From Clostridia bacterium (lineage in GTDB: Bacteria > Bacillota > Clostridia > Oscillospirales > CAG-272), in the NCBI GenBank assembly GCA_017450945.1, contig JAFSSP010000025.1, positions 1 through 54,172 of the forward strand: a stretch of 54,172 nucleotides of DNA, given 5' to 3'. The stretch's first letter is position 1; every line of letters starts with the position of its first letter. The notes below the pieces were generated by a model. It searched no databases and had not been told where the DNA came from. It worked only from the letters and a program-made list of their open reading frames with translations. The translations under genes and the position numbers were made by a program. This document shows, piece after piece, positions 1 to 54,172 of the stretch.

Positions 1-26
1 CTGTCTGTCTGTCTGTCTATCTGTCA
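1..26. repeat. CTGT tetranucleotide tract
   Basis: Near-perfect CTGT tetranucleotide repeats open the window, with one CTAT interruption. The tract is cut by the window edge, so its full length is unknown. No coding frame of interest spans it. Positions 27-200 are AT-rich and show no gene. Confidence 0.7.
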
Positions 27-218
27 GAGATTATCACACGTTCCACGAAACTTGTCAACCCCTTTTTTGCATAAAATCCTATTTTACTTATATATTCTAA
101 CAAAAAAACAACCTTTTGTCAAGTATTGTAGATGTAAAATTTCTATATAAAACTTGTGGCTTCAAAGAATTGATCCATTGAATGATATCGACTAAATAGG
201 AAAAAGCAGGAGCGTTAA

Positions 219-273
219 GATGCAAAAACATGAGGGGGAAGATGCAAAAACAGGGGGGGAAGATGCAAAAACA
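219..273. repeat. three direct copies of a 12-bp motif
   Basis: GATGCAAAAACA occurs at 219-230, 241-252 and 262-273, spaced 22 and 21 bp apart, about two helical turns, with G-rich spacers. The array lies in the roughly 460-bp non-coding stretch before the exonuclease gene. It could be an iteron-like or regulator-binding array, but nothing nearby identifies a binding protein. Confidence 0.6.
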
Positions 274-312
274 GGGCGTTGATTTCGAGATGATCTCAAA
301 ACCAACGCCCTG
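272..312. repeat. inverted repeat with 10-bp arms
   Basis: CAGGGCGTTG (272-281) is matched by CAACGCCCTG (303-312). The loop contains a second palindrome, GAGAT/ATCTC (287-297). There is no T-run on either side, so it is not an obvious terminator. Its left arm overlaps the last copy of the direct-repeat array. Confidence 0.55.
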
Positions 313-407
313 CTTTGCCCGTTTGAAAGCGCAATTTCTATTGAATTTTTGTTTTTTGAAAAATCCCTATGGAACCTACGCTTTGCTCCCCTTTTTTCTC
401 TTTTTGC

Positions 408-436
408 TTGCAAAAACCGAAAAATCATGCTACAAT
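408..436 (+). promoter_or_regulatory. sigma-A promoter of the exonuclease gene
   Basis: The -35 element is TTGCAA (408-413) and the -10 element TACAAT (431-436), with a 17-bp spacer and a TGC extension before the -10. Transcription would start near 443, about 23 nt upstream of the start codon. Confidence 0.75.
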
Positions 437-465
437 GAAAAAAGATTACAAGAAAGGATCCCCTC

Positions 466-1128
466 ATGAAAATTCTCTATTTTGATATGGAGTTTGCCAA
501 CGGACAGGTCCCCGGATCGATCTACTCGATGGGGTATCTCATGACCGACGAGGACTTTCATATCCTCGTTCCGCAGACCGATCTTCTCATCAACCCGGAT
601 TGCGCATGGAACGAGTACGTGGAACATAAAATCCTCGCCTATCCGAAGGAGACCGTGGAGGCCTCGCCGACCTTCCCCGACGCCTACGAAAAGATCAGAG
701 CCCTCTTTGACGAGGTCGAGATCGCCGTGGGCTTTGCCGCCGGGAACGATACGCGCGAGCTTCGCCGCGACTGCGACCGCTACGGACTGCCAAAGATCCA
801 GTTTCCCTATCTCGATCTCGAACCGCTCTGCAAGTCGGACAACCTCCACAGAGGTGCGCACGGGCTTGCCGGGTATGTCAAAGCCTACTGCGGCTTTGAC
901 CCGGAAAACCAGCACCGCAGCGACGGAGACGCCTACGCGACCATGTGCTTGTTCCAAGCGCTCTGCCAATCGAAACACGCAACTCCGGATATGATGGTCG
1001 CCGCCTACCCCGAATGTTGCGGAGAGGCAATTCCGGTGCAGAGAGAAAAGAAAAAAAGAACAAGTCCCAAGAGCTTCCACCGCCGCCGCAGACGCCCGCG
1101 CACAGGAAAAAACAAGAATCCGGCATAA
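466..1128 (+). CDS. DnaQ-like (DEDDh) exonuclease-fold protein
   Basis: This 220-residue protein has the signature of the DEDDh 3'-5' exonuclease superfamily: D7 and E9 in FDMEF, D95 in AAGND, and H150 plus D155 in the HRSDGD segment. It probably cleaves nucleotides from a DNA or RNA 3' end using two metal ions; the substrate cannot be told from sequence. Residues 1-185 form the domain. The last 30 or so residues are strongly basic and low-complexity, which is unusual; a frame change near the 3' end is possible because the +1 frame also stays open to 1145. An AAAGGA ribosome-binding site precedes the ATG. The gene is monocistronic, with its own promoter and the next promoter 27 bp after the stop. 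Confidence 0.75.
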   Translation: MKILYFDMEFANGQVPGSIYSMGYLMTDEDFHILVPQTDLLINPDCAWNEYVEHKILAYPKETVEASPTFPDAYEKIRALFDEVEIAVGFAAGNDTRELRRDCDRYGLPKIQFPYLDLEPLCKSDNLHRGAHGLAGYVKAYCGFDPENQHRSDGDAYATMCLFQALCQSKHATPDMMVAAYPECCGEAIPVQREKKKRTSPKSFHRRRRRPRTGKNKNPA

Positions 1129-1154
1129 ATTTTCCCGTTTTTTGAAAAAAACTC

Positions 1155-1183
1155 TTGCAAAACAGAAAGAAGTATGCTATAAT
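1155..1183 (+). promoter_or_regulatory. sigma-A promoter of rplS
   Basis: TTGCAA (1155-1160), a 17-bp spacer and TATAAT (1178-1183), with the extended TATGC element just before the -10. It leaves a leader of about 80 nt ahead of rplS. Confidence 0.85.
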
Positions 1184-1189
1184 ACCTGC

Positions 1190-1271
1190 GTTGCGCCCAA
1201 AAAGCGCAAGATATTTAGGGTGGTCCGCTGCATTGCTCGCATGAACACCCGGTGACTGGGAGGACTCAAAA
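1190..1271 (+). promoter_or_regulatory. rplS 5' leader, possible L19 autoregulatory element
   Basis: The leader is GC-rich and hairpin-prone, for example GCGC elements at 1193-1208, and ends in a strong GGGAGGA ribosome-binding site. Firmicutes rplS genes often carry an L19 leader motif at this place, through which L19 is thought to repress its own translation. The assignment rests on position and structure potential, not on a covariance match. Confidence 0.35.
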
Positions 1272-1613
1272 ATGAATTTGATTGAGGCTTTTACAAACGA
1301 GCAACTGAAGACCGAAGTTCCTTCGATCAAGATCGGCGACACCGTTCGTGTCTACAACAAGATCAAGGAAGGCAACCGCGAAAGAACGCAGTTGTTTGAA
1401 GGCACCGTCATCGCAAAGCATGACGGCGGCATTTCCGCCACCTTTACCGTGAGAAAAATCTCCTACGGCGTCGGTGTGGAAAAGACCTTCCCGCTCCACT
1501 CCCCCAATGTGGAAAAAGTGGAGACCATCCGTTCCGGTAAGGTCAGACGGGCAAGACTCTACTATCTGCGCGACCGTGTGGGCAAAGCCTCCAAGGTCAA
1601 AGAGCAGATCTGA
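1272..1613 (+). CDS. rplS: 50S ribosomal protein L19
   Basis: The 113-residue product matches bacterial L19 throughout. It has the conserved opening with KIGDTVRVY, the GDTVRV/FEGTVIA beta-barrel segments, the [15 protein letters not shown] block, and the [16 protein letters not shown]-terminus. L19 sits at the 30S-50S interface of the ribosome. Length is typical. The gene stands alone here, without the rpsP-rimM-trmD genes it often follows in Firmicutes, and ends in a strong intrinsic terminator 20 nt after the stop. Confidence 0.97.
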
Positions 1614-1635
1614 CACAGAGCCAAAAAAGAAAAAA

Positions 1636-1667
1636 GGACGCGCGAGAGAACTCGCGCGTCCTTTTTT
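1636..1667 (+). terminator. rplS intrinsic terminator
   Basis: A 10-bp GC-rich stem (1636-1645 with 1652-1661) is followed directly by six T residues. Confidence 0.9.
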
Positions 1668-1680
1668 GCCGTCCGTCTCC

Positions 1681-1709
1681 TTGACAAATATATAGAAATA
1701 TGCTATACT
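1681..1709 (+). promoter_or_regulatory. sigma-A promoter of alaS
   Basis: TTGACA (1681-1686), a 17-bp spacer and TATACT (1704-1709), with TGC before the -10. The start site falls near 1716. This rules out the in-frame ATG at 1713 and leaves a leader of about 33 nt, too short for a T-box. Confidence 0.88.
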
Positions 1710-1748
1710 ATTATGAAGTTTTTGGAAAATCCGAAAGGAATTTTTACT

Positions 1749-4379
1749 ATGAAATGGACATCGCTCAACGAACTGAGAGAAAAATACCTCTCTTTCTTTG
1801 AATCCAAAGGACACCTGCGCCTTCCCTCTTATCCTCTGGTGCCGATCAACGACCCCTCGCTGCTGCTCATCAACTCGGGCATGGCGCCGATGAAGAAGTT
1901 CTTCACCGGTGAAGAGGAGCCGCCTCGTCACAGAGTCACCACCTGCCAAAAGTGCATCCGCACACCCGACCTGGAGCGCGTGGGACACACGGCGCGTCAC
2001 GGCACCTTTTTTGAGATGCTCGGCAACTTTTCCTTTGGCGACTATTTCAAAGAAGAGGCCATTCCGTGGGCTTGGGAATTTTTGACCAAGACGCTCGAAA
2101 TTCCGGAAAATCTCCTTTGGCCGTCCATCTATCAAGACGACGAGGAAGCCTACCATATCTGGGCGGACAAGGTCGGCGTCAACCCGGCTCATATTGTGCG
2201 CCTCGGCAAAGAGGACAACTTCTGGGAGCACGGCACCGGCCCCTGCGGCCCCTGCTCCGAGATCTATTTTGACCGCGGCGAAAAGTACGGCTGCGGCAAA
2301 CCCGATTGCAAACCCGGTTGCGACTGCGACCGCTACATGGAGATCTGGAACAACGTCTTCTCGCAGTTCAACAACATGGGCGACGGCACCTATACCGAGC
2401 TCGCGCAAAAGAACATCGACACCGGTATGGGACTCGAGCGTCTCGCCTGCGTCATGCAGGGCGTGGACAACATGTTCGAGGTCGATTCGATCCGCAAAAT
2501 TCTCGACGAGGTCTGCAAGATCGCAGGCAAAACTTACGGCAAAGATGCCGAAAACGATATTTCCATCCGCGTGGTAACCGACCACATCCGCTCGGCCATG
2601 TTCATGATCTCGGACGGCGTCATTCCCTCCAACGAGGGCCGCGGCTACGTCCTGCGCCGCATTTTGCGCAGAGCTTGCCGCCACGGAAAACTGCTTGGCA
2701 TCAACCGTTCCTTCCTGCCCGAGCTTTGCGTTGTCGCCATCGGTGAATCCAAGGGCGCCTACCCCGAGCTTGCCGAAAAGCAGGCCTATATCTTAAAAGT
2801 CATCGCCATGGAAGAGGAGCGCTTTGACGCGACCATCGACCAGGGACTTTCGATTCTGAACGGCCTTATGGACGACGCCAAAAAGAGCGGCAAAACCACT
2901 CTTTCGGGCGAGGACGTCTTCAAACTTTACGACACCTTCGGCTTCCCGATTGATCTGACAAGAGAGATCGCCGAAGAAGCAGGCCTTGGCCTTGACGAAG
3001 AGACCTTCAAAACGCTCATGAACGCGCAAAAGGTGCGCGCACGCGAGGCAAGAGCCAACATCAGCGGCTGGTCGAACGCCTCCAAGACGCTTCTGGCCGG
3101 GCTTGCAAAAACCAACTTTACCGGCTATGAATCCACCAAGGGCGAAGGCAAAGTCCTTGCCATTCTGACCGACGACGAATCGGTGGAAGAGCTCTCCGAG
3201 GGCGAATGCTCGATCATTCTCGACGCCACCTCCTTCTACGGCGAGGGCGGCGGTCAGGTTGGCGACACCGGTACTTTGGAGAACGACAAGGCCGCTCTGA
3301 CGGTCCTCGACACCAAAAAGACCGACGGCGTGTATATCCACGTCTGCCGCGTCGAGCACGGCGTGATCAAGGTGGGTGACACCGTTAAGACGCTTGTGGA
3401 CGAGCACCGCAGAGCCGCCATCATGCGCAACCACTCGGCTTGCCACCTCTTACAGAGCGCGCTCAGACGAGTGCTCGGCGACCACGTCGAGCAGGCAGGT
3501 TCCTACGTCTCTGACAGCGTTTGCCGCTTTGACTTCACACACTTCTCGGCGCTCTCTGCCGAGGAACTGGAAAAAGTCGAAGCGCTCGTCAACGAAGATA
3601 TTTTTGCGGCGGGAGCAGGTTCTATGACTCCCATGCCGATCGAAGAAGCCAAAAAGCTCGGTGCACTTGCCCTCTTTGGCGAAAAGTACGGCAAGATCGT
3701 CCGCGTCGTCCGCATGGGCGATCATTCGGTCGAGTTCTGCGGCGGCACGCACGTCGACAACACCGCAAAAATCGGCATGTTCAAGATCCTTTCCGAATCC
3801 TCGGTCGCGGCCGGCGTTCGTCGTATTGAAGCCGTCACCGGCGAGGGAGTACTGAGACTGCTTGCCGAAAAGAATGCGCTTCTTACCGACACCGCAAAAG
3901 AGCTCAAAGCGCAAAAAGCCGCAGATCTGCCGCGCAAGGCCGCACAAGTGCTTGCCGACCTCTCTGCCGCACGCAAGGAGATCGATACGCTTAACGCAAA
4001 ATTGGCGGCTTCCGGTCTGGATGCGCTCATCGCGTCTGCGATTCCCGTAAAGAATATTCGCCTCGTCGCCTCCAAGCTCTCGGGTACCGGCATGGATGCC
4101 GCAAGAAGCCTTGCCGACGAAATCAAGGCCAGATACGACGACCTCGTGGCAGTGCTTGCCGTTGAGGGTGAGGATAAAGTCACTTTCCTTGCAGTCGCAG
4201 GCAAAGACGCAGTCGCTTCGGGCGCGCACGCAGGCAAGCTCGTGGGAGAGGTCGCGGCTGTGACCGGCGGCAAAGGCGGCGGCCGTCCCGACAACGCCAT
4301 GGCCGGCGGCAAAGAGATCGCCAAAACCGCAGAGGCGCTCGCAAAGGCCGAGGAAATCCTCGCCGCACAACTGAAATAA
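1749..4379 (+). CDS. alaS: alanine--tRNA ligase
   Basis: This class II synthetase of 876 residues charges tRNA-Ala. The aminoacylation core opens with the conserved ELREKYLSFFESKGH and GMAPMKKFFTG segments. The editing domain carries the metal-binding HxxxH (RNHSACH, near residue 560) and CxxxH (CGGTH, near 662). A GGGRPDNAMAGG-type C-Ala domain closes the protein. Length is normal for full-size AlaRS, with an intact editing site. The ATG at 1749 is preferred because an AAAGGA site lies just upstream and the in-frame ATG at 1713 would precede the predicted transcript start. The histidine phosphatase begins 11 nt after its stop and is probably co-transcribed. Confidence 0.97.
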   Translation: MKWTSLNELREKYLSFFESKGHLRLPSYPLVPINDPSLLLINSGMAPMKKFFTGEEEPPRHRVTTCQKCIRTPDLERVGHTARHGTFFEMLGNFSFGDYFKEEAIPWAWEFLTKTLEIPENLLWPSIYQDDEEAYHIWADKVGVNPAHIVRLGKEDNFWEHGTGPCGPCSEIYFDRGEKYGCGKPDCKPGCDCDRYMEIWNNVFSQFNNMGDGTYTELAQKNIDTGMGLERLACVMQGVDNMFEVDSIRKILDEVCKIAGKTYGKDAENDISIRVVTDHIRSAMFMISDGVIPSNEGRGYVLRRILRRACRHGKLLGINRSFLPELCVVAIGESKGAYPELAEKQAYILKVIAMEEERFDATIDQGLSILNGLMDDAKKSGKTTLSGEDVFKLYDTFGFPIDLTREIAEEAGLGLDEETFKTLMNAQKVRAREARANISGWSNASKTLLAGLAKTNFTGYESTKGEGKVLAILTDDESVEELSEGECSIILDATSFYGEGGGQVGDTGTLENDKAALTVLDTKKTDGVYIHVCRVEHGVIKVGDTVKTLVDEHRRAAIMRNHSACHLLQSALRRVLGDHVEQAGSYVSDSVCRFDFTHFSALSAEELEKVEALVNEDIFAAGAGSMTPMPIEEAKKLGALALFGEKYGKIVRVVRMGDHSVEFCGGTHVDNTAKIGMFKILSESSVAAGVRRIEAVTGEGVLRLLAEKNALLTDTAKELKAQKAADLPRKAAQVLADLSAARKEIDTLNAKLAASGLDALIASAIPVKNIRLVASKLSGTGMDAARSLADEIKARYDDLVAVLAVEGEDKVTFLAVAGKDAVASGAHAGKLVGEVAAVTGGKGGGRPDNAMAGGKEIAKTAEALAKAEEILAAQLK

Positions 4380-4390
4380 GGAGAACCGAT

Positions 4391-5119
4391 ATGTTATTCT
4401 TCTTCGTCCGCCACGGGCACCCGATCTACAAACCCGATTCGCTGACCGAGCTGGGGCATGAGCAGGCCGAGGCGCTTGCTCCCCGCTTTGCTCTGCACGG
4501 GTTGGATCGCATCTACGCCTCGTCGCACAACCGCACCATCCAGACGGCTGAGCCGACCGCTCGCGCGCTCGGAAAAGAGATCATTCCGCTCGATTGGTGC
4601 ATGGAGGAGCTTGCAACCAAGGAGTTTATGCACCTGCGCCCGGGCCCCGACCGGATGCATCACTACTGGTGCTTCCAGCTCGACGATTACGTGGAGCTCT
4701 TCCACAGCCCGGAAGTCCGCGCCATGGGACAAAACTGGTGGAAACACCCGGCTTTTGCAAACGAGACCTTCCACGATGGGCTGGAGCGCATCCGCAAGGA
4801 ATCCGACGCCTTTTTTGAGAGCCTCGGATATAAGCACGACGTCGAGAATGCCCGCTATATCCCGATTGCCCCCACCGAGGAGCGCATCGCCCTCTTCGCC
4901 CACCAAGGCTTCGGGCTTGCCTTTCTCTCGGTCGTCATGGATATTCCCTACCCCATCTTTAGCACCGAGTTCGATTTTGGATATACCGGTGTCACCGCGA
5001 TCCACTTCAAAGTCTACGGGGACGGTATGGTCTATCCCAAAATCCTCCAGCTCTCCAACGACTCGCACCTCTATCACGCAGGCATGTCCACCTCCTACCA
5101 AAACGGATTGCCGATATAA
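4391..5119 (+). CDS. histidine phosphatase superfamily protein
   Basis: The N-terminus VRHGHP (R7-H8-G9) is the phosphohistidine motif of the phosphoglycerate-mutase/acid-phosphatase superfamily. The downstream NRTIQTAEP arginine segment and a second catalytic histidine in FAHQGFG complete the active site. The 242-residue protein is soluble with no signal peptide. The substrate is unknown; the acidic WCMEELATKE insert and long C-terminal part do not point to glycolytic mutase. Its ribosome-binding site AAGGAG (4378-4383) overlaps the alaS stop codon, so translation is probably coupled to alaS. A hairpin with a T-run follows at 5139-5176. Confidence 0.85.
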   Translation: MLFFFVRHGHPIYKPDSLTELGHEQAEALAPRFALHGLDRIYASSHNRTIQTAEPTARALGKEIIPLDWCMEELATKEFMHLRPGPDRMHHYWCFQLDDYVELFHSPEVRAMGQNWWKHPAFANETFHDGLERIRKESDAFFESLGYKHDVENARYIPIAPTEERIALFAHQGFGLAFLSVVMDIPYPIFSTEFDFGYTGVTAIHFKVYGDGMVYPKILQLSNDSHLYHAGMSTSYQNGLPI

Positions 5120-5138
5120 GAAAAAGAAAAAAATATGT

Positions 5139-5176
5139 GGGAAGAACTTTTTGCAAAAAGTTCTTCCCGCTTTTTT
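5139..5176 (+). terminator. terminator-like hairpin, repeat class A
   Basis: A perfect 14-bp stem (5139-5152 with 5155-5168) has a 2-nt apparent loop and is followed by GC and six T residues, a plausible terminator for alaS and the phosphatase. Its sequence belongs to a repeat class also seen at 39073-39106 and 47999-48032. Confidence 0.75.
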
Positions 5177-5189
5177 GATGAAAGGATTC

Positions 5190-5225
5190 GCGGGAACCCT
5201 TTTTTTGAAAAAAAGTGGTTCCCGC
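5190..5225. repeat. inverted-repeat element, class B
   Basis: GCGGGAACC (5190-5198) pairs with GGTTCCCGC (5217-5225), enclosing a C/T7 and A7/G inner arm. The same element occurs at 7785-7824 and 39193-39231; this copy is inverted relative to those two. It sits between the 3' ends of convergent genes. Confidence 0.75.
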
Positions 5226-5323
5226 ACCCTCCGAAAAAACTGGAACAAAATATTTTTGCGTTCGCCATAACCCCTACAAATGATACTCAACCCTTTGGTT
5301 TGCCGACTTTTTGCTTCTTTAGT

Positions 5324-6265
5324 TCAACGTAAACTGCGTTTCACTTTTTTCTGCAGATAGAATCTCGGTAAAAACACGAGTTGTGTTTTTTTGCTTATAC
5401 TTAATTCTTTATACCAGAAAAAGTACTTAATTCTGCAAAAAAACGGAAGTGGATAATATAATTTTACATTTTCTTTATATAAACCGATGAAATTCGAATT
5501 TAATATGCAGAGATTATAAGTCAAACATGCATCAATAACTCTGGATTTTAAAATAACATTTTTGCATTTTGGGATCAGTAAAACAAGTTTATGGCATCCC
5601 TTAATAGTATCTAAGAATTGCTTTAAGCGTGCCGATTCGCTGGTTTTCAATTTTTCCATTATTGATCCATTTGATTTTCTATAATAATACAGATAAGAAT
5701 CTATTCTTCTTATGCTTTGACAAAAAACTCCAACTTGTAACCAAAAAAGCGTATCTTCGCCATAGGTTATCTCTTCGTCAAATTGAATATCTGCATTACC
5801 TATTCGTTCTCTTTTGACAATATTCCCAAAAGTGTACGGGGAAGGGATAGCATCTGCACTGTCGCTAATATTGCAAAATCCATTATATTGTTGAGTACAA
5901 TCTGTAGCAACACCAATTGTATATAAATCAAACCCTGTTTTCAGAGCGCTCATCAAGTCTGCCAAGACATTGGGAAAAATGTAATCATCGGCATCTACAA
6001 ACCAAATATACTGTCCGGTAGAGTTACGAATTCCAACGTTTCGAGCGACAGAAGCGCCTCTATTTTCTTGTCTTATAATCTTTAGATTATTATATTTAGA
6101 ATATTGTTGCAAAATATTATAAGAAGAATCTGTACTTCCGTCATCAATACAAACGATTTCAAAACTATCTAATTGAACATTTTGCTTTTCAAAGATGTTG
6201 TCAAGGCAATCAGATAAATAATGTTCTTTATTAAAAACCGGGATGATGATACTCAACAATACCAT
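5324..6265 (-). CDS. family 2 glycosyltransferase
   Basis: This GT-A fold transferase of 313 residues has an SIIIPVFN opening, the nucleotide-sugar-binding CIDDGSTD, an N/RGASVARN acceptor segment and the metal-binding DADDY (DxD). It probably adds a sugar to an extracellular or capsular glycan; donor and acceptor are unknown. The start is the ATG at 6265 because an AAGGAG site lies 6 nt upstream; in-frame sequence further upstream lies inside the previous gene. The upstream glycosyltransferase ends 10 nt before, so the two form an operon. The gene is markedly AT-rich compared with the surrounding housekeeping genes, suggesting acquisition from another genome. Confidence 0.85.
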   Translation of the reverse strand: MVLLSIIIPVFNKEHYLSDCLDNIFEKQNVQLDSFEIVCIDDGSTDSSYNILQQYSKYNNLKIIRQENRGASVARNVGIRNSTGQYIWFVDADDYIFPNVLADLMSALKTGFDLYTIGVATDCTQQYNGFCNISDSADAIPSPYTFGNIVKRERIGNADIQFDEEITYGEDTLFWLQVGVFCQSIRRIDSYLYYYRKSNGSIMEKLKTSESARLKQFLDTIKGCHKLVLLIPKCKNVILKSRVIDACLTYNLCILNSNFIGLYKENVKLYYPLPFFCRIKYFFWYKELSISKKTQLVFLPRFYLQKKVKRSLR

Positions 6266-6275
6266 ATTAATCTCC

Positions 6276-7391
6276 TTAAATGACAAAATTGGGCAAATAG
6301 CTTTTCGTTTTTGGATCATAAAGATTCCCAAACGTTTTGTATTCCATATATTTGAGCATATAAATGCCGGAAAAATCTCTTTTCGGCTTTTCAAAGTCAC
6401 GATCAAAGAAAGTCAGATCAATCTCCTCCGGCTTGGAAAAAACGCAAATGCTGTTTTTGCTGTAGTACGGTTCTTCCTTGGTGATTTCGCTGTTGGTAAG
6501 CAGTTTTTTGCCGTAAGCCATCGCTTGTGCCAATCGATTGGTGCAGGACGCCCTTCCCTCCGGCAAAATAACGATCTCCAATATTGCTTTTGTCTTATGG
6601 ATATATGGCAACGTCCAAGCGTAAGCAAGATATCTGTTAAAATAAAATTTTGAGTTTTTATACGCTAAACAAATTTCTTCTGCATAATCAGCCTGAATTT
6701 CGAGACATTTGCACAAACGTTGAAAATACTCTTTTCTGATTGATGCATCCCCAACTGGAACAAAAAAGATACATTTTTTTCCTTGATCCGAAAGCCACCG
6801 AAACGTGTCGAGAATAAGATCGTATCGAGCCCACCCCGCGGCTCCGGCATAAAACACGTCGGAATCTTCGCCATCCCCTTGCGGCTCGACAATACCGGAT
6901 TCGCTAACCGGACCGTAATATTCCAATCCATGTTCAATTTCATCGTATCGATTAAAAGTAAGAATAATATCGAATTTATTTCTGTATTCCGATAAAAATT
7001 TTATGGTATCTTTTCTTTGCATCGCATCGTACAAATGGATACCGAGTTTACAATTTTTAAAATCTTCTCTGAGATAATCTAAAAAATCCAAAAAAGCCGT
7101 CTGCTCGCCATATAATTCATATCCGTTGGAAAATATAAACATATACTCGGCAGCGTCTTTTTTCTTCAAAAAATGATATCCGAATACTTTCCAGTAGATC
7201 ATTCTTTTGATGAATCTGCTTTTTGCAAGCTTCATGCACTTTTTTGATAACAAAATATCATTGATCCTGCTTCTATGGCGATTTCCATAGGAACAATACT
7301 CATAGTCCGGATCCGCAAAAATATCAGAAAAAGAATTTCTTGTTATTCCAGATTCCGGACCGAAAAAAATCTTTTTTCTACAATCATCCAT
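6276..7391 (-). CDS. GT-B-like glycosyltransferase, glycan biosynthesis
   Basis: The 371-residue product is soluble and without signal peptide. Its C-terminal half contains a segment resembling the donor-binding region of GT-B enzymes (LPEGRASCTN...AQAMAYGKKLLTN), and the middle has a Rossmann-like VFYAGAAGWARYDL stretch. I infer a glycosyltransferase of surface polysaccharide synthesis from this and from the family 2 enzyme immediately downstream. The exact family is not certain. It is transcribed from the divergent promoter shared with the XRE gene. It is AT-rich and probably transferred together with its partner. Confidence 0.6.
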   Translation of the reverse strand: MDDCRKKIFFGPESGITRNSFSDIFADPDYEYCSYGNRHRSRINDILLSKKCMKLAKSRFIKRMIYWKVFGYHFLKKKDAAEYMFIFSNGYELYGEQTAFLDFLDYLREDFKNCKLGIHLYDAMQRKDTIKFLSEYRNKFDIILTFNRYDEIEHGLEYYGPVSESGIVEPQGDGEDSDVFYAGAAGWARYDLILDTFRWLSDQGKKCIFFVPVGDASIRKEYFQRLCKCLEIQADYAEEICLAYKNSKFYFNRYLAYAWTLPYIHKTKAILEIVILPEGRASCTNRLAQAMAYGKKLLTNSEITKEEPYYSKNSICVFSKPEEIDLTFFDRDFEKPKRDFSGIYMLKYMEYKTFGNLYDPKTKSYLPNFVI

Positions 7392-7423
7392 TTTCCAAGC
7401 TTTCCTTCTTCACCTTTTTTTCT

Positions 7424-7452
7424 ATTTTATCTCAAAATGAGATATTTGTCAA
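7424..7452 (-). promoter_or_regulatory. promoter of the glycosyltransferase pair
   Basis: Read on the minus strand, the -35 is TTGACA (7447-7452) and the -10 is TAAAAT (7424-7429), with a 17-bp spacer. The left operator arm fills that spacer almost exactly, so a bound repressor would block polymerase. Confidence 0.8.
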
Positions 7453-7468
7453 TATCTCATTTTGAGAT
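7429..7468. promoter_or_regulatory. twin-palindrome operator between divergent genes
   Basis: Two 17-bp arms (7429-7445 and 7452-7468) are perfect inverted copies separated by TTGTCA. Each arm is itself palindromic (ATCTCA, three bases, TGAGAT), so there are two equivalent dimer sites 23 bp apart. The spacer element serves as -35 on both strands. The arrangement fits autoregulation by the adjacent XRE protein and co-repression of the glycosyltransferases. Confidence 0.75.
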
Positions 7469-7477
7469 TCGTATAAT
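7446..7477 (+). promoter_or_regulatory. promoter of the XRE gene
   Basis: TTGTCA (7446-7451) and TATAAT (7472-7477) are separated by 20 bp, a longer spacer than usual, so the promoter may be weak or need help. The right operator arm lies inside the spacer. Confidence 0.5.
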
Positions 7478-7514
7478 AAAAGTGAAAACTTTTACGATAC
7501 GGGAGGGACAAGGT

Positions 7515-7742
7515 ATGCGCCTGAAGGATTTGCGGGAAGATGCAGATTTGCCCCAGCGCGAGCTGGCGGAATTCCTCCACATCCGGCAAAACACCTACTC
7601 GCAATACGAAAGCGGCGCTCGTCAAATTCCCCTTCCCATGCTCGTTCGTCTATCCGAATACTTTTCCACCTCGGTGGATTATTTGTTGGGTCTGACCGAC
7701 GTCAAAGACCCCTATCCAAGAAAAACGAGCAGGCTCGAATAA
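7515..7742 (+). CDS. XRE-family helix-turn-helix regulator
   Basis: This compact protein of 75 residues is essentially one HTH_3 domain. LPQRELAEFLHIRQNTYSQYESGARQ spans helices 2 and 3 (split here only by the motif name: LPQRELAEFL, then RQNTYSQYESG). It ends with the SVDYLLGLTD motif common in Firmicutes XRE repressors. It should bind DNA as a dimer. The ATG at 7515 follows a GGGAGG site at 7501-7506; upstream in-frame codons would overlap the promoter. The twin-palindrome operator 47-86 bp upstream is its likely target. Unlike the AT-rich glycosyltransferases, its codon use resembles the rest of the window. Confidence 0.85.
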   Translation: MRLKDLREDADLPQRELAEFLHIRQNTYSQYESGARQIPLPMLVRLSEYFSTSVDYLLGLTDVKDPYPRKTSRLE

Positions 7743-7756
7743 ACCTGCTCGTTTTT
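7721..7756 (+). terminator. XRE gene terminator overlapping its stop codon
   Basis: A 13-bp stem (7721-7733 with 7744-7756) encloses the stop codon in its loop region and ends in five T residues. It is A/T-flanked on both sides and could act in both directions. Confidence 0.8.
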
Positions 7757-7784
7757 CTTGATCGTTCGTTTTTTTAGAAGGGGC

Positions 7785-7824
7785 GCGGGGGAACCACTTT
7801 TTTTCAAAAAAAGGGTTCCCCCGC
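7785..7824. repeat. inverted-repeat element, class B
   Basis: GCGGGGGAACC (7785-7795) pairs with GGTTCCCCCGC (7814-7824), around a CTTTTTTT/AAAAAAAG inner arm. It lies between the 3' ends of the convergent XRE and histidine phosphatase genes and matches the elements at 5190-5225 (inverted) and 39193-39231. Confidence 0.75.
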
Positions 7825-7846
7825 CTGTTCTTTTTCTTATTCTCTT

Positions 7847-8506
7847 TTATTTCACAAACTTGTACCGATCCACGCAGTCGGCGGGGTCATAGAAGATTTT
7901 ATCGCTCTCGAGGAGCTTTACTTTGCCGTTGTGGGCCGAGAGGATGCTGATCGAGCAGTTGTAGGGGATATGCCCCTGCCAGAAGTCGCTCGGATCCGGG
8001 TACAGGAAATTGAGCATGGCGCGCAGGGCGCAGCCGTGGGTGGAGACGAGCACGCGCTCGTATTTTTCCTCTTTTACAAGCTCCCAAAGGAATTCCTGCG
8101 TGCGGGCGATCACGTCCCGGATCGACTCTCCGCCGGGATACTGGGGCGCTGTCAGCGGGTTGCCGAACAGGGCGTTTCTGGCCTCTTCGCTGAGCGCCGC
8201 CTCGTCGGGGTGGCCGGGTCTAAAGCACTTCCCCTCCCACTCTCCGGCAAAGACCTCTTTGAGTCGGTCGTCAAAGAGAAGCGGCGTCTCTGTGTTTCCG
8301 CTCTCTTTGAGCAAAAGTTCGGCAGTCTCTTTGGCGCGCAAGAGCGGGCTTGTGATGGCGGCGTCAAAGTGGATTCCCTTCATCGCACGGCCGGTGTCAA
8401 TGGCGAGCTTGCGGCCAAAGTCGTTGAGCGGCAGATCCAGCCAGCCCTGCATGATTCCCTCTTTGTTTCCGTCGGTTTCGCCGTGGCGGATCACGTAAAT
8501 TTCCAT
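7847..8506 (-). CDS. histidine phosphatase family protein (phosphoglycerate-mutase-like)
   Basis: A 219-residue protein with the canonical N-terminal YVIRHGETDGN, where R7-H8-G9-E10 carries the phosphorylated histidine. It also has the SPLLRAKETAELLL arginine segment, the GEWEGK acid segment, and the second histidine in STHGCALRAM. The length fits cofactor-dependent phosphatases such as CobC/GpmB-like enzymes rather than true phosphoglycerate mutase. The substrate is undetermined. It is unrelated in detail to the other histidine phosphatase at 4391. It is read divergently from rhaA, with a candidate minus-strand promoter overlapping the rhaA promoter region (TATACT near 8539-8544). Confidence 0.85.
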   Translation of the reverse strand: MEIYVIRHGETDGNKEGIMQGWLDLPLNDFGRKLAIDTGRAMKGIHFDAAITSPLLRAKETAELLLKESGNTETPLLFDDRLKEVFAGEWEGKCFRPGHPDEAALSEEARNALFGNPLTAPQYPGGESIRDVIARTQEFLWELVKEEKYERVLVSTHGCALRAMLNFLYPDPSDFWQGHIPYNCSISILSAHNGKVKLLESDKIFYDPADCVDRYKFVK

Positions 8507-8577
8507 GGTGTACTCCGTTCTTTCGGTATTCTGCTTTCAGTATAACACAACCCGGCGAAAAAGTAAAGAAAAAGCAC

Positions 8578-8606
8578 TTGTATATTCCGAAAATTTATGC
8601 TACAAT
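8578..8606 (+). promoter_or_regulatory. sigma-A promoter of rhaA
   Basis: TTGTAT (8578-8583), 17 bp, TACAAT (8601-8606), with a TATGC extension before the -10. No operator-like palindrome is visible nearby. Confidence 0.75.
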
Positions 8607-8636
8607 AGAGACGAAAAATGAAAACTGGAGGATCCT

Positions 8637-9881
8637 ATGCAAAGCATTTACGATTCCGCAAAAGAAAGATACCGGGCGATCGGGGTTGACACCGACGCCG
8701 CCATTGAAAAGCTGTTAAACATTCACATCTCCATGCACGTCTGGCAGGGTGACGACGTCAAAGGCTTTGAGAACGCCGGGGCGCTGACCGGCGGCATTCA
8801 GACGACCGGCAACTATCCGGGAGCCGCTCGCACGCCCGAAGAACTCATGGCAGACCTTGACAAGGCCTTCTCGCTGATTCCCGGCAAGCACAAGATCAAC
8901 GTCCACGCCTGCTACGGCATTTTCCCGGACGGCAAGATCGCCGACCGTGACGCACTGACCCCTGCGCATTTTGCCCCCTGGGTGGACTACGCCAAAAAGC
9001 GCGGCATTGGCATTGACTTTAACCCGACCTTCTTCTCGCATCCGCTTGCCGAGCACGGAACGCTGACCAACCCGAACGAAGAGATTCGCGCCTTCTGGAT
9101 CCGTCATGGCATCGCCTGCATCCGCATTTCGGAATACTTTGCAAAAGAGACCGGATTCCCCTGCGTGATGAACATCTGGATTCCCGACGGCATGAAGGAC
9201 ATTCCCGCCGACCGTCTTGGGCCGAGAATGAGATATATGGATTCGCTTGACCAGATCCTTGGCTGCGGCTATGACAAAAAGCTCGTCTACGTCACACTCG
9301 AATCCAAAGTGTTCGGCATTGGACTGGAGTCCTACACGGCAGGCTCGGGCGAGTTTGCGCTCTCCTACGCCATGACGAGAAAGATCGTTCCGCTCATGGA
9401 CAACGGCCACTATCACCCGACCGAGGTGGTTTCGGATAAGATCCCGGCGCTCCTCTGCTTCAACGACAAGATTGCTCTGCACGTCACTCGCCCGGTTCGC
9501 TGGGACTCTGACCACGTAGTCCGCTACGACGACGAGACACAGGAGATGATGAAAGAGATCGTCCGCTGTGACGCGCTCGACCGCGTTGTGATCGCCACCG
9601 ACTACTTTGACGCTTCGATCAACCGCATTGCGGCCTGGGTCGTGGGCATGCGCTCGGTACAAAAGGCGCTTCTCGGCGCGCTTCTGCTCCCGAATAAGGA
9701 GCTGAAAGCCCTGCAGGATGCCGGCAACTTCACCGAGCTCATGGTTCGCCAGGAAGAGTGCAAACTCCTGCCGATGGGCGACGTTTGGGCCGAGTTCTGC
9801 AAGAGAGCCGGAACACCCGGCGACGGCGTTTGGTTTGAGGAAGTCAAACAATACGAAAAAGAAGTTCTCGCAAAACGATAA
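8637..9881 (+). CDS. rhaA: L-rhamnose isomerase
   Basis: The 414-residue protein is close to the usual length of RhaA (about 420). It keeps conserved blocks such as ISMHVWQGDDVKGFE near the N-terminus, GGIQTTGNYPG, the metal-site region INVHACYG, GIDFNPTFFSHP, and DNGHYHPTE. It interconverts L-rhamnose and L-rhamnulose using a divalent metal, in the cytoplasm. It has its own promoter and a GGAGG site (8627-8631). No kinase, aldolase or rhamnose transporter lies next to it, so the rest of the pathway must be encoded elsewhere, or the enzyme acts on another aldose. Confidence 0.95.
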   Translation: MQSIYDSAKERYRAIGVDTDAAIEKLLNIHISMHVWQGDDVKGFENAGALTGGIQTTGNYPGAARTPEELMADLDKAFSLIPGKHKINVHACYGIFPDGKIADRDALTPAHFAPWVDYAKKRGIGIDFNPTFFSHPLAEHGTLTNPNEEIRAFWIRHGIACIRISEYFAKETGFPCVMNIWIPDGMKDIPADRLGPRMRYMDSLDQILGCGYDKKLVYVTLESKVFGIGLESYTAGSGEFALSYAMTRKIVPLMDNGHYHPTEVVSDKIPALLCFNDKIALHVTRPVRWDSDHVVRYDDETQEMMKEIVRCDALDRVVIATDYFDASINRIAAWVVGMRSVQKALLGALLLPNKELKALQDAGNFTELMVRQEECKLLPMGDVWAEFCKRAGTPGDGVWFEEVKQYEKEVLAKR

Positions 9882-9899
9882 ATCCTTGCAAAAGGTGCA

Positions 9900-9935
9900 A
9901 AAAAGGCAAAGGAACATCCTTTGCCTTTTTCTTTT
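9900..9935. terminator. bidirectional terminator between rhaA and the ABC permease gene
   Basis: A 14-bp stem (9900-9913 with 9917-9930) with a 3-nt loop carries T-runs on both strands. It sits between convergent genes and can end both transcripts. Confidence 0.88.
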
Positions 9936-9954
9936 GCGATAATGCTTTGCGATT

Positions 9955-10746
9955 CTATTTGATATCTTTTTTGCAAAAAACGGTCAGCCCAAAGAGGGTG
10001 ATCAGCATCCCGACAACCGCATAAGAGAGGATGCCGAGCCAAAAGGAGCCGGCATCGAATGTTCCGCTTGCAAGAAAAGTGCTGTTGGTGTAGGTCGGGA
10101 TCAGGCAGAACCATTTGTTCGTAAGCGTCAGATCCGCCGTGTGAAGGATTGAGGTGATGAGGCTAAGTCCCATGCCGACAATTGTGCTGATGATGACGGC
10201 CGGTGCGCTTGTTTGGATCGAGAGCGTGATCGCGGTCGAGACGGCCGCCGAGAAAACAAAGGTCACAAGGCCGGTCACAAAGAAATAGACCAGGCGAACG
10301 AATTCCTCGGCGTTGATGGGAACGCCGTAGCCATACACCAGGCAGATACACCCCATAAACAGCAACACGTTAACAAGAATCAAAGCTCCGCTGACGATCG
10401 AGGCCGTGATCAGATGAGAGAAATAGATCTCTTTGCGACTGCGCCCGGCAATGATTTTGTTGCGGAGCGTTCCGTTTGAAACGTCCATGGCGATAAAAAG
10501 CGTGATGAAAATGGGCAGGATGAGCCCCATGTTACTCGACATGACGAAAGATTCGCTGAGCAATGCCCGCCCAGTCATTCCAAGTCCCGACATACCGGTC
10601 AGGCCTGCGCTTGCCACAAGGATTTTGTCGAGCGCGAGATACATAAGCGTCATAAAAACCGGGAAGGCAAGCGAAATGATCGCCACAATGAGGAAGAGCT
10701 TGCTTTTGAGAATGCGGAAAAGATCCGCTTTGATCAGTTTACCCAT
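9955..10746 (-). CDS. ABC transporter permease (ABC-2 type)
   Basis: The 263-residue protein has about six predicted membrane helices. It shows the general ABC-2 pattern: an N-terminal LIKADLFRILKSK segment entering the first helix, a large external loop, and a helix followed by DVSNGTLRNKIIAGRSRKE-like coupling sequence in the first cytoplasmic loop. It should form the channel for the ATPase encoded just upstream. The two genes overlap by 8 nt, indicating coupled translation. Such pairs usually export peptides, drugs or lipids; no cargo is indicated here. Confidence 0.85.
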   Translation of the reverse strand: MGKLIKADLFRILKSKLFLIVAIISLAFPVFMTLMYLALDKILVASAGLTGMSGLGMTGRALLSESFVMSSNMGLILPIFITLFIAMDVSNGTLRNKIIAGRSRKEIYFSHLITASIVSGALILVNVLLFMGCICLVYGYGVPINAEEFVRLVYFFVTGLVTFVFSAAVSTAITLSIQTSAPAVIISTIVGMGLSLITSILHTADLTLTNKWFCLIPTYTNSTFLASGTFDAGSFWLGILSYAVVGMLITLFGLTVFCKKDIK

Positions 10747-11662
10747 GGCGTCTCCTCAGCTGTTCAATATAATACTCTTCGACCGATTCTTCTTTGACGT
10801 TGATCGAAGAAATGCGAACCTTCTTTTCCACAAGGATCGCCAGGATCTCGTTGACGTCGCGCTCGCCGTAAACCGTGATCGCCTTCCCCGCGCATTCGCT
10901 CCCCGCAAAGACCGGGTAGGAAGCCAGCGCCTCTTGCGCGGCTTTGGCCTCTTCCTCTTCTGCAAAGGTCAAAATGATCCGCGCCCGCGATTTTTCGTGA
11001 AGCTCGCCCATCGAAAGCTCCTCCACCAGCTCCCCGCCCGAAATAAAGCCGATCTTGTTGCAGATCTTATCGAGCTCGGAGAGGATGTGGCTGGAGATAA
11101 GGAAGGTAACCCCTTTTTTGTTGAGGCGCAGGATCGCTTCGCGGATCTCCACAAAACCCTGGGGATCAAGCCCGTTCATCGGCTCGTCGAGCAGGATGAA
11201 CTCGGGATCCTCGATCATCACCGAGGCAAGCCCCATGCGCTGACGCATTCCGAGCGAAAAGTTTTTGATTTTTCGTTTGGCGATCTCGGCAGGATTAAGG
11301 CCCACGTCGCAAAGCAGGCTCTCCAGCTCGGCATCGGTTTTTTGGATGCCGCAGATATAGCACTGGTATCTGAGGTTTTCGAGCGCCGTCATCGACCGAT
11401 TGAGCGAGACGTTTTCGACAATGCCTGCCATGCGGTGCTTTTTCAGTGCCTTGTTTCTCTCTTCGCCGAAGAGATAAAAGCTTCCTTCGGTTGGTGCGGC
11501 AAGGCCGGTGACAAGGCGGATGATCGTTGTTTTGCCTGCACCGTTCTCGCCTACAAAGCCGTAGATATCCCCGCGCTCGATGTGCATATTGACTTTTTTG
11601 ACCGCGTAAACCGTCTTATATTTTTTGGAAAGATCGACGGTTTGTAAAATCAGGTTCTCCAT
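10739..11662 (-). CDS. ABC transporter ATP-binding protein
   Basis: A complete nucleotide-binding domain is visible in this 307-residue protein: Walker A GENGAGKT, signature FSLGMRQRMGLA, Walker B FILLDEPMNGLD and the H-loop ISSHILSEL. About 80 extra C-terminal residues follow, as in exporters of the CcmA/BcrA type. It powers the permease with which it overlaps. It lies 15 nt after the glycerophosphodiesterase gene and is probably the fourth gene of a five-gene operon starting at the SGNH hydrolase. Confidence 0.92.
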   Translation of the reverse strand: MENLILQTVDLSKKYKTVYAVKKVNMHIERGDIYGFVGENGAGKTTIIRLVTGLAAPTEGSFYLFGEERNKALKKHRMAGIVENVSLNRSMTALENLRYQCYICGIQKTDAELESLLCDVGLNPAEIAKRKIKNFSLGMRQRMGLASVMIEDPEFILLDEPMNGLDPQGFVEIREAILRLNKKGVTFLISSHILSELDKICNKIGFISGGELVEELSMGELHEKSRARIILTFAEEEEAKAAQEALASYPVFAGSECAGKAITVYGERDVNEILAILVEKKVRISSINVKEESVEEYYIEQLRRRHG

Positions 11663-11677
11663 AGAACTCCTGTCTTT

Positions 11678-12511
11678 TTATTTGAGAAATTTGTACTCGG
11701 TTTTGGGGCGATAGTATTCAAAGATCACAACGTCGTAATCCTTCTCGGTCACATCACTATGGCTCGTCCAGGCAACAGGCACGGCTCCAAAAAATTCGGC
11801 AAGGCGAACACCGAAGGTCTTTTTGCCAATCCGATAGGCGATGAAGTTTGGCCGAGCGAGGAAGTTAAAGAGCGTCGTGCCGAGAATGAAACTGACGAGC
11901 GGCGACTTCCCGACTTCACGGTAAAACTTTGGCGGCTGGGAAAGCTGCCCACGGAAAATGTCTCTTGCGTGAAGACGGAGCCAGGCAACGATGAAGGGGT
12001 CAAAGCTCTCAATGCAGGTTTTGCCCGAATAAGCGCGCAAAGCCGCAAGCGTCTTTTCGCAAAGCTCTTTGTTGCGCCGACCGGTTTTGAGCTCGACAAT
12101 GATTGGCGTTTTGCCCGCGATGGTTGCAAGCACCTCGTCAAAGAGCGGGATTTTCTCTTCTGTGCCGCAAAGCGAAAGCGTCCGAAGTTCGTCAAAATCC
12201 ACTTCATCCACGCGCCGCCCATCGCCGCAAACACGCGACAGATCGTCGTCGTGGAAAACCACGACTCTGCCGTCACGCGAGAGCTGCACGTCAAGCTCCA
12301 CGCCATAGCCGTTTTCCACTGCACGCGAAAATGCTAAGAGCGAGTTTTCTGGAATGCTCTGATCTTTTTCGTGCAGTCCTCTATGGGCAATATTTTTGCC
12401 GTAAAACGCGGCTTTTTTCTTTTTAGACGGAATTCCCGGAGCAAAGCAGAAAAGCGGCAAAAGAATTAGGAGCGATGCGACGACGATGAGTGCGATGAGC
12501 CAGCCCTGCAT
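11678..12511 (-). CDS. membrane-anchored glycerophosphodiester phosphodiesterase
   Basis: Residues 1-22 form one membrane helix. The catalytic GDPD TIM-barrel follows, with IAHRGLHEK, the PENSLLAF segment, ELDVQLSRDG and VVFHDDDLSR, which supply the catalytic His pair and metal-binding acids. It would hydrolyse glycerophosphodiesters (deacylated phospholipids or teichoic-acid-type polymers) to glycerol-3-phosphate. The length of 277 residues is ordinary. Its start codon overlaps the stop of the MFS gene by one base (TGATG), so translation is coupled. The neighbours suggest a role in envelope lipid or polymer turnover, which is inference. Confidence 0.88.
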   Translation of the reverse strand: MQGWLIALIVVASLLILLPLFCFAPGIPSKKKKAAFYGKNIAHRGLHEKDQSIPENSLLAFSRAVENGYGVELDVQLSRDGRVVVFHDDDLSRVCGDGRRVDEVDFDELRTLSLCGTEEKIPLFDEVLATIAGKTPIIVELKTGRRNKELCEKTLAALRAYSGKTCIESFDPFIVAWLRLHARDIFRGQLSQPPKFYREVGKSPLVSFILGTTLFNFLARPNFIAYRIGKKTFGVRLAEFFGAVPVAWTSHSDVTEKDYDVVIFEYYRPKTEYKFLK

Positions 12512-13956
12512 CAGTCGTCTCCCCCAACCGCTTCGAGTCCGTGCGCGTTGGTCACTTTATTGGCTTTGATGTTTTTGACAAGCAATGTGAAAACCGCGCA
12601 GCTGCAAACGAGGAGAATGGTGCAGTAGATCGGAAGCACGCCCCACTTGCCGCTGGCGTTAAAGACAAAGCCGAGCAGCACAGGTGTGACCGTTTGCGCC
12701 GACATGCTGGCGGCGTAGTAGTAACCGGTGAATTTGCCAATCTTTTTGCTTGAGCAAAGCTCAACGACCATCGGGAAGGAGCAGTTGTGCACGAGCGCCA
12801 TGCCGAATCCCTTGAGCACCCAGACGCCAAAGAGAAGCGCCGGGAAGGTAAATTCACCATGGGTAGCTTTCGCCGCAACCTCACCGGTCGGCCCGACAAA
12901 GCACATGACAAGAAGCGCTGCAATTGTAATTCCCAGACCGGTCGAGATCGTCCATTTTCTGCCGATCTTGTCGGCAATAATCCCGGCAACCGCAAAGCCG
13001 GCTACGCTCGCCACACCGCCGAGGATCGTGAGCAGCATCGTCGAGCTGGAAGAAGAATTGAGGTGATAGATCACATAGTTGCCGATATAGGTGCCAATCG
13101 CGTTGTCGGCCATGAACCAAAGGAACTCGGCTCCGAGGATCGCAAGGAGCATCCGCCGGTTGGCTTTGGACATGGGCGCGTCGTCATCCACAGGATTCTC
13201 GATGGCGGCAAGCTCTTCGCCTTTTGCCATATCCTCTTTCAGCTCTTCGGCGAGCTTGTTCTCACGGATGGTAAAGAAGAGTATGAGCGCCGAGATGACC
13301 ATGAGAACCGATGCGACAACAAAGGGAATCTCGATGATCCAGAGCTTTCTGGCTTCATCCTCGGCATTGATATACTTGGAGAGCACAAGGAAAAGCCCCA
13401 GCACGGTCGCAAACGCGCCGCCAAAGTAGCCCATGATGTTGATAAGACCGTTCGCCTTGGCGCGCAGAGGCTTCGGCGTGATATCCGGCATGAGAGACAC
13501 CGCCGGGTTGCGGTAGATCATCATGAAGATGAGGACGATCGCCATCATGGCGATCATGCCGCCGATCTTGTTGTAGTGGAAAAAGAGCGGGATAAAGGGG
13601 AACGCGACCGCCGACACAAAGGTGCCGACAAGGATATAGGGCATCCGCTTGCCGATCGGGGTTTTGGTCTTATCCGAAAGCGAACCGAAGATCGGGAGCA
13701 GGATGAGCGCCGCGAGGTTGTCGCAGGCCATGATGATGCCAACGATCCACTGCACGTTGAGGATCTTTTCCGGATTGGCATTCTTGAGCGCGGCCGAGGA
13801 AAGGCCGTACATTCTCCGCGCAAAGATGTCGGTGAGGAAAGTGGGGCACCAGGAATCGTAGACCTGCCAGAGGAGCAGAATTCCAAAGAAAGCAAAGCCG
13901 ATGAGCATGGTGCGCTTGATGTTCAGTTTCAGTCCCGAGGGGTTCGATTGAGCCAT
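12511..13956 (-). CDS. MFS transporter, GPH/sugar-carrier-like
   Basis: The 481-residue protein has about twelve hydrophobic segments in two halves joined by a charged loop (near residues 225-260, ENKLAEELKEDMAKGEE). A GSLSDKTKTPIGKRMPY segment lies between helices 2 and 3, typical of the MFS and especially of glycoside-pentoside-hexuronide cation symporters. The substrate is not evident. It is the second gene of the operon, 21 nt after the SGNH hydrolase and overlapping the phosphodiesterase, so it may import a glycoside or ester product that the hydrolases process. Confidence 0.82.
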   Translation of the reverse strand: MAQSNPSGLKLNIKRTMLIGFAFFGILLLWQVYDSWCPTFLTDIFARRMYGLSSAALKNANPEKILNVQWIVGIIMACDNLAALILLPIFGSLSDKTKTPIGKRMPYILVGTFVSAVAFPFIPLFFHYNKIGGMIAMMAIVLIFMMIYRNPAVSLMPDITPKPLRAKANGLINIMGYFGGAFATVLGLFLVLSKYINAEDEARKLWIIEIPFVVASVLMVISALILFFTIRENKLAEELKEDMAKGEELAAIENPVDDDAPMSKANRRMLLAILGAEFLWFMADNAIGTYIGNYVIYHLNSSSSSTMLLTILGGVASVAGFAVAGIIADKIGRKWTISTGLGITIAALLVMCFVGPTGEVAAKATHGEFTFPALLFGVWVLKGFGMALVHNCSFPMVVELCSSKKIGKFTGYYYAASMSAQTVTPVLLGFVFNASGKWGVLPIYCTILLVCSCAVFTLLVKNIKANKVTNAHGLEAVGGDD

Positions 13957-13977
13957 GGTCGTTTTCTCCTTTTTTGA

Positions 13978-14976
13978 TTAGATATGTTTTTTGATCTCGT
14001 CAAAGAGGTTTTGCGAATACTGACAGAATCCGAGGTCGCTCGGATGCAGAAAATCCTCTGCGAAAAACTCCGGCTCGTGCGGAACGAGCTGTTCGCCAAG
14101 GATTAAAGTCACGTTGCCAAGGTCGGCTACGGAGTCGCCGATCAAGGCATCCATCTCGCGAAGCGGCGCTCCGAATTTTCCGCTCGGGCGATCCTTAAAA
14201 TCTCCGCGCCAGAGCGGCGTGATGGCAAAAATTTTCGCATTCGGATATTTTTCGGAAAGCGCCTTATAAAAAGCGCGACAGTTTTGTCTCAGTTCGTCCG
14301 GAGAGAAAAGCACCCAGTCGTTGGTGCCGTATGCCACCGTGATGTAGTCGGGAGTCTCATAAAGATCTCCACCGGCGGCAATCAATTCCGGAAAGAAGGT
14401 GTCACCGCCAATGCCCTTGTTGACCGAATCGGCGTCCAGGAGAAAAGCCAGCCGGTTGGCGTAGGAAAGCGAGGGAAAATGCCCGTCGTAGCCGTGGGTG
14501 ATCGAGTCGCCGAATTCAATCATGGTGTGCGTGCGATGCAAGGGTTTCAGCGTCGCACCGTCGTCGATCGCGATTTCCTTAAAATCCATGCGCGCCGAGA
14601 ACGGCAGGTAAACCTCAATTCTCTTCTCCCCTGCCCCAAACGTCGCCTCAAAGCGGAAGTTTTCGGGATCTTCGTCCCGCCGATATTCCTTGTGCGCAAC
14701 AATGCGGTCATTCACGCGAACGTCGAGCGAGAACCATTTGCGGCTCGAGGCCATGTGGGGCTCAAAAGAGAAAGAGAGGTGCTCGGTGTTGCTGACAAAG
14801 GCAAAGCGCACGCCGGCCGAAGCATAGGTCTTTTTGTAAAAATCCATGTTTCCGCGGTCAAAATAGGCCTGCGACTGGGCTTCGGTAAAGCGGTAAAGGC
14901 GGATGAGTCCCGCCTCTTCTGTGACGTTGACCACACCCTTTGTAATGGTGTGAATCTGTTCTAATGTTAATTTCAT
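13978..14976 (-). CDS. two-domain SGNH/GDSL hydrolase
   Basis: This 332-residue protein has an N-terminal beta-rich domain of about 140 residues and a C-terminal SGNH esterase domain. The nucleophile block is FGDSITHG (Ser near 155), the Asn block YGTNDW (near 217), and the Asp-His block HPSDLGF (near 311). There is no signal peptide, so it is cytoplasmic. It likely removes acyl groups from a carbohydrate taken up by the MFS carrier downstream. The ATG at 14976 is chosen because a GGAG site precedes it and the longer frame to 15024 would run into the promoter. Confidence 0.85.
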   Translation of the reverse strand: MKLTLEQIHTITKGVVNVTEEAGLIRLYRFTEAQSQAYFDRGNMDFYKKTYASAGVRFAFVSNTEHLSFSFEPHMASSRKWFSLDVRVNDRIVAHKEYRRDEDPENFRFEATFGAGEKRIEVYLPFSARMDFKEIAIDDGATLKPLHRTHTMIEFGDSITHGYDGHFPSLSYANRLAFLLDADSVNKGIGGDTFFPELIAAGGDLYETPDYITVAYGTNDWVLFSPDELRQNCRAFYKALSEKYPNAKIFAITPLWRGDFKDRPSGKFGAPLREMDALIGDSVADLGNVTLILGEQLVPHEPEFFAEDFLHPSDLGFCQYSQNLFDEIKKHI

Positions 14977-15012
14977 AAAAGATCTCCAAATTGCTTTTTG
15001 ATTTCTGTTTTT

Positions 15013-15041
15013 ATTGTAACACAAAAGACTTCTTTTCGCAA
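15013..15041 (-). promoter_or_regulatory. promoter of the SGNH-MFS-GDPD-ABC operon
   Basis: On the minus strand TTGCGA (15036-15041) and TACAAT (15013-15018) flank a 17-bp spacer. No other good promoter is seen before the downstream genes, which are all within 21 nt of each other. Confidence 0.75.
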
Positions 15042-15051
15042 GGCAAAACGT

Positions 15052-16104
15052 CTATTTTTCCGAAAAGATCGGCTCAATCTTCGTGCTGTCACCGTCAAAC
15101 GAAATACAGGTCGCGCCGTCCAGTGCGAATTCCTCGCTCTCATAGGTGCCGCCGAGCTTCCCGGTTTTGAGCGAAAAAGTCAGGCGCACGCCGTCGTATT
15201 TTAGCGTAAAACAGTTGCCATGCTGGTGACCGCAGACGATATCGGTCACGCCAACTTCCTTAGCCGCTTCAAAAAAGCCGTTTTGCTCCGACCCCGAGAG
15301 CGAGTAGGTCACATAGACCTCGCCCAAAGCCTCCACGCTTGCGTCGCCTGCAAGATAGCGGAGGTAGGCCTCTCGATATTCCGGCAGGGGCAAATGGAAA
15401 AAGCAAATACCCGCGACGGCTTCCCCGCCCTGCGTCGCTTTGACCCCTTCGGCGTGCCACTTCATCCAAGAGATTTGTTCGTCGGAAATTCGCTCTTCTT
15501 CGCCCGAATCGAGAAAATAGAGCGTTTTTACGATCTTCCCGTTCTCGGTGACATTCACAACGTAGTTCCCGAGACTGCCGAGATTGGAAGGGCCGCGGTC
15601 AAAGAGCGAATACTTTCCCGCCTCGTAGAGATCGCAACAGGCGGCGCGAGAGAGCACAGCGGAATCCTTCTCGTTGCCGCAGTCGTGATTGCCGAAGACC
15701 GGGGCATATGGAATTTCAAAAGAATCGAGCCAGTAAAGGAGCGATTTGAGCGAGATCAAATTTTCGTTGCTCCAGGTCTGGTCACCGGTCAGCGTGATGA
15801 GATCGGGATGCGCCCGCTCCAAAAGATCGGTAATTTTTTCTTTGGTCTTGTTCAGATGAAACAAATCTTCCAGATCGCAGAGCTGCACGTCGGCAAGGTT
15901 GAGAATGACGAAAGGCTCGCCCTCGCGCTTCTCGACCGTGGCAATCGATGAGATCGAAAAATCATCTTCCTCGCGCCACGGATTGTCAATTTGGCTTCCT
16001 CGATAGTGGTGCAAAAACAAAAAATAGACGGCAAGAAAGCAGACGAGCGCAAGCGTCAAAAAAGACGAGAGAAGAATGATACCAACCTTTTTCTTTTTGG
16101 CCAT
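15052..16104 (-). CDS. membrane-anchored metallophosphoesterase
   Basis: A single N-terminal membrane helix (about residues 8-32) is followed by a calcineurin-like phosphoesterase domain of about 310 residues. Metal ligands are seen in NLADVQLCD, LTGDQTW, FGNHDCG, and the late HLP and GHQHGN histidine segments. The catalytic domain should face outside, hydrolysing a phosphomonoester or diester at the envelope. The substrate is unknown. It has its own promoter and is separated from the SGNH operon by that operon's promoter, so the two units are transcribed separately. Confidence 0.85.
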   Translation of the reverse strand: MAKKKKVGIILLSSFLTLALVCFLAVYFLFLHHYRGSQIDNPWREEDDFSISSIATVEKREGEPFVILNLADVQLCDLEDLFHLNKTKEKITDLLERAHPDLITLTGDQTWSNENLISLKSLLYWLDSFEIPYAPVFGNHDCGNEKDSAVLSRAACCDLYEAGKYSLFDRGPSNLGSLGNYVVNVTENGKIVKTLYFLDSGEEERISDEQISWMKWHAEGVKATQGGEAVAGICFFHLPLPEYREAYLRYLAGDASVEALGEVYVTYSLSGSEQNGFFEAAKEVGVTDIVCGHQHGNCFTLKYDGVRLTFSLKTGKLGGTYESEEFALDGATCISFDGDSTKIEPIFSEK

Positions 16105-16139
16105 CTTCTTCCCTCGCTTTCCTTTTGCTTTACAGCCTT

Positions 16140-16168
16140 AGTGTAGCATAAAAGCGGAAGAATTGCAA
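16140..16168 (-). promoter_or_regulatory. promoter of the metallophosphoesterase gene
   Basis: TTGCAA (16163-16168), 17 bp, TACACT (16140-16145), with a TATGC extension on the minus strand. Confidence 0.75.
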
Positions 16169-16199
16169 GAAAAACTGTGTTTGCGTAAGCAAGCCGATC

Positions 16200-16382
16200 T
16201 CATAAGCCTTCCCCGGTGGGGGAAGGTGGCACGACGAAGTCGTGACGGATGAGGCGTTTGACGAAAATTTCGCCTGCGGCGAATATCTTTGGCACCTCGC
16301 AGGTGTCTCGCAAGCGGACACCATGCCTTCGGTGCCAAGATGCGAACCCGCAGTTTGCTTCGCAAACCGGGTTCGCATTTGG
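16200..16382. repeat. hairpin-rich non-coding element next to tRNA-Gly
   Basis: The stretch is a chain of short inverted repeats: CCTTCCCC/GGGGAAGG (16207-16226), CACGAC/GTCGTG (16230-16244), GGCACC/GGTGCC pieces (16292-16337) and GCGAACCCG/CGGGTTCGC (16342-16377). No coding frame in it is credible. The opening resembles a dispersed repeat common in gut Clostridia (a G-rich palindrome followed by GGTGGCACGAC and CGGATGAGG), which I recall but cannot verify. It accounts for most of the 635-bp gap between protein genes. Confidence 0.55.
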
Positions 16383-16442
16383 GTCATCCGCTCCATAGAA
16401 AAGGCCTCCCGGTTGGGAGGCCTTTTCTATGGAGCGGATGAC
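16383..16442. repeat. 28-bp perfect inverted repeat including the tRNA-Gly 3' end
   Basis: Positions 16383-16410 are the exact reverse complement of 16415-16442 with a 4-base loop. The right arm contains the last bases of tRNA-Gly, including its CCA; the left arm is an inverted duplicate. The inner part (AAAAGGCCTCCC and complement) resembles an intrinsic terminator for the tRNA. Confidence 0.9.
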
Positions 16443-16503
16443 GGGAATCGAACCCGCGTATTCGGCTTGGGAAGCGGACACTCTGCCATTGAGTTACATC
16501 CGC
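16430..16503 (-). tRNA. tRNA-Gly, anticodon CCC
   Basis: The cloverleaf is complete: acceptor GCGGATG with CATCCGC, D arm ACTC/GAGT, anticodon loop TTCCCAA (CCC at 34-36, reading GGG), a 4-base variable loop, T arm with loop TTCGATT, discriminator T and an encoded CCA. The anticodon stem TCCGC/GCCGA has a C-C mismatch at its middle pair (29-41), which is unusual for a functional tRNA. Its promoter is a perfect consensus. The 3' trailer can pair with the acceptor 3' strand. Confidence 0.9.
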
Positions 16504-16514
16504 GGGGTGCTCTC

Positions 16515-16543
16515 ATTATAATACATCGGACTCTTCTTGTCAA
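16515..16543 (-). promoter_or_regulatory. consensus promoter of tRNA-Gly
   Basis: On the minus strand TTGACA (16538-16543), 17 bp, TATAAT (16515-16520), full consensus in both boxes. Transcription would start about 5 nt upstream of the mature tRNA. Confidence 0.88.
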
Positions 16544-16560
16544 GAGGCTTGAAAAGAATC

Positions 16561-16590
16561 TCCGGAGGAATTTTGAAAAACTCCTCCGGA
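16561..16590. repeat. inverted repeat with 9-bp arms
   Basis: TCCGGAGGA (16561-16569) and TCCTCCGGA (16582-16590) form a hairpin upstream of the tRNA-Gly promoter. A second palindrome, CTCCCTCC/GGAGGGAG (16636-16652), lies 46 bp further on. Neither is followed by a clear T-run; one may stabilise or end the trpS transcript. Confidence 0.55.
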
Positions 16591-16739
16591 ACTCTATTTA
16601 TAGAGTATTTACGATCTGTAAGCAACCATTTTAGCCTCCCTCCCGGAGGGAGCCTTTCAATAAGCATTGCTCTAACCACGCAGGATTATCGTGCAAGTAA
16701 TGCCGATAAAAGAAACGTAAATACCTTTTGCAGACTTTT

Positions 16740-17744
16740 TCAACGGATCTGGACAAACCCGAGCTTTTTTTGCACCTTGGAAAGCGTGCGGCGGGCGTAC
16801 CAAGAGGCTTCCTCGGCGCCCTTTTTCATTTGGGCTTCGAGTCCTGCTTTGTCGGCAAGTCTGCGATTGAACTCGGCCTGCACGGGAGCGAGTGCGTCGG
16901 CGCAGGCCTCGCCCACGGCGGCCTTGAAATCGCCGTAGCCCTTTCCGTCGAACTCGCGCTCGATCTCTTCCACCGTCTTTCCGGTGAAGCAGGAATAGAT
17001 GGTGATGAGGTTGCTCACGCCGGGTTTTGCCGCCTCGTCGTAGCGGATCTCGCTCTCCGAGTCGGTGACGGCGCGCTTGAACTTGCGAATGATGGTGTCC
17101 CTGTCGTCAAGGATATAAACCACGGCGTTGGGGTTCTCGTCCGATTTGCTCATCTTCTTTTCGGGCTCGGCAAGCGACATGATCTTGCGCCCCTGCTTTG
17201 CCACGATGGGCTCCGGAATGGTAAAGGTGTCCGGATAGACCTGATTGAAGCGTGTGGCAATATCGCGGCAGAGCTCAACGTGCTGTTTTTGATCCACACC
17301 GACCGGCACGACGTCGGTCTGGTAGAGCAGGATATCCGACGCCATGAGCACGGGATAGGTAAAGAGCCCTGCGTTGATGTTATCCGCGTGCTTGGCGCTC
17401 TTATCCTTGAACTGCGTCATGCGAGAGAGCTCGCCGAACATGGTAAAGCAGTTGAGGATCCAGGAAAGCTCGGCATGCTCATGCACCATGGACTGCACGT
17501 AGAGCGTGTTCTTTTCGGGATCGAGTCCGCAGGCCATGTAAAGCGCGAGCGTCTCGTAGGTTCTGCGGCGAAGCTCGGCCGGGACCTGACGCACCGTGAT
17601 GGCGTGCTCATCGACCACGCAGTAGAAGGTTTTATAGGCCTCGGAGTAGGCGGAAAAATTCCGCAGGGCGCCGAGGTAGTTTCCGATGGTCAGGTTGCCG
17701 CTGGGCTGAACGCCGGAAAAGGAAACTTTTTGATCTCCAAACAT
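16740..17744 (-). CDS. trpS: tryptophan--tRNA ligase
   Basis: A class I synthetase of 334 residues, normal for bacterial TrpRS. The HIGH-like element is in QPSGNLTIGNYLGA near the N-terminus, with tryptophan-pocket segments SFSGVQ and VDQKQHVEL, and the KMSKS loop is intact (KKMSKSDENPN). It charges tRNA-Trp in the cytoplasm. A GAAGAGAG-type site precedes the ATG. Only 36 nt separate it from the lipoprotein gene upstream, too short for a T-box, so it is probably expressed as the last gene of the dgt-dnaG-rpoD-lipoprotein-trpS unit. Confidence 0.96.
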   Translation of the reverse strand: MFGDQKVSFSGVQPSGNLTIGNYLGALRNFSAYSEAYKTFYCVVDEHAITVRQVPAELRRRTYETLALYMACGLDPEKNTLYVQSMVHEHAELSWILNCFTMFGELSRMTQFKDKSAKHADNINAGLFTYPVLMASDILLYQTDVVPVGVDQKQHVELCRDIATRFNQVYPDTFTIPEPIVAKQGRKIMSLAEPEKKMSKSDENPNAVVYILDDRDTIIRKFKRAVTDSESEIRYDEAAKPGVSNLITIYSCFTGKTVEEIEREFDGKGYGDFKAAVGEACADALAPVQAEFNRRLADKAGLEAQMKKGAEEASWYARRTLSKVQKKLGFVQIR

Positions 17745-17780
17745 AATGTTACTCTCTTCAAAAAATCGTTATTTTGTCTT

Positions 17781-19640
17781 TTATTCGACCGGCAGATATC
17801 CGTTGGCGGATGCCCAGGCATAGTAGAGCGAATTGGGCGTATCCATCGGGGAAAGCTCCTCGCTTGCGGCAGGAATCTGTTCGGTGGAATAAGCGTTTTT
17901 CAGATTGGTACGCAGCGTATCGAGGTCACCTGCAATAACGCCGGTTTGAATCAAGTCTTTCAAAAGGACAAAATCCTTTGCCTCGCTTTGATCGTTCGGA
18001 TCAAGGAGCTTTGCGATCTCCCCGACCAGCCGCTCCGCGTCTGCATAGGAGGCGCAGGCATCGAGCTTTGCGCAAAGCGCTGTATCAAGGCGGTGCAGAT
18101 AGGCGACAAGATCATAATCCACGAGCTTGGCAGAAGCCTCGATCCCAAGGTCAAATCCAAGCAGCGGCGAGATGGAGGAATCCCTGTTTTGCACCTTGCC
18201 GTTTTCCCAAAGATTTGCGGGCTGATCCGGCGTCAGGTAGGCAAGAAATTCGTTTCCGGTTGCAGAAAGATCCATCTTGTAATCCGAGTTCATAAGCTGG
18301 ATCTGGTTGTCGCTGAGCTTTTTGTAATGCAACCCTTCCACGCCGTATTGAATGAGATTGCGGAACTCCACGTCGGTGTTAAGGAGCGTGATGATCTGCA
18401 TGCTGCGCGAACGGTTTTTGGTGTAACGGCAAACGGCGAACATGTTGGAATAGATATCCTCCGATGTGGCCACCGGATTTGCAATGGGGATCGCATAATA
18501 ATCGGCGTCCTCATATTCCTTTTCGGAAAGGCCGGGCAGGCGGGCGTTGTACTCATCCAAAAGATTGGCGTCGCCCACAGCAAAGCGCAAAAGTGCTTTT
18601 TTGTCGCCCGAATCTCCGAAATAGCCGTCAAATTTCATCTCCTGCAGTTTGAGATAGCGCTCTGCAAAGGTTTTGTTTGCAAAAAGATTTTCCCAGGTCA
18701 GGGAGATCTTGCCGCGGCTGATCTCTTCCCCGTCCTCATAAGCATGACCGAAGACCGAAAAGTCGTCGGTCAGGTTCATAAGCTCGTCAACGCCCCAATA
18801 CTGCGCCAAAAGCTTCTGGCAGAATTCGTAAGCGTCGGTTTCGCTGCCGATCACGTCGTTATCGATGGCAACGGTGGAAGAATTTCCGGCAAAGAAGAAA
18901 AGGCAGCTGTAGACGTCGCGATGATAAAAGCCATCAATGGTATCCTTGAGCACATATCCGTTGAAGCTGGTTGCGTCCATCAGCTCCTTATCGAGGAGCA
19001 AATAGGTATAACTGCCGATGGCGTTGTTGTTGGGGATCGCATAGGTCACACCGCTCTCCTTGATAGCGGAAAGCAGGTTCGAGGAAGCGTATTCCGCGAT
19101 CTTTCCGGCCGAAGACACCAATTCGGCGTCCAGTGCGTAGAGCCATTTCCGGTTGACAAAATCCCGGTAGAAATCCTCGCCAAAGAGATAGATGACGTCG
19201 ACCTGATTGTCTTCCAACTCCGGATATTTGATGACCGACATGCCGTATTCGTTGATCTCGGTCTCATCCTTTTGCGGAGCTGCGGCAGGCTTTTCCTCCT
19301 CTTCATCGAGCTCACCCGGAGTAATGCCTTTTGCAATTTCATAGTTCTGGATGCTCTTTTCGAGCGTTGCGCGGTATTCGTCTTTTGTAAAGTACTTCAA
19401 AACCACTTTGGTTTTATACTTGGCGTTGGTGATGGCGTTGACCCGCTCGCTGATGGCGGCGGCAGTCGCGGCCGAAACCGGCTCTTCGGAAACGAGATAC
19501 AAGGAAAGCGTCACCGCGCTTTCGGAGGCGTCGGAACTGATATTCTCTTCCGCATCATTCTCGTTGGACGAGCAGGAAGAAAGAATCGGCGTCAAGAGGA
19601 GTGCAAAGCACAAAAGTAAGCAAATCCATCTGTTTTTCAT
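17781..19640 (-). CDS. lipoprotein resembling extracellular solute-binding proteins
   Basis: A lipoprotein signal peptide ends in LSSC (Cys23), giving a membrane-tethered protein of about 597 mature residues. An acidic linker lies near residues 110-125. Segments such as VDVIYLFGEDFYRDF, NAIGSYTYLLLDKELM and YYAIPIANPVATSED, and a C-terminal WASANGYLP, suggest a periplasmic-binding-protein fold of the sugar-binding family 1 kind. No permease or ATPase gene adjoins, which is odd for a transporter subunit, and its position between rpoD and trpS is unexpected. It may serve a remote ABC system or have another ligand-sensing role. Confidence 0.65.
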   Translation of the reverse strand: MKNRWICLLLCFALLLTPILSSCSSNENDAEENISSDASESAVTLSLYLVSEEPVSAATAAAISERVNAITNAKYKTKVVLKYFTKDEYRATLEKSIQNYEIAKGITPGELDEEEEKPAAAPQKDETEINEYGMSVIKYPELEDNQVDVIYLFGEDFYRDFVNRKWLYALDAELVSSAGKIAEYASSNLLSAIKESGVTYAIPNNNAIGSYTYLLLDKELMDATSFNGYVLKDTIDGFYHRDVYSCLFFFAGNSSTVAIDNDVIGSETDAYEFCQKLLAQYWGVDELMNLTDDFSVFGHAYEDGEEISRGKISLTWENLFANKTFAERYLKLQEMKFDGYFGDSGDKKALLRFAVGDANLLDEYNARLPGLSEKEYEDADYYAIPIANPVATSEDIYSNMFAVCRYTKNRSRSMQIITLLNTDVEFRNLIQYGVEGLHYKKLSDNQIQLMNSDYKMDLSATGNEFLAYLTPDQPANLWENGKVQNRDSSISPLLGFDLGIEASAKLVDYDLVAYLHRLDTALCAKLDACASYADAERLVGEIAKLLDPNDQSEAKDFVLLKDLIQTGVIAGDLDTLRTNLKNAYSTEQIPAASEELSPMDTPNSLYYAWASANGYLPVE

Positions 19641-19669
19641 ATCGCTTCTCCAATCTGTGATGTAAAGGC

Positions 19670-20824
19670 TTATTCCATAAAGCCCTTGAGGTGGCGGGCG
19701 CGGCTGGGATGGCGGAGCTTGCGAAGCGCCTTTGCCTCGATCTGACGAATGCGTTCGCGCGTGATGTCAAACTCCTTGCCCACTTCTTCGAGTGTCCGGG
19801 TCTTGCCGTCCACAAGTCCGAAGCGCAGTTTGATGACACTCGCTTCTCTCGGGGTCAGGGTGCTGAGCTGACGTTCCAATTCCTCGTGCAGAATGTTTGC
19901 GGAGGTCGCTTCGGCAGGAGACGGGGTATCCTCGTCCGGAATAAAATCGCCGAGGTGACTGTCCTCCTCCTCGCCGATCGGAGTCTCAAGCGAGACCGGA
20001 TCCTGCGCGATCTTAAGGATCTCGCGCACCTTGTCGGCGCTCATGTTCATCTTTTCGCCAAGCTCCTCGGCGGTCGCTTCGCGGCCAAGCTCCTGGAGCA
20101 TCTGCCTTGAATAGCGCGAAACCTTGTGAATGGTCTCCACCATGTGAACCGGGATGCGGATGGTACGCGCCTGGTCTGCGATGGCGCGGGTGATCGACTG
20201 GCGGATCCACCAGGTTGCATAGGTGGAAAACTTGTAGCCCTTTTCGTAGTCGAATTTATCGACGGCTTTCATCAGTCCCAGATTGCCCTCCTGAATCAGA
20301 TCAAGGAAGTACATTCCGCGGCCGACGTAGCGTTTTGCAATGCTGACAACGAGTCTGAGGTTGGCTTCCACCAGGCTGTTCTTTGCCGCTTCGTCGCCCT
20401 CCATCATCTTTTGCGCCAGCTCTTTTTCCTCTTCGGGAGAGAGCAGCGGAACCTTGCCGATCTCTTTGAGGTAGAGGCGCACCGGGTCGTCGATCGAAAG
20501 CCCCTCCTGCTCAAGCAGGTGCTCCATGTTCTCGCCGCCGCCGAAATGGGAAACCTCGTTTTCAATTTCGGAAAGATCTTCGCTGGAAAGGTTTTCCTCA
20601 AAATTGTCTTCGCTGTCTTCGATCGTCTCATACAGCTTGTCGATGCTGTCGATATCCAGATTGTACTCTTCGATCGCTTCATCGAGCTCGTCGCGGGAGA
20701 GCTTGCCCTTTTTGCTCTTTTCCAGAAGCGTTTCGACCTTCTGCCGTTTCTCTTCTTCCGAGCACTCGGTCTCTTCTTCGAGTTCGGGGTCAAGCAGTTC
20801 TTCGTTTGTCGGTTCTTTTTTCAT
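19670..20824 (-). CDS. rpoD: RNA polymerase primary sigma factor (sigma-A/RpoD)
   Basis: The 384-residue protein has an acidic N-terminal region 1.1, then conserved regions 1.2 to 4.2: [17 protein letters not shown], the region 2 block with [19 protein letters not shown], region 3, and the region 4.2 helix-turn-helix ([19 protein letters not shown]). It directs polymerase to the TTGACA/TATAAT promoters found through this window. It follows dnaG by 24 nt, the classical macromolecular synthesis arrangement. The ribosome-binding site is weak (AAAGG about 14 nt before the ATG), so translation may be partly coupled. Confidence 0.97.
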
Positions 20825-20848
20825 GTTCTAATCCAAAACCTTTCCATA

Positions 20849-22615
20849 TTATGTTGTTTTCCTGCTTTTTTTGCGCAGTCGTTCAATGCTGGCCGAAAGA
20901 TCTTCGCCGGCCGATTCTTCTTTTTCGCGGATATTGTTCAGGGCCTCCACAGCCGAACGGAAAACGTCGATGCCGTTGTTTGTGAGCTGTTCGCGTTCCA
21001 CTTCCATTTGTCGGATGCGGCCGACCTCCTCGGGGGTAAAGCGCTCGTCGAGAAATTCAAAGCGGAATCCGTATTCGCTCTTGTGCAGTTCCATCAGGGC
21101 CGAAAAAACACGCTTGTGGAACTCGGTCAAAAAGGACTCTTCGGCAAGCCCGATCTCGCCTTTCTCCACGATCGTCCGGTATTCGGGATAGCGAAGGAGT
21201 AGCCCCAAGACCGCGCGTTCGGCAGCCGCCGCCTGAAAGTGCCTGGCCGCGTCCGGATTGATGGGATCGCGGAAGTTTTTGAGCGTTGCCTGCGCTTCCC
21301 TTGTCTCCTCGGCCGCACGTTCTTTCGCGCGCTTTTTGCGGAACTGCGTAACCAGTCCCTTGAGCGCGTCGGTCGACAGTCCCAATCGCTTGGAAGCATC
21401 GCTGATGTAGACCTCGCGTTCGACCGGCGAATTGTAATCGGCAATGAGCGAGCAGATCTCGTTTGTGGCGCGGATCTGTTCGACCCCCACGGTCAGATCG
21501 TAAGCCGAAAGAATGCGGTCGGCCTTGTGGTCAAAACCGGTCTTGCTTTCGTCGAGAATCCGCCCGAATCGGTCGGCGCCGTATTTGCGGATGAATTCAT
21601 CCGGGTCCTTGGCGCCCGATACTTTGAGCACCCGAACCTCCATTCCGACATCTCCCAAAATGCGCATGGCCTTCTCTGCGGCCTTTTGACCGGCCTCGTC
21701 GGCGTCGTAGGAGATGATGACCCGTTTTGTGTATTTGGTAAAGATTCTTGCGTGCTCGGGCGTGATCGCAGTTCCAAGCGTGGCAACGGCAAACTCAAAC
21801 CCGGCCTGGTGGAGCGCGATGACGTCGAGGTATCCCTCGCAGAGGATCATGCGCTCAGCCGACATGTTCTTTGCAAAATTGAGCGCAAAGAGCTGGCGGC
21901 TCTTTTTGAAAACCGGCGTGTCCGAAGAGTTGAGATACTTCGGTTTAGAGTCGTCCATGACTCTGCCGCCGAAGGCCACCACCTGCCCTGCCGGGTCGAT
22001 GATTGGAAAGATCACGCGGTTGCGGAAATAATCGTAGGTGCGTCCGTTCTTCTGGCCTGCAAGGCAGGCAGCGACAAGCTCGTCCTCGCGAAAGCCCTTC
22101 TCCTTCATGTGATCGACCAGAAGGTGAAAGGAGTTCGGTGCAAAGCCGAGGCCGAAATGCTTGATCGTAGCCTCGCTCAGAGCGCGGGTACCGGCAAGAT
22201 AGGCGCGCGCCTCCTTTCCGAGATTTTCGTCAAACAGGCAGGCGCGGAAAAACTTTGCCGCCTCCAGATTGGCGTCAAGGATCCGCCGGCGAGGGATGCC
22301 GGTCTCCTTTGTGGCCTCGCTCTCGCGCGGGAGCGGAAGCCCCGCCCGGTTGGCAAGAAACTCGACCGCGTCAACAAAATCCAGATTTTCGGCCTTTTGC
22401 ACGAAGGTGATCACGGTACCCCCTGCGTGACAGCCGAAGCAGAAGAACATTTTTTTCGTTGGATTGACGTTGAAGGAGGGAGTCTTTTCACTGTGGAAGG
22501 GACAGCAAGCAACGAGGTTGGAGCCGGAACGCTTTAAGGTCACATAACGGCTGACCAGCTCTTCGATGTCGGTCCTGTCCACGACCTCCTGAATAAAGGT
22601 TTCGGGAAATCTCAT
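20849..22615 (-). CDS. dnaG: DNA primase
   Basis: This 588-residue protein has the three primase parts. The N-terminal CHC2-type zinc finger is CCPFHSEKTPSF...FFCFGCHAGG. The TOPRIM catalytic core carries ILCEGYLDVIALHQAG and ISYDADEAG. The C-terminal helicase-binding region is acidic and helical. It synthesises RNA primers at the replication fork. It starts 12 nt after dgt and precedes rpoD. The length is typical for Firmicutes. Confidence 0.96.
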   Translation of the reverse strand: MRFPETFIQEVVDRTDIEELVSRYVTLKRSGSNLVACCPFHSEKTPSFNVNPTKKMFFCFGCHAGGTVITFVQKAENLDFVDAVEFLANRAGLPLPRESEATKETGIPRRRILDANLEAAKFFRACLFDENLGKEARAYLAGTRALSEATIKHFGLGFAPNSFHLLVDHMKEKGFREDELVAACLAGQKNGRTYDYFRNRVIFPIIDPAGQVVAFGGRVMDDSKPKYLNSSDTPVFKKSRQLFALNFAKNMSAERMILCEGYLDVIALHQAGFEFAVATLGTAITPEHARIFTKYTKRVIISYDADEAGQKAAEKAMRILGDVGMEVRVLKVSGAKDPDEFIRKYGADRFGRILDESKTGFDHKADRILSAYDLTVGVEQIRATNEICSLIADYNSPVEREVYISDASKRLGLSTDALKGLVTQFRKKRAKERAAEETREAQATLKNFRDPINPDAARHFQAAAAERAVLGLLLRYPEYRTIVEKGEIGLAEESFLTEFHKRVFSALMELHKSEYGFRFEFLDERFTPEEVGRIRQMEVEREQLTNNGIDVFRSAVEALNNIREKEESAGEDLSASIERLRKKSRKTT

Positions 22616-22627
22616 GTTTCCCTCCCG

Positions 22628-23632
22628 TCAAAGGCTCCATCCGCGCGGGATGAAGAGTTCTTTGTACTTTTCAATGGCATAGCGGTCGGTCATACCAGAA
22701 ATATAGTCGCAAACGCAGCGCTTGACGCCGTCGCGCTCGAGATTTCTTCCATAGACTCCCGGCAGTTCCTCCGGGTGGCTCTCAAAATGGTAAAACAGGT
22801 GGGCCAGCATTTCCTTTGCCTTGCCCTCTTCCCCTTTTGCCACCGGGCTGGTGTAAACCCGCTCAAAGAGAAATTTGCGCAGGGCGTTCGTCGCCTCCTG
22901 CACGTCTGGAGCCATGGAGATCTCTGGCTTGTCCCGGCTGGAGAGCACGACCGAGGTCACCATGGTGTTGATGCGTTTGCTATGGGTATTTCCCAGGATC
23001 TCGCGAAGCTCCTTCGGAATTTCTTCCGGCTTTAAGATACCCGCGCGGCAGGCGTCGTCGATGTCGTGATTGATATAAGCGATGCGGTCGGCAAATTTGA
23101 CCAGCACGCCTTCGAGCGTAGAGGCCATGCACTTGCCGGTATGGTTGAGGATACCGTCGCGCACCTCCCAGGTCAGATTGAGTCCAGCGCCGTTGTTCTC
23201 GAGCACTTCGACCACGCGAAGGCTTTGCTTATAATGGGCAAAATCCGGCGAGAACAACTCCTGCATGATGGCCTCGCCCGAATGTCCGAAAGGCGTATGC
23301 CCAAGATCGTGCCCGAGCGCCGCGGCCTCGGTCAGATCCTCGTTGAGGCAGAGCGCGCGTGCCATGATGCGGGCGATCTGTGTGACTTCCAGCGTATGCG
23401 TGAGCCGCGTGCGGTAGTGATCTCCCTCGGGAGCGAGGAAAACCTGCGTTTTGTTCATGAGCCGACGGAAGGACTGACAGTGGATGATGCGGTCTCTGTC
23501 GCGCTGAAATTCGGTGCGCATATCGGTCGGCTCGCAGGGGTAATCGCGCCCGCGCGTGTTGGCGGTCAAAAAGGCATACTTCGAGAGGGTATTCTTTTCC
23601 CGTTCCAAAAACAGATCACTGATTTTTTCCAT
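22628..23632 (-). CDS. dgt: deoxyguanosinetriphosphate triphosphohydrolase-like protein
   Basis: An HD-domain protein of 334 residues. The metal-binding residues lie in TRLTHTLEVTQIAR and GHDLGHTPFGHSGE, with a later aspartate in FADRIAYINHDIDD. It belongs to the short dNTP triphosphohydrolases, which cleave dNTPs to nucleoside and triphosphate and adjust nucleotide pools. Its place before dnaG and rpoD is the usual clostridial order and links it to replication. The start is the ATG at 23632. A 120-bp non-coding gap precedes it and should hold the operon promoter, but I see only a weak -10 (TATAGA). Confidence 0.9.
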   Translation of the reverse strand: MEKISDLFLEREKNTLSKYAFLTANTRGRDYPCEPTDMRTEFQRDRDRIIHCQSFRRLMNKTQVFLAPEGDHYRTRLTHTLEVTQIARIMARALCLNEDLTEAAALGHDLGHTPFGHSGEAIMQELFSPDFAHYKQSLRVVEVLENNGAGLNLTWEVRDGILNHTGKCMASTLEGVLVKFADRIAYINHDIDDACRAGILKPEEIPKELREILGNTHSKRINTMVTSVVLSSRDKPEISMAPDVQEATNALRKFLFERVYTSPVAKGEEGKAKEMLAHLFYHFESHPEELPGVYGRNLERDGVKRCVCDYISGMTDRYAIEKYKELFIPRGWSL

Positions 23633-23697
23633 GCGCCCTCTCCTTTTTGCTTTTCTATTTTTTCATTGGCGAAATTCTATACCATAATTAAGATACG

Positions 23698-23735
23698 AAA
23701 AAAGAAGGAAAAATCCTTTTTTCCCTTCTTTTTTT
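23698..23735 (-). terminator. terminator between yigZ and dgt
   Basis: AAAAAAGAAGG (23698-23708) pairs with CCTTCTTTTTT (23724-23734). On the minus strand it follows yigZ by about 30 nt and ends in a T-run; A/T flanks would also let it act on the other strand. Confidence 0.65.
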
Positions 23736-23762
23736 CGCAAAAAAACTTTTTTATTCGATTTT

Positions 23763-24389
23763 TCAACCTTTGTCGTAGCGGTTTTCCAAAAACTCCGGGC
23801 AATCGGCGCCGCCGCTCATCTCCCGGATCCTTGCCAAAAGCTCCTCTTTTTTCTCCTCTTTGACGGCAAAGATCACCTTTACGCGATCGGAAAACAGGAC
23901 GTCGTCGACCAGCACACCGAATTTGGGAAACTCGGCGCGGTATTTTTCATAATCGCCGTAGGAACAGCCGAGCGAATAGACCGCGTAGGGTTCGTAGGTC
24001 ACGATCCCGGCGTCCTCGATCGCGTCCTTTGCCGCTTTCCCGTAGGCGCGCGAAAGCCCGCCGACGCCGAGCAAGATCCCGCCAAAATAGCGCACGACGG
24101 CCACCGCCGCGTCATTGACTCCGGCTTTGCGCAAGATCTCGAGCATTGGGACTCCGGCGCTTCCCTGCGGCTCGCCGTCGTCCGAATAGCGCGCAACGAT
24201 CCCATCCTTCCTGCGAAAGGCCCAAACGGTATGACGCGCGTCGGGATGCTGTTTTTTGATCGCACGGAAATAGTCGAGCGCTTCCTCTTCGCTTTCGATC
24301 CGTTTGGCGTAGCCGAGAAAAACCGATTTCTTTTCGGTGTATTCCGAGCGCCCTTCGCCCGCGAGCGTGGTATAAAGACGGTTTTCCAT
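23763..24389 (-). CDS. yigZ: YigZ/IMPACT family protein
   Basis: The 208-residue protein has the UPF0029/IMPACT fold in residues 1-130 (EKKSVFLGYAKRIESEEEAL, HTVWAFR, DDGEPQGSAGVPML, VAVVRYFGGILLGVGGL) and a C-terminal ferredoxin-like DUF1949-type domain. Family members contact ribosomes or translation factors, but the bacterial function is not settled. One nucleotide separates it from the hflX stop, so the two are co-translated; pairing with a ribosome-associated GTPase fits a translation-stress role. Confidence 0.9.
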   Translation of the reverse strand: MENRLYTTLAGEGRSEYTEKKSVFLGYAKRIESEEEALDYFRAIKKQHPDARHTVWAFRRKDGIVARYSDDGEPQGSAGVPMLEILRKAGVNDAAVAVVRYFGGILLGVGGLSRAYGKAAKDAIEDAGIVTYEPYAVYSLGCSYGDYEKYRAEFPKFGVLVDDVLFSDRVKVIFAVKEEKKEELLARIREMSGGADCPEFLENRYDKG

Positions 24390-24390
24390 A

Positions 24391-25671
24391 TCAGTCTTCC
24401 CCCTTTTTCGGATAGGAGGGATCGTATTGCTTGAGCTGCCCGTGCAGTTTTGCGTCTACAACGGCCGCCACGAGCATTCCGGTCTCTGTATACTCCACCG
24501 ATTCGACGTCCGCGCCCTTGTAAAGCAGATTCAGAGCGCCGCCGTCGGAATTGGGAATGTGGAAGACCACACGCCGCCGTCCGAGGTTGCAAAGCTCTTC
24601 AAGCGCCGTCTCAAGGAGCGGCATTCCCTGCCCGGTTTTGGCCGAGAGGAAGACCGTGCGGTCGCGCTCGGCATGCTTTCCGGGTGAGAGCAACTGCGCC
24701 ATGCCAAGATCGCATTTGTTGAAGACATAAAGCACCGGTTTGTCGGCGGCACCAAGATCGGCAAGAAGCGACTCGGTCACTTCAAGCTGCGCCTGACAGT
24801 CCGGATCGGAGGCGTCGAGAACGATGAGAAGTGCGTCGGCATAGACCACCTCGTCGAGGGTCGATTTGAAGGCCTTGATGAGATGGTGTGGCAGATTGCG
24901 GATGAAACCGACCGTGTCGGTAAGCAGGATCTGTCTCCCTGAGGGCAAAGCGTATTTTCTCGTCGTCGGGTCAAGCGTGGCAAACAGCTTGTCCTCGGCA
25001 AGCACCCCCGCGTCGGTCAGCCTGTTGAGCAGGGTGGATTTTCCCGCGTTGGTATATCCCACAATGGCGACCTTAAAAATGCCGCCCCTGTCGCGCGACT
25101 GCCGCATGGTGCGGCGGTTTTTGTCAAGCGTCTCAAGCTCCTCTTCGAGGGCTGTAATGCGTCTGCGGATATGCCGCCGATCCGATTCCAGCTTGCTCTC
25201 GCCGGGGCCCCTGGTACCGATGCCGCCGCCAAGACGCGAAAGATCTTTTCCCTGCCCGTACAAACGCGGCGCCGAATACTGCAGCTGCGCGAGTTCCACT
25301 TGGAGTTTTCCCTCTCTAGTGACCGCGTGGAGAGCGAAAATATCGAGGATGAGCATCGAGCGGTCGAGCACGCGGACTCTCTCTCCGAGCGCATCCTCGA
25401 GATTTTTGATCTGCGAGGGTGAGAGTTCGGCATCAAAAATGACCAGCGTAATCTCATTGAGGTTGCAGAGAACAGCAAGCTCGGCAACCTTTCCCGAACC
25501 GATCAAGGTCGCCGGGTTTGGCTTTTCGATGTTTTGAAGCAGTTTTGCAAAGCAGGAGCCGCCGGCAGTCTCAAGCAGGCGCTCCAACTCGTCAAAGCTC
25601 TTTTCCACCGCTTCGGGAGAATCCTTCGGCGTGCAGATCCCCACCAATATGGCTTTTGTCAGTTCTTCCAA
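24391..25671 (-). CDS. hflX: GTPase HflX
   Basis: A ribosome-associated GTPase that splits stalled ribosomes in other bacteria. The N-terminal HflX domain and the glycine-rich linker GGGIGTRGPGESKLE precede a complete G domain: G1 GYTNAGKST, G3 DTVGF, G4 NKCD. The 426-residue form starts at a TTG codon (25671) that follows a strong AAAGGAGGGG site by 4 nt; no ATG is well placed. A C-terminal domain of about 60 residues is present. It forms an operon with yigZ. Confidence 0.92.
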   Translation of the reverse strand: MEELTKAILVGICTPKDSPEAVEKSFDELERLLETAGGSCFAKLLQNIEKPNPATLIGSGKVAELAVLCNLNEITLVIFDAELSPSQIKNLEDALGERVRVLDRSMLILDIFALHAVTREGKLQVELAQLQYSAPRLYGQGKDLSRLGGGIGTRGPGESKLESDRRHIRRRITALEEELETLDKNRRTMRQSRDRGGIFKVAIVGYTNAGKSTLLNRLTDAGVLAEDKLFATLDPTTRKYALPSGRQILLTDTVGFIRNLPHHLIKAFKSTLDEVVYADALLIVLDASDPDCQAQLEVTESLLADLGAADKPVLYVFNKCDLGMAQLLSPGKHAERDRTVFLSAKTGQGMPLLETALEELCNLGRRRVVFHIPNSDGGALNLLYKGADVESVEYTETGMLVAAVVDAKLHGQLKQYDPSYPKKGED

Positions 25672-25703
25672 AGGTTCCCCTCCTTTCAACTCTCTATTGC
25701 TTA

Positions 25704-25749
25704 GAAAAAGGGGGCCTCCCCCGAAACCGGCAGGACAGCCCCTTTTTTG
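25704..25749. terminator. probable terminator between rpmE and hflX
   Basis: A-rich/G-rich (25704-25716) and GCCCCTTTTTT (25738-25748) arms pair around a GC-rich loop; on the minus strand the structure lies just after rpmE and ends in five T residues. The stem has one bulge, so strength is uncertain. Confidence 0.55.
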
Positions 25750-25755
25750 GATGAA

Positions 25756-25968
25756 TTACTTCTGTTGTACCGAAGCAAGTCTCTTTTTGAACTTATCGAC
25801 CCGTCCGCCGGCGTCAACAAACTTCTGTTTGCCGGTGAAGAAAGGGTGGCATTTGGAGCAGATATCCACTCTCATTTCGCTTCCCTTGGTGGATTTGGTC
25901 TCGACCACTTCTCCGCAAGCGCAGCGAATCACGCAGGTCTCGTACTTCGGATGAATTCCGTCTTTCAT
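25756..25968 (-). CDS. rpmE: 50S ribosomal protein L31 (zinc type)
   Basis: A 70-residue L31 with all four zinc-binding cysteines, CACG and CSKC included, making it the zinc-containing form that zinc-limited cells replace with a cysteine-free paralogue. Segments [10 protein letters not shown] and [20 protein letters not shown] are conserved. It bridges the ribosomal subunits. It is monocistronic, with its own promoter and a leader that may form two hairpins. Confidence 0.96.
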
Positions 25969-25984
25969 TGTTTTTTCCTCATTT

Positions 25985-26031
25985 CCAAAAATTTGATGTT
26001 CTTTGACATCGGGGACTCATACAGAGTCATA
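25985..26031 (-). promoter_or_regulatory. rpmE leader with two hairpins, candidate L31 autoregulatory RNA
   Basis: The leader contains GACTC/GAGTC (26014-26028) and GATGT/ACATC (25995-26010) hairpins directly before the ribosome-binding site. Firmicutes rpmE genes often have an L31 leader here. No covariance check was possible. Confidence 0.35.
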
Positions 26032-26038
26032 CGCAGGC

Positions 26039-26067
26039 ATTATAACACAGTCTTTTCAGAATTGCAA
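26039..26067 (-). promoter_or_regulatory. sigma-A promoter of rpmE
   Basis: TTGCAA (26062-26067), 17 bp, TATAAT (26039-26044) on the minus strand. Confidence 0.82.
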
Positions 26068-26185
26068 GACTTTTTTTGATTTTTTTATCTTTCTTTTTTG
26101 GAAAGAATCACAAAAAACAGCCGGTACAAGCAAACGGCGTAAAAATCGAGCATAAAATCAGGAGAAAAACGAATGGAGGGCTTTT

Positions 26186-26866
26186 ATGTTTCTTGCACTG
26201 TTTTCATTCCTTACAAGAGTCTTTCACATGATCCTTGGGATCTCCACCCCGCAAAAGTTTCCGCCGCCCATGAAAAAAGAAGAGGAAGAGGCCGCTTTTT
26301 TGCGCATGAGAGCCGGAGACGAAGAGGCGCGCGAGAAGTTGATCCTTCACAATCTGCGTCTGGTCTCACACATTGTCCGAAAGTACTATGCCGCATCGGC
26401 CGACCAGGAAGACCTGATTTCGATCGGCACGGTGGGGCTTGTCAAGGCGGTCGACCGCTTCAACGAGGAGCGCGGCTCCAAGTTTGCCACCTACGCCGCC
26501 CGCTGTATCCAGAACGAGATCCTCATGCACTTCCGCGCGCAAAAAAAGCACACCTCGGACGTTTCGATCAACGAGACGATCGACGTGGACCGCGACGGCA
26601 ATCCGCTCTCCTACATGGATGTCATTTGCACCGAGGAGGATTTTGCCGAAGAAGTACAAAGAAAGATCCTGACGACCTCAATGTTAAGAAGTCTTGAGAC
26701 GGTTCTCTCATCGCGCGAGCGGCAGATCGTAAAACTGCGCTACGGGCTTTCCGGCGGCGAAGCAAAAACGCAAAAAGAGGTTGCCGATCTGCTTGGCATC
26801 TCGCGCTCCTACGTCTCCAGAATTGAAAAAAGCGCCCTTCAAAAGCTGAAGGACGCTTTGAGTTGA
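26186..26866 (+). CDS. sigK: sporulation sigma factor SigK (pro-sigma-K)
   Basis: This 226-residue sigma-70 family protein has region 2 (HNLRLVSHIVRKYY, DLISIGTVGLVKAVD, KFATYAARCIQNEILMH) and region 4 (KEVADLLGISRSYVSRIE) of the late mother-cell sporulation factor. The first 20 or so residues are hydrophobic (FLALFSFLTRVFHMIL), like the pro-sequence removed by the SpoIVFB protease in Bacillus. The gene is intact, with no skin-type insertion. The ATG at 26186 follows a GGAGGG site at 26175-26180. No clear sigma-A promoter lies upstream, as expected for mother-cell control. It converges on mutS2 with 6 nt between stops. Confidence 0.92.
   Translation: MFLALFSFLTRVFHMILGISTPQKFPPPMKKEEEEAAFLRMRAGDEEAREKLILHNLRLVSHIVRKYYAASADQEDLISIGTVGLVKAVDRFNEERGSKFATYAARCIQNEILMHFRAQKKHTSDVSINETIDVDRDGNPLSYMDVICTEEDFAEEVQRKILTTSMLRSLETVLSSRERQIVKLRYGLSGGEAKTQKEVADLLGISRSYVSRIEKSALQKLKDALS
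26826..26857 (-). terminator. mutS2-operon terminator inside the sigK coding sequence
   Basis: On the minus strand, 16 nt after the mutS2 stop, a 10-bp stem (26857-26848 with 26840-26831) is followed by a T-run (26830-26826). One pair is G-U in the minus-strand RNA but a C-A mismatch on the plus strand, so it works for mutS2 rather than sigK. It encodes the last codons of SigK. Confidence 0.65.
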
Positions 26867-26872
26867 TCCTTT

Positions 26873-29266
26873 TTATTTGAGCTCGACAACCGTCACGCCG
26901 CCGTCCCCTTCCCCGTACTCGGCCATGCGGAAGGACGCGACTCTGCGATCCTTTCTCAAACGCTCCCAAAGAGCCTTTTTGAGCGCGCCGGTACCTTTGC
27001 CGTGGATCAGACGCACCTTGCGGAAACCGGTCAAGAGCGCCTCGTCAAAGTATTTATCTACCTCGCCCCAGGCCTCGTCCCCGAGCTTTCCGCGCAGGTC
27101 GATCTCATCTCTGAAATCGGCGGCGGGAGAGCGTTTGAAGCCCGAGACCGGGCGGCGTTTGCCTCCCATGGTCACGGTAGGCTCCTCATCAATCAGTTGC
27201 AGGTTGGCAAGCGGTGTACGGGTTTTGAGAATACCGGCCTGCACAAGAAGATTCCCAGAGGAATCCGGCAGTTCGAGTACAGTCGCCTCGGTTCCGAGGT
27301 TTACGAGTTTGACCCGGTCGCCTTTGCGAAGCGCACGCGGCAGAACGTAGCCCTTGTTCTCGCGCTCTTCGACCGGGTTGACCCGATCGTCGTTCTCACG
27401 GATGGCACGTCTGACGGCGCGGCGGGTCTCGTCGAGCGTTTCGGTCAGTTTTCCGGCCTCCTCGGCTTTTTTGGCCTTTTCGAGCTGGGCGAGCACAAAT
27501 TCGCTGGTCGATTTGGCGCTTTGCAGGATGTTTTCGGCTCTGCGGCGATCCTCCTCGACCTTTCTTCTCTCGTTTGCGAGCTTGCGGTTGAGTTCGGCCT
27601 CGGCGCCGGCTTTCAGCGTTTCATATTCGGCTCGCAGACGGTTTGCATCCTCCAGCGCGCGCTCTGCGGCAATGCGCCGCTCCTCCAGCTCGCCAAGGAG
27701 AGACTCAAACTGATGGTGCTCTTCGTTGACATGCGATTTTGCCCGCTCGATGATCTCTTTTGAGAGTCCCAGCTTTTCCGAAATGGCAAAGGCGTTCGAC
27801 TTGCCGGGCAGTCCGATGAGCAGGCGATAGGTCGGACGCAGGGTGGTCACGTCAAACTCGCAGGAGGCGTTCTCGACCCCCTCGATCTCGAGCGCGTAGG
27901 TTTTCAGCTCGGTGTAGTGCGTGGTAGCAACGCAGATGGCGCCGGCCGCACGGACTTCTTCGATGATCGAACGTGCGAGCGCCGCGCCCTCGACCGGGTC
28001 GGTTCCGGCTCCGAGCTCGTCAAAGAGACAAAGCGAATCCTTTGTGACGTTCTGCACGATGCGCACGATGTTGACCATGTGCGAGGAAAAGGTGGAGAGC
28101 GACTGTTCGATGCTTTGCTCGTCGCCGAGATCAACCAAAATCCGGTCGAACACCGGGAGGCTTGACTCGACCTCGGCCGGAATGTGCAGACCGGATTGCG
28201 TCATGAGCGCAAAGAGGCCGACCGTTTTGAGCGCGACGGTTTTGCCGCCGGTGTTGGGACCGGTGATGATGAGTGTATCGTAATTCTTTCCCACCTGAAT
28301 GTTTGTGGGAACAACTGCCCCGGGATCAATGAGCGGATGCCTTGCGCGAATCAAGGACAGGCTGTGGTCGCGTGTCAATGTCGCCTCGTTTCCTTTCATG
28401 CGGATCGAAAGCTGCGCGCAGGCAAACGCAAAGGCAAGATCGGTCAGATTCAGTTCGTTGAGTCTTAACGACTCAGCCGAGGCAGAGACCTGCGAGGAAA
28501 GATCGTAGAGGATCCTTTCGATCTCGCGCTCCTCTTTTGACTGGAGCATGCGAAGCTCGTTGTTGGCCTCGACCACCGCCATAGGCTCGATGAAAATGGT
28601 CGCTCCCGAGGAGGAGGTGTCGTGGATGAGCCCATTGATATCGTTTTTGCATTCGACCTTGACCGGCACCACATAGCGGCCGTTGCGCATGGTGACGATG
28701 TTGTCCTGCAAAATTTTGGAATAGGAACCGCTGACGTAGCGCTGGAGCGTCTCCTTGATTTTGAGATTCGCCTCGCGGATCTTGCGGCGGATGTCGGCAA
28801 GCGCCGGGCTTGCCTCGTCGGCGATCATATCCTCCGAGAGGATCGAGCGGGTAATGGTGTCCTCGAGGTGCTTGTTCGGAAGCAGTCTGTCGGCGATCTC
28901 ATCGAGAACCGTCGGGAAAAGATGGTTCTGTCTGAAATAGTCGGCGACCTGTCGGGAGGAGCGCAGAATGCGCGAGACGTCCAGCAGTTCTCTCGGCGAG
29001 AGCACCGCTCCCTTCTCGGCGCGCTCGCAGGCGCCGACGACCTCGGGAACGCTTCCAAAGGGCGGCATGCCTTTTGCGTCGTAGAGTCTTTTTGCGTCGG
29101 TCGTTCTTTGCAGGCGGCGCGCCACTTCGTCGCGGTCGTCGGAAGGGGTCAGGCAAAGAGACAGAGACGCCGCCCCCTTTGTGGGAGCCGCGTCGGCAAG
29201 AAGTGCTCGTATTTTATCAAATTCCAGAGCCGCGATGGCACGTTCCGATGCGATCATGTTTTTCAT
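26873..29266 (-). CDS. mutS2: endonuclease MutS2
   Basis: The 797-residue protein contains the MutS core and ATPase with Walker A GPNTGGKT and Walker B LFDELGAGTDP. A long coiled-coil (about residues 510-630) follows, then a C-terminal Smr nuclease domain (IDLRGKL...VRLIHGKGTGALK). MutS2 counters recombination and, in Bacillus, splits collided ribosomes. It lacks the mismatch-recognition domain of MutS, as is normal. Its start overlaps the recO stop by 4 nt (ATGA). It is the last gene of the yqfC operon. Confidence 0.95.
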   Translation of the reverse strand: MKNMIASERAIAALEFDKIRALLADAAPTKGAASLSLCLTPSDDRDEVARRLQRTTDAKRLYDAKGMPPFGSVPEVVGACERAEKGAVLSPRELLDVSRILRSSRQVADYFRQNHLFPTVLDEIADRLLPNKHLEDTITRSILSEDMIADEASPALADIRRKIREANLKIKETLQRYVSGSYSKILQDNIVTMRNGRYVVPVKVECKNDINGLIHDTSSSGATIFIEPMAVVEANNELRMLQSKEEREIERILYDLSSQVSASAESLRLNELNLTDLAFAFACAQLSIRMKGNEATLTRDHSLSLIRARHPLIDPGAVVPTNIQVGKNYDTLIITGPNTGGKTVALKTVGLFALMTQSGLHIPAEVESSLPVFDRILVDLGDEQSIEQSLSTFSSHMVNIVRIVQNVTKDSLCLFDELGAGTDPVEGAALARSIIEEVRAAGAICVATTHYTELKTYALEIEGVENASCEFDVTTLRPTYRLLIGLPGKSNAFAISEKLGLSKEIIERAKSHVNEEHHQFESLLGELEERRIAAERALEDANRLRAEYETLKAGAEAELNRKLANERRKVEEDRRRAENILQSAKSTSEFVLAQLEKAKKAEEAGKLTETLDETRRAVRRAIRENDDRVNPVEERENKGYVLPRALRKGDRVKLVNLGTEATVLELPDSSGNLLVQAGILKTRTPLANLQLIDEEPTVTMGGKRRPVSGFKRSPAADFRDEIDLRGKLGDEAWGEVDKYFDEALLTGFRKVRLIHGKGTGALKKALWERLRKDRRVASFRMAEYGEGDGGVTVVELK

Positions 29267-30057
29267 CCTTTTTCCTGCAAACTGTGGTAAAACTGCAACG
29301 AATCAAACCCTCTTTCAAGGTGGGAAAGCAAATAGGTCTCGGCGGCGCGGCAAAATTCTTCGCGCTCCCTGCCCTCTTCCAGCGAGAAGGCAAACAGCCG
29401 CTCGGCGGGAGCCGAGATGAGATAGCGAAGCGCCATAAGCGCCGAGGGAGATAAGCGGCAAAGCAGGCTTGCCTCTGAAGGATCGTCTGTCGGGGCCTTG
29501 ATCCCGCTTCTTTTTGAGAGGCAGGAAGAACAAATCAGCGCGCCGTTCATCACGTCCAGGTAAAAATAGTCCGCGTCGACCGTGTGGCAAAGGTCGCAGG
29601 CTCCAACATCCGGCGCATAACCCGAGATGGCCGAGAGCCGGAATTCGAGCGCGGCCTTGACCAGATCGGCCGGATAGCGATCCTGACTTACGGCATAGAG
29701 CGCATTGAGCAGTAGCCTGAGTAGTTCCTCCGACTCCTCCCCTTCGTCGCTGAGTTCGTAAGCAAGATCGCAGAAATAGGCGGCCAGATGCAGTTTTTCA
29801 AGGTCGGTCGAAAGGCCGTAAAAGGGCTGGATCGGGCTTCCTCCTTTGAGAATGGGGAGAGTCGCGCCCCTGCGGTAATACTCAAAGTTCCCGTAGGTAT
29901 AAAGCTGGCTGACGCCGCGCTGACCGCCCTTCAGCGAGTGTGCGCCTTTGGCAAGGAGCGTCATGCGGCCGCTTTTTGTGAGCAGCGTCAGATAGCGGTC
30001 GTGGTCGCCAAAGTCCTTGACCCGGATGACCACGCCGTCAACAGCTTCGTGCTGCAC
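29263..30057 (-). CDS. recO: DNA repair protein RecO
   Basis: The 264-residue protein has the N-terminal OB fold (VDGVVIRVKDFGDHDRYLTLLT) and a C-terminal zinc finger, CDLC about 20 residues before CSSC. It loads RecA at gaps with RecF and RecR. The start is a GTG (30057) after a GGAGGGGAG site. It lies 28 nt after era, its common neighbour. Confidence 0.92.
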   Translation of the reverse strand: MQHEAVDGVVIRVKDFGDHDRYLTLLTKSGRMTLLAKGAHSLKGGQRGVSQLYTYGNFEYYRRGATLPILKGGSPIQPFYGLSTDLEKLHLAAYFCDLAYELSDEGEESEELLRLLLNALYAVSQDRYPADLVKAALEFRLSAISGYAPDVGACDLCHTVDADYFYLDVMNGALICSSCLSKRSGIKAPTDDPSEASLLCRLSPSALMALRYLISAPAERLFAFSLEEGREREEFCRAAETYLLSHLERGFDSLQFYHSLQEKG

Positions 30058-30085
30058 GGCACTCCCCTCCCTTCAAAAATCAACT

Positions 30086-30970
30086 TCAGTCGTCCTGAAA
30101 TCCGAACTCCACAAGGTCGCGCTGGCTGTCCCGCCAGTTCTCCTTGACCTTGACCCAAAGATCGAGATAAACTTTTCCCTCGAGCATTTTTTCAAGATCC
30201 TCTCTGGCATAGGAGCCGATGCGTTTTAAGGTTTCGCCGCCTTTGCCGACCAGGATCCCCTTGTGCGAGGCCTTCTCGCAGAAGATCTCGGCGCGCACGC
30301 GGGTGACGCCCTCCTCGATCTTGTATTCTTCAATGACCACCGCAACGCCGTGCGGAACTTCCTTGTCGAGCGTCCGGAGAATCTTTTCGCGGATGATCTC
30401 GGCGGCGATCCGTTTGAGCGGCTGGTCGGTCAGGTCGTCCTCTTCGTAGAACCACTCGCCCTCATGGAGCAGTTTTGCGCATTCCGAGAGCAGGTCTTCG
30501 ACCTGTTTTCCTTTTTTTGCGCTCATCGGGATCACGGCGAAAAAGTCGTGAAGCGCAGCGTAAGCAAGGATGGTTTTGCCGATCGCCTCGCCGCGGTAAA
30601 GATCGGTCTTGTTGAGCACCAAAATCCCGGGCGTACCCGACTGTTTGAGATAGCGGATCACCCGCTTTTCTACGTCGGCAGGCTCAAATCCGGCGTCGGC
30701 CACAAGGATTACCGCGTCGGCCTCCTGCATGACGCTGCTTGCGCTTTTGACCATATAGTCGCCGAGCGAATTCTTGGCCGAGAAAATTCCCGGCGTGTCA
30801 AGAAAAACAAATTGATCCTCGCCGCGCGTCTCAATGCCGGCAATGCGGTTTCTCGTCGTTTGCGGCTTGTCCGAGACGATGGCGATCTTTTGCCCCAAAA
30901 TGGAATTGAGCAGGGTGGATTTGCCCACGTTGGGGCGGCCCACGATGCCGAAAAATCCGGTTCTTTTCAT
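30086..30970 (-). CDS. era: GTPase Era
   Basis: This 294-residue GTPase binds the 3' end of 16S rRNA in 30S maturation. It has G1 GRPNVGKST, the switch TTRNRIAGI, G3 DTPG, G4 NKTD and a C-terminal KH domain with GKGGETLKRIG. The ATG at 30970, 7 nt after the ybeY stop, gives the standard N-terminus. A TTG at 30994 would extend it by 8 residues and overlap ybeY. The Shine-Dalgarno sequence is poor, so translation probably depends on ybeY. Confidence 0.96.
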   Translation of the reverse strand: MKRTGFFGIVGRPNVGKSTLLNSILGQKIAIVSDKPQTTRNRIAGIETRGEDQFVFLDTPGIFSAKNSLGDYMVKSASSVMQEADAVILVADAGFEPADVEKRVIRYLKQSGTPGILVLNKTDLYRGEAIGKTILAYAALHDFFAVIPMSAKKGKQVEDLLSECAKLLHEGEWFYEEDDLTDQPLKRIAAEIIREKILRTLDKEVPHGVAVVIEEYKIEEGVTRVRAEIFCEKASHKGILVGKGGETLKRIGSYAREDLEKMLEGKVYLDLWVKVKENWRDSQRDLVEFGFQDD

Positions 30971-30977
30971 AGGCGAA

Positions 30978-31472
30978 TCAATAGCGGGGCGCAAATCCCA
31001 TGCGCTTCATGATCTCGTCCTGGCGCAAAAACATCTCGCGCTCGTCCTCGGCACCCGTCTCATGATCGTAGCCGAGCAGATGAAGCGTCGAGTGAACGGT
31101 CAAAAACGCGACCTCTTCTTCGAGGCTGTGACCGTACTCCTCTGCCTGCCGTTTTGCCGTCTCCAGCGAGATCACCACGTCTCCGAGCATGCCGACCAGC
31201 TCGTCCACCGGCGGCTCGTCGCTCTCGCCCTCGTAATCAAAGAGCGGAAAGGAAAGCACGTCGGTCGCCTTGTCGATGTTCCGAAAGTTTTTATTGAGCT
31301 CGCGGATCCCCTGGTCGTCGATGAAGGTGATCGAGACTTCGGCGGGGTTCTGATACTGCTCGGCGGTCAGCGTTTCCAGGACCGCTCTCCGGCAGATCAT
31401 TTTGAGCTTGTAGGTCAGCGGAAGGACTTCCTGCTTGTTTTCAAAATCGAGTTGCAGCATGATTTCGTTCAT
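30978..31472 (-). CDS. ybeY: endoribonuclease YbeY (16S rRNA maturation)
   Basis: A 164-residue metalloprotein with the zinc-binding signature HSTLHLLGYDHE near its C-terminus and the TDVLSFPL segment. It takes part in 16S rRNA 3'-end processing and ribosome quality control. It overlaps phoH by 4 nt and is followed by era after 7 nt. Confidence 0.95.
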   Translation of the reverse strand: MNEIMLQLDFENKQEVLPLTYKLKMICRRAVLETLTAEQYQNPAEVSITFIDDQGIRELNKNFRNIDKATDVLSFPLFDYEGESDEPPVDELVGMLGDVVISLETAKRQAEEYGHSLEEEVAFLTVHSTLHLLGYDHETGAEDEREMFLRQDEIMKRMGFAPRY

Positions 31473-32497
31473 TCTTTTTTCTCTCCTGCTTTTTGTTTCT
31501 TCTCGGTGCGGGCGCGGCGGCGTTCGGCCTCCTTGCGCTCGAGTTCCCGATCGTATTTTTCGTATGCTTTGATGATTTTTTGCACCAGTCGGTGACGCAC
31601 GACATCCCGCTCGCTAAAAGCGTGAATGCCAATGCCTTCGATGCCTTCGAGAATCTTCACGGCGGTAAAGAGTCCGCTCTTTTGTCCGTGCGGCAGATCG
31701 GTTTGAGTCAAATCTCCGGTCACGACGGCCTTAGAACCGAATCCAAGACGAGTCAAAAACATTTTCATCTGCTCGCCGGTGGCGTTCTGCGCCTCGTCGA
31801 GGATGATAAAGGAGTCGTCGAGCGTCCGTCCTCTCATGTAAGCGAGCGGTGCAATCTCGATGATTCCCTTTTCGAGTAACTTCTGGTAGGTCTCCACGCC
31901 GAGCATTTCGTAGAGCGCGTCGTAGAGCGGCCGCAGATAGGGATCGATCTTGCTTTGCAGATCGCCGGGCAAAAAGCCGAGCTTTTCTCCTGCCTCGATG
32001 GCAGGGCGGGTCAGGATGATCCTTGACACCTGCTTTTGCCGGAGCGCGCGCACGGCGGCGGCGACGGCAAGAAAGGTTTTTCCGGTCCCGGCAGGCCCGA
32101 TGCCAAGGACAATGTCGTTTTTGCGGATGGTTTCAAGATACTGTTGCTGTCCGAGCGTTTTTGCCTTGATCGGTTTGCCTTTTGCCGTCACGCAGACGCA
32201 TTCGTCGCCGAGCGCCGTGAGGCTTGCCCCTTCGCCCGAATCGATGGTGTCGACCGCATACTGCACCGCCTGCTCGCCGATGACGTCGGTTTTGTCGGCA
32301 AGCTCGGAGAGGTAGGCGATGCACTGTGCCGCGGCGTTCACGGCTTCGGCACTCCCGCCTTCGATGACGATCGCGCCGTCGCGGTTGCGGAGCGCAACGT
32401 CAAAGCGCGATTCGATCAGGCGCGCGTTGGCGTCAAGATCGCCGAAAATTTTTGCAATGGTGTCCGGCAGAGCGACCGGGATCACTTTTCGAGTCAT
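31469..32497 (-). CDS. phoH: PhoH family ATPase
   Basis: This 342-residue PhoH-like protein has a short N-terminal domain, then an ATPase domain with Walker A GPAGTGKT and Walker [10 protein letters not shown], and [15 protein letters not shown] between them. It is a predicted RNA-related ATPase, often encoded beside ybeY. The ATG at 32497 is used, with AAGGA about 13 nt upstream; the longer TTG-started frame would overlap yqfD. In many Bacilli an HD-domain gene (yqfF) separates phoH and ybeY; it is missing here. Confidence 0.93.
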
Positions 32498-32528
32498 AAA
32501 ACGCTTTTTGTCCTTTCTTTTTGGGATC

Positions 32529-33704
32529 TCACGGCAGAATTTCAAACTCTACCTGCTTTGCGATATCTTCGATGCACTCGACCCGGCAGGTAAGTTTCAC
32601 GCCGGTGTCGGTCCACTCGGTCAAAACTTCTTTTTTTAGGAGCTCGGCTTCGGCAAGGGCCTCTTTTATACGCCCTGCAAGTTCGGCGTAGGCAAGCTCC
32701 AAAACCTGCCGCTCGTCCCTTGCAACTTCTGCCAATTCACTTCTGCGAAACCTGAAAACCGAGAGCGAGAGCGGGAGCTTTGCAAGGCCAAGCACGTCCA
32801 GTCCCCTCTTTGTCTCTATTATAGCACAACCCTCCTCGTTTTTTCCAGTCCTTTTGTAAATTTTTGCCTTCCCGGAAAAGAAGTTGAGCGAGATCTCCGC
32901 AATTCCCTCTTCGACAACCCGCTCTTCCGTTGTGACAAAGGGTACCTCCACCGAAAACTCGTGCGTCGTCCGCGCAAGGACTTTACCCGAAGCGCGGGTG
33001 TAGAAAAAGCCGCCGTTCCGGTTGTCCGAGATTCCGCTGACCAGCAGTTCCCCCGCGCGCACCGCCTGCCCGGGTTTTACCGTGCTCTTGCCCCGATACA
33101 GCTCGATAACTTCGATCTGTCCGTCGACGGCCGCCACAAGATTGGCCGGGTTTTTTGATTCTTCGGCGGGTACGGGGATCGCCTCGGTCACCTGCACCTG
33201 CGCCACCGTGCCGTGAAGATTGACCGAGATCCAGGAGATCTCATCGGTGGAAATGAGAACCCGGTTTTCCAGCTCGCCGGCGTGAATTCTTTTGATCGGC
33301 GTACCGATCGAAAGCCCGTTCTCAGAGAGGATCGCCTCGATTCGTTCGGTCGGGATCCGCTCGTTGCCCACGATCCGCAAATCCCAGACAAAAAAGGTGG
33401 AGGCAATCAGAATACAGACCGCGGCAAGACCGCCGAGGATCAGTCCCGGACGGCGGCGATAGGTCAAAACCAGCGCCGGAAGGCCTTTCCCCTCCAGCTT
33501 TTTGATCCGAATCCCGCGACAGGCGGCCGCTTTTTGCAGGCGGCGCGCATCGGTTGCAAGCACCCAGAAGTCGGCAGCCTCCTCCCCCCTCTGAAAATCC
33601 GAAAAGGAGAGGCTCTCAAAAAGAAAGAGGTTGTAGAGCGCGGTCAGATCGCCTATGGGAACCGAGAAATGCACGCGGCCGAAAACGGCTGACAATCGGT
33701 TCAT
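32529..33704 (-). CDS. yqfD: sporulation protein YqfD
   Basis: The 391-residue protein has one membrane helix near residues 85-105 (GLILGGLAAVCILIAST), preceded by a basic cytoplasmic region and followed by a long outer domain with the VWDLRIVGNERI and KPGQAVRAGELLVSG segments. YqfD is made in the mother cell under sigma-E and is needed for efficient sporulation. The ATG at 33704 overlaps the yqfC stop by 4 nt and follows an AAGGGA site. Confidence 0.9.
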   Translation of the reverse strand: MNRLSAVFGRVHFSVPIGDLTALYNLFLFESLSFSDFQRGEEAADFWVLATDARRLQKAAACRGIRIKKLEGKGLPALVLTYRRRPGLILGGLAAVCILIASTFFVWDLRIVGNERIPTERIEAILSENGLSIGTPIKRIHAGELENRVLISTDEISWISVNLHGTVAQVQVTEAIPVPAEESKNPANLVAAVDGQIEVIELYRGKSTVKPGQAVRAGELLVSGISDNRNGGFFYTRASGKVLARTTHEFSVEVPFVTTEERVVEEGIAEISLNFFSGKAKIYKRTGKNEEGCAIIETKRGLDVLGLAKLPLSLSVFRFRRSELAEVARDERQVLELAYAELAGRIKEALAEAELLKKEVLTEWTDTGVKLTCRVECIEDIAKQVEFEILP

Positions 33705-33994
33705 ATCTTTTCCCTTTCCACAAAGGCGACCGAGTCGATCGCACCGCGCACCGAGAGCGTCCCGCAGGTAAAAGAGGCGCAATAGAGGTCTTTTCCGACG
33801 ACGCGCACACGCTCCTTGCCGCAGGCGAGGATCAATTCATCCGGCGCATAACAAAGGATCTTTTTGCAGTCGTAGAGCACGGCCTTTTTTCTTCCTTCCA
33901 GCACGACAAGAGGACTCCCCGGAAAGAAGTCGCTCCCCGGCCGTTGCGGTTTGCAAATCGTTTGATCGCTTGATTCTTTTTTTCGAAAGCGCAT
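33701..33994 (-). CDS. yqfC: sporulation protein YqfC (YabP family)
   Basis: The 97-residue protein belongs to the YabP/YqfC family by size, by its position directly before yqfD, and by the pattern PLVVLEGRKKAVLYDC, LILACGKERVRVVG and the GTLSVRGAIDSVAF C-terminus. It is thought to act in spore assembly in the mother cell. A strong AGGAGG site precedes the ATG. It heads the seven-gene operon; its promoter was not identified and may be sigma-E dependent. Confidence 0.85.
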   Translation of the reverse strand: MRFRKKESSDQTICKPQRPGSDFFPGSPLVVLEGRKKAVLYDCKKILCYAPDELILACGKERVRVVGKDLYCASFTCGTLSVRGAIDSVAFVEREKI

Positions 33995-34071
33995 GGGTGC
34001 CTCCTGTCATAAAAGCGGATTCTTTTTCGTAAAGTAGATCGAAATATTCTATGCAGAAAGGAGGCGGGCGC

Positions 34072-35013
34072 ATGACAGAGAGAAAAAAGCCGACCGTGAC
34101 CCCGGGGCGCCTTTTCTTTGGCCTTGCCCTCTTTTTCTTGCATGCCCTGTTTTTACGCAACCACGAGGTCGCCGCCGGGGCTGTGTGGGAAGGGCTCTCG
34201 CTCGCGGCAAAAAATGTTGTCCCCTCGCTTTTTCCCTTTTTGGTGCTCTCCTCGATTTTGGTGCAAGGCGGTTACGATTCGCTTCTTTTTGCGCCTTTTG
34301 CAAAGAAATTCTTTTGGAATCCGTCGGTTTTCTCTGCCGTTTTGCTGGGACTTCTTTGCGGCGCGCCGGTGGGAGCCTCTTATATTGCTGAAACCGTGAG
34401 AGCCGGCAGGCTCTCAAAAAGAGACGCCGAGCGACTCCTTCCGCTCGTATCCTGCCCCTCGCTCCCCTTTGTCGTCGGGATCGTCGGCGGCGCCTTTCTC
34501 GGGGACACACGACTCGGCTGGTTGCTCTTTTTTTCCACACTTCCGGGGCTTTTGCTTGCGGCGATCTTGCTGACAAGAAGAAAGGAAAAAGAAAGAATTC
34601 CCTTTGCGCCGCCCTTGCAAGCCCCGCAAAAGCTTTCCTCGCTACTCGGCGGCGGGATCGTCTCGGCGGTCAAAAGCGTCCTGTTGGTTTCTGCCTACAT
34701 CGTCTTTTTCTCGGCATTATTCGAAACGCTCTCCTATTGCTTCTCGGCGCTCTCGATCCCGCTCGCACTCTCGGCCTTTTTCTATTGCGCGCTTGAGCTC
34801 TCGGGAGGAGTAGCAGAAGCCTCTGCGCTCGCGCCCGCACTCGCCCTGCCCCTTTGCGGTTTCGCCGTCGGCTTCTCGGGCCTTTCCTTCTATTTCCAAG
34901 TCCTGACCCTGACAGACAAGGCCGATCTCTCGCCTAAATTTTACCTGCCGGTAAAGCTCTTGCAGGGGGTACTTGCGGCGATCCTGTTTTCACTTTTTTA
35001 CAGTCTTGTGTAA
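34072..35013 (+). CDS. sporulation integral membrane protein, YlbJ-like
   Basis: The 313-residue protein has about eight hydrophobic helices and the nucleoside-recognition/gate pattern of YlbJ: NVVPSLFPFLVLSSIL, LCGAPVGASYIAE, RDAERLLPLVSCPSLPFVVGIVG (the CxxPSF-like element). YlbJ is a sigma-E-controlled protein required for resistant spores. The start at 34072 has AAAGGAGG ending 8 nt upstream; an ATG at 34051 would place that site inside the gene. It is read divergently from yqfC, adjoining another sporulation unit, which supports the assignment. Confidence 0.82.
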   Translation: MTERKKPTVTPGRLFFGLALFFLHALFLRNHEVAAGAVWEGLSLAAKNVVPSLFPFLVLSSILVQGGYDSLLFAPFAKKFFWNPSVFSAVLLGLLCGAPVGASYIAETVRAGRLSKRDAERLLPLVSCPSLPFVVGIVGGAFLGDTRLGWLLFFSTLPGLLLAAILLTRRKEKERIPFAPPLQAPQKLSSLLGGGIVSAVKSVLLVSAYIVFFSALFETLSYCFSALSIPLALSAFFYCALELSGGVAEASALAPALALPLCGFAVGFSGLSFYFQVLTLTDKADLSPKFYLPVKLLQGVLAAILFSLFYSLV

Positions 35014-35017
35014 AACG

Positions 35018-35049
35018 AAAAACAGCCGACAAATTTGTCGGCTGTTTTT
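35018..35049. terminator. bidirectional terminator after the ylbJ-like gene
   Basis: A perfect 16-bp palindrome, with five A on one side and five T on the other, lies between the ylbJ-like gene and the convergent SDR gene. Confidence 0.9.
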
Positions 35050-35064
35050 GACATTTGAAAGCCC

Positions 35065-35778
35065 TTAAATTGCAAAGCCGCCGTCGACGCCGAGCATCTG
35101 CCCGGTGATGAAAGAGGCTTTGTCGGAGAGGAAGAAGGAGACGGCGTTTGCGATATCCTCGGGGGTACCCACGCGGCAAAGCGGGGTATCGTCGATGAGG
35201 GATGCGAGGTCGGATTCGGTCAGGTTCTTATTCATATCGGTGTCGATCACGCCGGGCTCGATGCAGTTGACCGTGATGTTCGAGGGGCCAAGCTCTTTGG
35301 CAAGCCCTGTGGTCATGCCCCGGAGCGCCGCCTTGGTGGCCGAATAATGCACCTCGCAGGCCGCTCCGCTCTTGCCCCACATGGAGCCGATGAACACGAT
35401 CCTGCCAAAATGCCGCCTGACCATGCCGCGAGCAACGTCGCGCGCCGCATAAAAGGCGCCGTCCAGGTTGGTGGCGCACATTCTGCGAAAGTCCTCGTCG
35501 GTAATTTCGGTAAACAGCCTGCTCTGAGAGATCCCCGCATTGCAGACGAGCGCGTCGATCGGCCCGATCCTCTCCTCGGCCTCGGCAATTCCTTTTGCAA
35601 CCGCTTCGGAATCCGAGACGTCTGCTTGAATCGCAAAAGCACCGCTATCGGCTGCAACTCTTTCGGCCGCCTCCTTATTGTTGCGATAGAAGAAGGCCAC
35701 GCGATGCCCCTCGGCGGCAAGGGCTTTGACGCAGGCAGCGCCGATGCCGCGCGAGCCGCCGGTAACCAGAATATTCAT
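35065..35778 (-). CDS. short-chain dehydrogenase/reductase, FabG-like
   Basis: A classical SDR of 237 residues: the cofactor motif TGGSRGIG near the N-terminus, NAGIS, the catalytic Ser and the YSATK active site, and the C-terminal GQMLGVDGGFAI. It resembles 3-oxoacyl-ACP reductase FabG, but no fatty-acid synthesis gene adjoins, so the substrate remains open. The ATG at 35778 is preferred over an upstream start because an AAGGAAG site precedes it. It is the second gene after the ComEC-type protein, separated by 21 nt. Confidence 0.85.
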   Translation of the reverse strand: MNILVTGGSRGIGAACVKALAAEGHRVAFFYRNNKEAAERVAADSGAFAIQADVSDSEAVAKGIAEAEERIGPIDALVCNAGISQSRLFTEITDEDFRRMCATNLDGAFYAARDVARGMVRRHFGRIVFIGSMWGKSGAACEVHYSATKAALRGMTTGLAKELGPSNITVNCIEPGVIDTDMNKNLTESDLASLIDDTPLCRVGTPEDIANAVSFFLSDKASFITGQMLGVDGGFAI

Positions 35779-35799
35779 AGGATACTTCCTTTCCAAACT

Positions 35800-36651
35800 T
35801 TATTTATCGACTGACATGGTGTTGCCGTCGGTCTTGATCGTAATGCTTCCCGAAAGATCGGTGCGAAGAACCTCGGAGCCGACTTTTTCCAGCCGATCGA
35901 GCACCTCGCCGTGCGGGTGTCCATAGGAGTTCCCCGCCCCGCAACTGATGACGGTATATTCTGGCGTGGTGACTTCGAGAAATGCCATGGAGCTTGCTGT
36001 TTTGGAGCCGTGATGCCCGGCCTTGAGGATTTCGCAGTCGAGCCTGTCTGCGGGATAGCTTTTCAGGATCGAGGCCTCGACCTTTTTATCGGCGTCGCCC
36101 ATGAGGAGCAGATCGGTCTCGCCAAAAGAGACGAGCAGAACCACCGAGGAGGCGTTGGTGTCATTTGTGGGCGTGACCGGCGAGAGCACCAGAATCTCGA
36201 GGGCGTCCAACTCATAGGTGGTTCCTCTTGTCACAACTTTGGCCTCCAGATCGGCAGCATCGAGCGCGCGTTCCATGCGCTCGGCCGCCTTGCCGGTCGA
36301 AGGGCTTCCCGAGTACCAGACCTCGTCGATGGAAAAAGCGTTGATCACACCGTCGGCGCCGCCAATGTGATCAGCATCCGGGTGAGTCATGACAAAGAGC
36401 GAGAGCGAGGAAATGCCGAGCGCCTTCAATCGAAGGATCAGATCCTCCTCGGAGCGTTCGGTACCGGCGTCGATGAGAATCGCGCCGTCCGTCGTTTGCA
36501 AAAGAATAGCGTCGCCCTGACCGACGTCAAGGAAGGTGATCACAAGAAAACCATCCTCGACCGCGGGCGCTCGCTGGAACCAGCGACAGGAGGGCAAAAA
36601 CAAAAGGCAGAGCGCAAGGAGAAGCGCAAGATAGCGTTTTGCGGATCTCAT
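35800..36651 (-). CDS. ComEC-type metallo-beta-lactamase-fold lipoprotein
   Basis: A lipobox (LPSC, Cys22) anchors the 283-residue protein outside the membrane. The mature part is a metallo-beta-lactamase domain of the ComEC/Rec2 C-terminal kind: FLDVGQGDAILL, the metal site THPDADHIGG, LLMGDADKKVE and LKAGHHGSK. Free-standing copies of this domain may be extracellular nucleases or hydrolases; no DNA-uptake channel domain is present. It has its own promoter and is followed by the SDR gene. Confidence 0.88.
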   Translation of the reverse strand: MRSAKRYLALLLALCLLFLPSCRWFQRAPAVEDGFLVITFLDVGQGDAILLQTTDGAILIDAGTERSEEDLILRLKALGISSLSLFVMTHPDADHIGGADGVINAFSIDEVWYSGSPSTGKAAERMERALDAADLEAKVVTRGTTYELDALEILVLSPVTPTNDTNASSVVLLVSFGETDLLLMGDADKKVEASILKSYPADRLDCEILKAGHHGSKTASSMAFLEVTTPEYTVISCGAGNSYGHPHGEVLDRLEKVGSEVLRTDLSGSITIKTDGNTMSVDK

Positions 36652-36675
36652 ACCACCCCTCCCCTCTTTTCGCTT

Positions 36676-36704
36676 ATTATAACAGATTTTGTAAAAAAAT
36701 GCAA
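36676..36704 (-). promoter_or_regulatory. promoter of the ComEC-type gene and SDR
   Basis: TTGCAT (36699-36704), 17 bp, TATAAT (36676-36681) on the minus strand. It lies back to back with the rpsF promoter. Confidence 0.8.
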
Positions 36705-36731
36705 GTTTGACCGCAAAAGAGAAAAAAACTC

Positions 36732-36760
36732 TTGACAGACAGGGAAAAAGATGCTATAAT
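36732..36760 (+). promoter_or_regulatory. sigma-A promoter of rpsF-ssb-rpsR
   Basis: TTGACA (36732-36737), 17 bp, TATAAT (36755-36760), with TGC directly before the -10; near-consensus and presumably strong. Confidence 0.9.
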
Positions 36761-36766
36761 TGCCAA

Positions 36767-36840
36767 GTGATGCGGACGAAAGTCCGTCTCTCTGCCATGC
36801 AAATTTTTCAGCATGGCCGAAAGTCCATAGGGAGGTGTAA
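36767..36840 (+). promoter_or_regulatory. rpsF leader, candidate S6:S18-binding RNA
   Basis: Two hairpins are visible: GGAC/GTCC (36774-36785) and GCCATGC/GCATGGC (36794-36817), the latter followed by CGA and close to the GGGAGG site. Many bacterial rpsF leaders bind the S6:S18 dimer through a CCG-bearing hairpin. The match is by position and a similar stem only. Confidence 0.4.
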
Positions 36841-36845
36841 AAAAC

Positions 36846-37301
36846 ATGGAGAAACTGATCAATTCTTACGAAGGGATGTTCATCGTCAGCCTTGCAAACG
36901 GCGAAGAAGCCACAAGGGCGACCCTGGACAAATTCGAAAAGTTGATTTCCGACAATGCGGAAGTCATTCGGATTGACGAGTGGGGCAAACGCCGTTTTGC
37001 ATATCCGATCCAGGATATGACCGACGGGTTCTACACGGTCGTCACCTTCAAGTGCGATGGGGCATTCCCCACCGAGCTTCAGCGTCTTATGACCATTGAC
37101 GAAAGCGTTCTGCGCGCAATGGTGATTCGCCTGGAATACGATGCAGCCGAGAGAGCAAAAGAAGCTCCCGTGGTTGCAGAAGAGATTCCCGCTGAAGAAG
37201 AAGAGGCTCCTGCAAAAGAAGCCGCTCCTGCCGAGGAAGAAGCCCCGGTCGAAGCTGCTCCCGCAGAAGAAGCCGCTCCTGTCGAAACGGCAGAAGAATA
37301 A
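36846..37301 (+). CDS. rpsF: 30S ribosomal protein S6 with acidic C-terminal tail
   Basis: Residues 1-100 are a normal S6 (NSYEGMFIV, WGKRRFAYPI, and the R-rich VLRAMVIRLEY close). It binds S18 on the 30S platform. The remaining 50 residues form a Glu/Ala/Pro-rich tail with repeats of the APAEE type, making the protein 151 residues against about 95-100 usually. Such tails occur in some Clostridia; a purpose is not known. It is first in the rpsF-ssb-rpsR operon. Confidence 0.95.
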   Translation: MEKLINSYEGMFIVSLANGEEATRATLDKFEKLISDNAEVIRIDEWGKRRFAYPIQDMTDGFYTVVTFKCDGAFPTELQRLMTIDESVLRAMVIRLEYDAAERAKEAPVVAEEIPAEEEEAPAKEAAPAEEEAPVEAAPAEEAAPVETAEE

Positions 37302-37334
37302 GCGACACGAAAATCTGAAGGAGGAGTTCTCAGC

Positions 37335-37790
37335 ATGTCCAGTCTCAACCTGAACAAAGTGGTCCTGTGCGGCAGACTGACCGCCGACCCCGAACTGAAG
37401 CAAACCCAAAGCGGCGTTCCAGTCGTTTCCTTCACATTGGCAATCAACCGTCGTTACCAGGGCAAGGGCGCAGACGGTGCTCCTGCTCAGTCCACCGCCG
37501 ATTTCATCAACGTGGTGGCTTGGCGTCAGACGGCCGAATTCATCAGCAGATACTTCAAAAAAGGCTCGGCTCTTTGCGTGACCGGCTCGATCCAGACCAG
37601 AAACTGGCAGGATCAGCAGGGACAAAAGCGCTATGCCACCGAAGTGGTCGCCGATGAAGCCATGTTCGTGGACAGCAAGTCCGAAGGCGGCGCTCCCGCC
37701 GACAATTACAGTGCACCGTCCTTCTCCTCTTCCCCGGCCTCCGCGCCCAAGTTCGAAGAGCTGAAGACGGATGACGATCTGCCCTTCTAA
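37335..37790 (+). CDS. ssb: single-stranded DNA-binding protein
   Basis: The 151-residue protein has an N-terminal OB fold (LNKVVLCGRLTADPELK, FTLAINRRY, FINVVAWRQTAEF) and a low-complexity linker. It ends in the acidic DDDLPF tip that recruits replication and repair proteins. It coats single-stranded DNA as a tetramer. Its position between rpsF and rpsR is conserved in Firmicutes. A GGAGGAG site precedes the ATG. Confidence 0.96.
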   Translation: MSSLNLNKVVLCGRLTADPELKQTQSGVPVVSFTLAINRRYQGKGADGAPAQSTADFINVVAWRQTAEFISRYFKKGSALCVTGSIQTRNWQDQQGQKRYATEVVADEAMFVDSKSEGGAPADNYSAPSFSSSPASAPKFEELKTDDDLPF

Positions 37791-37829
37791 TCAAGCGGCA
37801 AAATACTAAGATAAGGAGAATCTGTTAGA

Positions 37830-38099
37830 ATGGATACCACTACCAAAACCGAAGCGGTCGTTCGTCCGGCTCGTCCGATGAACCAGAACCGCAGAAGAAA
37901 AAAGGTTTGCATTTTCTGCGCAGATAAAGTGGAATTTATCGACTATAAGGATAGCGGCAAGCTCCGCAAGTTCATCAGCGAACGCGGCAAGATCCTGCCG
38001 AGACGCGTGTCCGGCACCTGCGCCGTTCACCAGAGAGAGCTCAACACCGCCATCAAGCGCGCGCGCAACATGGCTCTGCTTCCTTTCGTCACCGACTGA
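37830..38099 (+). CDS. rpsR: 30S ribosomal protein S18
   Basis: An 89-residue S18 with the conserved [30 protein letters not shown] and the basic [14 protein letters not shown] end. CIFC and the later C/H pair could bind zinc. A basic N-terminal extension of about 25 residues is usual. It partners S6. AAGGAG lies at 37814-37819, and an intrinsic terminator ends the operon. Confidence 0.97.
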
Positions 38100-38115
38100 C
38101 CTTTTTTACAAAATC

Positions 38116-38142
38116 CCTCCCGCTTTTGCGGGAGGTTTTTTT
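38116..38142 (+). terminator. rpsF-ssb-rpsR terminator
   Basis: CCTCCCGC (38116-38123) pairs with GCGGGAGG (38128-38135) around a TTTT loop, followed by seven T residues. Confidence 0.92.
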
Positions 38143-38153
38143 GCCCGAAAGCC

Positions 38154-38183
38154 TTGACAGAACGAGAAAAAACATGCTACAAT
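38154..38183 (+). promoter_or_regulatory. promoter of the SDR gene at 38244
   Basis: TTGACA (38154-38159), 18 bp, TACAAT (38178-38183), with ATGC before the -10. The transcript leader is about 55 nt and has a GGAGG site. Confidence 0.78.
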
Positions 38184-38243
38184 ATAGGGCGTAGAATGTG
38201 GGGCTTTCCCACAAAGTTTTGAATCATTCGGAGGAAACAAATT

Positions 38244-39050
38244 ATGGAAAACTGGCTGAATCTGACAGGCAAAGTCATTGTGGTCACCGGCGGCGCCAGC
38301 GGCATTGGCTACGCGGTTGTTGAAGAGCTTTTGGCCGACGGAGCAAAGGTTGCCGTTTGCGATATCGCGGATAACGCTCCCGCCTTCCCGGGTGCTACCG
38401 ACGAAAGCTGCCTGTACGTCAAAACCGACGTCACCTCGCTTGAAAACGTGAAAGCGGCTTTTGCGGCAATCGTGAAAAAATTCGGCACGGTCGACGTCAT
38501 GGTCAACAACGCCGGCATCAATATTCCGAGACTGCTCGTCGACGAGGCCGGCAAATATGAACTCGACGAGGCCGTCTGGGATAAGGTCATGAACGTCAAC
38601 CTCAAGGGTCTCTTCTTCTGCTCGCAGGAGGCCGCCCGCATCATGAAGGCTAAGAAAAGCGGCGTCATCATCAATATGTCCTCCGAGTGCGGCCTGGAAG
38701 GCTCCGAGGGACAGAGCGTTTACGCCGCCTCCAAGGCTGCCGTAAACGCCTTGACCCGCTCCTGGGCAAAGGAGCTCGGCCGCCACGGCATCCGCGTCGT
38801 CGGCATCGCTCCCGGTATCCTCGAAGCAACCGGTCTGCGCACCATCTCCTATGAGAGCGCGCTCGCTTACACCAGAGGCATCACGGTCGAACAGCTCCGC
38901 GAGGGCTATAAAAAGACCAATACTACGCCGATGGGCCGCTCCGGCAAGCTCTCCGAGGTCGCGACAACCGTCGCTTTCATGGCCAGCGATAAGGCCGGCT
39001 ACATCGACGGCGTCACCCTCAATGTCGCCGGCGGCAAGACGAGAGGATAA
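38244..39050 (+). CDS. SDR oxidoreductase, sorbitol-6-phosphate dehydrogenase-like
   Basis: A 268-residue short-chain dehydrogenase with TGGASGIG, NNAGI, catalytic INMSSE and YAASK, and an N-terminal WLNLTGKVIVVTGG. The late segment GYKKTNTTPMGRSGKLSEVA and the AGGKTRG end recall sorbitol-6-phosphate 2-dehydrogenases of Gram-positive bacteria, which make fructose-6-phosphate. This subfamily call is from memory of the pattern; no sorbitol transporter adjoins. It is monocistronic. Confidence 0.65.
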   Translation: MENWLNLTGKVIVVTGGASGIGYAVVEELLADGAKVAVCDIADNAPAFPGATDESCLYVKTDVTSLENVKAAFAAIVKKFGTVDVMVNNAGINIPRLLVDEAGKYELDEAVWDKVMNVNLKGLFFCSQEAARIMKAKKSGVIINMSSECGLEGSEGQSVYAASKAAVNALTRSWAKELGRHGIRVVGIAPGILEATGLRTISYESALAYTRGITVEQLREGYKKTNTTPMGRSGKLSEVATTVAFMASDKAGYIDGVTLNVAGGKTRG

Positions 39051-39072
39051 AATAGGAATTTAAAAAAGATTT

Positions 39073-39106
39073 GCGGGAGAAACTTTTTGGAAAAAGTTTC
39101 TCCCGC
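39073..39106. repeat. inverted-repeat element, class A
   Basis: A perfect 16-bp stem (39073-39088 with 39091-39106) around GG lies just after the SDR gene. It is followed by ACCCTTTTCAAAAACC, a flank shared with the copy at 47999. A weaker AAAACCTTT/AAAAGGTTT hairpin follows at 39117-39137. Confidence 0.8.
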
Positions 39107-39139
39107 ACCCTTTTCAAAAACCTTTGTCAAAAGGTTTCA

Positions 39140-39171
39140 AAATGCTGACGGAATGCCAGCATTATTTTTTT
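39140..39171 (+). terminator. terminator of the SDR gene
   Basis: AATGCTG/CAGCATT-type stem (39140-39162) with an inner CGG/CC pairing, followed by a T-rich run to 39171. Confidence 0.65.
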
Positions 39172-39192
39172 GTTTGTTTTTTCGGAAAGGGT

Positions 39193-39231
39193 GCGGGGAA
39201 ACCTCTTTTTTTCAAAAAAGGGTTTCCCCGC
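39193..39231. repeat. inverted-repeat element, class B
   Basis: GCGGGGAAACC (39193-39203) pairs with GGTTTCCCCGC (39221-39231), enclosing T7/A6 inner arms. It lies 16 bp beyond the rnfB stop and matches the elements at 5190 and 7785. Together with the class A copy at 39073 it repeats the A-then-B pairing seen at 5139-5225. Confidence 0.78.
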
Positions 39232-39247
39232 ATCTTTTTCCCAAAAA

Positions 39248-40057
39248 TCAATGCAATTTCTTAATGATCTTTCTCGGGCATTTAGAGGCGCAGAGGCCGC
39301 AGCCGATGCACTTGGCCTGATCGATGGAAGCGACGAAGTCGTTAACCGTAATGGCTCCTACGGGACAATTCTTTTCGCAGATCTTACAAGCGATACAGCC
39401 CGCGTCGCAGTATTTGCGGGTTTTTGCGCCGACTTCAACCGAGTGGCAGGCCACGAAATAAGCGCTGGAGACCGGGATCATTGAAATGATCTGCTTGGGG
39501 CAAACCTTGGAGCAGGCGCCGCAACCGGTGCATTTATCCGGATCGACCACAGCAAGTCCGTTTTCGACGTGGATGGCGTCAAAGCGGCAGGCCGAGACGC
39601 AGGTACCAAGGCCAAGACAGCCGTTGGGGCACATCTTCCCTCCCCCGCCCATTTTGGCGGCGGCAAAGCAGTCGATCACGCCCTCGTACACATAGAGCTG
39701 TTTTGCGGTATTGCAGTCGCCCGAGCACATGACGCGCGCGTGGATCGGTGCCGAGGATTTGACCTCGACCCCGAGGATCTCGCCGATCTTAGCAAGCTCG
39801 GCCGGTTTACAGCTTCGACAGGATTCGGGTTTGGCCTCACCCTTGGCAAGCGCGTTTGCAAAGCCGGAACAGCCCGAGTATCCGCATCCGCCGCAGTTGG
39901 CGCCGGGCAGGCACTCGAGGATCTTCTCTGCCCGCTCGTCGGTCTTGACCGAAAAGATCTTAAACGCGACCGCAAGGAGCAGTCCCAGAACAACGCCGAG
40001 GGCGGCGAAGATGCCGACAGGAATGAGAACGTCGGTAAACTGAATTAAAGCAACCAT
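39248..40057 (-). CDS. rnfB: Rnf complex subunit B (iron-sulfur protein)
   Basis: The 269-residue protein has an N-terminal membrane helix (IPVGIFAALGVVLGLLLAV), the Fe-S domain CLPGANCGGCGYSGC, and then four CxxCxxC-type clusters: NGCLGLGTCVSAC, CTGCGACSKVC, CIACKICEKNC and CIGCGLCASKC. It takes electrons from reduced ferredoxin into the Rnf pump. It is the last gene of the operon. Cysteine patterns appear complete. Confidence 0.95.
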   Translation of the reverse strand: MVALIQFTDVLIPVGIFAALGVVLGLLLAVAFKIFSVKTDERAEKILECLPGANCGGCGYSGCSGFANALAKGEAKPESCRSCKPAELAKIGEILGVEVKSSAPIHARVMCSGDCNTAKQLYVYEGVIDCFAAAKMGGGGKMCPNGCLGLGTCVSACRFDAIHVENGLAVVDPDKCTGCGACSKVCPKQIISMIPVSSAYFVACHSVEVGAKTRKYCDAGCIACKICEKNCPVGAITVNDFVASIDQAKCIGCGLCASKCPRKIIKKLH

Positions 40058-40069
40058 GTTTCCACCCCC

Positions 40070-40654
40070 TTAGAACTGCACGCCCGAGAAGCAGGAAAAG
40101 GCCATGGCCAGAAGTCCTGCGGCGATGAGGGTGAGCGGAAAGCCTTTGAAAGCTCTCGGCGGGTCTGCCATGGTCATGCGCGAACGAAGTCCCGCAAAGA
40201 TCACGATGGCAAGCGTAAAGCCAAGCGCGGCCGAAAATCCAAAGCAAACGGCTTCTACAAAGTTATACTCTTTTTGCACGATGAGAAGCGCCGAACTGAG
40301 CACCGCGCAGTTGGTCGTGATGAGCGGCAGGTAGATGCCGAGCGCACTGTAAAGCGCCGGAACAAAGCGGTGCAAGAACATCTCAATGAACTGCACGAGC
40401 GCCGCGATCACAAGAATGAAGGCGACCGTTTTGAGGTATTCGAGGTGCAAGGGAGCGAGGAAGAAGTGGTAGACCGCCCAGGTAGCGGCACCCGAGACCG
40501 TCATGACGAAGGTCACGGCCATGCCCATGCCGAGCGCGGTATCCGGATGCTCGGAAACGCCGAGAAAAGGACAGCAACCGTAGAATTTCGAGAAAATGAA
40601 GTTTTCCACAAGGATCGCGGAAAACATGAGAAGAAGAACAGAACCGAATGTCAT
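40070..40654 (-). CDS. rnfA: Rnf complex subunit A
   Basis: A 194-residue protein with six membrane helices, the usual RnfA size. Conserved NFIFSKFYGCCPFLGVS near the N-terminus contains the cysteine that helps hold a membrane Fe-S cluster with RnfE, and LPLITTNCAVL carries the second one. It starts within the end of rnfE (4-nt ATGA overlap). Confidence 0.95.
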   Translation of the reverse strand: MTFGSVLLLMFSAILVENFIFSKFYGCCPFLGVSEHPDTALGMGMAVTFVMTVSGAATWAVYHFFLAPLHLEYLKTVAFILVIAALVQFIEMFLHRFVPALYSALGIYLPLITTNCAVLSSALLIVQKEYNFVEAVCFGFSAALGFTLAIVIFAGLRSRMTMADPPRAFKGFPLTLIAAGLLAMAFSCFSGVQF

Positions 40655-41322
40655 ACCATTTCTTCCTCCTTTTTCTCATGTTCTGCAGCCGCACGGTTTT
40701 CCTGAATCTCCTGCAAGCGCTTTTTGTCCTCCACGCTATTGCGGATCTTCTGCACCAGCGCGATGAGAAATCCAAGCGTCAGGAATGCGCCTGCCGGCAA
40801 AATAAAGAACGTGATCGGCTCGTAAGCGTCGGGCAGAATTTGATAGCCAAAGAGTTTTCCCGAGCCAAGCAGTTCGCGGATGGCTCCGAGAAGCGCAAGC
40901 GCGAGCGTAAAGCCAAGACCCATCGAAAGGCCGTCGATCACGCTCGGGAGCGGCTTGTTCTTGGAAGCAAAGGCCTCTGCGCGAGCGAGGATGATGCAGT
41001 TGACCACAATAAGCGGGATAAAGAGCCCAAGGCTCTTGTAAAGGTCGTAGAAATAGGCTCGCATGAGGAGTTCCACGGCGGTCACAAAGCCCGAGATTAC
41101 CACGATGTAAGCGGCGATGCGCACCTGCTTGGGGATAAACTTGCGAAGAAGCGAGATGAACAGGTTGGAGCAAATGAGCACGGCGGTCGTGGCAAGCCCC
41201 ATACCGAAGGCGTTTTTGACCGAGGTGGTCGTGGCAAGCGTCGGGCACATGCCGAGCAGCTGCACAAGCGTCGGGTTGTTGTCAAGGAGGCCTTCTTTGA
41301 ACTGTTTGAGAATCTTATTCAT
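40651..41322 (-). CDS. rnfE: Rnf complex subunit E
   Basis: The 223-residue membrane subunit is homologous to RnfA: NPTLVQLLGMCPTLATT and LFIPLIVVNCIILAR hold the cysteines for the shared cluster. It has six helices and a short charged C-terminal tail. The ATG at 41322 follows AAAGGAGG directly; the longer frame would overlap rnfG. Confidence 0.95.
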   Translation of the reverse strand: MNKILKQFKEGLLDNNPTLVQLLGMCPTLATTTSVKNAFGMGLATTAVLICSNLFISLLRKFIPKQVRIAAYIVVISGFVTAVELLMRAYFYDLYKSLGLFIPLIVVNCIILARAEAFASKNKPLPSVIDGLSMGLGFTLALALLGAIRELLGSGKLFGYQILPDAYEPITFFILPAGAFLTLGFLIALVQKIRNSVEDKKRLQEIQENRAAAEHEKKEEEMV

Positions 41323-41335
41323 ATCGGCACCTCCT

Positions 41336-41860
41336 TTACTTTCCGAGCGCAGCAATCAGGCGCTCGGTCGCTTCCTTTACAGCGGCCTTTACGCCTTTTG
41401 AGGTGTAGGTCGCGCCCGAGTAGGCGTCCGCGTCCACGTCTTCCCCGCTCTGACCCATGTAGGCTTCAAAGTAGGTTTTGTTTTCTTCAAGAAGCGTGGC
41501 CCCGATACCGGGCGTTTCGCTGTGGCTGATCACACTGATTCCTTTGATCGAAAAGGTCGCATCGTATCCGACCATCATTTCGATCTCGCCGCCAAAGCCG
41601 ATCCCGGTTCCCTTGGCAGAGTAACCGAGGAGCTTTCCGGACTTTTTAACTTCATAAATATCCTCGCCAAGCTCGTAGAGGTCAAGACCTGTTTCGCCGA
41701 AGATCGCTTCCACGGCTTCGCGCTTGGTGGTATCAAGATTCTTTTGATAATCGGATTCGGTCACGGCATAGACGAAGGAGACGACCCCCGCGACCACGGC
41801 GCAGATGAGAAGGAGTTTGAGCCCGACCAGGAGAATGTTTTTGACAGATTTTGTTTCCAT
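41336..41860 (-). CDS. rnfG: Rnf complex subunit G (FMN-binding)
   Basis: A 174-residue protein with one N-terminal helix and an outward FMN-binding domain. The DAYSGATYTS motif contains the threonine that carries covalent FMN. It also has GYDATFSIKGISVISHSETPG. The start at 41860 has AAGGAGGG 4 nt upstream. It is 10 nt from rnfD. Confidence 0.94.
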   Translation of the reverse strand: METKSVKNILLVGLKLLLICAVVAGVVSFVYAVTESDYQKNLDTTKREAVEAIFGETGLDLYELGEDIYEVKKSGKLLGYSAKGTGIGFGGEIEMMVGYDATFSIKGISVISHSETPGIGATLLEENKTYFEAYMGQSGEDVDADAYSGATYTSKGVKAAVKEATERLIAALGK

Positions 41861-41870
41861 AACACCCTCC

Positions 41871-42878
41871 TTACGCCTTCGGCTTCTTTTCACGCCGCTC
41901 TTTTCCGTAGACGCGCGGCATGGTGAATTTGTCGAGATACCAGACAAAAGCGTTCATGATGAGAATGGCAAAGGAAACGCCCTCGTTATAAGCCGAGAAG
42001 TAGCGCAGGAACACGACAAGCGCGCCGCATCCGACGCCGAAGATCACGCGGCCCCAGGGAGTGACGGGAGAGGTCACATAGTCGGTCGCCATAAAGATGG
42101 CGCCGAGAAGCAGTCCGCCCGAAAGGAGCGAGGCGAGCATGAAGTCGAGGCGATCCGAGAAGGCGGTCAGCCCTCCTCTCGGGAAGAGGAAGGTGAGTAG
42201 CGCCACGGTGCCGAGGAAGGCGACCGGGATCTGCCAGCGGATCACTTTGCGGATGAGCAGATAAACGCCGCCCACAATGAGGAGCAGGGCCGAGACTTCG
42301 CCGATGCAACCGCCGGTCTGTCCGAAAAAGAGGTTCCAGATCGTCGTGCCTTCGGGGAGCGCGCCCGTCTTGAGCGAGGCAAGCGGAGTCGCCGAGGCGA
42401 CCGCGTCAACCGTCTGACGGAAGGGGTAAAAGATCGTCATTTTCCCGGCAAAAGAGAGCGTCAGGAAAACGCGAGCGGCAAGCGCCGGATTCATCACGTT
42501 CTTGCCGATGCCGCCAAAAAGCTGTTTGACCACGATAATGGCAAACGCCGAACCAAGCACCGGGATGTAGAATGGCACCGAGGAGGGCAGATTCATGCCA
42601 AGCAGAAGCCCTGTCACGGCGGCCGAGCAATCGCTGATGGTGACCGTGCGGCGAAGCAGGATCTCGGTCAGCGCTTCAAAGGCGACCGAGGAAACGACCG
42701 AGATGAGTAGGATCACCGCGGCGCGCCAGCCAAAGGCGTAGGAGCCCCAAATGGCGGCGGGAAGCAGGGCGATGAAAACGTCCTTCATCACAGACGCCGT
42801 CGAAAGTCCTCTTCTGTGAATGTGCGGAGAGGGGGAAACGGTGAGCAGTTTGTTCTGAAAATCGGTATTCTGATCCAT
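41871..42878 (-). CDS. rnfD: Rnf complex subunit D (FMN-binding membrane protein)
   Basis: The 335-residue protein has about ten helices. The covalent FMN site is the threonine of ASATPL (near residue 155); conserved SPSPHIHRRGL starts the protein and GKNVMNPALAARVFL lies in the middle. It is part of the ion-translocating core. Confidence 0.94.
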   Translation of the reverse strand: MDQNTDFQNKLLTVSPSPHIHRRGLSTASVMKDVFIALLPAAIWGSYAFGWRAAVILLISVVSSVAFEALTEILLRRTVTISDCSAAVTGLLLGMNLPSSVPFYIPVLGSAFAIIVVKQLFGGIGKNVMNPALAARVFLTLSFAGKMTIFYPFRQTVDAVASATPLASLKTGALPEGTTIWNLFFGQTGGCIGEVSALLLIVGGVYLLIRKVIRWQIPVAFLGTVALLTFLFPRGGLTAFSDRLDFMLASLLSGGLLLGAIFMATDYVTSPVTPWGRVIFGVGCGALVVFLRYFSAYNEGVSFAILIMNAFVWYLDKFTMPRVYGKERREKKPKA

Positions 42879-42890
42879 ACTTTCCCCTCC

Positions 42891-44213
42891 TTATCGTTTT
42901 TTGGCGCGGATGACGCCCTTGGCCACCCGGATCTGCTGGACGATCTGGACGCCGGCCGGGCAGTTATAGGAACAGGTCCCGCACTCGACGCAGCTCATGA
43001 CGTTCATTTTTTCGGCCTCGTCGTATCTCTTCTCTTTTGCAAACTCGGCCAAATAGTTTGGCATTAGGTGCATCGGGCAATGATGCACGCACATTCCGCA
43101 ATGGATGCAAGCCGTGTGAATGGTGTTGATCCTGTCGTGCTCCTCCGAGAAGACGAGCACGGCGCTCGTGCCTTTGGTAACCGGCGCATTGAAGTCCCAT
43201 TGCGACTGCCCCATCATGGGACCGCCGGAGATGATCTTCTTCGGCTCTTTGACAAAGCCGCCGCAGAAGTTGATAAGATCCATATAGGAAGCACCGAGCG
43301 GCGCACGAACATTTCTCGGATGCTTCACGCAGTCGCCCTCGACCGTGACGATGCGGCTGACCAGCGGGATCCCGCGATAGAAAGCACGGCAGATGGCCGC
43401 ACTCGTCTCGGCATTGACGATCAGGCACCCGACGTCGGCAGGCAGTTTTCCGGCAGGCACTTCCCTGCCCGTGACGGCATAAATGAGCTGACGCTCGTCG
43501 CCCTGCGGGTATTTGGTCTTCATGACCGCAATGCGAATCCCTACGTTGTCTCTTGCTTTGAGAAGCGACTCCATCTCGGTCACGGCATCCATTTTGTTGT
43601 CTTCGATAGCAAGGATTCCCTCTTTCACGCCAAGCGCGTGCATGAGGATCTCAAGGCCGTCGATGATGTATTCGCCGCGCTCGAGGAGCAAGCGGTGGTT
43701 TGCCGTGATGTAGGGTTCGCACTCGGCGCAGTTGATCATGACCTTATCGACCTTGCCGATGGCGCTCTGGATCTTGGCATAGGTCGGGAAGGTGGCGCCG
43801 CCAAGGCCGCTGATGCCGGCGTTTTTCACGATCTCAATGATCTGCTCGGCAGTAGCGTCCTCGAGCTTGATTCCGGGAGGGACCACCGTGGCGGCTCTGG
43901 TGCGGAGGTTGTCATTCTCGATCACAATGCTCTGCACCGGCTGACCCTGCGCGTTGTTGTAGGAAGTGATCTCTTTGACCGTACCCGAAACGCTCGAATG
44001 CACCGGGCATCCAAGACCGGTCTCCACCGTGCCGATCACCGTACCGATATCGACATGATCGCCCGGAGCGACCACCGGTTTTGCCGGTACGCCGATGTGT
44101 TGGGACAATGGGATCGCAACGGTTGCAGGCTCGGGAAGTCTGGTTGCGGGAATGGCGGCCGTGTCCTTGTGTTCACGCACGTGCGTGCCGCCGCGAAAAC
44201 TGAACTTTTTCAT
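42891..44213 (-). CDS. rnfC: Rnf complex subunit C (NADH-binding)
   Basis: A 440-residue soluble subunit that exchanges electrons with NAD. It has FSFRGGTHV at the N-terminus, a GLGGATFPTYAK flavin/NAD-binding segment, and two C-terminal 4Fe-4S motifs, CIHCGMCVHHCP and CVECGTCSYNCP. The ATG at 44213 is used, with AGAGG upstream, and gives the standard N-terminus. It heads the operon rnfCDGEAB, in the same order as in Acetobacterium and Clostridium. Confidence 0.95.
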   Translation of the reverse strand: MKKFSFRGGTHVREHKDTAAIPATRLPEPATVAIPLSQHIGVPAKPVVAPGDHVDIGTVIGTVETGLGCPVHSSVSGTVKEITSYNNAQGQPVQSIVIENDNLRTRAATVVPPGIKLEDATAEQIIEIVKNAGISGLGGATFPTYAKIQSAIGKVDKVMINCAECEPYITANHRLLLERGEYIIDGLEILMHALGVKEGILAIEDNKMDAVTEMESLLKARDNVGIRIAVMKTKYPQGDERQLIYAVTGREVPAGKLPADVGCLIVNAETSAAICRAFYRGIPLVSRIVTVEGDCVKHPRNVRAPLGASYMDLINFCGGFVKEPKKIISGGPMMGQSQWDFNAPVTKGTSAVLVFSEEHDRINTIHTACIHCGMCVHHCPMHLMPNYLAEFAKEKRYDEAEKMNVMSCVECGTCSYNCPAGVQIVQQIRVAKGVIRAKKR

Positions 44214-44275
44214 ATTTTTCCTCTCTTTGAAAGGGTCTTGATCTGTTTTGATCGATTCACAAAAATGCACATTAT

Positions 44276-44304
44276 ATTATAATATAAAAAGTGAATTTTG
44301 TCAA
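44276..44304 (-). promoter_or_regulatory. promoter of the rnf operon
   Basis: On the minus strand TTGACA (44299-44304), 17 bp, TATAAT (44276-44281): full consensus, as expected for a highly expressed energy-conserving complex. Confidence 0.9.
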
Positions 44305-44318
44305 TGCAAAAGAGAGAG

Positions 44319-44351
44319 AAAAAAGGAGGATCGGCAAAAAGTCGATCCCCC
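44319..44351 (-). terminator. terminator of the symporter gene
   Basis: On the minus strand a 9-bp stem (44351-44343 with 44333-44325, one G-U pair) ends in six T residues, 50 nt after the symporter stop and before the rnf promoter. Confidence 0.8.
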
Positions 44352-44400
44352 ACAAAAAGGAGTAAATGATGAAATCAGATTTGATCGGTGGATGCAAAGA

Positions 44401-45915
44401 TCATTCTTCTTTTTGGGTGGCCGCATCGAAAATGGCGGTCACTTCTTTTTCCGGAGCCTTGGTGCAAAGCGTCACGACGACCGAAACGATCAGCCCTGCG
44501 ACAAATCCCGGAACAATCTCGTAGACGCCGGTCTTGCCGGTCAGGAAAATCAGCCAGAGGATATCCACGACAGCGCCCGAAATGATACCCGACATTGCGC
44601 CTGCGTAGTTGAATCTGCGCCAGAAGAGCGAGAGGATCACAACAGGTCCAAATGCCGCTCCAAAGATGCCCCATGCGTTCTCCACCATATTCATGATGTT
44701 GCTTGCCCAGGAGTTTGCCTTGCCGATACCGGAGGCGGCAATGATAAACGCGACAATGGCAACGACCGCCACAACGATTCTGCCCACCCACATGGTCTCT
44801 TTATCCGAGGCCTTATTCTTGCGGATGATCGGCTGATAAATATCGCTGGTAAAGGAAGAGGAAGCAACAAGAAGCTGAGAGTCGGCCGTACTCATCGCGG
44901 CGGCAATGATGGCCGCCAGCAGAATTCCGGCAATAAAGCCCGGGAAGAGGCTCTTGACGATCACGATAAAGATGTTCTGCTGTGCGCCGGCAGGAAGCAG
45001 GCTTGCGGCAAGAGAGGTTCCGTCGCCGAGCAGATAGGTTCTGCCGAGGATCGCAATGGCAATGGCCGCGCCGAGCGTGATGACTACCCAGGAGCAGGCA
45101 ACGGTTGCCGATTTTTTGACGAGCTTTGCGCTCTTGATGCCCATGAAGCGGACAAGAATGTGCGGCATACCAAAGTAACCAAGACCCCAGCCGAGGCCGC
45201 TGATGATATCGCCAGCCGAAGCGTTGAACGGATTGTCGCCGAATTCTTTGACGCCTTCGACAAACGCGCCGGCAAAGGTGTTATCGAACTTACCGGTGGT
45301 GGCCATGACGATCGGGACAAGGAGCAGAGCGCAGAGCATCATAATGCCCTGGAAAAAGTCGGTCCAGCAAACCGCCTTGTAACCGCCGAGGAAGGTATAA
45401 AGGAGGATGATCGCCGCAAAGATCGCCATGGCGAGTAGCTCCTTCCCGGCCAGTGCCGGAATAACAGCCACCATCACAGCAGTTCCCGCGTTAAAGCCGG
45501 AAGCAACGTAAATGGTAAAGGCGACAAGAAAGATGATGGCGCAGGTGACCTTGAGCCCCTTCTTTTGAGACGCGAAGCGGTTGGTCAGATACTGCGGAAG
45601 CGTGATCGAGTCGCCGGCCTCCTGCGAAAAACGGCGCAGTCTGCGCGCCACGAGGATCCAGTTTGCAATGGTGCCAAGACCCAAGCCGATACCGATCCAG
45701 ACCTTACCAAGTCCGAAGGCGAGGATGGAACCCGGGAAGCCCATGAGGAGCCAGCCCGACATATCCGAAGCCTGGGCCGACATTGCGGTCACCCAGGGGC
45801 CGATGGATCTGCCGCCAAGGAAGTATTCTTTTTGCCCACTCGATTTGGTGCGCAAAAAGAAAAAGACGCCGATCCCGATGATCAGAACAAAATAAAGTAT
45901 AAAAGCTGCAAGCAT
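44401..45915 (-). CDS. sodium:solute symporter, PutP-like
   Basis: The 504-residue protein has about 13 helices. The SSS-family core includes GVFFFLRTKSSGQKEYFLGGRS, MSAQASDMSGWLLMGFPG (sodium-site region of helix 2) and STADSQLLVASSSFTSDIY, a hallmark of sodium/proline symporters. It likely imports proline or another small solute with sodium. The start at 45915 follows AAGGAA. It has its own promoter and terminator, directly upstream of rnf. Confidence 0.88.
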   Translation of the reverse strand: MLAAFILYFVLIIGIGVFFFLRTKSSGQKEYFLGGRSIGPWVTAMSAQASDMSGWLLMGFPGSILAFGLGKVWIGIGLGLGTIANWILVARRLRRFSQEAGDSITLPQYLTNRFASQKKGLKVTCAIIFLVAFTIYVASGFNAGTAVMVAVIPALAGKELLAMAIFAAIILLYTFLGGYKAVCWTDFFQGIMMLCALLLVPIVMATTGKFDNTFAGAFVEGVKEFGDNPFNASAGDIISGLGWGLGYFGMPHILVRFMGIKSAKLVKKSATVACSWVVITLGAAIAIAILGRTYLLGDGTSLAASLLPAGAQQNIFIVIVKSLFPGFIAGILLAAIIAAAMSTADSQLLVASSSFTSDIYQPIIRKNKASDKETMWVGRIVVAVVAIVAFIIAASGIGKANSWASNIMNMVENAWGIFGAAFGPVVILSLFWRRFNYAGAMSGIISGAVVDILWLIFLTGKTGVYEIVPGFVAGLIVSVVVTLCTKAPEKEVTAIFDAATQKEE

Positions 45916-45948
45916 AAAAAAGAGTTCCTTTCTGCTTTGATAGCTGTT

Positions 45949-45977
45949 ATTATAACACAACTTTTAATAGAATGCAA
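45949..45977 (-). promoter_or_regulatory. promoter of the symporter gene
   Basis: TTGCAT (45972-45977), 17 bp, TATAAT (45949-45954) on the minus strand. Confidence 0.82.
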
Positions 45978-46009
45978 TACAGAACAAATTATATACGAAA
46001 GTAAAAATA

Positions 46010-46055
46010 AAAAATCCGCTAAAATCAATTTTTTATTGATTATAAACGGATTTTT
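46010..46055. terminator. terminator after the TetR gene
   Basis: AAAAATCCG (46010-46018) pairs with CGGATTTTT (46047-46055), with an inner AATCAAT/ATTGATT pairing. T-runs flank both sides; it lies 60 bp downstream of the TetR stop. Confidence 0.7.
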
Positions 46056-46115
46056 ATTAGACTATAGTCTGTACGAAAAAATGTTCAAAAAATAATCTTT
46101 TAATTTTGTGAAATT

Positions 46116-46709
46116 TCAACCACGTTCCGCGCCGTATCCGGCCAAAAATTTGGGCAACATGCGGCGGGAATAATCCGAAAGCGAGTACTCGCCGTTGCAC
46201 AAGCACCAGTCGTACATCAGCGCACGCTCGTAGAGCGCATAGGCTTTGACGATATCGTTGACCGACTCGTCCTTGGTGATCTCGCCCTTCTCCTGCCCTT
46301 CTCTTATGGTTGCGCGCAAAAGCTTATAGTAAGTGCGGTTGTGGTCAAGCAGGTGCTTTTCGCTTTTGGTGACCAGTTGCGAAGAAAGCAGTCTTGCCAA
46401 CAGATCGATCGAGATGCTGTCCTCGATCAGGCGAAAGAGCTCGCGGTTCATAAGAAGGAGCTTTTCGATCGACGTAAGCTCGGGAGAGAGGCTCTCGGCG
46501 AGCTCCTCGTACTTTTCGTCAAAGACCTCGGAGAGCGAGGACAAAAGCGCGTCCTTGCCGTTAAAATAATGGTAGAAGGATCCTTTGGAAGTCTCGGATT
46601 CCTCGATGATATCGTCCACCGTCGTGTTGTCATAGCCCTGCTCGTAAAAGAGCTTCCAGGCGGCGGCAACGATCTTGCGTTTGGTATCTCTCGTTCCCTT
46701 TTTGCGCAT
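46116..46709 (-). CDS. TetR-family transcriptional regulator
   Basis: The 197-residue protein has an N-terminal TetR helix-turn-helix (KIVAAAWKLFYEQGYDN, TVDDIIEESETSKGSFYHYF) and a helical ligand-binding C-terminal domain of no recognised type. It should act as a dimeric repressor released by a small ligand. The target is not clear: it is divergent from pfkA, 196 bp away, but no palindromic operator stands out between them. Confidence 0.88.
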   Translation of the reverse strand: MRKKGTRDTKRKIVAAAWKLFYEQGYDNTTVDDIIEESETSKGSFYHYFNGKDALLSSLSEVFDEKYEELAESLSPELTSIEKLLLMNRELFRLIEDSISIDLLARLLSSQLVTKSEKHLLDHNRTYYKLLRATIREGQEKGEITKDESVNDIVKAYALYERALMYDWCLCNGEYSLSDYSRRMLPKFLAGYGAERG

Positions 46710-46732
46710 ACGATCACCTCGTTTCGCCCTCT

Positions 46733-46761
46733 ATTTTACCACATTTCGCATCTCTTGGCAA
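46733..46761 (-). promoter_or_regulatory. promoter of the TetR gene
   Basis: TTGCCA (46756-46761), 17 bp, TAAAAT (46733-46738) on the minus strand. Confidence 0.7.
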
Positions 46762-46810
46762 GCCCCTTTTCGTCAAAAGCAAAAAAGCAAAAGAAATATC
46801 AATTTTCTAC

Positions 46811-46839
46811 TTGATTTTTTTTATAAAATATATTACAAT
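46811..46839 (+). promoter_or_regulatory. promoter of pfkA
   Basis: TTGATT (46811-46816), 17 bp, TACAAT (46834-46839) in an AT-rich stretch. The leader to the start codon is about 60 nt. Confidence 0.7.
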
Positions 46840-46905
46840 ATGATGTATAGTTTGACAAAATTTTGCCAAGCGACCAACCCGTTTTCAAAAGAAGGAGAGA
46901 AAGAC

Positions 46906-47982
46906 ATGGCTAAATTTCGCAAAATCGGTATTCTGACCTCGGGCGGCGACGCGCCGGGTATGAACGCCTGCATCAAAGCGGTCGTCAGCAAGGCACTTAC
47001 GCTCGGCGTGGAAGTGGTCGGCATCAACCGCGGATATCAAGGACTCATCGAAGGGGACCTTCGTCCCCTTCTCCCCAAACACGTAGCAAACATTCTCGGA
47101 CGCGGCGGCACAATTCTTTATTCCAGCCGCAGTCCGATGTTCAAAACCGAGGAAGGCATGGCGGCCGCTGTGAAAACCTGCCGCGACAACGGCATTGACG
47201 CGCTTATCTGCATCGGCGGCGACGGAACCTTCCGCGGCGCCACCGACATGACAAGACACGGCATTCCCTCGATTGGTCTGCCCGGCACGATTGACAACGA
47301 CATTACCGCTACCGACTACACCATCGGTTTTGATACTTCGATCAACTCCACCATGCAGATCATCGACAAACTGCGCGACACCTGCGAATCTCACGCGCGC
47401 CTCAACGTCGTCGAGGTCATGGGACGCAACTGCGGCCAGATCGCCCTTTACGCAGGCATCGCTTCGGGCGCTGTGGCAGTCGTGATTCCCGAAATTCCCT
47501 TTGACGAGGCGGCCGCACTCGAGAAGATCCGCAAGCTGCGCGAGGACGGCAGACGCGGCATGATCGCCATCGTCTGCGAAGGCGTCACCAATCCGGACGG
47601 TACGCCCTACTCCGAAGCCTTCCGTCACACCATCACCGAAAAGACCGGCGTGGAGACCAAATTTGTGCGTCTTGCACACATCGTCAGAGGCGGAGAGCCG
47701 ACTGCAAGAGAGCGCTCCACTGCCATGCGCATGGGCATTGCCGCCGTGGAACTGCTCCACGAAGGCATCAGCAACGTGGTCATGTGCGAGCTGGACGGCA
47801 AGATCTGCCCGGTCGATATTTCCTTTGCCCTCATCGCCGACAGAATGTATAAAAGCAAACTGCAGCCCGGCGACCTCGATCCCTTCACACCCGAACAACT
47901 CGAGGATATGCGCCTGCTCTGCAAAAAACGCCAGAACGAGATCCAGCACCTCTACAAGGTCGCTCAGGACGTGGCGAACTGA
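46906..47982 (+). CDS. pfkA: ATP-dependent 6-phosphofructokinase
   Basis: The 358-residue enzyme phosphorylates fructose-6-phosphate in glycolysis. It has GILTSGGDAPGMNA at the N-terminus, GGDGTFRGA and PGTIDND at the active site, and EVMGRNCGQIAL for substrate binding. Gly in GGDGT and in PGTIDND indicates ATP rather than pyrophosphate as donor (PPi enzymes have GGDD and PKTIDND). It is longer than the 320-residue PfkA of E. coli, with about 30 extra C-terminal residues. GAAGGAGAG precedes the ATG. Confidence 0.93.
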   Translation: MAKFRKIGILTSGGDAPGMNACIKAVVSKALTLGVEVVGINRGYQGLIEGDLRPLLPKHVANILGRGGTILYSSRSPMFKTEEGMAAAVKTCRDNGIDALICIGGDGTFRGATDMTRHGIPSIGLPGTIDNDITATDYTIGFDTSINSTMQIIDKLRDTCESHARLNVVEVMGRNCGQIALYAGIASGAVAVVIPEIPFDEAAALEKIRKLREDGRRGMIAIVCEGVTNPDGTPYSEAFRHTITEKTGVETKFVRLAHIVRGGEPTARERSTAMRMGIAAVELLHEGISNVVMCELDGKICPVDISFALIADRMYKSKLQPGDLDPFTPEQLEDMRLLCKKRQNEIQHLYKVAQDVAN

Positions 47983-47998
47983 CAAATAAGAAAAGAAT

Positions 47999-48032
47999 GC
48001 GGGGGGAACTTTTCGCGAAAAGTTCCTCCCGC
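47999..48032. repeat. inverted-repeat element, class A
   Basis: A 17-bp stem (47999-48015 with 48016-48032) with one G-T pair follows pfkA by 17 bp. It shares the core with the elements at 5139 and 39073, and the ACCCTCTTCAAAAGCC right flank with the latter. Confidence 0.8.
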
Positions 48033-48063
48033 ACCCTCTTCAAAAGCCTTAAAGCAAAAGCAA

Positions 48064-48096
48064 AACGCTCGCCGGAAAGATCGGTGAGCGTTTTTT
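48064..48096 (+). terminator. pfkA terminator
   Basis: CGCTCGCCG (48066-48074) pairs with CGGTGAGCG (48082-48090), followed by six T residues; one pair is G-T. Confidence 0.85.
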
Positions 48097-48124
48097 GAAA
48101 AATTTAGTTTACAAAAAGTTTCAA

Positions 48125-48442
48125 TCATTTTGACTTTTTCTTTGGTGACGGCAATTCCTTCTCCATGGCAAGAAAAAGCGTCTGCAAAAACTCCCGGTCG
48201 TCAGCGTCCTCAATGAGAAGCATCTCTTTTGCGCCCTCGTAAGGAATTTCGAGCGGCGCGTCCGGCAAAAGCCGCCGGGAAACCTCGGTCACCTTGACAA
48301 GGAAGCGGTCGTCGTAGATCCCGCCGATCACCTTACCGCGAAAATAAAGGATGTATTCGCCCATCATCGCGCGATAGGATACCTCGTCGCAGAGTGACAG
48401 ACAATCGAGAATATAGTCAAGGTATTCTTTGCTGGACGACAT
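48125..48442 (-). CDS. TfoX N-terminal domain-like small protein
   Basis: This 105-residue protein matches the TfoX/Sxy N-terminal fold: YILDCLSL, YRAMMGEYILYFRGKVIGGIYDDRFLVKVT. The fuller TfoX of Proteobacteria regulates competence; the function of short Firmicutes forms is unknown. The ATG at 48442 follows AAAGGAGAG. It is preceded by a terminator hairpin and a structured segment after the surface-protein gene, so it may be an independent unit. Confidence 0.75.
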   Translation of the reverse strand: MSSSKEYLDYILDCLSLCDEVSYRAMMGEYILYFRGKVIGGIYDDRFLVKVTEVSRRLLPDAPLEIPYEGAKEMLLIEDADDREFLQTLFLAMEKELPSPKKKSK

Positions 48443-48559
48443 AGCTTTTCTCTCCTTTGCAAACAGGTTCTGCGTGCATTGTAGCACAAAAATGAAAAGA
48501 ATGCAAGATGATTTCTCCCGGTATGGCAAATAATGGATTTGCGACTTTGCATATAACTG

Positions 48560-48592
48560 AAAAAAGCACCTGCCGCTGGCAAGTGCTTTTTT
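48560..48592 (-). terminator. terminator of the surface-protein operon
   Basis: A stem of A6GCAC-type arm with a T6-ended partner (48560-48574 with 48578-48592) and GCT loop has G-U pairs only in the minus-strand RNA, so it serves the minus-strand operon ending at 48646. Confidence 0.82.
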
Positions 48593-48599
48593 CTTTTTG

Positions 48600-48655
48600 G
48601 TCTGGCTGCCGGAGGACCCGTGCAGCTTACACCATTATGGTTCGCTTATCTGCGC
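48600..48655 (-). other. structured RNA segment at the 3' end of the surface-protein gene
   Basis: On the minus strand ACCAT-A-ATGGT (48630-48640) and GCTGC-A-CGG-(5 nt)-CCG-GCAGC (48603-48625) hairpins lie side by side, beginning in the last codons of the surface protein. The order (GAACC hairpin, AAGCT, GGGTCC, GGCAGCC) faintly recalls the c-di-GMP-I aptamer, but its closing stem is missing. It lies between the surface operon and the TfoX-like gene. Identity is unknown. Confidence 0.4.
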
Positions 48656-50148
48656 TTTTTGATTACAATGGCAATCACAATAACGGTGCCACCAAGAACG
48701 ACAGCAGCAATTGCAACAACAATCCAAACAATTCGGTTGTCGCTCGATTCTTCCGCGCCATCCTGAGGATCCTTATCAATTGCACTCGGTGCTTTCTTGG
48801 GGATCACTTCTTCTTTTTTATCTCCGCAGACCGAGCAAGTAGCGGTTTTAACGCCATCTTCGGTCTCAGTGGCCTCTTTGGTCACCACTGCTTCGCCATA
48901 CTTATGGCCAAGTGCCGGAAGCACGCTTGTTTGCACATTTCCGCAAATTGAGCAAACCTGGGATTCCTCGCCTGCAGCAGTGCAGGTAGGAGCCTTGGTC
49001 TGTTCCCAGTTGCCATAGGCATGATTGCCTTTTGCAATCTCCTCGGTCTCAGCATTGCCGCAGATCGAGCAGATTCTGGTTTTGATGCCCACTTCACTGC
49101 AGGTGGGAGCTTTGGTCTGCTTCCAAGCGCCATAGACATGGCTGGTCTTCGGAATGCTTCTGTATTCAGTGGTTCCGCAAATCGAGCAGGTGCTGGATTC
49201 AGAGCCCTCTGCGTTGCAAGTAGCAGCCTGAACCTGTTTCCATGCACCAAAGTTGTGGTGCAGTCTTGCTATCTCTTCGGTATCAACATATCCGCAAACC
49301 GAGCATTTTCTGGTCTGGCTACCTTCGTCGCTGCAAGTAGGCGCCTTTGTTTGCTGCCATGCACCAAAGGTATGGCTCAGCTTTCCCACCTCGGCGGTTT
49401 CCACCTTGCCGCAAGTGGAGCAGGTTCTGGTTTTGCTACCCTTTTCACTGCAGGTGGGCGCTTTTGTTTGCTGCCATTCACCAAAGGTGTGATCTTCGGT
49501 TTTTGCAATGGTCTCGGTTTTGGTGCCGCCGCAAACGCTACAGGTGTAGGTGCGAGTGCCTGCCTCTTTACAGGTGGCCGCTTTTGTCACCGTACCGTTG
49601 TCCCAAGTGTGGGCTTCGGTTTCCTTCAGACCGCAAATCAAGCAAGCCTTTTCGTGAACATCGTTATTGGAGAAAGTCCATGCTCCAAAGTTGTGATTCA
49701 CACAAACCACGGTAACAACAGTGGGAATCGGCGTGCAGACAACATCGCCAGCTTCATTTTGAGCCGGTGCTTTGGTCTGGATGGTCGTATCACCCAAAAT
49801 AGCATTCGCTTTGACCTTCAAAACGTATTTGAAAATCTCGCCGTTAACATCTTGTTCCTGCAGGAACGCGATGACTGCCTGGGTTCCATTGAAATCGGAC
49901 ATCAGCCCTGTAATCAGCCACTCGCCGGAGACCAGTTCAAAGACGTTGGCATCATAAATAGGCTCCAAGCCCATGGAGAGGAGAGGAGCGCAATCGCTCA
50001 TGCGAACCGTGACGGTAATTTCGTCACCAAACGTCAGCGTCTGCACTTCCACTTTGGAAGTGACTTTTGCATCTTCTGCCGCAAAAGCCGTGATTGACAT
50101 TGCAAAGATCAATGCCAGACATACAATCAAAAATAAACTTTTTTTCAT
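48646..50148 (-). CDS. membrane-anchored surface protein: cohesin-like domain plus paired-cysteine repeats
   Basis: The 500-residue protein starts with a signal peptide ending AFAAED. Residues 27-150 look like a cohesin-type beta domain (TFGDEITVTVRMSDC, LEPIYDANVFELVSG). Eight repeats of about 40 residues follow, mostly H-x-F/Y-G-x-W-x-x-T-K-A-P-T-C, then x(9-11) C-S-x-C-G; the first and last are degenerate. CxxCG pairs plus the preceding Cys and His could bind zinc or form disulfides. One C-terminal helix (VVAIAAVVLGGTVIVIAIV) with KKRR stop-transfer anchors it to the membrane. It is the last of three adjacent related genes, 12 nt after its neighbour. Confidence 0.85.
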   Translation of the reverse strand: MKKSLFLIVCLALIFAMSITAFAAEDAKVTSKVEVQTLTFGDEITVTVRMSDCAPLLSMGLEPIYDANVFELVSGEWLITGLMSDFNGTQAVIAFLQEQDVNGEIFKYVLKVKANAILGDTTIQTKAPAQNEAGDVVCTPIPTVVTVVCVNHNFGAWTFSNNDVHEKACLICGLKETEAHTWDNGTVTKAATCKEAGTRTYTCSVCGGTKTETIAKTEDHTFGEWQQTKAPTCSEKGSKTRTCSTCGKVETAEVGKLSHTFGAWQQTKAPTCSDEGSQTRKCSVCGYVDTEEIARLHHNFGAWKQVQAATCNAEGSESSTCSICGTTEYRSIPKTSHVYGAWKQTKAPTCSEVGIKTRICSICGNAETEEIAKGNHAYGNWEQTKAPTCTAAGEESQVCSICGNVQTSVLPALGHKYGEAVVTKEATETEDGVKTATCSVCGDKKEEVIPKKAPSAIDKDPQDGAEESSDNRIVWIVVAIAAVVLGGTVIVIAIVIKKRR

Positions 50149-50160
50149 GGATCAATCTCC

Positions 50161-52071
50161 TCACTGCGCATTATTTAATGGATATTGCTCACCGCCAAAC
50201 AGCGTGAAATACAGCAAATAAACTGCATCACTGCTGTTTACAACGCCATCTCCGTTGAAATCACAAACCTGGTTGACAGTATAGTTTGCGGGGAACAGAG
50301 TGTAATACAGAAGATTGATTGCATCTTTGCTGGTAACTTTTCCGTCGCCATCCGTGTCGCCAAGGATATAGGTCTCGAAGGACTCACGGCTCAGTTCTTT
50401 ACCGCAAATCGAGCAATACACGACCATATCATAGGTGCCGCAAGCAGTAGGAGTGGGAGCCACTTCATTTTCTTTGACAGCTTCGGCCGGAATATGGACG
50501 AGCGGATCGGTGGTAAAGCTCTCACGGCTCAGTTCTGCGCCGCAGACCGAGCAATACACAACCATGTCATAAGACCCTGCAACTTCGCAAGCGGAATCAA
50601 CGCGGTTCTCCTCGACAGCTTCGCCGGGAGTGTGGCCGAGAGCTGCGATTGCAATGGTTTCGCGCGTCAGTTCATCGCCGCAAACCGTGCAGTAGGTCAC
50701 GGAATCATAAGATCCTGCCTCGGTGCAGGTTGCTTCCACGCGGTTCTCCTCGACAGCTTCGCCGAGAGTGTGGCCGAGAGCTGCGATTGCAATGGTTTCG
50801 CGCGTCAGTTCATCGCCGCAAACCGTGCAGTAGGTCACGGAATCATAAGATCCTGCCTCGGTGCAGGTTGCTTCCACGCGGTTCTCCTCGACAGCTTCGC
50901 CGGGAGTGTGGCCGAGAGCGGGAATTTCCACATAGCTGGTATAATCGCATCTGGAGCAGGTGTTGTAGGCACCCCAACCGATTTCGGTACAGGTTGGCTC
51001 TTGTGCTTCGTGGGAAACATAGTCGTGGCCAAGAGCGGGAATCACGACAAGGTCACGAGTGAGCACTTGATTGCAGCGCTGGCAATAGCCGGTGAATTCA
51101 TAAGAGCCGTCGGCCTCGCAAGTGGGCTCAATGCGGTTCTCTTCCACCCCATCCTGAGAAAGATGTCCAAGCGGGGGGATTGCCACATAGGTGGTATAAT
51201 CGCATTTGGAGCAGGTATCGTAAGCATCCCAACCGATTTCGGTACAGGTTGGCTCTTGTGCTTCGTGGTGCTCAAGCTCATGTCCAGGAGCAGTAAGCAC
51301 AGTGGTTACGCGCTCCAGCTCTTCTTCGCAAACCGAACAGTAAACGACCGTGTCATAAGAACCGTCTTCGGTGCAGGTTGCTTCCACGCGGTTCTCTTCC
51401 ACTGCATCTGCAGGGGTGTGGCCGGGATAACCAACAACGTTGCCGATCACGTCCTCACCGCAGGTTGCGCAGTGGTAGGTGGTGTAGCCGTTTTCCACGC
51501 ATTTGGGAGCGGTCAGTTTGCCAGCTTCCGCATCAATGTTGTGCGCGAGGAAGGAGGCAGAACCTCCAACGAACGGGACATACTGATTATAGCCCTTCGT
51601 GCAGTAAGAAGGATCGTTGTTTTTGGGAAGCATGGTAGAAAGCTCTACCGCTCCGCAATAATCCTCTTTGCTTGTGAAGGTTGCCGTAAAGATGGTGCCG
51701 GTTGTATCAAGGATCTCATTTGAAGAAGAAAAATATTGAATGATGCCTTTTTCTTCGTCTATAGTAATCCTTCCATTAGCAAAGGACTCGCCTTTGACGC
51801 AATCGCCGGTCAGCTCAAGGGCATCTGCATTATAGACCAAACGAAACTGAAGGAGCTTAATTCCGGTATTTTGGACTGCACTGATCGTCACCGTAACCTC
51901 TTCTCCGCTGTTATAAATAGCGGGAGAAAGGGAGACGGGAGTGGTGGTCTCTGCCACCACTCCCACCTCAAAAGTTTCGGTTTCGGAATCTTCAGCAGTT
52001 ACTGTAAAAGTAAACGCCGAGAGAATCAGAGCAGCAGCCAAAAAAATCGCAGCGATTTTTTTGAGTTGCAT
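50161..52071 (-). CDS. secreted protein: cohesin-like domain, nine paired-cysteine repeats, dockerin
   Basis: The 636-residue protein has a signal peptide (residues 1-26), a cohesin-like domain (about 35-180: SGEEVTVTISAVQNTG, LLQFRLVYNADALEL, IFTATFTS), and nine repeats (about 190-570) with xTCTExGSYDxxxYCxxCG and a LGHTPGEAVEEN linker. A C-terminal dockerin follows, with two calcium-loop-like halves (DTDGDGKVTSKDA and DFNGDGVVNSSDA). No catalytic domain is seen. A cohesin-like and a dockerin module in one chain would allow chain assembly with its neighbours. Two repeats are nearly identical in DNA. GGAGG precedes the ATG. Confidence 0.87.
   Translation of the reverse strand: MQLKKIAAIFLAAALILSAFTFTVTAEDSETETFEVGVVAETTTPVSLSPAIYNSGEEVTVTISAVQNTGIKLLQFRLVYNADALELTGDCVKGESFANGRITIDEEKGIIQYFSSSNEILDTTGTIFTATFTSKEDYCGAVELSTMLPKNNDPSYCTKGYNQYVPFVGGSASFLAHNIDAEAGKLTAPKCVENGYTTYHCATCGEDVIGNVVGYPGHTPADAVEENRVEATCTEDGSYDTVVYCSVCEEELERVTTVLTAPGHELEHHEAQEPTCTEIGWDAYDTCSKCDYTTYVAIPPLGHLSQDGVEENRIEPTCEADGSYEFTGYCQRCNQVLTRDLVVIPALGHDYVSHEAQEPTCTEIGWGAYNTCSRCDYTSYVEIPALGHTPGEAVEENRVEATCTEAGSYDSVTYCTVCGDELTRETIAIAALGHTLGEAVEENRVEATCTEAGSYDSVTYCTVCGDELTRETIAIAALGHTPGEAVEENRVDSACEVAGSYDMVVYCSVCGAELSRESFTTDPLVHIPAEAVKENEVAPTPTACGTYDMVVYCSICGKELSRESFETYILGDTDGDGKVTSKDAINLLYYTLFPANYTVNQVCDFNGDGVVNSSDAVYLLYFTLFGGEQYPLNNAQ
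50641..50916. repeat. 138-bp tandem duplication inside the dockerin gene
   Basis: Units 50641-50778 and 50779-50916 differ at one position by eye (A in GCCGAGAGTG versus G in the second copy). Each encodes one 46-residue paired-cysteine repeat, so the duplication is recent and keeps the frame. Confidence 0.92.
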
Positions 52072-52090
52072 TTCTTATACCTCCGAAAAA

Positions 52091-54172
52091 TTAGTTCAGG
52101 TCCAAATAATAGTCATTACCGGCTACTGCATCGGCAAGGAGGAAGAAGTCGTCGCCATTGATGGTGCCGTTCTTATCCATATCGTAGCAGGTAAAGTAAG
52201 CATCGTCATCGGTGTTGGCAGCAAACCAAGCCGAGAAGATTGCTGCATCGTCGGTATCGAGAATGCCATCTTCATTCGCGTCACCAAGCATGACCACATT
52301 GATGGTAGCACCTTCGCCGAAATCGCAGGTCAGCTCATTGGCAAAGTTGATATGAGAAGCCTTTTCGTTGTAGCCTTCCTCAAAAGCGATGCTGACATCC
52401 TCGAGGTAGCAATCGTTGGCAACTCTGAAGGTCAAGGTTGCAAACTCGTAGGTGCCTTTTTCAAACACCTTTGCATCATTGCCAAGGCTCATGGATTGAA
52501 ACAGAATAACAAGGCGATCATTGTTTGCTTTTTCGATCTTCGTGCTCTTGTCTACTTCAAAGATGCAACGCTCTACTTTTTCAAGGCAGAGGGCATCGTC
52601 AAAGCTGAGTGCAAAGTTCACACCAAACAGTCTTGCAATGTCGCTTTCAACATTCATGTAAACATGAAGCGTGACGTAACCGGAGTTGACAGCCACATCG
52701 CTTCCGTTGATGCCGGTTGCTTCGTAGGTAAAGGAGATCGCTTCGTTTTTGACAGGAATGATAACCTCTTCACGGCTAATTTCAACAGGGTTGTCCTGGC
52801 AGCAATCTCTCTGACAATAAGTAACAAGCTCATAGGAACCGGGTGCGTCAAAGGTAGCATCAACGACGTTCTCTATAACCGGTTCACCTGCAAGGTGACC
52901 AAGTGCTTCAACTTCGACAGGAGCATCGATCTCATTCTCGTCTGCATCAAAGAGTTTTCCGCAACGGCTGCACTTGGAATGTGCTTCAAAACCAGCCTCC
53001 GTGCAGGTAGCAATACCAGCTTCAACGTCGACAAGGTCGTGGCCGAGCGCGGGAATTTCTACATAGGTGGTGTAGTTGCATCCTTCATTGGAGCAAGCAT
53101 CATAAGCATCCCAACCGATTTCGGTGCAGGTTGCATCTTTTGCATCATAGTGAACCAGATTGTGCTCAGTCTTTTCAACCACAACGTGCTCGGTCTCATC
53201 TTCCAGTTTTTCGCCGCAGCCTTCTCTCTGGCAGTAGTAAACTTTGTCATAAGAGCCGTCTGCTACGCCGCAGATAGGATCAACGTTGTTTTCGATCACA
53301 AAATCGCCTTTCAGGTGGCCGAGTGCATCGACATCTTCGTCTTTAGTAGCTCCACAAACAGTGCAGGTGAAAGTTTTAACACCCTTTTCGGTGCAGGTGG
53401 GTTCGGTGGTAATTTCGCCATCGTCCCAAGTATGTCCGGTTGCAGGGACATTAGTGTGTCTTTCAGTCGCAAAGCATCTCTCGCACTGATGAATGCTGTA
53501 ACCTTCCTCCTCGCACTTGGGATCAACCTTTCCATTGTCAACCCATACATGATGCGCCTCAATTACGAGATTCTCAATCTCGGTCTCTCCGTCTTCTTCA
53601 AAGTCTTTTCCGCAACGGTAGCAGTGATAATGGCCAACAGTGCCGTCCTCGGTGCAGGTTGCGGGAACTTCATCGATCCAGTCAGGATCTTCGTCGTCGT
53701 CATCGGGATCGTCAAAGTTGTGGCCAAGCGGGTCAACCGTCTCAACCACTGCATAGGGAGCTGCATGGCAAGTCTCTTCGTATTTGCATCTCAATTCTGC
53801 GGACGAGCCACCCTCGGTGCAGGTAGCCTCAACGGCCTCAATCGTAATCACCCACACGTGCGAAGTTCCATCGGCAGAGATCTTGGAGTCATCGGGAACA
53901 TAAGTTGCCGTGCAGCCTTCACGCTTGCAGGAATAGGTGGTGTAGCCTTCCGTGCTACAGGTAGGATCGGTCACAACGCCGTTATCATAATCCCAGTCGT
54001 GACCAAGCGCGGCGATTACCATATCTTCAGCAGTTGCAAGTCTTGCGCCCTCGTGCTGTGCAAGATAATCATCCAGCTCTGCTTCGGGGACAGCAATCAA
54101 CCCATACTGGGGTTCCTCGGGATCAGGATCGGGATCAGGATCAGGATCGGGATCAGGATCGGGATCAGGATC
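52091..54172 (-). CDS. partial secreted protein: (Asp-Pro) linker, paired-cysteine repeats, cohesin-like domain, dockerin
   Basis: The reading frame runs off the window, so its N-terminus is missing; the 693 visible residues begin with an Asp-Pro repeat linker. Nine paired-cysteine repeats follow (for example HTWDDGEITTEPTC...FTCTVCG), some with GC in place of the second CxxC spacing. A cohesin-like domain comes next (GYVTLHVYMNVESDIARL, FALSFDDALCLEKV, EFATLTFRV), then a dockerin with DANEDGILDTDDA and DMDKNGTINGDDF. Module order differs from the neighbour, where the cohesin-like domain is N-terminal. No catalytic domain is visible. It lies 19 nt before the next gene and is the first of the three seen here. 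Confidence 0.85.
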   Translation of the reverse strand, partial: DPDPDPDPDPDPDPDPDPEEPQYGLIAVPEAELDDYLAQHEGARLATAEDMVIAALGHDWDYDNGVVTDPTCSTEGYTTYSCKREGCTATYVPDDSKISADGTSHVWVITIEAVEATCTEGGSSAELRCKYEETCHAAPYAVVETVDPLGHNFDDPDDDDEDPDWIDEVPATCTEDGTVGHYHCYRCGKDFEEDGETEIENLVIEAHHVWVDNGKVDPKCEEEGYSIHQCERCFATERHTNVPATGHTWDDGEITTEPTCTEKGVKTFTCTVCGATKDEDVDALGHLKGDFVIENNVDPICGVADGSYDKVYYCQREGCGEKLEDETEHVVVEKTEHNLVHYDAKDATCTEIGWDAYDACSNEGCNYTTYVEIPALGHDLVDVEAGIATCTEAGFEAHSKCSRCGKLFDADENEIDAPVEVEALGHLAGEPVIENVVDATFDAPGSYELVTYCQRDCCQDNPVEISREEVIIPVKNEAISFTYEATGINGSDVAVNSGYVTLHVYMNVESDIARLFGVNFALSFDDALCLEKVERCIFEVDKSTKIEKANNDRLVILFQSMSLGNDAKVFEKGTYEFATLTFRVANDCYLEDVSIAFEEGYNEKASHINFANELTCDFGEGATINVVMLGDANEDGILDTDDAAIFSAWFAANTDDDAYFTCYDMDKNGTINGDDFFLLADAVAGNDYYLDLN
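54118..54172 (-). repeat. GATCC/GATCCT hexamer repeat coding for Asp-Pro
   Basis: Tandem 6-bp units (GATCCT or GATCCC on the minus strand) encode alternating Asp and Pro, at least nine pairs, up to the window edge. It is a flexible acidic linker between domains; unit number may vary by slippage. Confidence 0.9.

Follow-up and report, generated by a model that had tools for sequence, protein, structure and literature searches.

A three-gene operon of cohesin, dockerin and paired-cysteine repeat modules: a candidate enzyme-free surface fibre in a Clostridia bacterium

Results

The window (the whole 54,172-nt stretch of DNA that was analysed) ends in three tandem genes, gC, gB and gA in that order, all on the minus strand according to the ORF list and the sequence, with gaps of 19 nt between gC and gB and 12 nt between gB and gA; an earlier note on this DNA had described their coordinates and order correctly. 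GGAGG/GAGGAG stretches can be read upstream of gB and gA. The source genome (1.47 Mb, 84% complete) is that of a gut bacterium. The features are as follows:

52091..54172, minus strand: gC, the first gene; ORF open at the window end, its 5' part lost where contig C17 stops, with 693 aa visible
52340..52687, minus strand: gC cohesin-like domain (aa 496-611); 21 bits with the genus cohesin profile, the weakest of the three cohesins
52133..52288, minus strand: gC dockerin, of a class common to the first genes (g1) of loci L020 and L045
50161..52071, minus strand: gB, the middle gene; 636 aa with signal peptide, cohesin, nine repeats and dockerin
51658..51915, minus strand: gB cohesin (aa 53-138); Pfam PF00963, 29.6 bits, E 9.1e-7, over the cut-off
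51541..51603, minus strand: start of the gB array; C157 and H177 before the first repeat, proposed start-cap ligands
50374..51540, minus strand: gB repeat array; nine strict CxxC units
50212..50364, minus strand: gB dockerin (aa 570-620); two similar halves, Pfam PF00404, 29.2 bits, over the cut-off
48646..50148, minus strand: gA, the putatively anchored gene; 500 aa with signal peptide, cohesin, eight repeats and a C-terminal membrane helix with a KKRR tail
49768..50052, minus strand: gA cohesin (aa 33-127); Pfam 18.5 bits, E 0.0024, below the cut-off
48793..49704, minus strand: proposed gA cap (C149, H152) and repeat array; eight CxxC units
48661..48732, minus strand: gA membrane helix (about aa 473-496), then KKRR; from the sequence and a hydropathy script

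gC runs from a (DP)n linker at the contig edge through nine paired-Cys repeat units to a cohesin-like domain and a type I dockerin. The layout of cohesin-like domains, dockerins and membrane helix had been read correctly from the sequence, and the nine CxxC repeats then ascribed to two of the genes fit gB; gA has eight, and in gC, a partial gene, only four of the nine units counted by eye are strict CxxC, and eight are found as Cx2-4C. For the front of gC the whole genome was searched for the (DP)n tract, which is present at the contig edge alone. No LPxTG motif was seen by eye in gA, and a Pfam scan of the three proteins gave no match over cut-off to a domain that binds carbohydrate or to a hydrolase.

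Cohesins and dockerins

Each chain carries one cohesin, as judged by Pfam (cut-off 24.1 bits for PF00963) and by a profile trained on relatives in the genus. With this profile gB scores 66 bits, a circular figure, gB being one of the training sequences; gA, which is not among them, scores 30 bits. The sub-cut-off Pfam match of gA's putative cohesin is further supported by its relatives, the gA ortholog at L020 (L020 g3) scoring 39.1 bits in Pfam; the second genes of L020 and L045 are also over cut-off (36.4 and 26.1 bits). The cohesin-like domain of gC has no PF00963 match in the Pfam scan; a second profile gives it 11.4 bits (E 0.022, best domain 9.6), its ortholog L020 g1 reaches 21.1 bits, below the cut-off, and L045 g1 has no Pfam cohesin. 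Against the PDB, a gC-type cohesin profile has one match, the cohesin 4ums (E 0.056), and a six-row profile that includes gA and gB matches 29 sequences at E <= 1, of which 17 are named scaffoldin or cohesin (best so named 4ums, E 3.3e-4), four NagJ and two Endoglucanase (5nrk, E 1e-4), the six unrelated ones standing at E 0.34 or worse. We take the chains named Endoglucanase to be cohesin chains, and those of NagJ are presumably from Clostridium perfringens. The cohesin reading thus holds on the profile check proposed for it, firmly for gB and more weakly for gA and gC.

The best match of the gB dockerin among solved dockerins (phmmer) is 1daq (E 2.2e-4). In all four calcium loops of the gB and gC dockerins, Asp or Asn stands at positions 1, 3 and 5 and Asp at position 12 (alignment A6, by eye), so the calcium ligands whose lack would have spoken against the dockerins are there. 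The gC dockerin scores 17.4 bits in hmmscan and 22.1 bits (E 2.7e-4) in the genome search, both below the PF00404 cut-off of 22.9. Its assignment as a probable dockerin is supported by its relatives, with which it shares 41 and 45% identity (L020 g1 and L045 g1, respectively); it is only 20-25% identical to the dockerins of gB, L020 g2 and a protein on contig C31 (same alignment).

Orthologous loci

L020 is an intact orthologous operon of three genes with a gB-type dockerin and a gA anchored by a transmembrane (TM) helix, as in the window. L045 and L047 have two genes each, and the gB counterpart ends in an SLH domain (65 bits) at L045 and in a TM helix at L047, where the second gene shares no more than 32% identity with gB. 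The genes next to the L045 and L047 pairs are presumably GlyA-like and dGTPase-like, respectively. At both two-gene loci, then, a predicted anchor stands in the place of gB's dockerin and gA is absent. This swap, which rests on four loci (the window, L020, L045 and L047), supports a chain in which gB would sit on an anchored gA, and with it the earlier suggestion that the third gene product fixes the others to the cell. The front of gC in the window was not found, and in the intact first genes of L020 and L045, which bear on the concern that this missing part might hold an ordinary enzyme, Pfam finds no enzyme domain.

Among 35 genomes of the genus, nine have both cohesins and dockerins, one dockerins only, one cohesins only and 24 neither (p 1.4e-6), so that cohesins are present in nine of the ten genomes with dockerins; completeness of 90% or more together with contamination of 5% or less is reached by only 9 of the 35, so that absences may be gaps. 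Among 98 relatives the corresponding counts are 39, 9, 1 and 49. Dockerins of the genus lie within 2 kb of a cohesin in 17 of 21 cases (0.14 expected), and three relatives in the genus (L143, L145 and L148) have proteins with three cohesins by the local profile. The source genome has four dockerin proteins. For the dockerins on its contigs C12 and C31, no Pfam cohesin lies within 2 kb, and the membrane-anchored protein of C31 has no convincing cohesin (3.6 bits). Pfam finds no catalytic domain over cut-off in any of the four (the genome is 84% complete), in line with the first reading of the sequence, in which no enzyme was visible. Across the genus, a catalytic domain over cut-off was found in 1 of 17 scanned dockerin ORFs (of 21), a Peptidase_S8 at L144. 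Of the two marks of a cellulosome, dockerin-bearing carbohydrate-active enzymes were not found in the source genome by Pfam, nor is any of gA, gB and gC a multi-cohesin scaffoldin.

The repeats and their proposed metal site

Each repeat unit has three Cys (Cys1 and the CxxC pair) and one conserved His. A repeat profile finds 103 matches at E <= 0.01 in the source genome, so the repeats in the operon are not a chance pattern. No Pfam model covers the repeat as a whole unit in the scans of the operon, the relatives' proteins and the dockerin proteins. A zf-BED match in gB scores over its cut-off (28.3 against 20.6) and was rejected as an identity, covering 15 residues of one unit; other Pfam zinc-finger matches (CHY, C1, LIM and others) are below cut-off. 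Repeats are present in 70 of the 98 genomes searched (relatives, own included) and, across the phylum, in 5 of 199 (own included) at E <= 1e-6; they are common near the source genome and patchy beyond. The earlier note had treated them as part of the scaffold. They do occur in all three genes, but they are less special to it than stated, being found also in 31 of the 49 relatives that have neither cohesin nor dockerin; such repeats without cohesins also occur on lipoproteins, placed like spacers.

The profile also matches three stretches of PDB entry 9qa6, the IgA protease of Thomasclavelia (E 1.3e-10), an entry named in the published work on that enzyme (PMC12237041). In the part of that article available to us, zinc sites with Cys/His ligands are predicted at subdomain interfaces of the zinc-binding domains (ZBDs), disulfides are neither observed nor predicted, and there is no map density for the zinc domains, that is, beyond the preceding domain, so that the sites are predictions.

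A His at position -4 of CxxC occurs in 19 of 139 units that lack Cys1 and in none of 678 that have it. Both Cys1 and His are missing from the last unit in 48 of 88 arrays and from 6 of 710 internal units. Ahead of the first unit, [CH]x1-4H is found in 78 of 124 arrays compared with 63 of 2556 control windows; the 78 is an upper figure, some matches being chance His pairs inside GHDLVHH. The pattern has exceptions (in 42 of 132 starts the cap is absent or reduced to a His, and Cys1 and His are both retained at 25 of 131 ends), and the rows are related to one another rather than independent. Among internal repeats alone there is no association between the loss of Cys1 and of His (590/8 vs 53/1, p 0.54), so their joint loss is an effect of array ends. 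In gB the last repeat keeps CxxC and lacks a His, and it has no Cys where Cys1 would normally stand, C544 being shifted; Cys and His stand ahead of the first repeat of L020 g2 and L045 g2 as they do in gB. Assigning ligands in this way leaves over four His and one Cys in the gB array and one His (H297) in gA, where 32 ligands are proposed for eight CxxC units; about 26 potential metal sites can be counted by eye across the three proteins.

The ends of the arrays are complementary, most starts supplying [Cys/His]..His and most ends only CxxC, which argues for one metal site stapling neighbouring repeats. The earlier note had left metal binding and disulfide cross-linking side by side; metal binding now appears favoured by the Cys/His exchange, the array ends and the published prediction for homologous domains, and cross-linking is disfavoured by the exchange and by the presence of three Cys and one conserved His per unit. 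A site built from one repeat's own Cys1, CxxC and His was rejected as first choice: it leaves the start caps and CxxC-only ends unexplained, and an up-and-down three-stranded unit should put Cys1 and His opposite CxxC, to judge from the available description in PMC12237041. A site made of the His of one repeat with Cys1 and CxxC of the next would account for the loss of His from the last unit; the loss of Cys1 there and the second ligand of the cap would stay unexplained.

Discussion

We propose, with somewhat better than even confidence, that the operon encodes a three-part, enzyme-free surface fibre whose members are linked by cohesin and dockerin and whose repeats form metal-stapled rods. 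gA would be the base, held in the membrane by its C-terminal helix, and its rod of eight units, perhaps ~30 nm long at ~37 Å per unit, would lift the N-terminal cohesin through the wall. There it would be bound by the gB dockerin, and the gB rod would carry the gB cohesin farther out, to be bound in turn by the gC dockerin, which is of a different class; gC would display its array and an N-terminal tip, and its cohesin could accept another dockerin protein, for example the 2311-aa one on C31. Each junction would hold one zinc site, to which one repeat would contribute Cys1 and the terminal His and the following repeat its CxxC pair; caps at the start and at the end would close each array. We infer these dockerin-cohesin pairings, the shape and length of the rods, and zinc as the metal; the whole may serve as an adhesin or as a display stalk or fibre. 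The earlier reading, a non-catalytic and possibly zinc-laden surface scaffold, is in our view partly supported.

The same parts could make up a reduced, cellulosome-like degradative scaffold, in which hydrolases or peptidases with dockerins, encoded elsewhere, are recruited by the cohesins, and the repeats serve as linkers only. Seven of 25 family members from other genera have 12 to 43 dockerins, the dockerin subtilase at L144 adjoins a multi-cohesin repeat protein, and mucinolysomes of gut Limousia are built from like parts (PMC12997984, in the text available); the four dockerins of the source genome, none on a Pfam-detectable enzyme, the zero to three in other genus members, and the operon's own lack of carbohydrate-binding or hydrolase domains over cut-off nevertheless make this unlikely. 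We find it less probable still that the three proteins are independent adhesins, with cohesin-like domains that bind sugars or host or food proteins and dockerins that bind unrelated partners, and with no mutual assembly: the genus-wide occurrence of cohesins and dockerins together and side by side, and the replacement of gB's dockerin by an anchor where gA is absent, weigh against it, even though the Pfam cohesin match is below cut-off in gA and absent in gC, and among 13 dockerin proteins scanned from relatives, 7 have a part of the kind seen in adhesins (LRR_5, Big_2 or a C-type lectin domain). A layer for metal storage or scavenging, or for thiol/disulfide redox chemistry, merely fixed to the cell by the cohesin and dockerin parts, would suit Cys-rich, surface-exposed repeats with so many potential sites in the operon and matches in the genome. 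We regard it as very unlikely, since three Cys and one His per unit, Cys/His exchange and capped ends fit closed structural sites, the repeats are placed like spacers on lipoproteins, and the homologous IgA protease domains are free of observed or predicted disulfides in the available part of PMC12237041.

The proposed fibre has relatives among known systems. Adaptor scaffoldins, in which one chain combines cohesins and a dockerin, are already known. cSca1 and cSca2 also carry both (PMC12997984, as far as available), and the presence of a cohesin and a dockerin on one chain, which is indeed seen here, is less unusual than the earlier note held. As in the adaptor and anchoring scaffoldins of Ruminococcus flavefaciens and Clostridium thermocellum (PMC2930009 and PMC4081043, available in part), a type I-like cohesin and a dockerin share a chain and a cell-anchored cohesin protein stands at the base, here gA by its sequence. 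Unlike cellulosome scaffoldins, the chains of the operon have a single cohesin each, with Cys repeat rods between their modules and no match over cut-off to a carbohydrate-binding module, and the source genome yielded no dockerin-bearing enzyme. Non-cellulosomal cohesins and dockerins were reportedly treated by Peer et al. in 2009, and NagJ (of Clostridium perfringens) is a case of their use outside cellulose digestion; such use is also described in ANME archaea (PMC9012536, in part). Here, unlike in those systems, repeat rods of one kind are common to all partners of a small operon, and at two orthologous loci the dockerin is replaced by an anchor; the operon is probably a new form of non-cellulosomal cohesin–dockerin scaffold.

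The Limousia mucinolysome, according to the available part of PMC12997984, is likewise from a gut bacterium, with scaffoldins proposed to attach to an anchored scaffoldin through C-terminal dockerins, but it has dockerin-bearing mucin enzymes and scaffoldins with up to five cohesins. ZBD1 and ZBD2 of the Thomasclavelia ramosa IgA protease have homologous repeats with predicted Cys/His zinc sites between three-stranded units and a proposed spacer role (PMC12237041, in part); they comprise two or three units on an enzyme, whereas the operon has arrays of eight or more on enzyme-free scaffolds. Dockerins on non-catalytic proteins, with LRR or unknown domains, also occur in R. flavefaciens, where the authors suggested that some may help to structure the cell surface, although that organism, unlike the source genome, has over 200 dockerins and a true cellulosome (PMC2930009, in part).

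In the rumen literature, the purpose of dockerins in bacteria that lack cellulosomes is named as a question yet to be answered (PMC4081043, in part). The operon is compact, combining a single anchored cohesin with dockerins of two classes and a natural swap of dockerin for anchor, and it makes this question testable with three recombinant proteins. The repeat register (one metal between two neighbours, capped) is a specific and falsifiable model for a repeat type also present in an IgA protease from the human gut, whose metal sites are predicted only (PMC12237041, in part). More tentatively, and with rather more doubt than belief, we suggest that gut Clostridia make a general enzyme-free use of these parts, building a self-assembling, telescoped fibre with cohesin-dockerin joints, zinc-stapled junctions and dedicated caps; if true, this would answer what many non-cellulosomal dockerins do.

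Results

Operon Layout and the Missing Front of gC

The source genome is 1.47 Mb and 84% complete, and the window is its contig C17 in full. The three genes occupy the final 5.5 kb, where they are transcribed inward from the contig edge. Repeat units are paired-cysteine modules (Cys1, then CxxC, then His).

52091-54172, minus strand: gC, first gene, 5' end cut at the contig edge; (DP)n linker, nine repeat units, cohesin-like domain, dockerin
50161-52071, minus strand: gB, second gene, complete; signal peptide, cohesin, nine repeat units, dockerin
48646-50148, minus strand: gA, third gene, complete; signal peptide, cohesin, eight repeat units, membrane helix plus KKRR

These parts, their order and the anchors are read directly from the sequence, as are the anchor swap, the coupling among relatives and the pattern at the array ends described below; the binding pairs, zinc as the metal, the rod and the role of the operon are inferred. 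The three tandem genes and their gaps (19 nt for gC-gB, 12 nt for gB-gA) are as described in the earlier note, as are the dockerins and repeat numbers of gB and gC and the membrane helix that replaces the dockerin in gA; the repeat number of gA had to be corrected to eight. Within gB (50632-50907), two neighboring 138-nt units are near-identical in DNA (99% over 147 nt), the mark of a recent duplication; repeat number can probably change. On the minus strand 3' of gA (48560-48592), a GC-rich hairpin followed by a T-run was seen by eye; it is absent from the terminator scan output.

The front of gC was not found in the window's own assembly. The contig stops within an (Asp-Pro)n coding tract (54119-54172), and a search of the whole assembly found that pattern here only; assembly may therefore have failed at this repeat and left the break. 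An ordinary enzyme in the missing part would contradict the enzyme-free operon proposed earlier, and Pfam finds none in the complete orthologs of gC at two related loci. One of these, L020 (RGIG7304, a water-buffalo cecum MAG), carries orthologs of the three genes in full, as an operon (794, 504 and 344 aa); apart from the repeats, the only Pfam matches in its first gene are a cohesin (21.1 bits, under cut-off) and a dockerin (29.5). At the other, L045 (UBA3220), the first gene is complete and built as gC, and Pfam reports the dockerin alone.

Cohesin and Dockerin Assignments

Cohesin-like domains had been proposed for all three proteins and dockerins for two; Pfam places both gB domains over cut-off and both the gA cohesin and the gC dockerin under it, and its scan of gC found no cohesin. 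A six-domain cohesin-like profile (gA and gB included) matched 29 PDB sequences at E <= 1: 17 named scaffoldin or cohesin, 4 NagJ, 2 Endoglucanase (which we take to be cohesin chains) and 6 unrelated. The gC-type profile had a single PDB match, cohesin 4ums (E 0.056), and profile comparison gave it a 56% probability against the six-domain profile; a profile trained on genus cohesins scored gA at 30 bits and gC at 21 bits. In alignments, the gC dockerin is 41 and 45% identical to those of the L020 and L045 first genes and only 20-25% identical to those of gB, the L020 second gene and a protein on own-genome contig C31, which by eye have a common pattern with two similar halves. The presence of two dockerin classes points to two joints.

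Both the window and L020 have a second gene that terminates in a dockerin and a third that gives a membrane-anchored cohesin. The second gene terminates instead in SLH modules (65 bits) at L045 and in a membrane helix at the distant L047 (32% identity); at both there is no dockerin in that position, the third gene is absent, and the genes next to the second are presumably housekeeping genes. This swap, observed across four loci (window, L020, L045 and L047), is as would be expected if the gB dockerin serves to reach anchored gA.

Coupling Among Relatives

Among 35 genus genomes (9 of them with completeness >= 90% and contamination <= 5%), dockerin (E <= 0.001) was found in 10, cohesin (E <= 0.01) in 10 and both in 9 (p 1.4e-6); among 98 relatives, 39 had both and 49 neither, with dockerin alone in 9 and cohesin alone in 1. 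A cohesin lies <2 kb from 17 of the 21 genus dockerins (0.14 expected). The remaining four are on G011:C53, G018:C69 and own-genome C12 and C31; the C31 protein itself contains a gA-type cohesin (37.5 bits), and the neighbor of the C12 dockerin has a cohesin-like domain (25 bits). Three genomes (G016, G004 and G022; L143, L145 and L148) share a conserved pair, in which a very large Big_2 protein with a terminal dockerin comes first and a 570-599 aa protein with its own dockerin and, by local profile, three cohesins comes second (of these second proteins, Pfam was run on that of L143).

Repeat Arrays

The repeat profile was built from 21 of 26 units, leaving out one gB near-duplicate, the first unit of gA and the degenerate last units of gA, gB and gC. 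The five columns that never vary (Cys1, Gly, the two Cys of CxxC, and His) are therefore invariant among these chosen units only. Its sole PDB match far above the remainder was 9qa6, a Thomasclavelia ramosa IgA protease with predicted zinc-binding domains (PMC12237041).

What is new here is the statistics on the arrays, taken from 91 ORFs with at least two profile matches (93 minus two of L003, the window's duplicate locus) and 817 distinct CxxC units (940 before identical ones were dropped). A His four residues before CxxC occurs in 0/678 units with Cys1 vs. 19/139 without, and by eye 14 of 37 pattern matches have a form in which the second Cys becomes His (CxNDxxH and near). In arrays of at least four units, internal units have Cys1 in 640/710 and His in 696/710; last units retain CxxC and have Cys1 in 22/88, His in 38/88 and neither in 48/88. 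In a wider ORF set, [CH]x1-4H stands at 78/124 array starts vs. 63/2556 control windows. A second classification of 132 starts gave 77 with this pair, 13 with a unit that has Cys1 and His and lacks CxxC, 29 with His only and 13 with nothing; at array ends, both Cys1 and His were missing in 80/131 and kept in 25/131. By these counts, array starts tend to supply what the ends lack.

Discussion

The simplest reading of these sequences is one predicted metal site per junction, formed by Cys1 and His of one unit and CxxC of the next, in what would be a zinc-bearing rod. With its 8 CxxC, gA would then use 32 ligands and have one His spare; gB, with 9, would use 36 and have four His and one Cys spare. 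Against it, Cys1 and His losses in internal units are not associated, about one third of array starts do not fit, and the rows counted are related to one another.

The repeats are not confined to the operon: 70 of 98 genomes have them, 33/39 of those with cohesin and dockerin vs. 31/49 of those with neither (p 0.03). In the own genome they also occur, by eye, on LRR-like proteins and lipoproteins, a placement as for a spacer. Short arrays follow a lipoprotein-like signal at L160 1177-2100 (C23) and L162 1836-3293 (C16), and the domains after them are presumably cyclophilin-type and endonuclease/phosphatase-type, respectively. On a contig labeled Methanomassiliicoccales archaeon RumEn M2 (L049 5116-9659), the same repeats are split between two ORFs, with a membrane helix at the end of the second; either lateral transfer or a mis-binned contig would explain them.

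Enzymes are rare on these dockerin proteins. Pfam was run on 17 of the 21 genus dockerin ORFs, 4 from the own genome and 13 from relatives (the other four being those on G011:C53 and G018:C69 and, in G004 and G022, the ones of 575 and 599 aa). Seven of the 13 carry LRR_5, Big_2 or C-type lectin domains, one has Flg_new repeats only besides its cohesin, four have cohesins, PPC, DUF6273 or merely sub-cut-off extras, and one, in G044, has a subtilase, the sole enzyme-bearing case in the 17. At L144 4048-10396 (G044:C76), the subtilase gene lies immediately upstream of one for a two-cohesin, five-repeat protein with, by eye, a C-terminal membrane helix.

No enzyme-free cohesin-dockerin operon with these repeats was found among the 4 to 25 top-ranked open-licence papers of each literature search, for example the best 25 of 474 (drawn on here: PMC12237041, PMC12402451, PMC12997984, PMC2930009, PMC4081043, PMC9012536). 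As far as its completeness can tell, the window's genome has no cellulosome-like system; such systems probably exist nearby, since 7 of 25 family members of other genera carry 12 to 43 dockerins.
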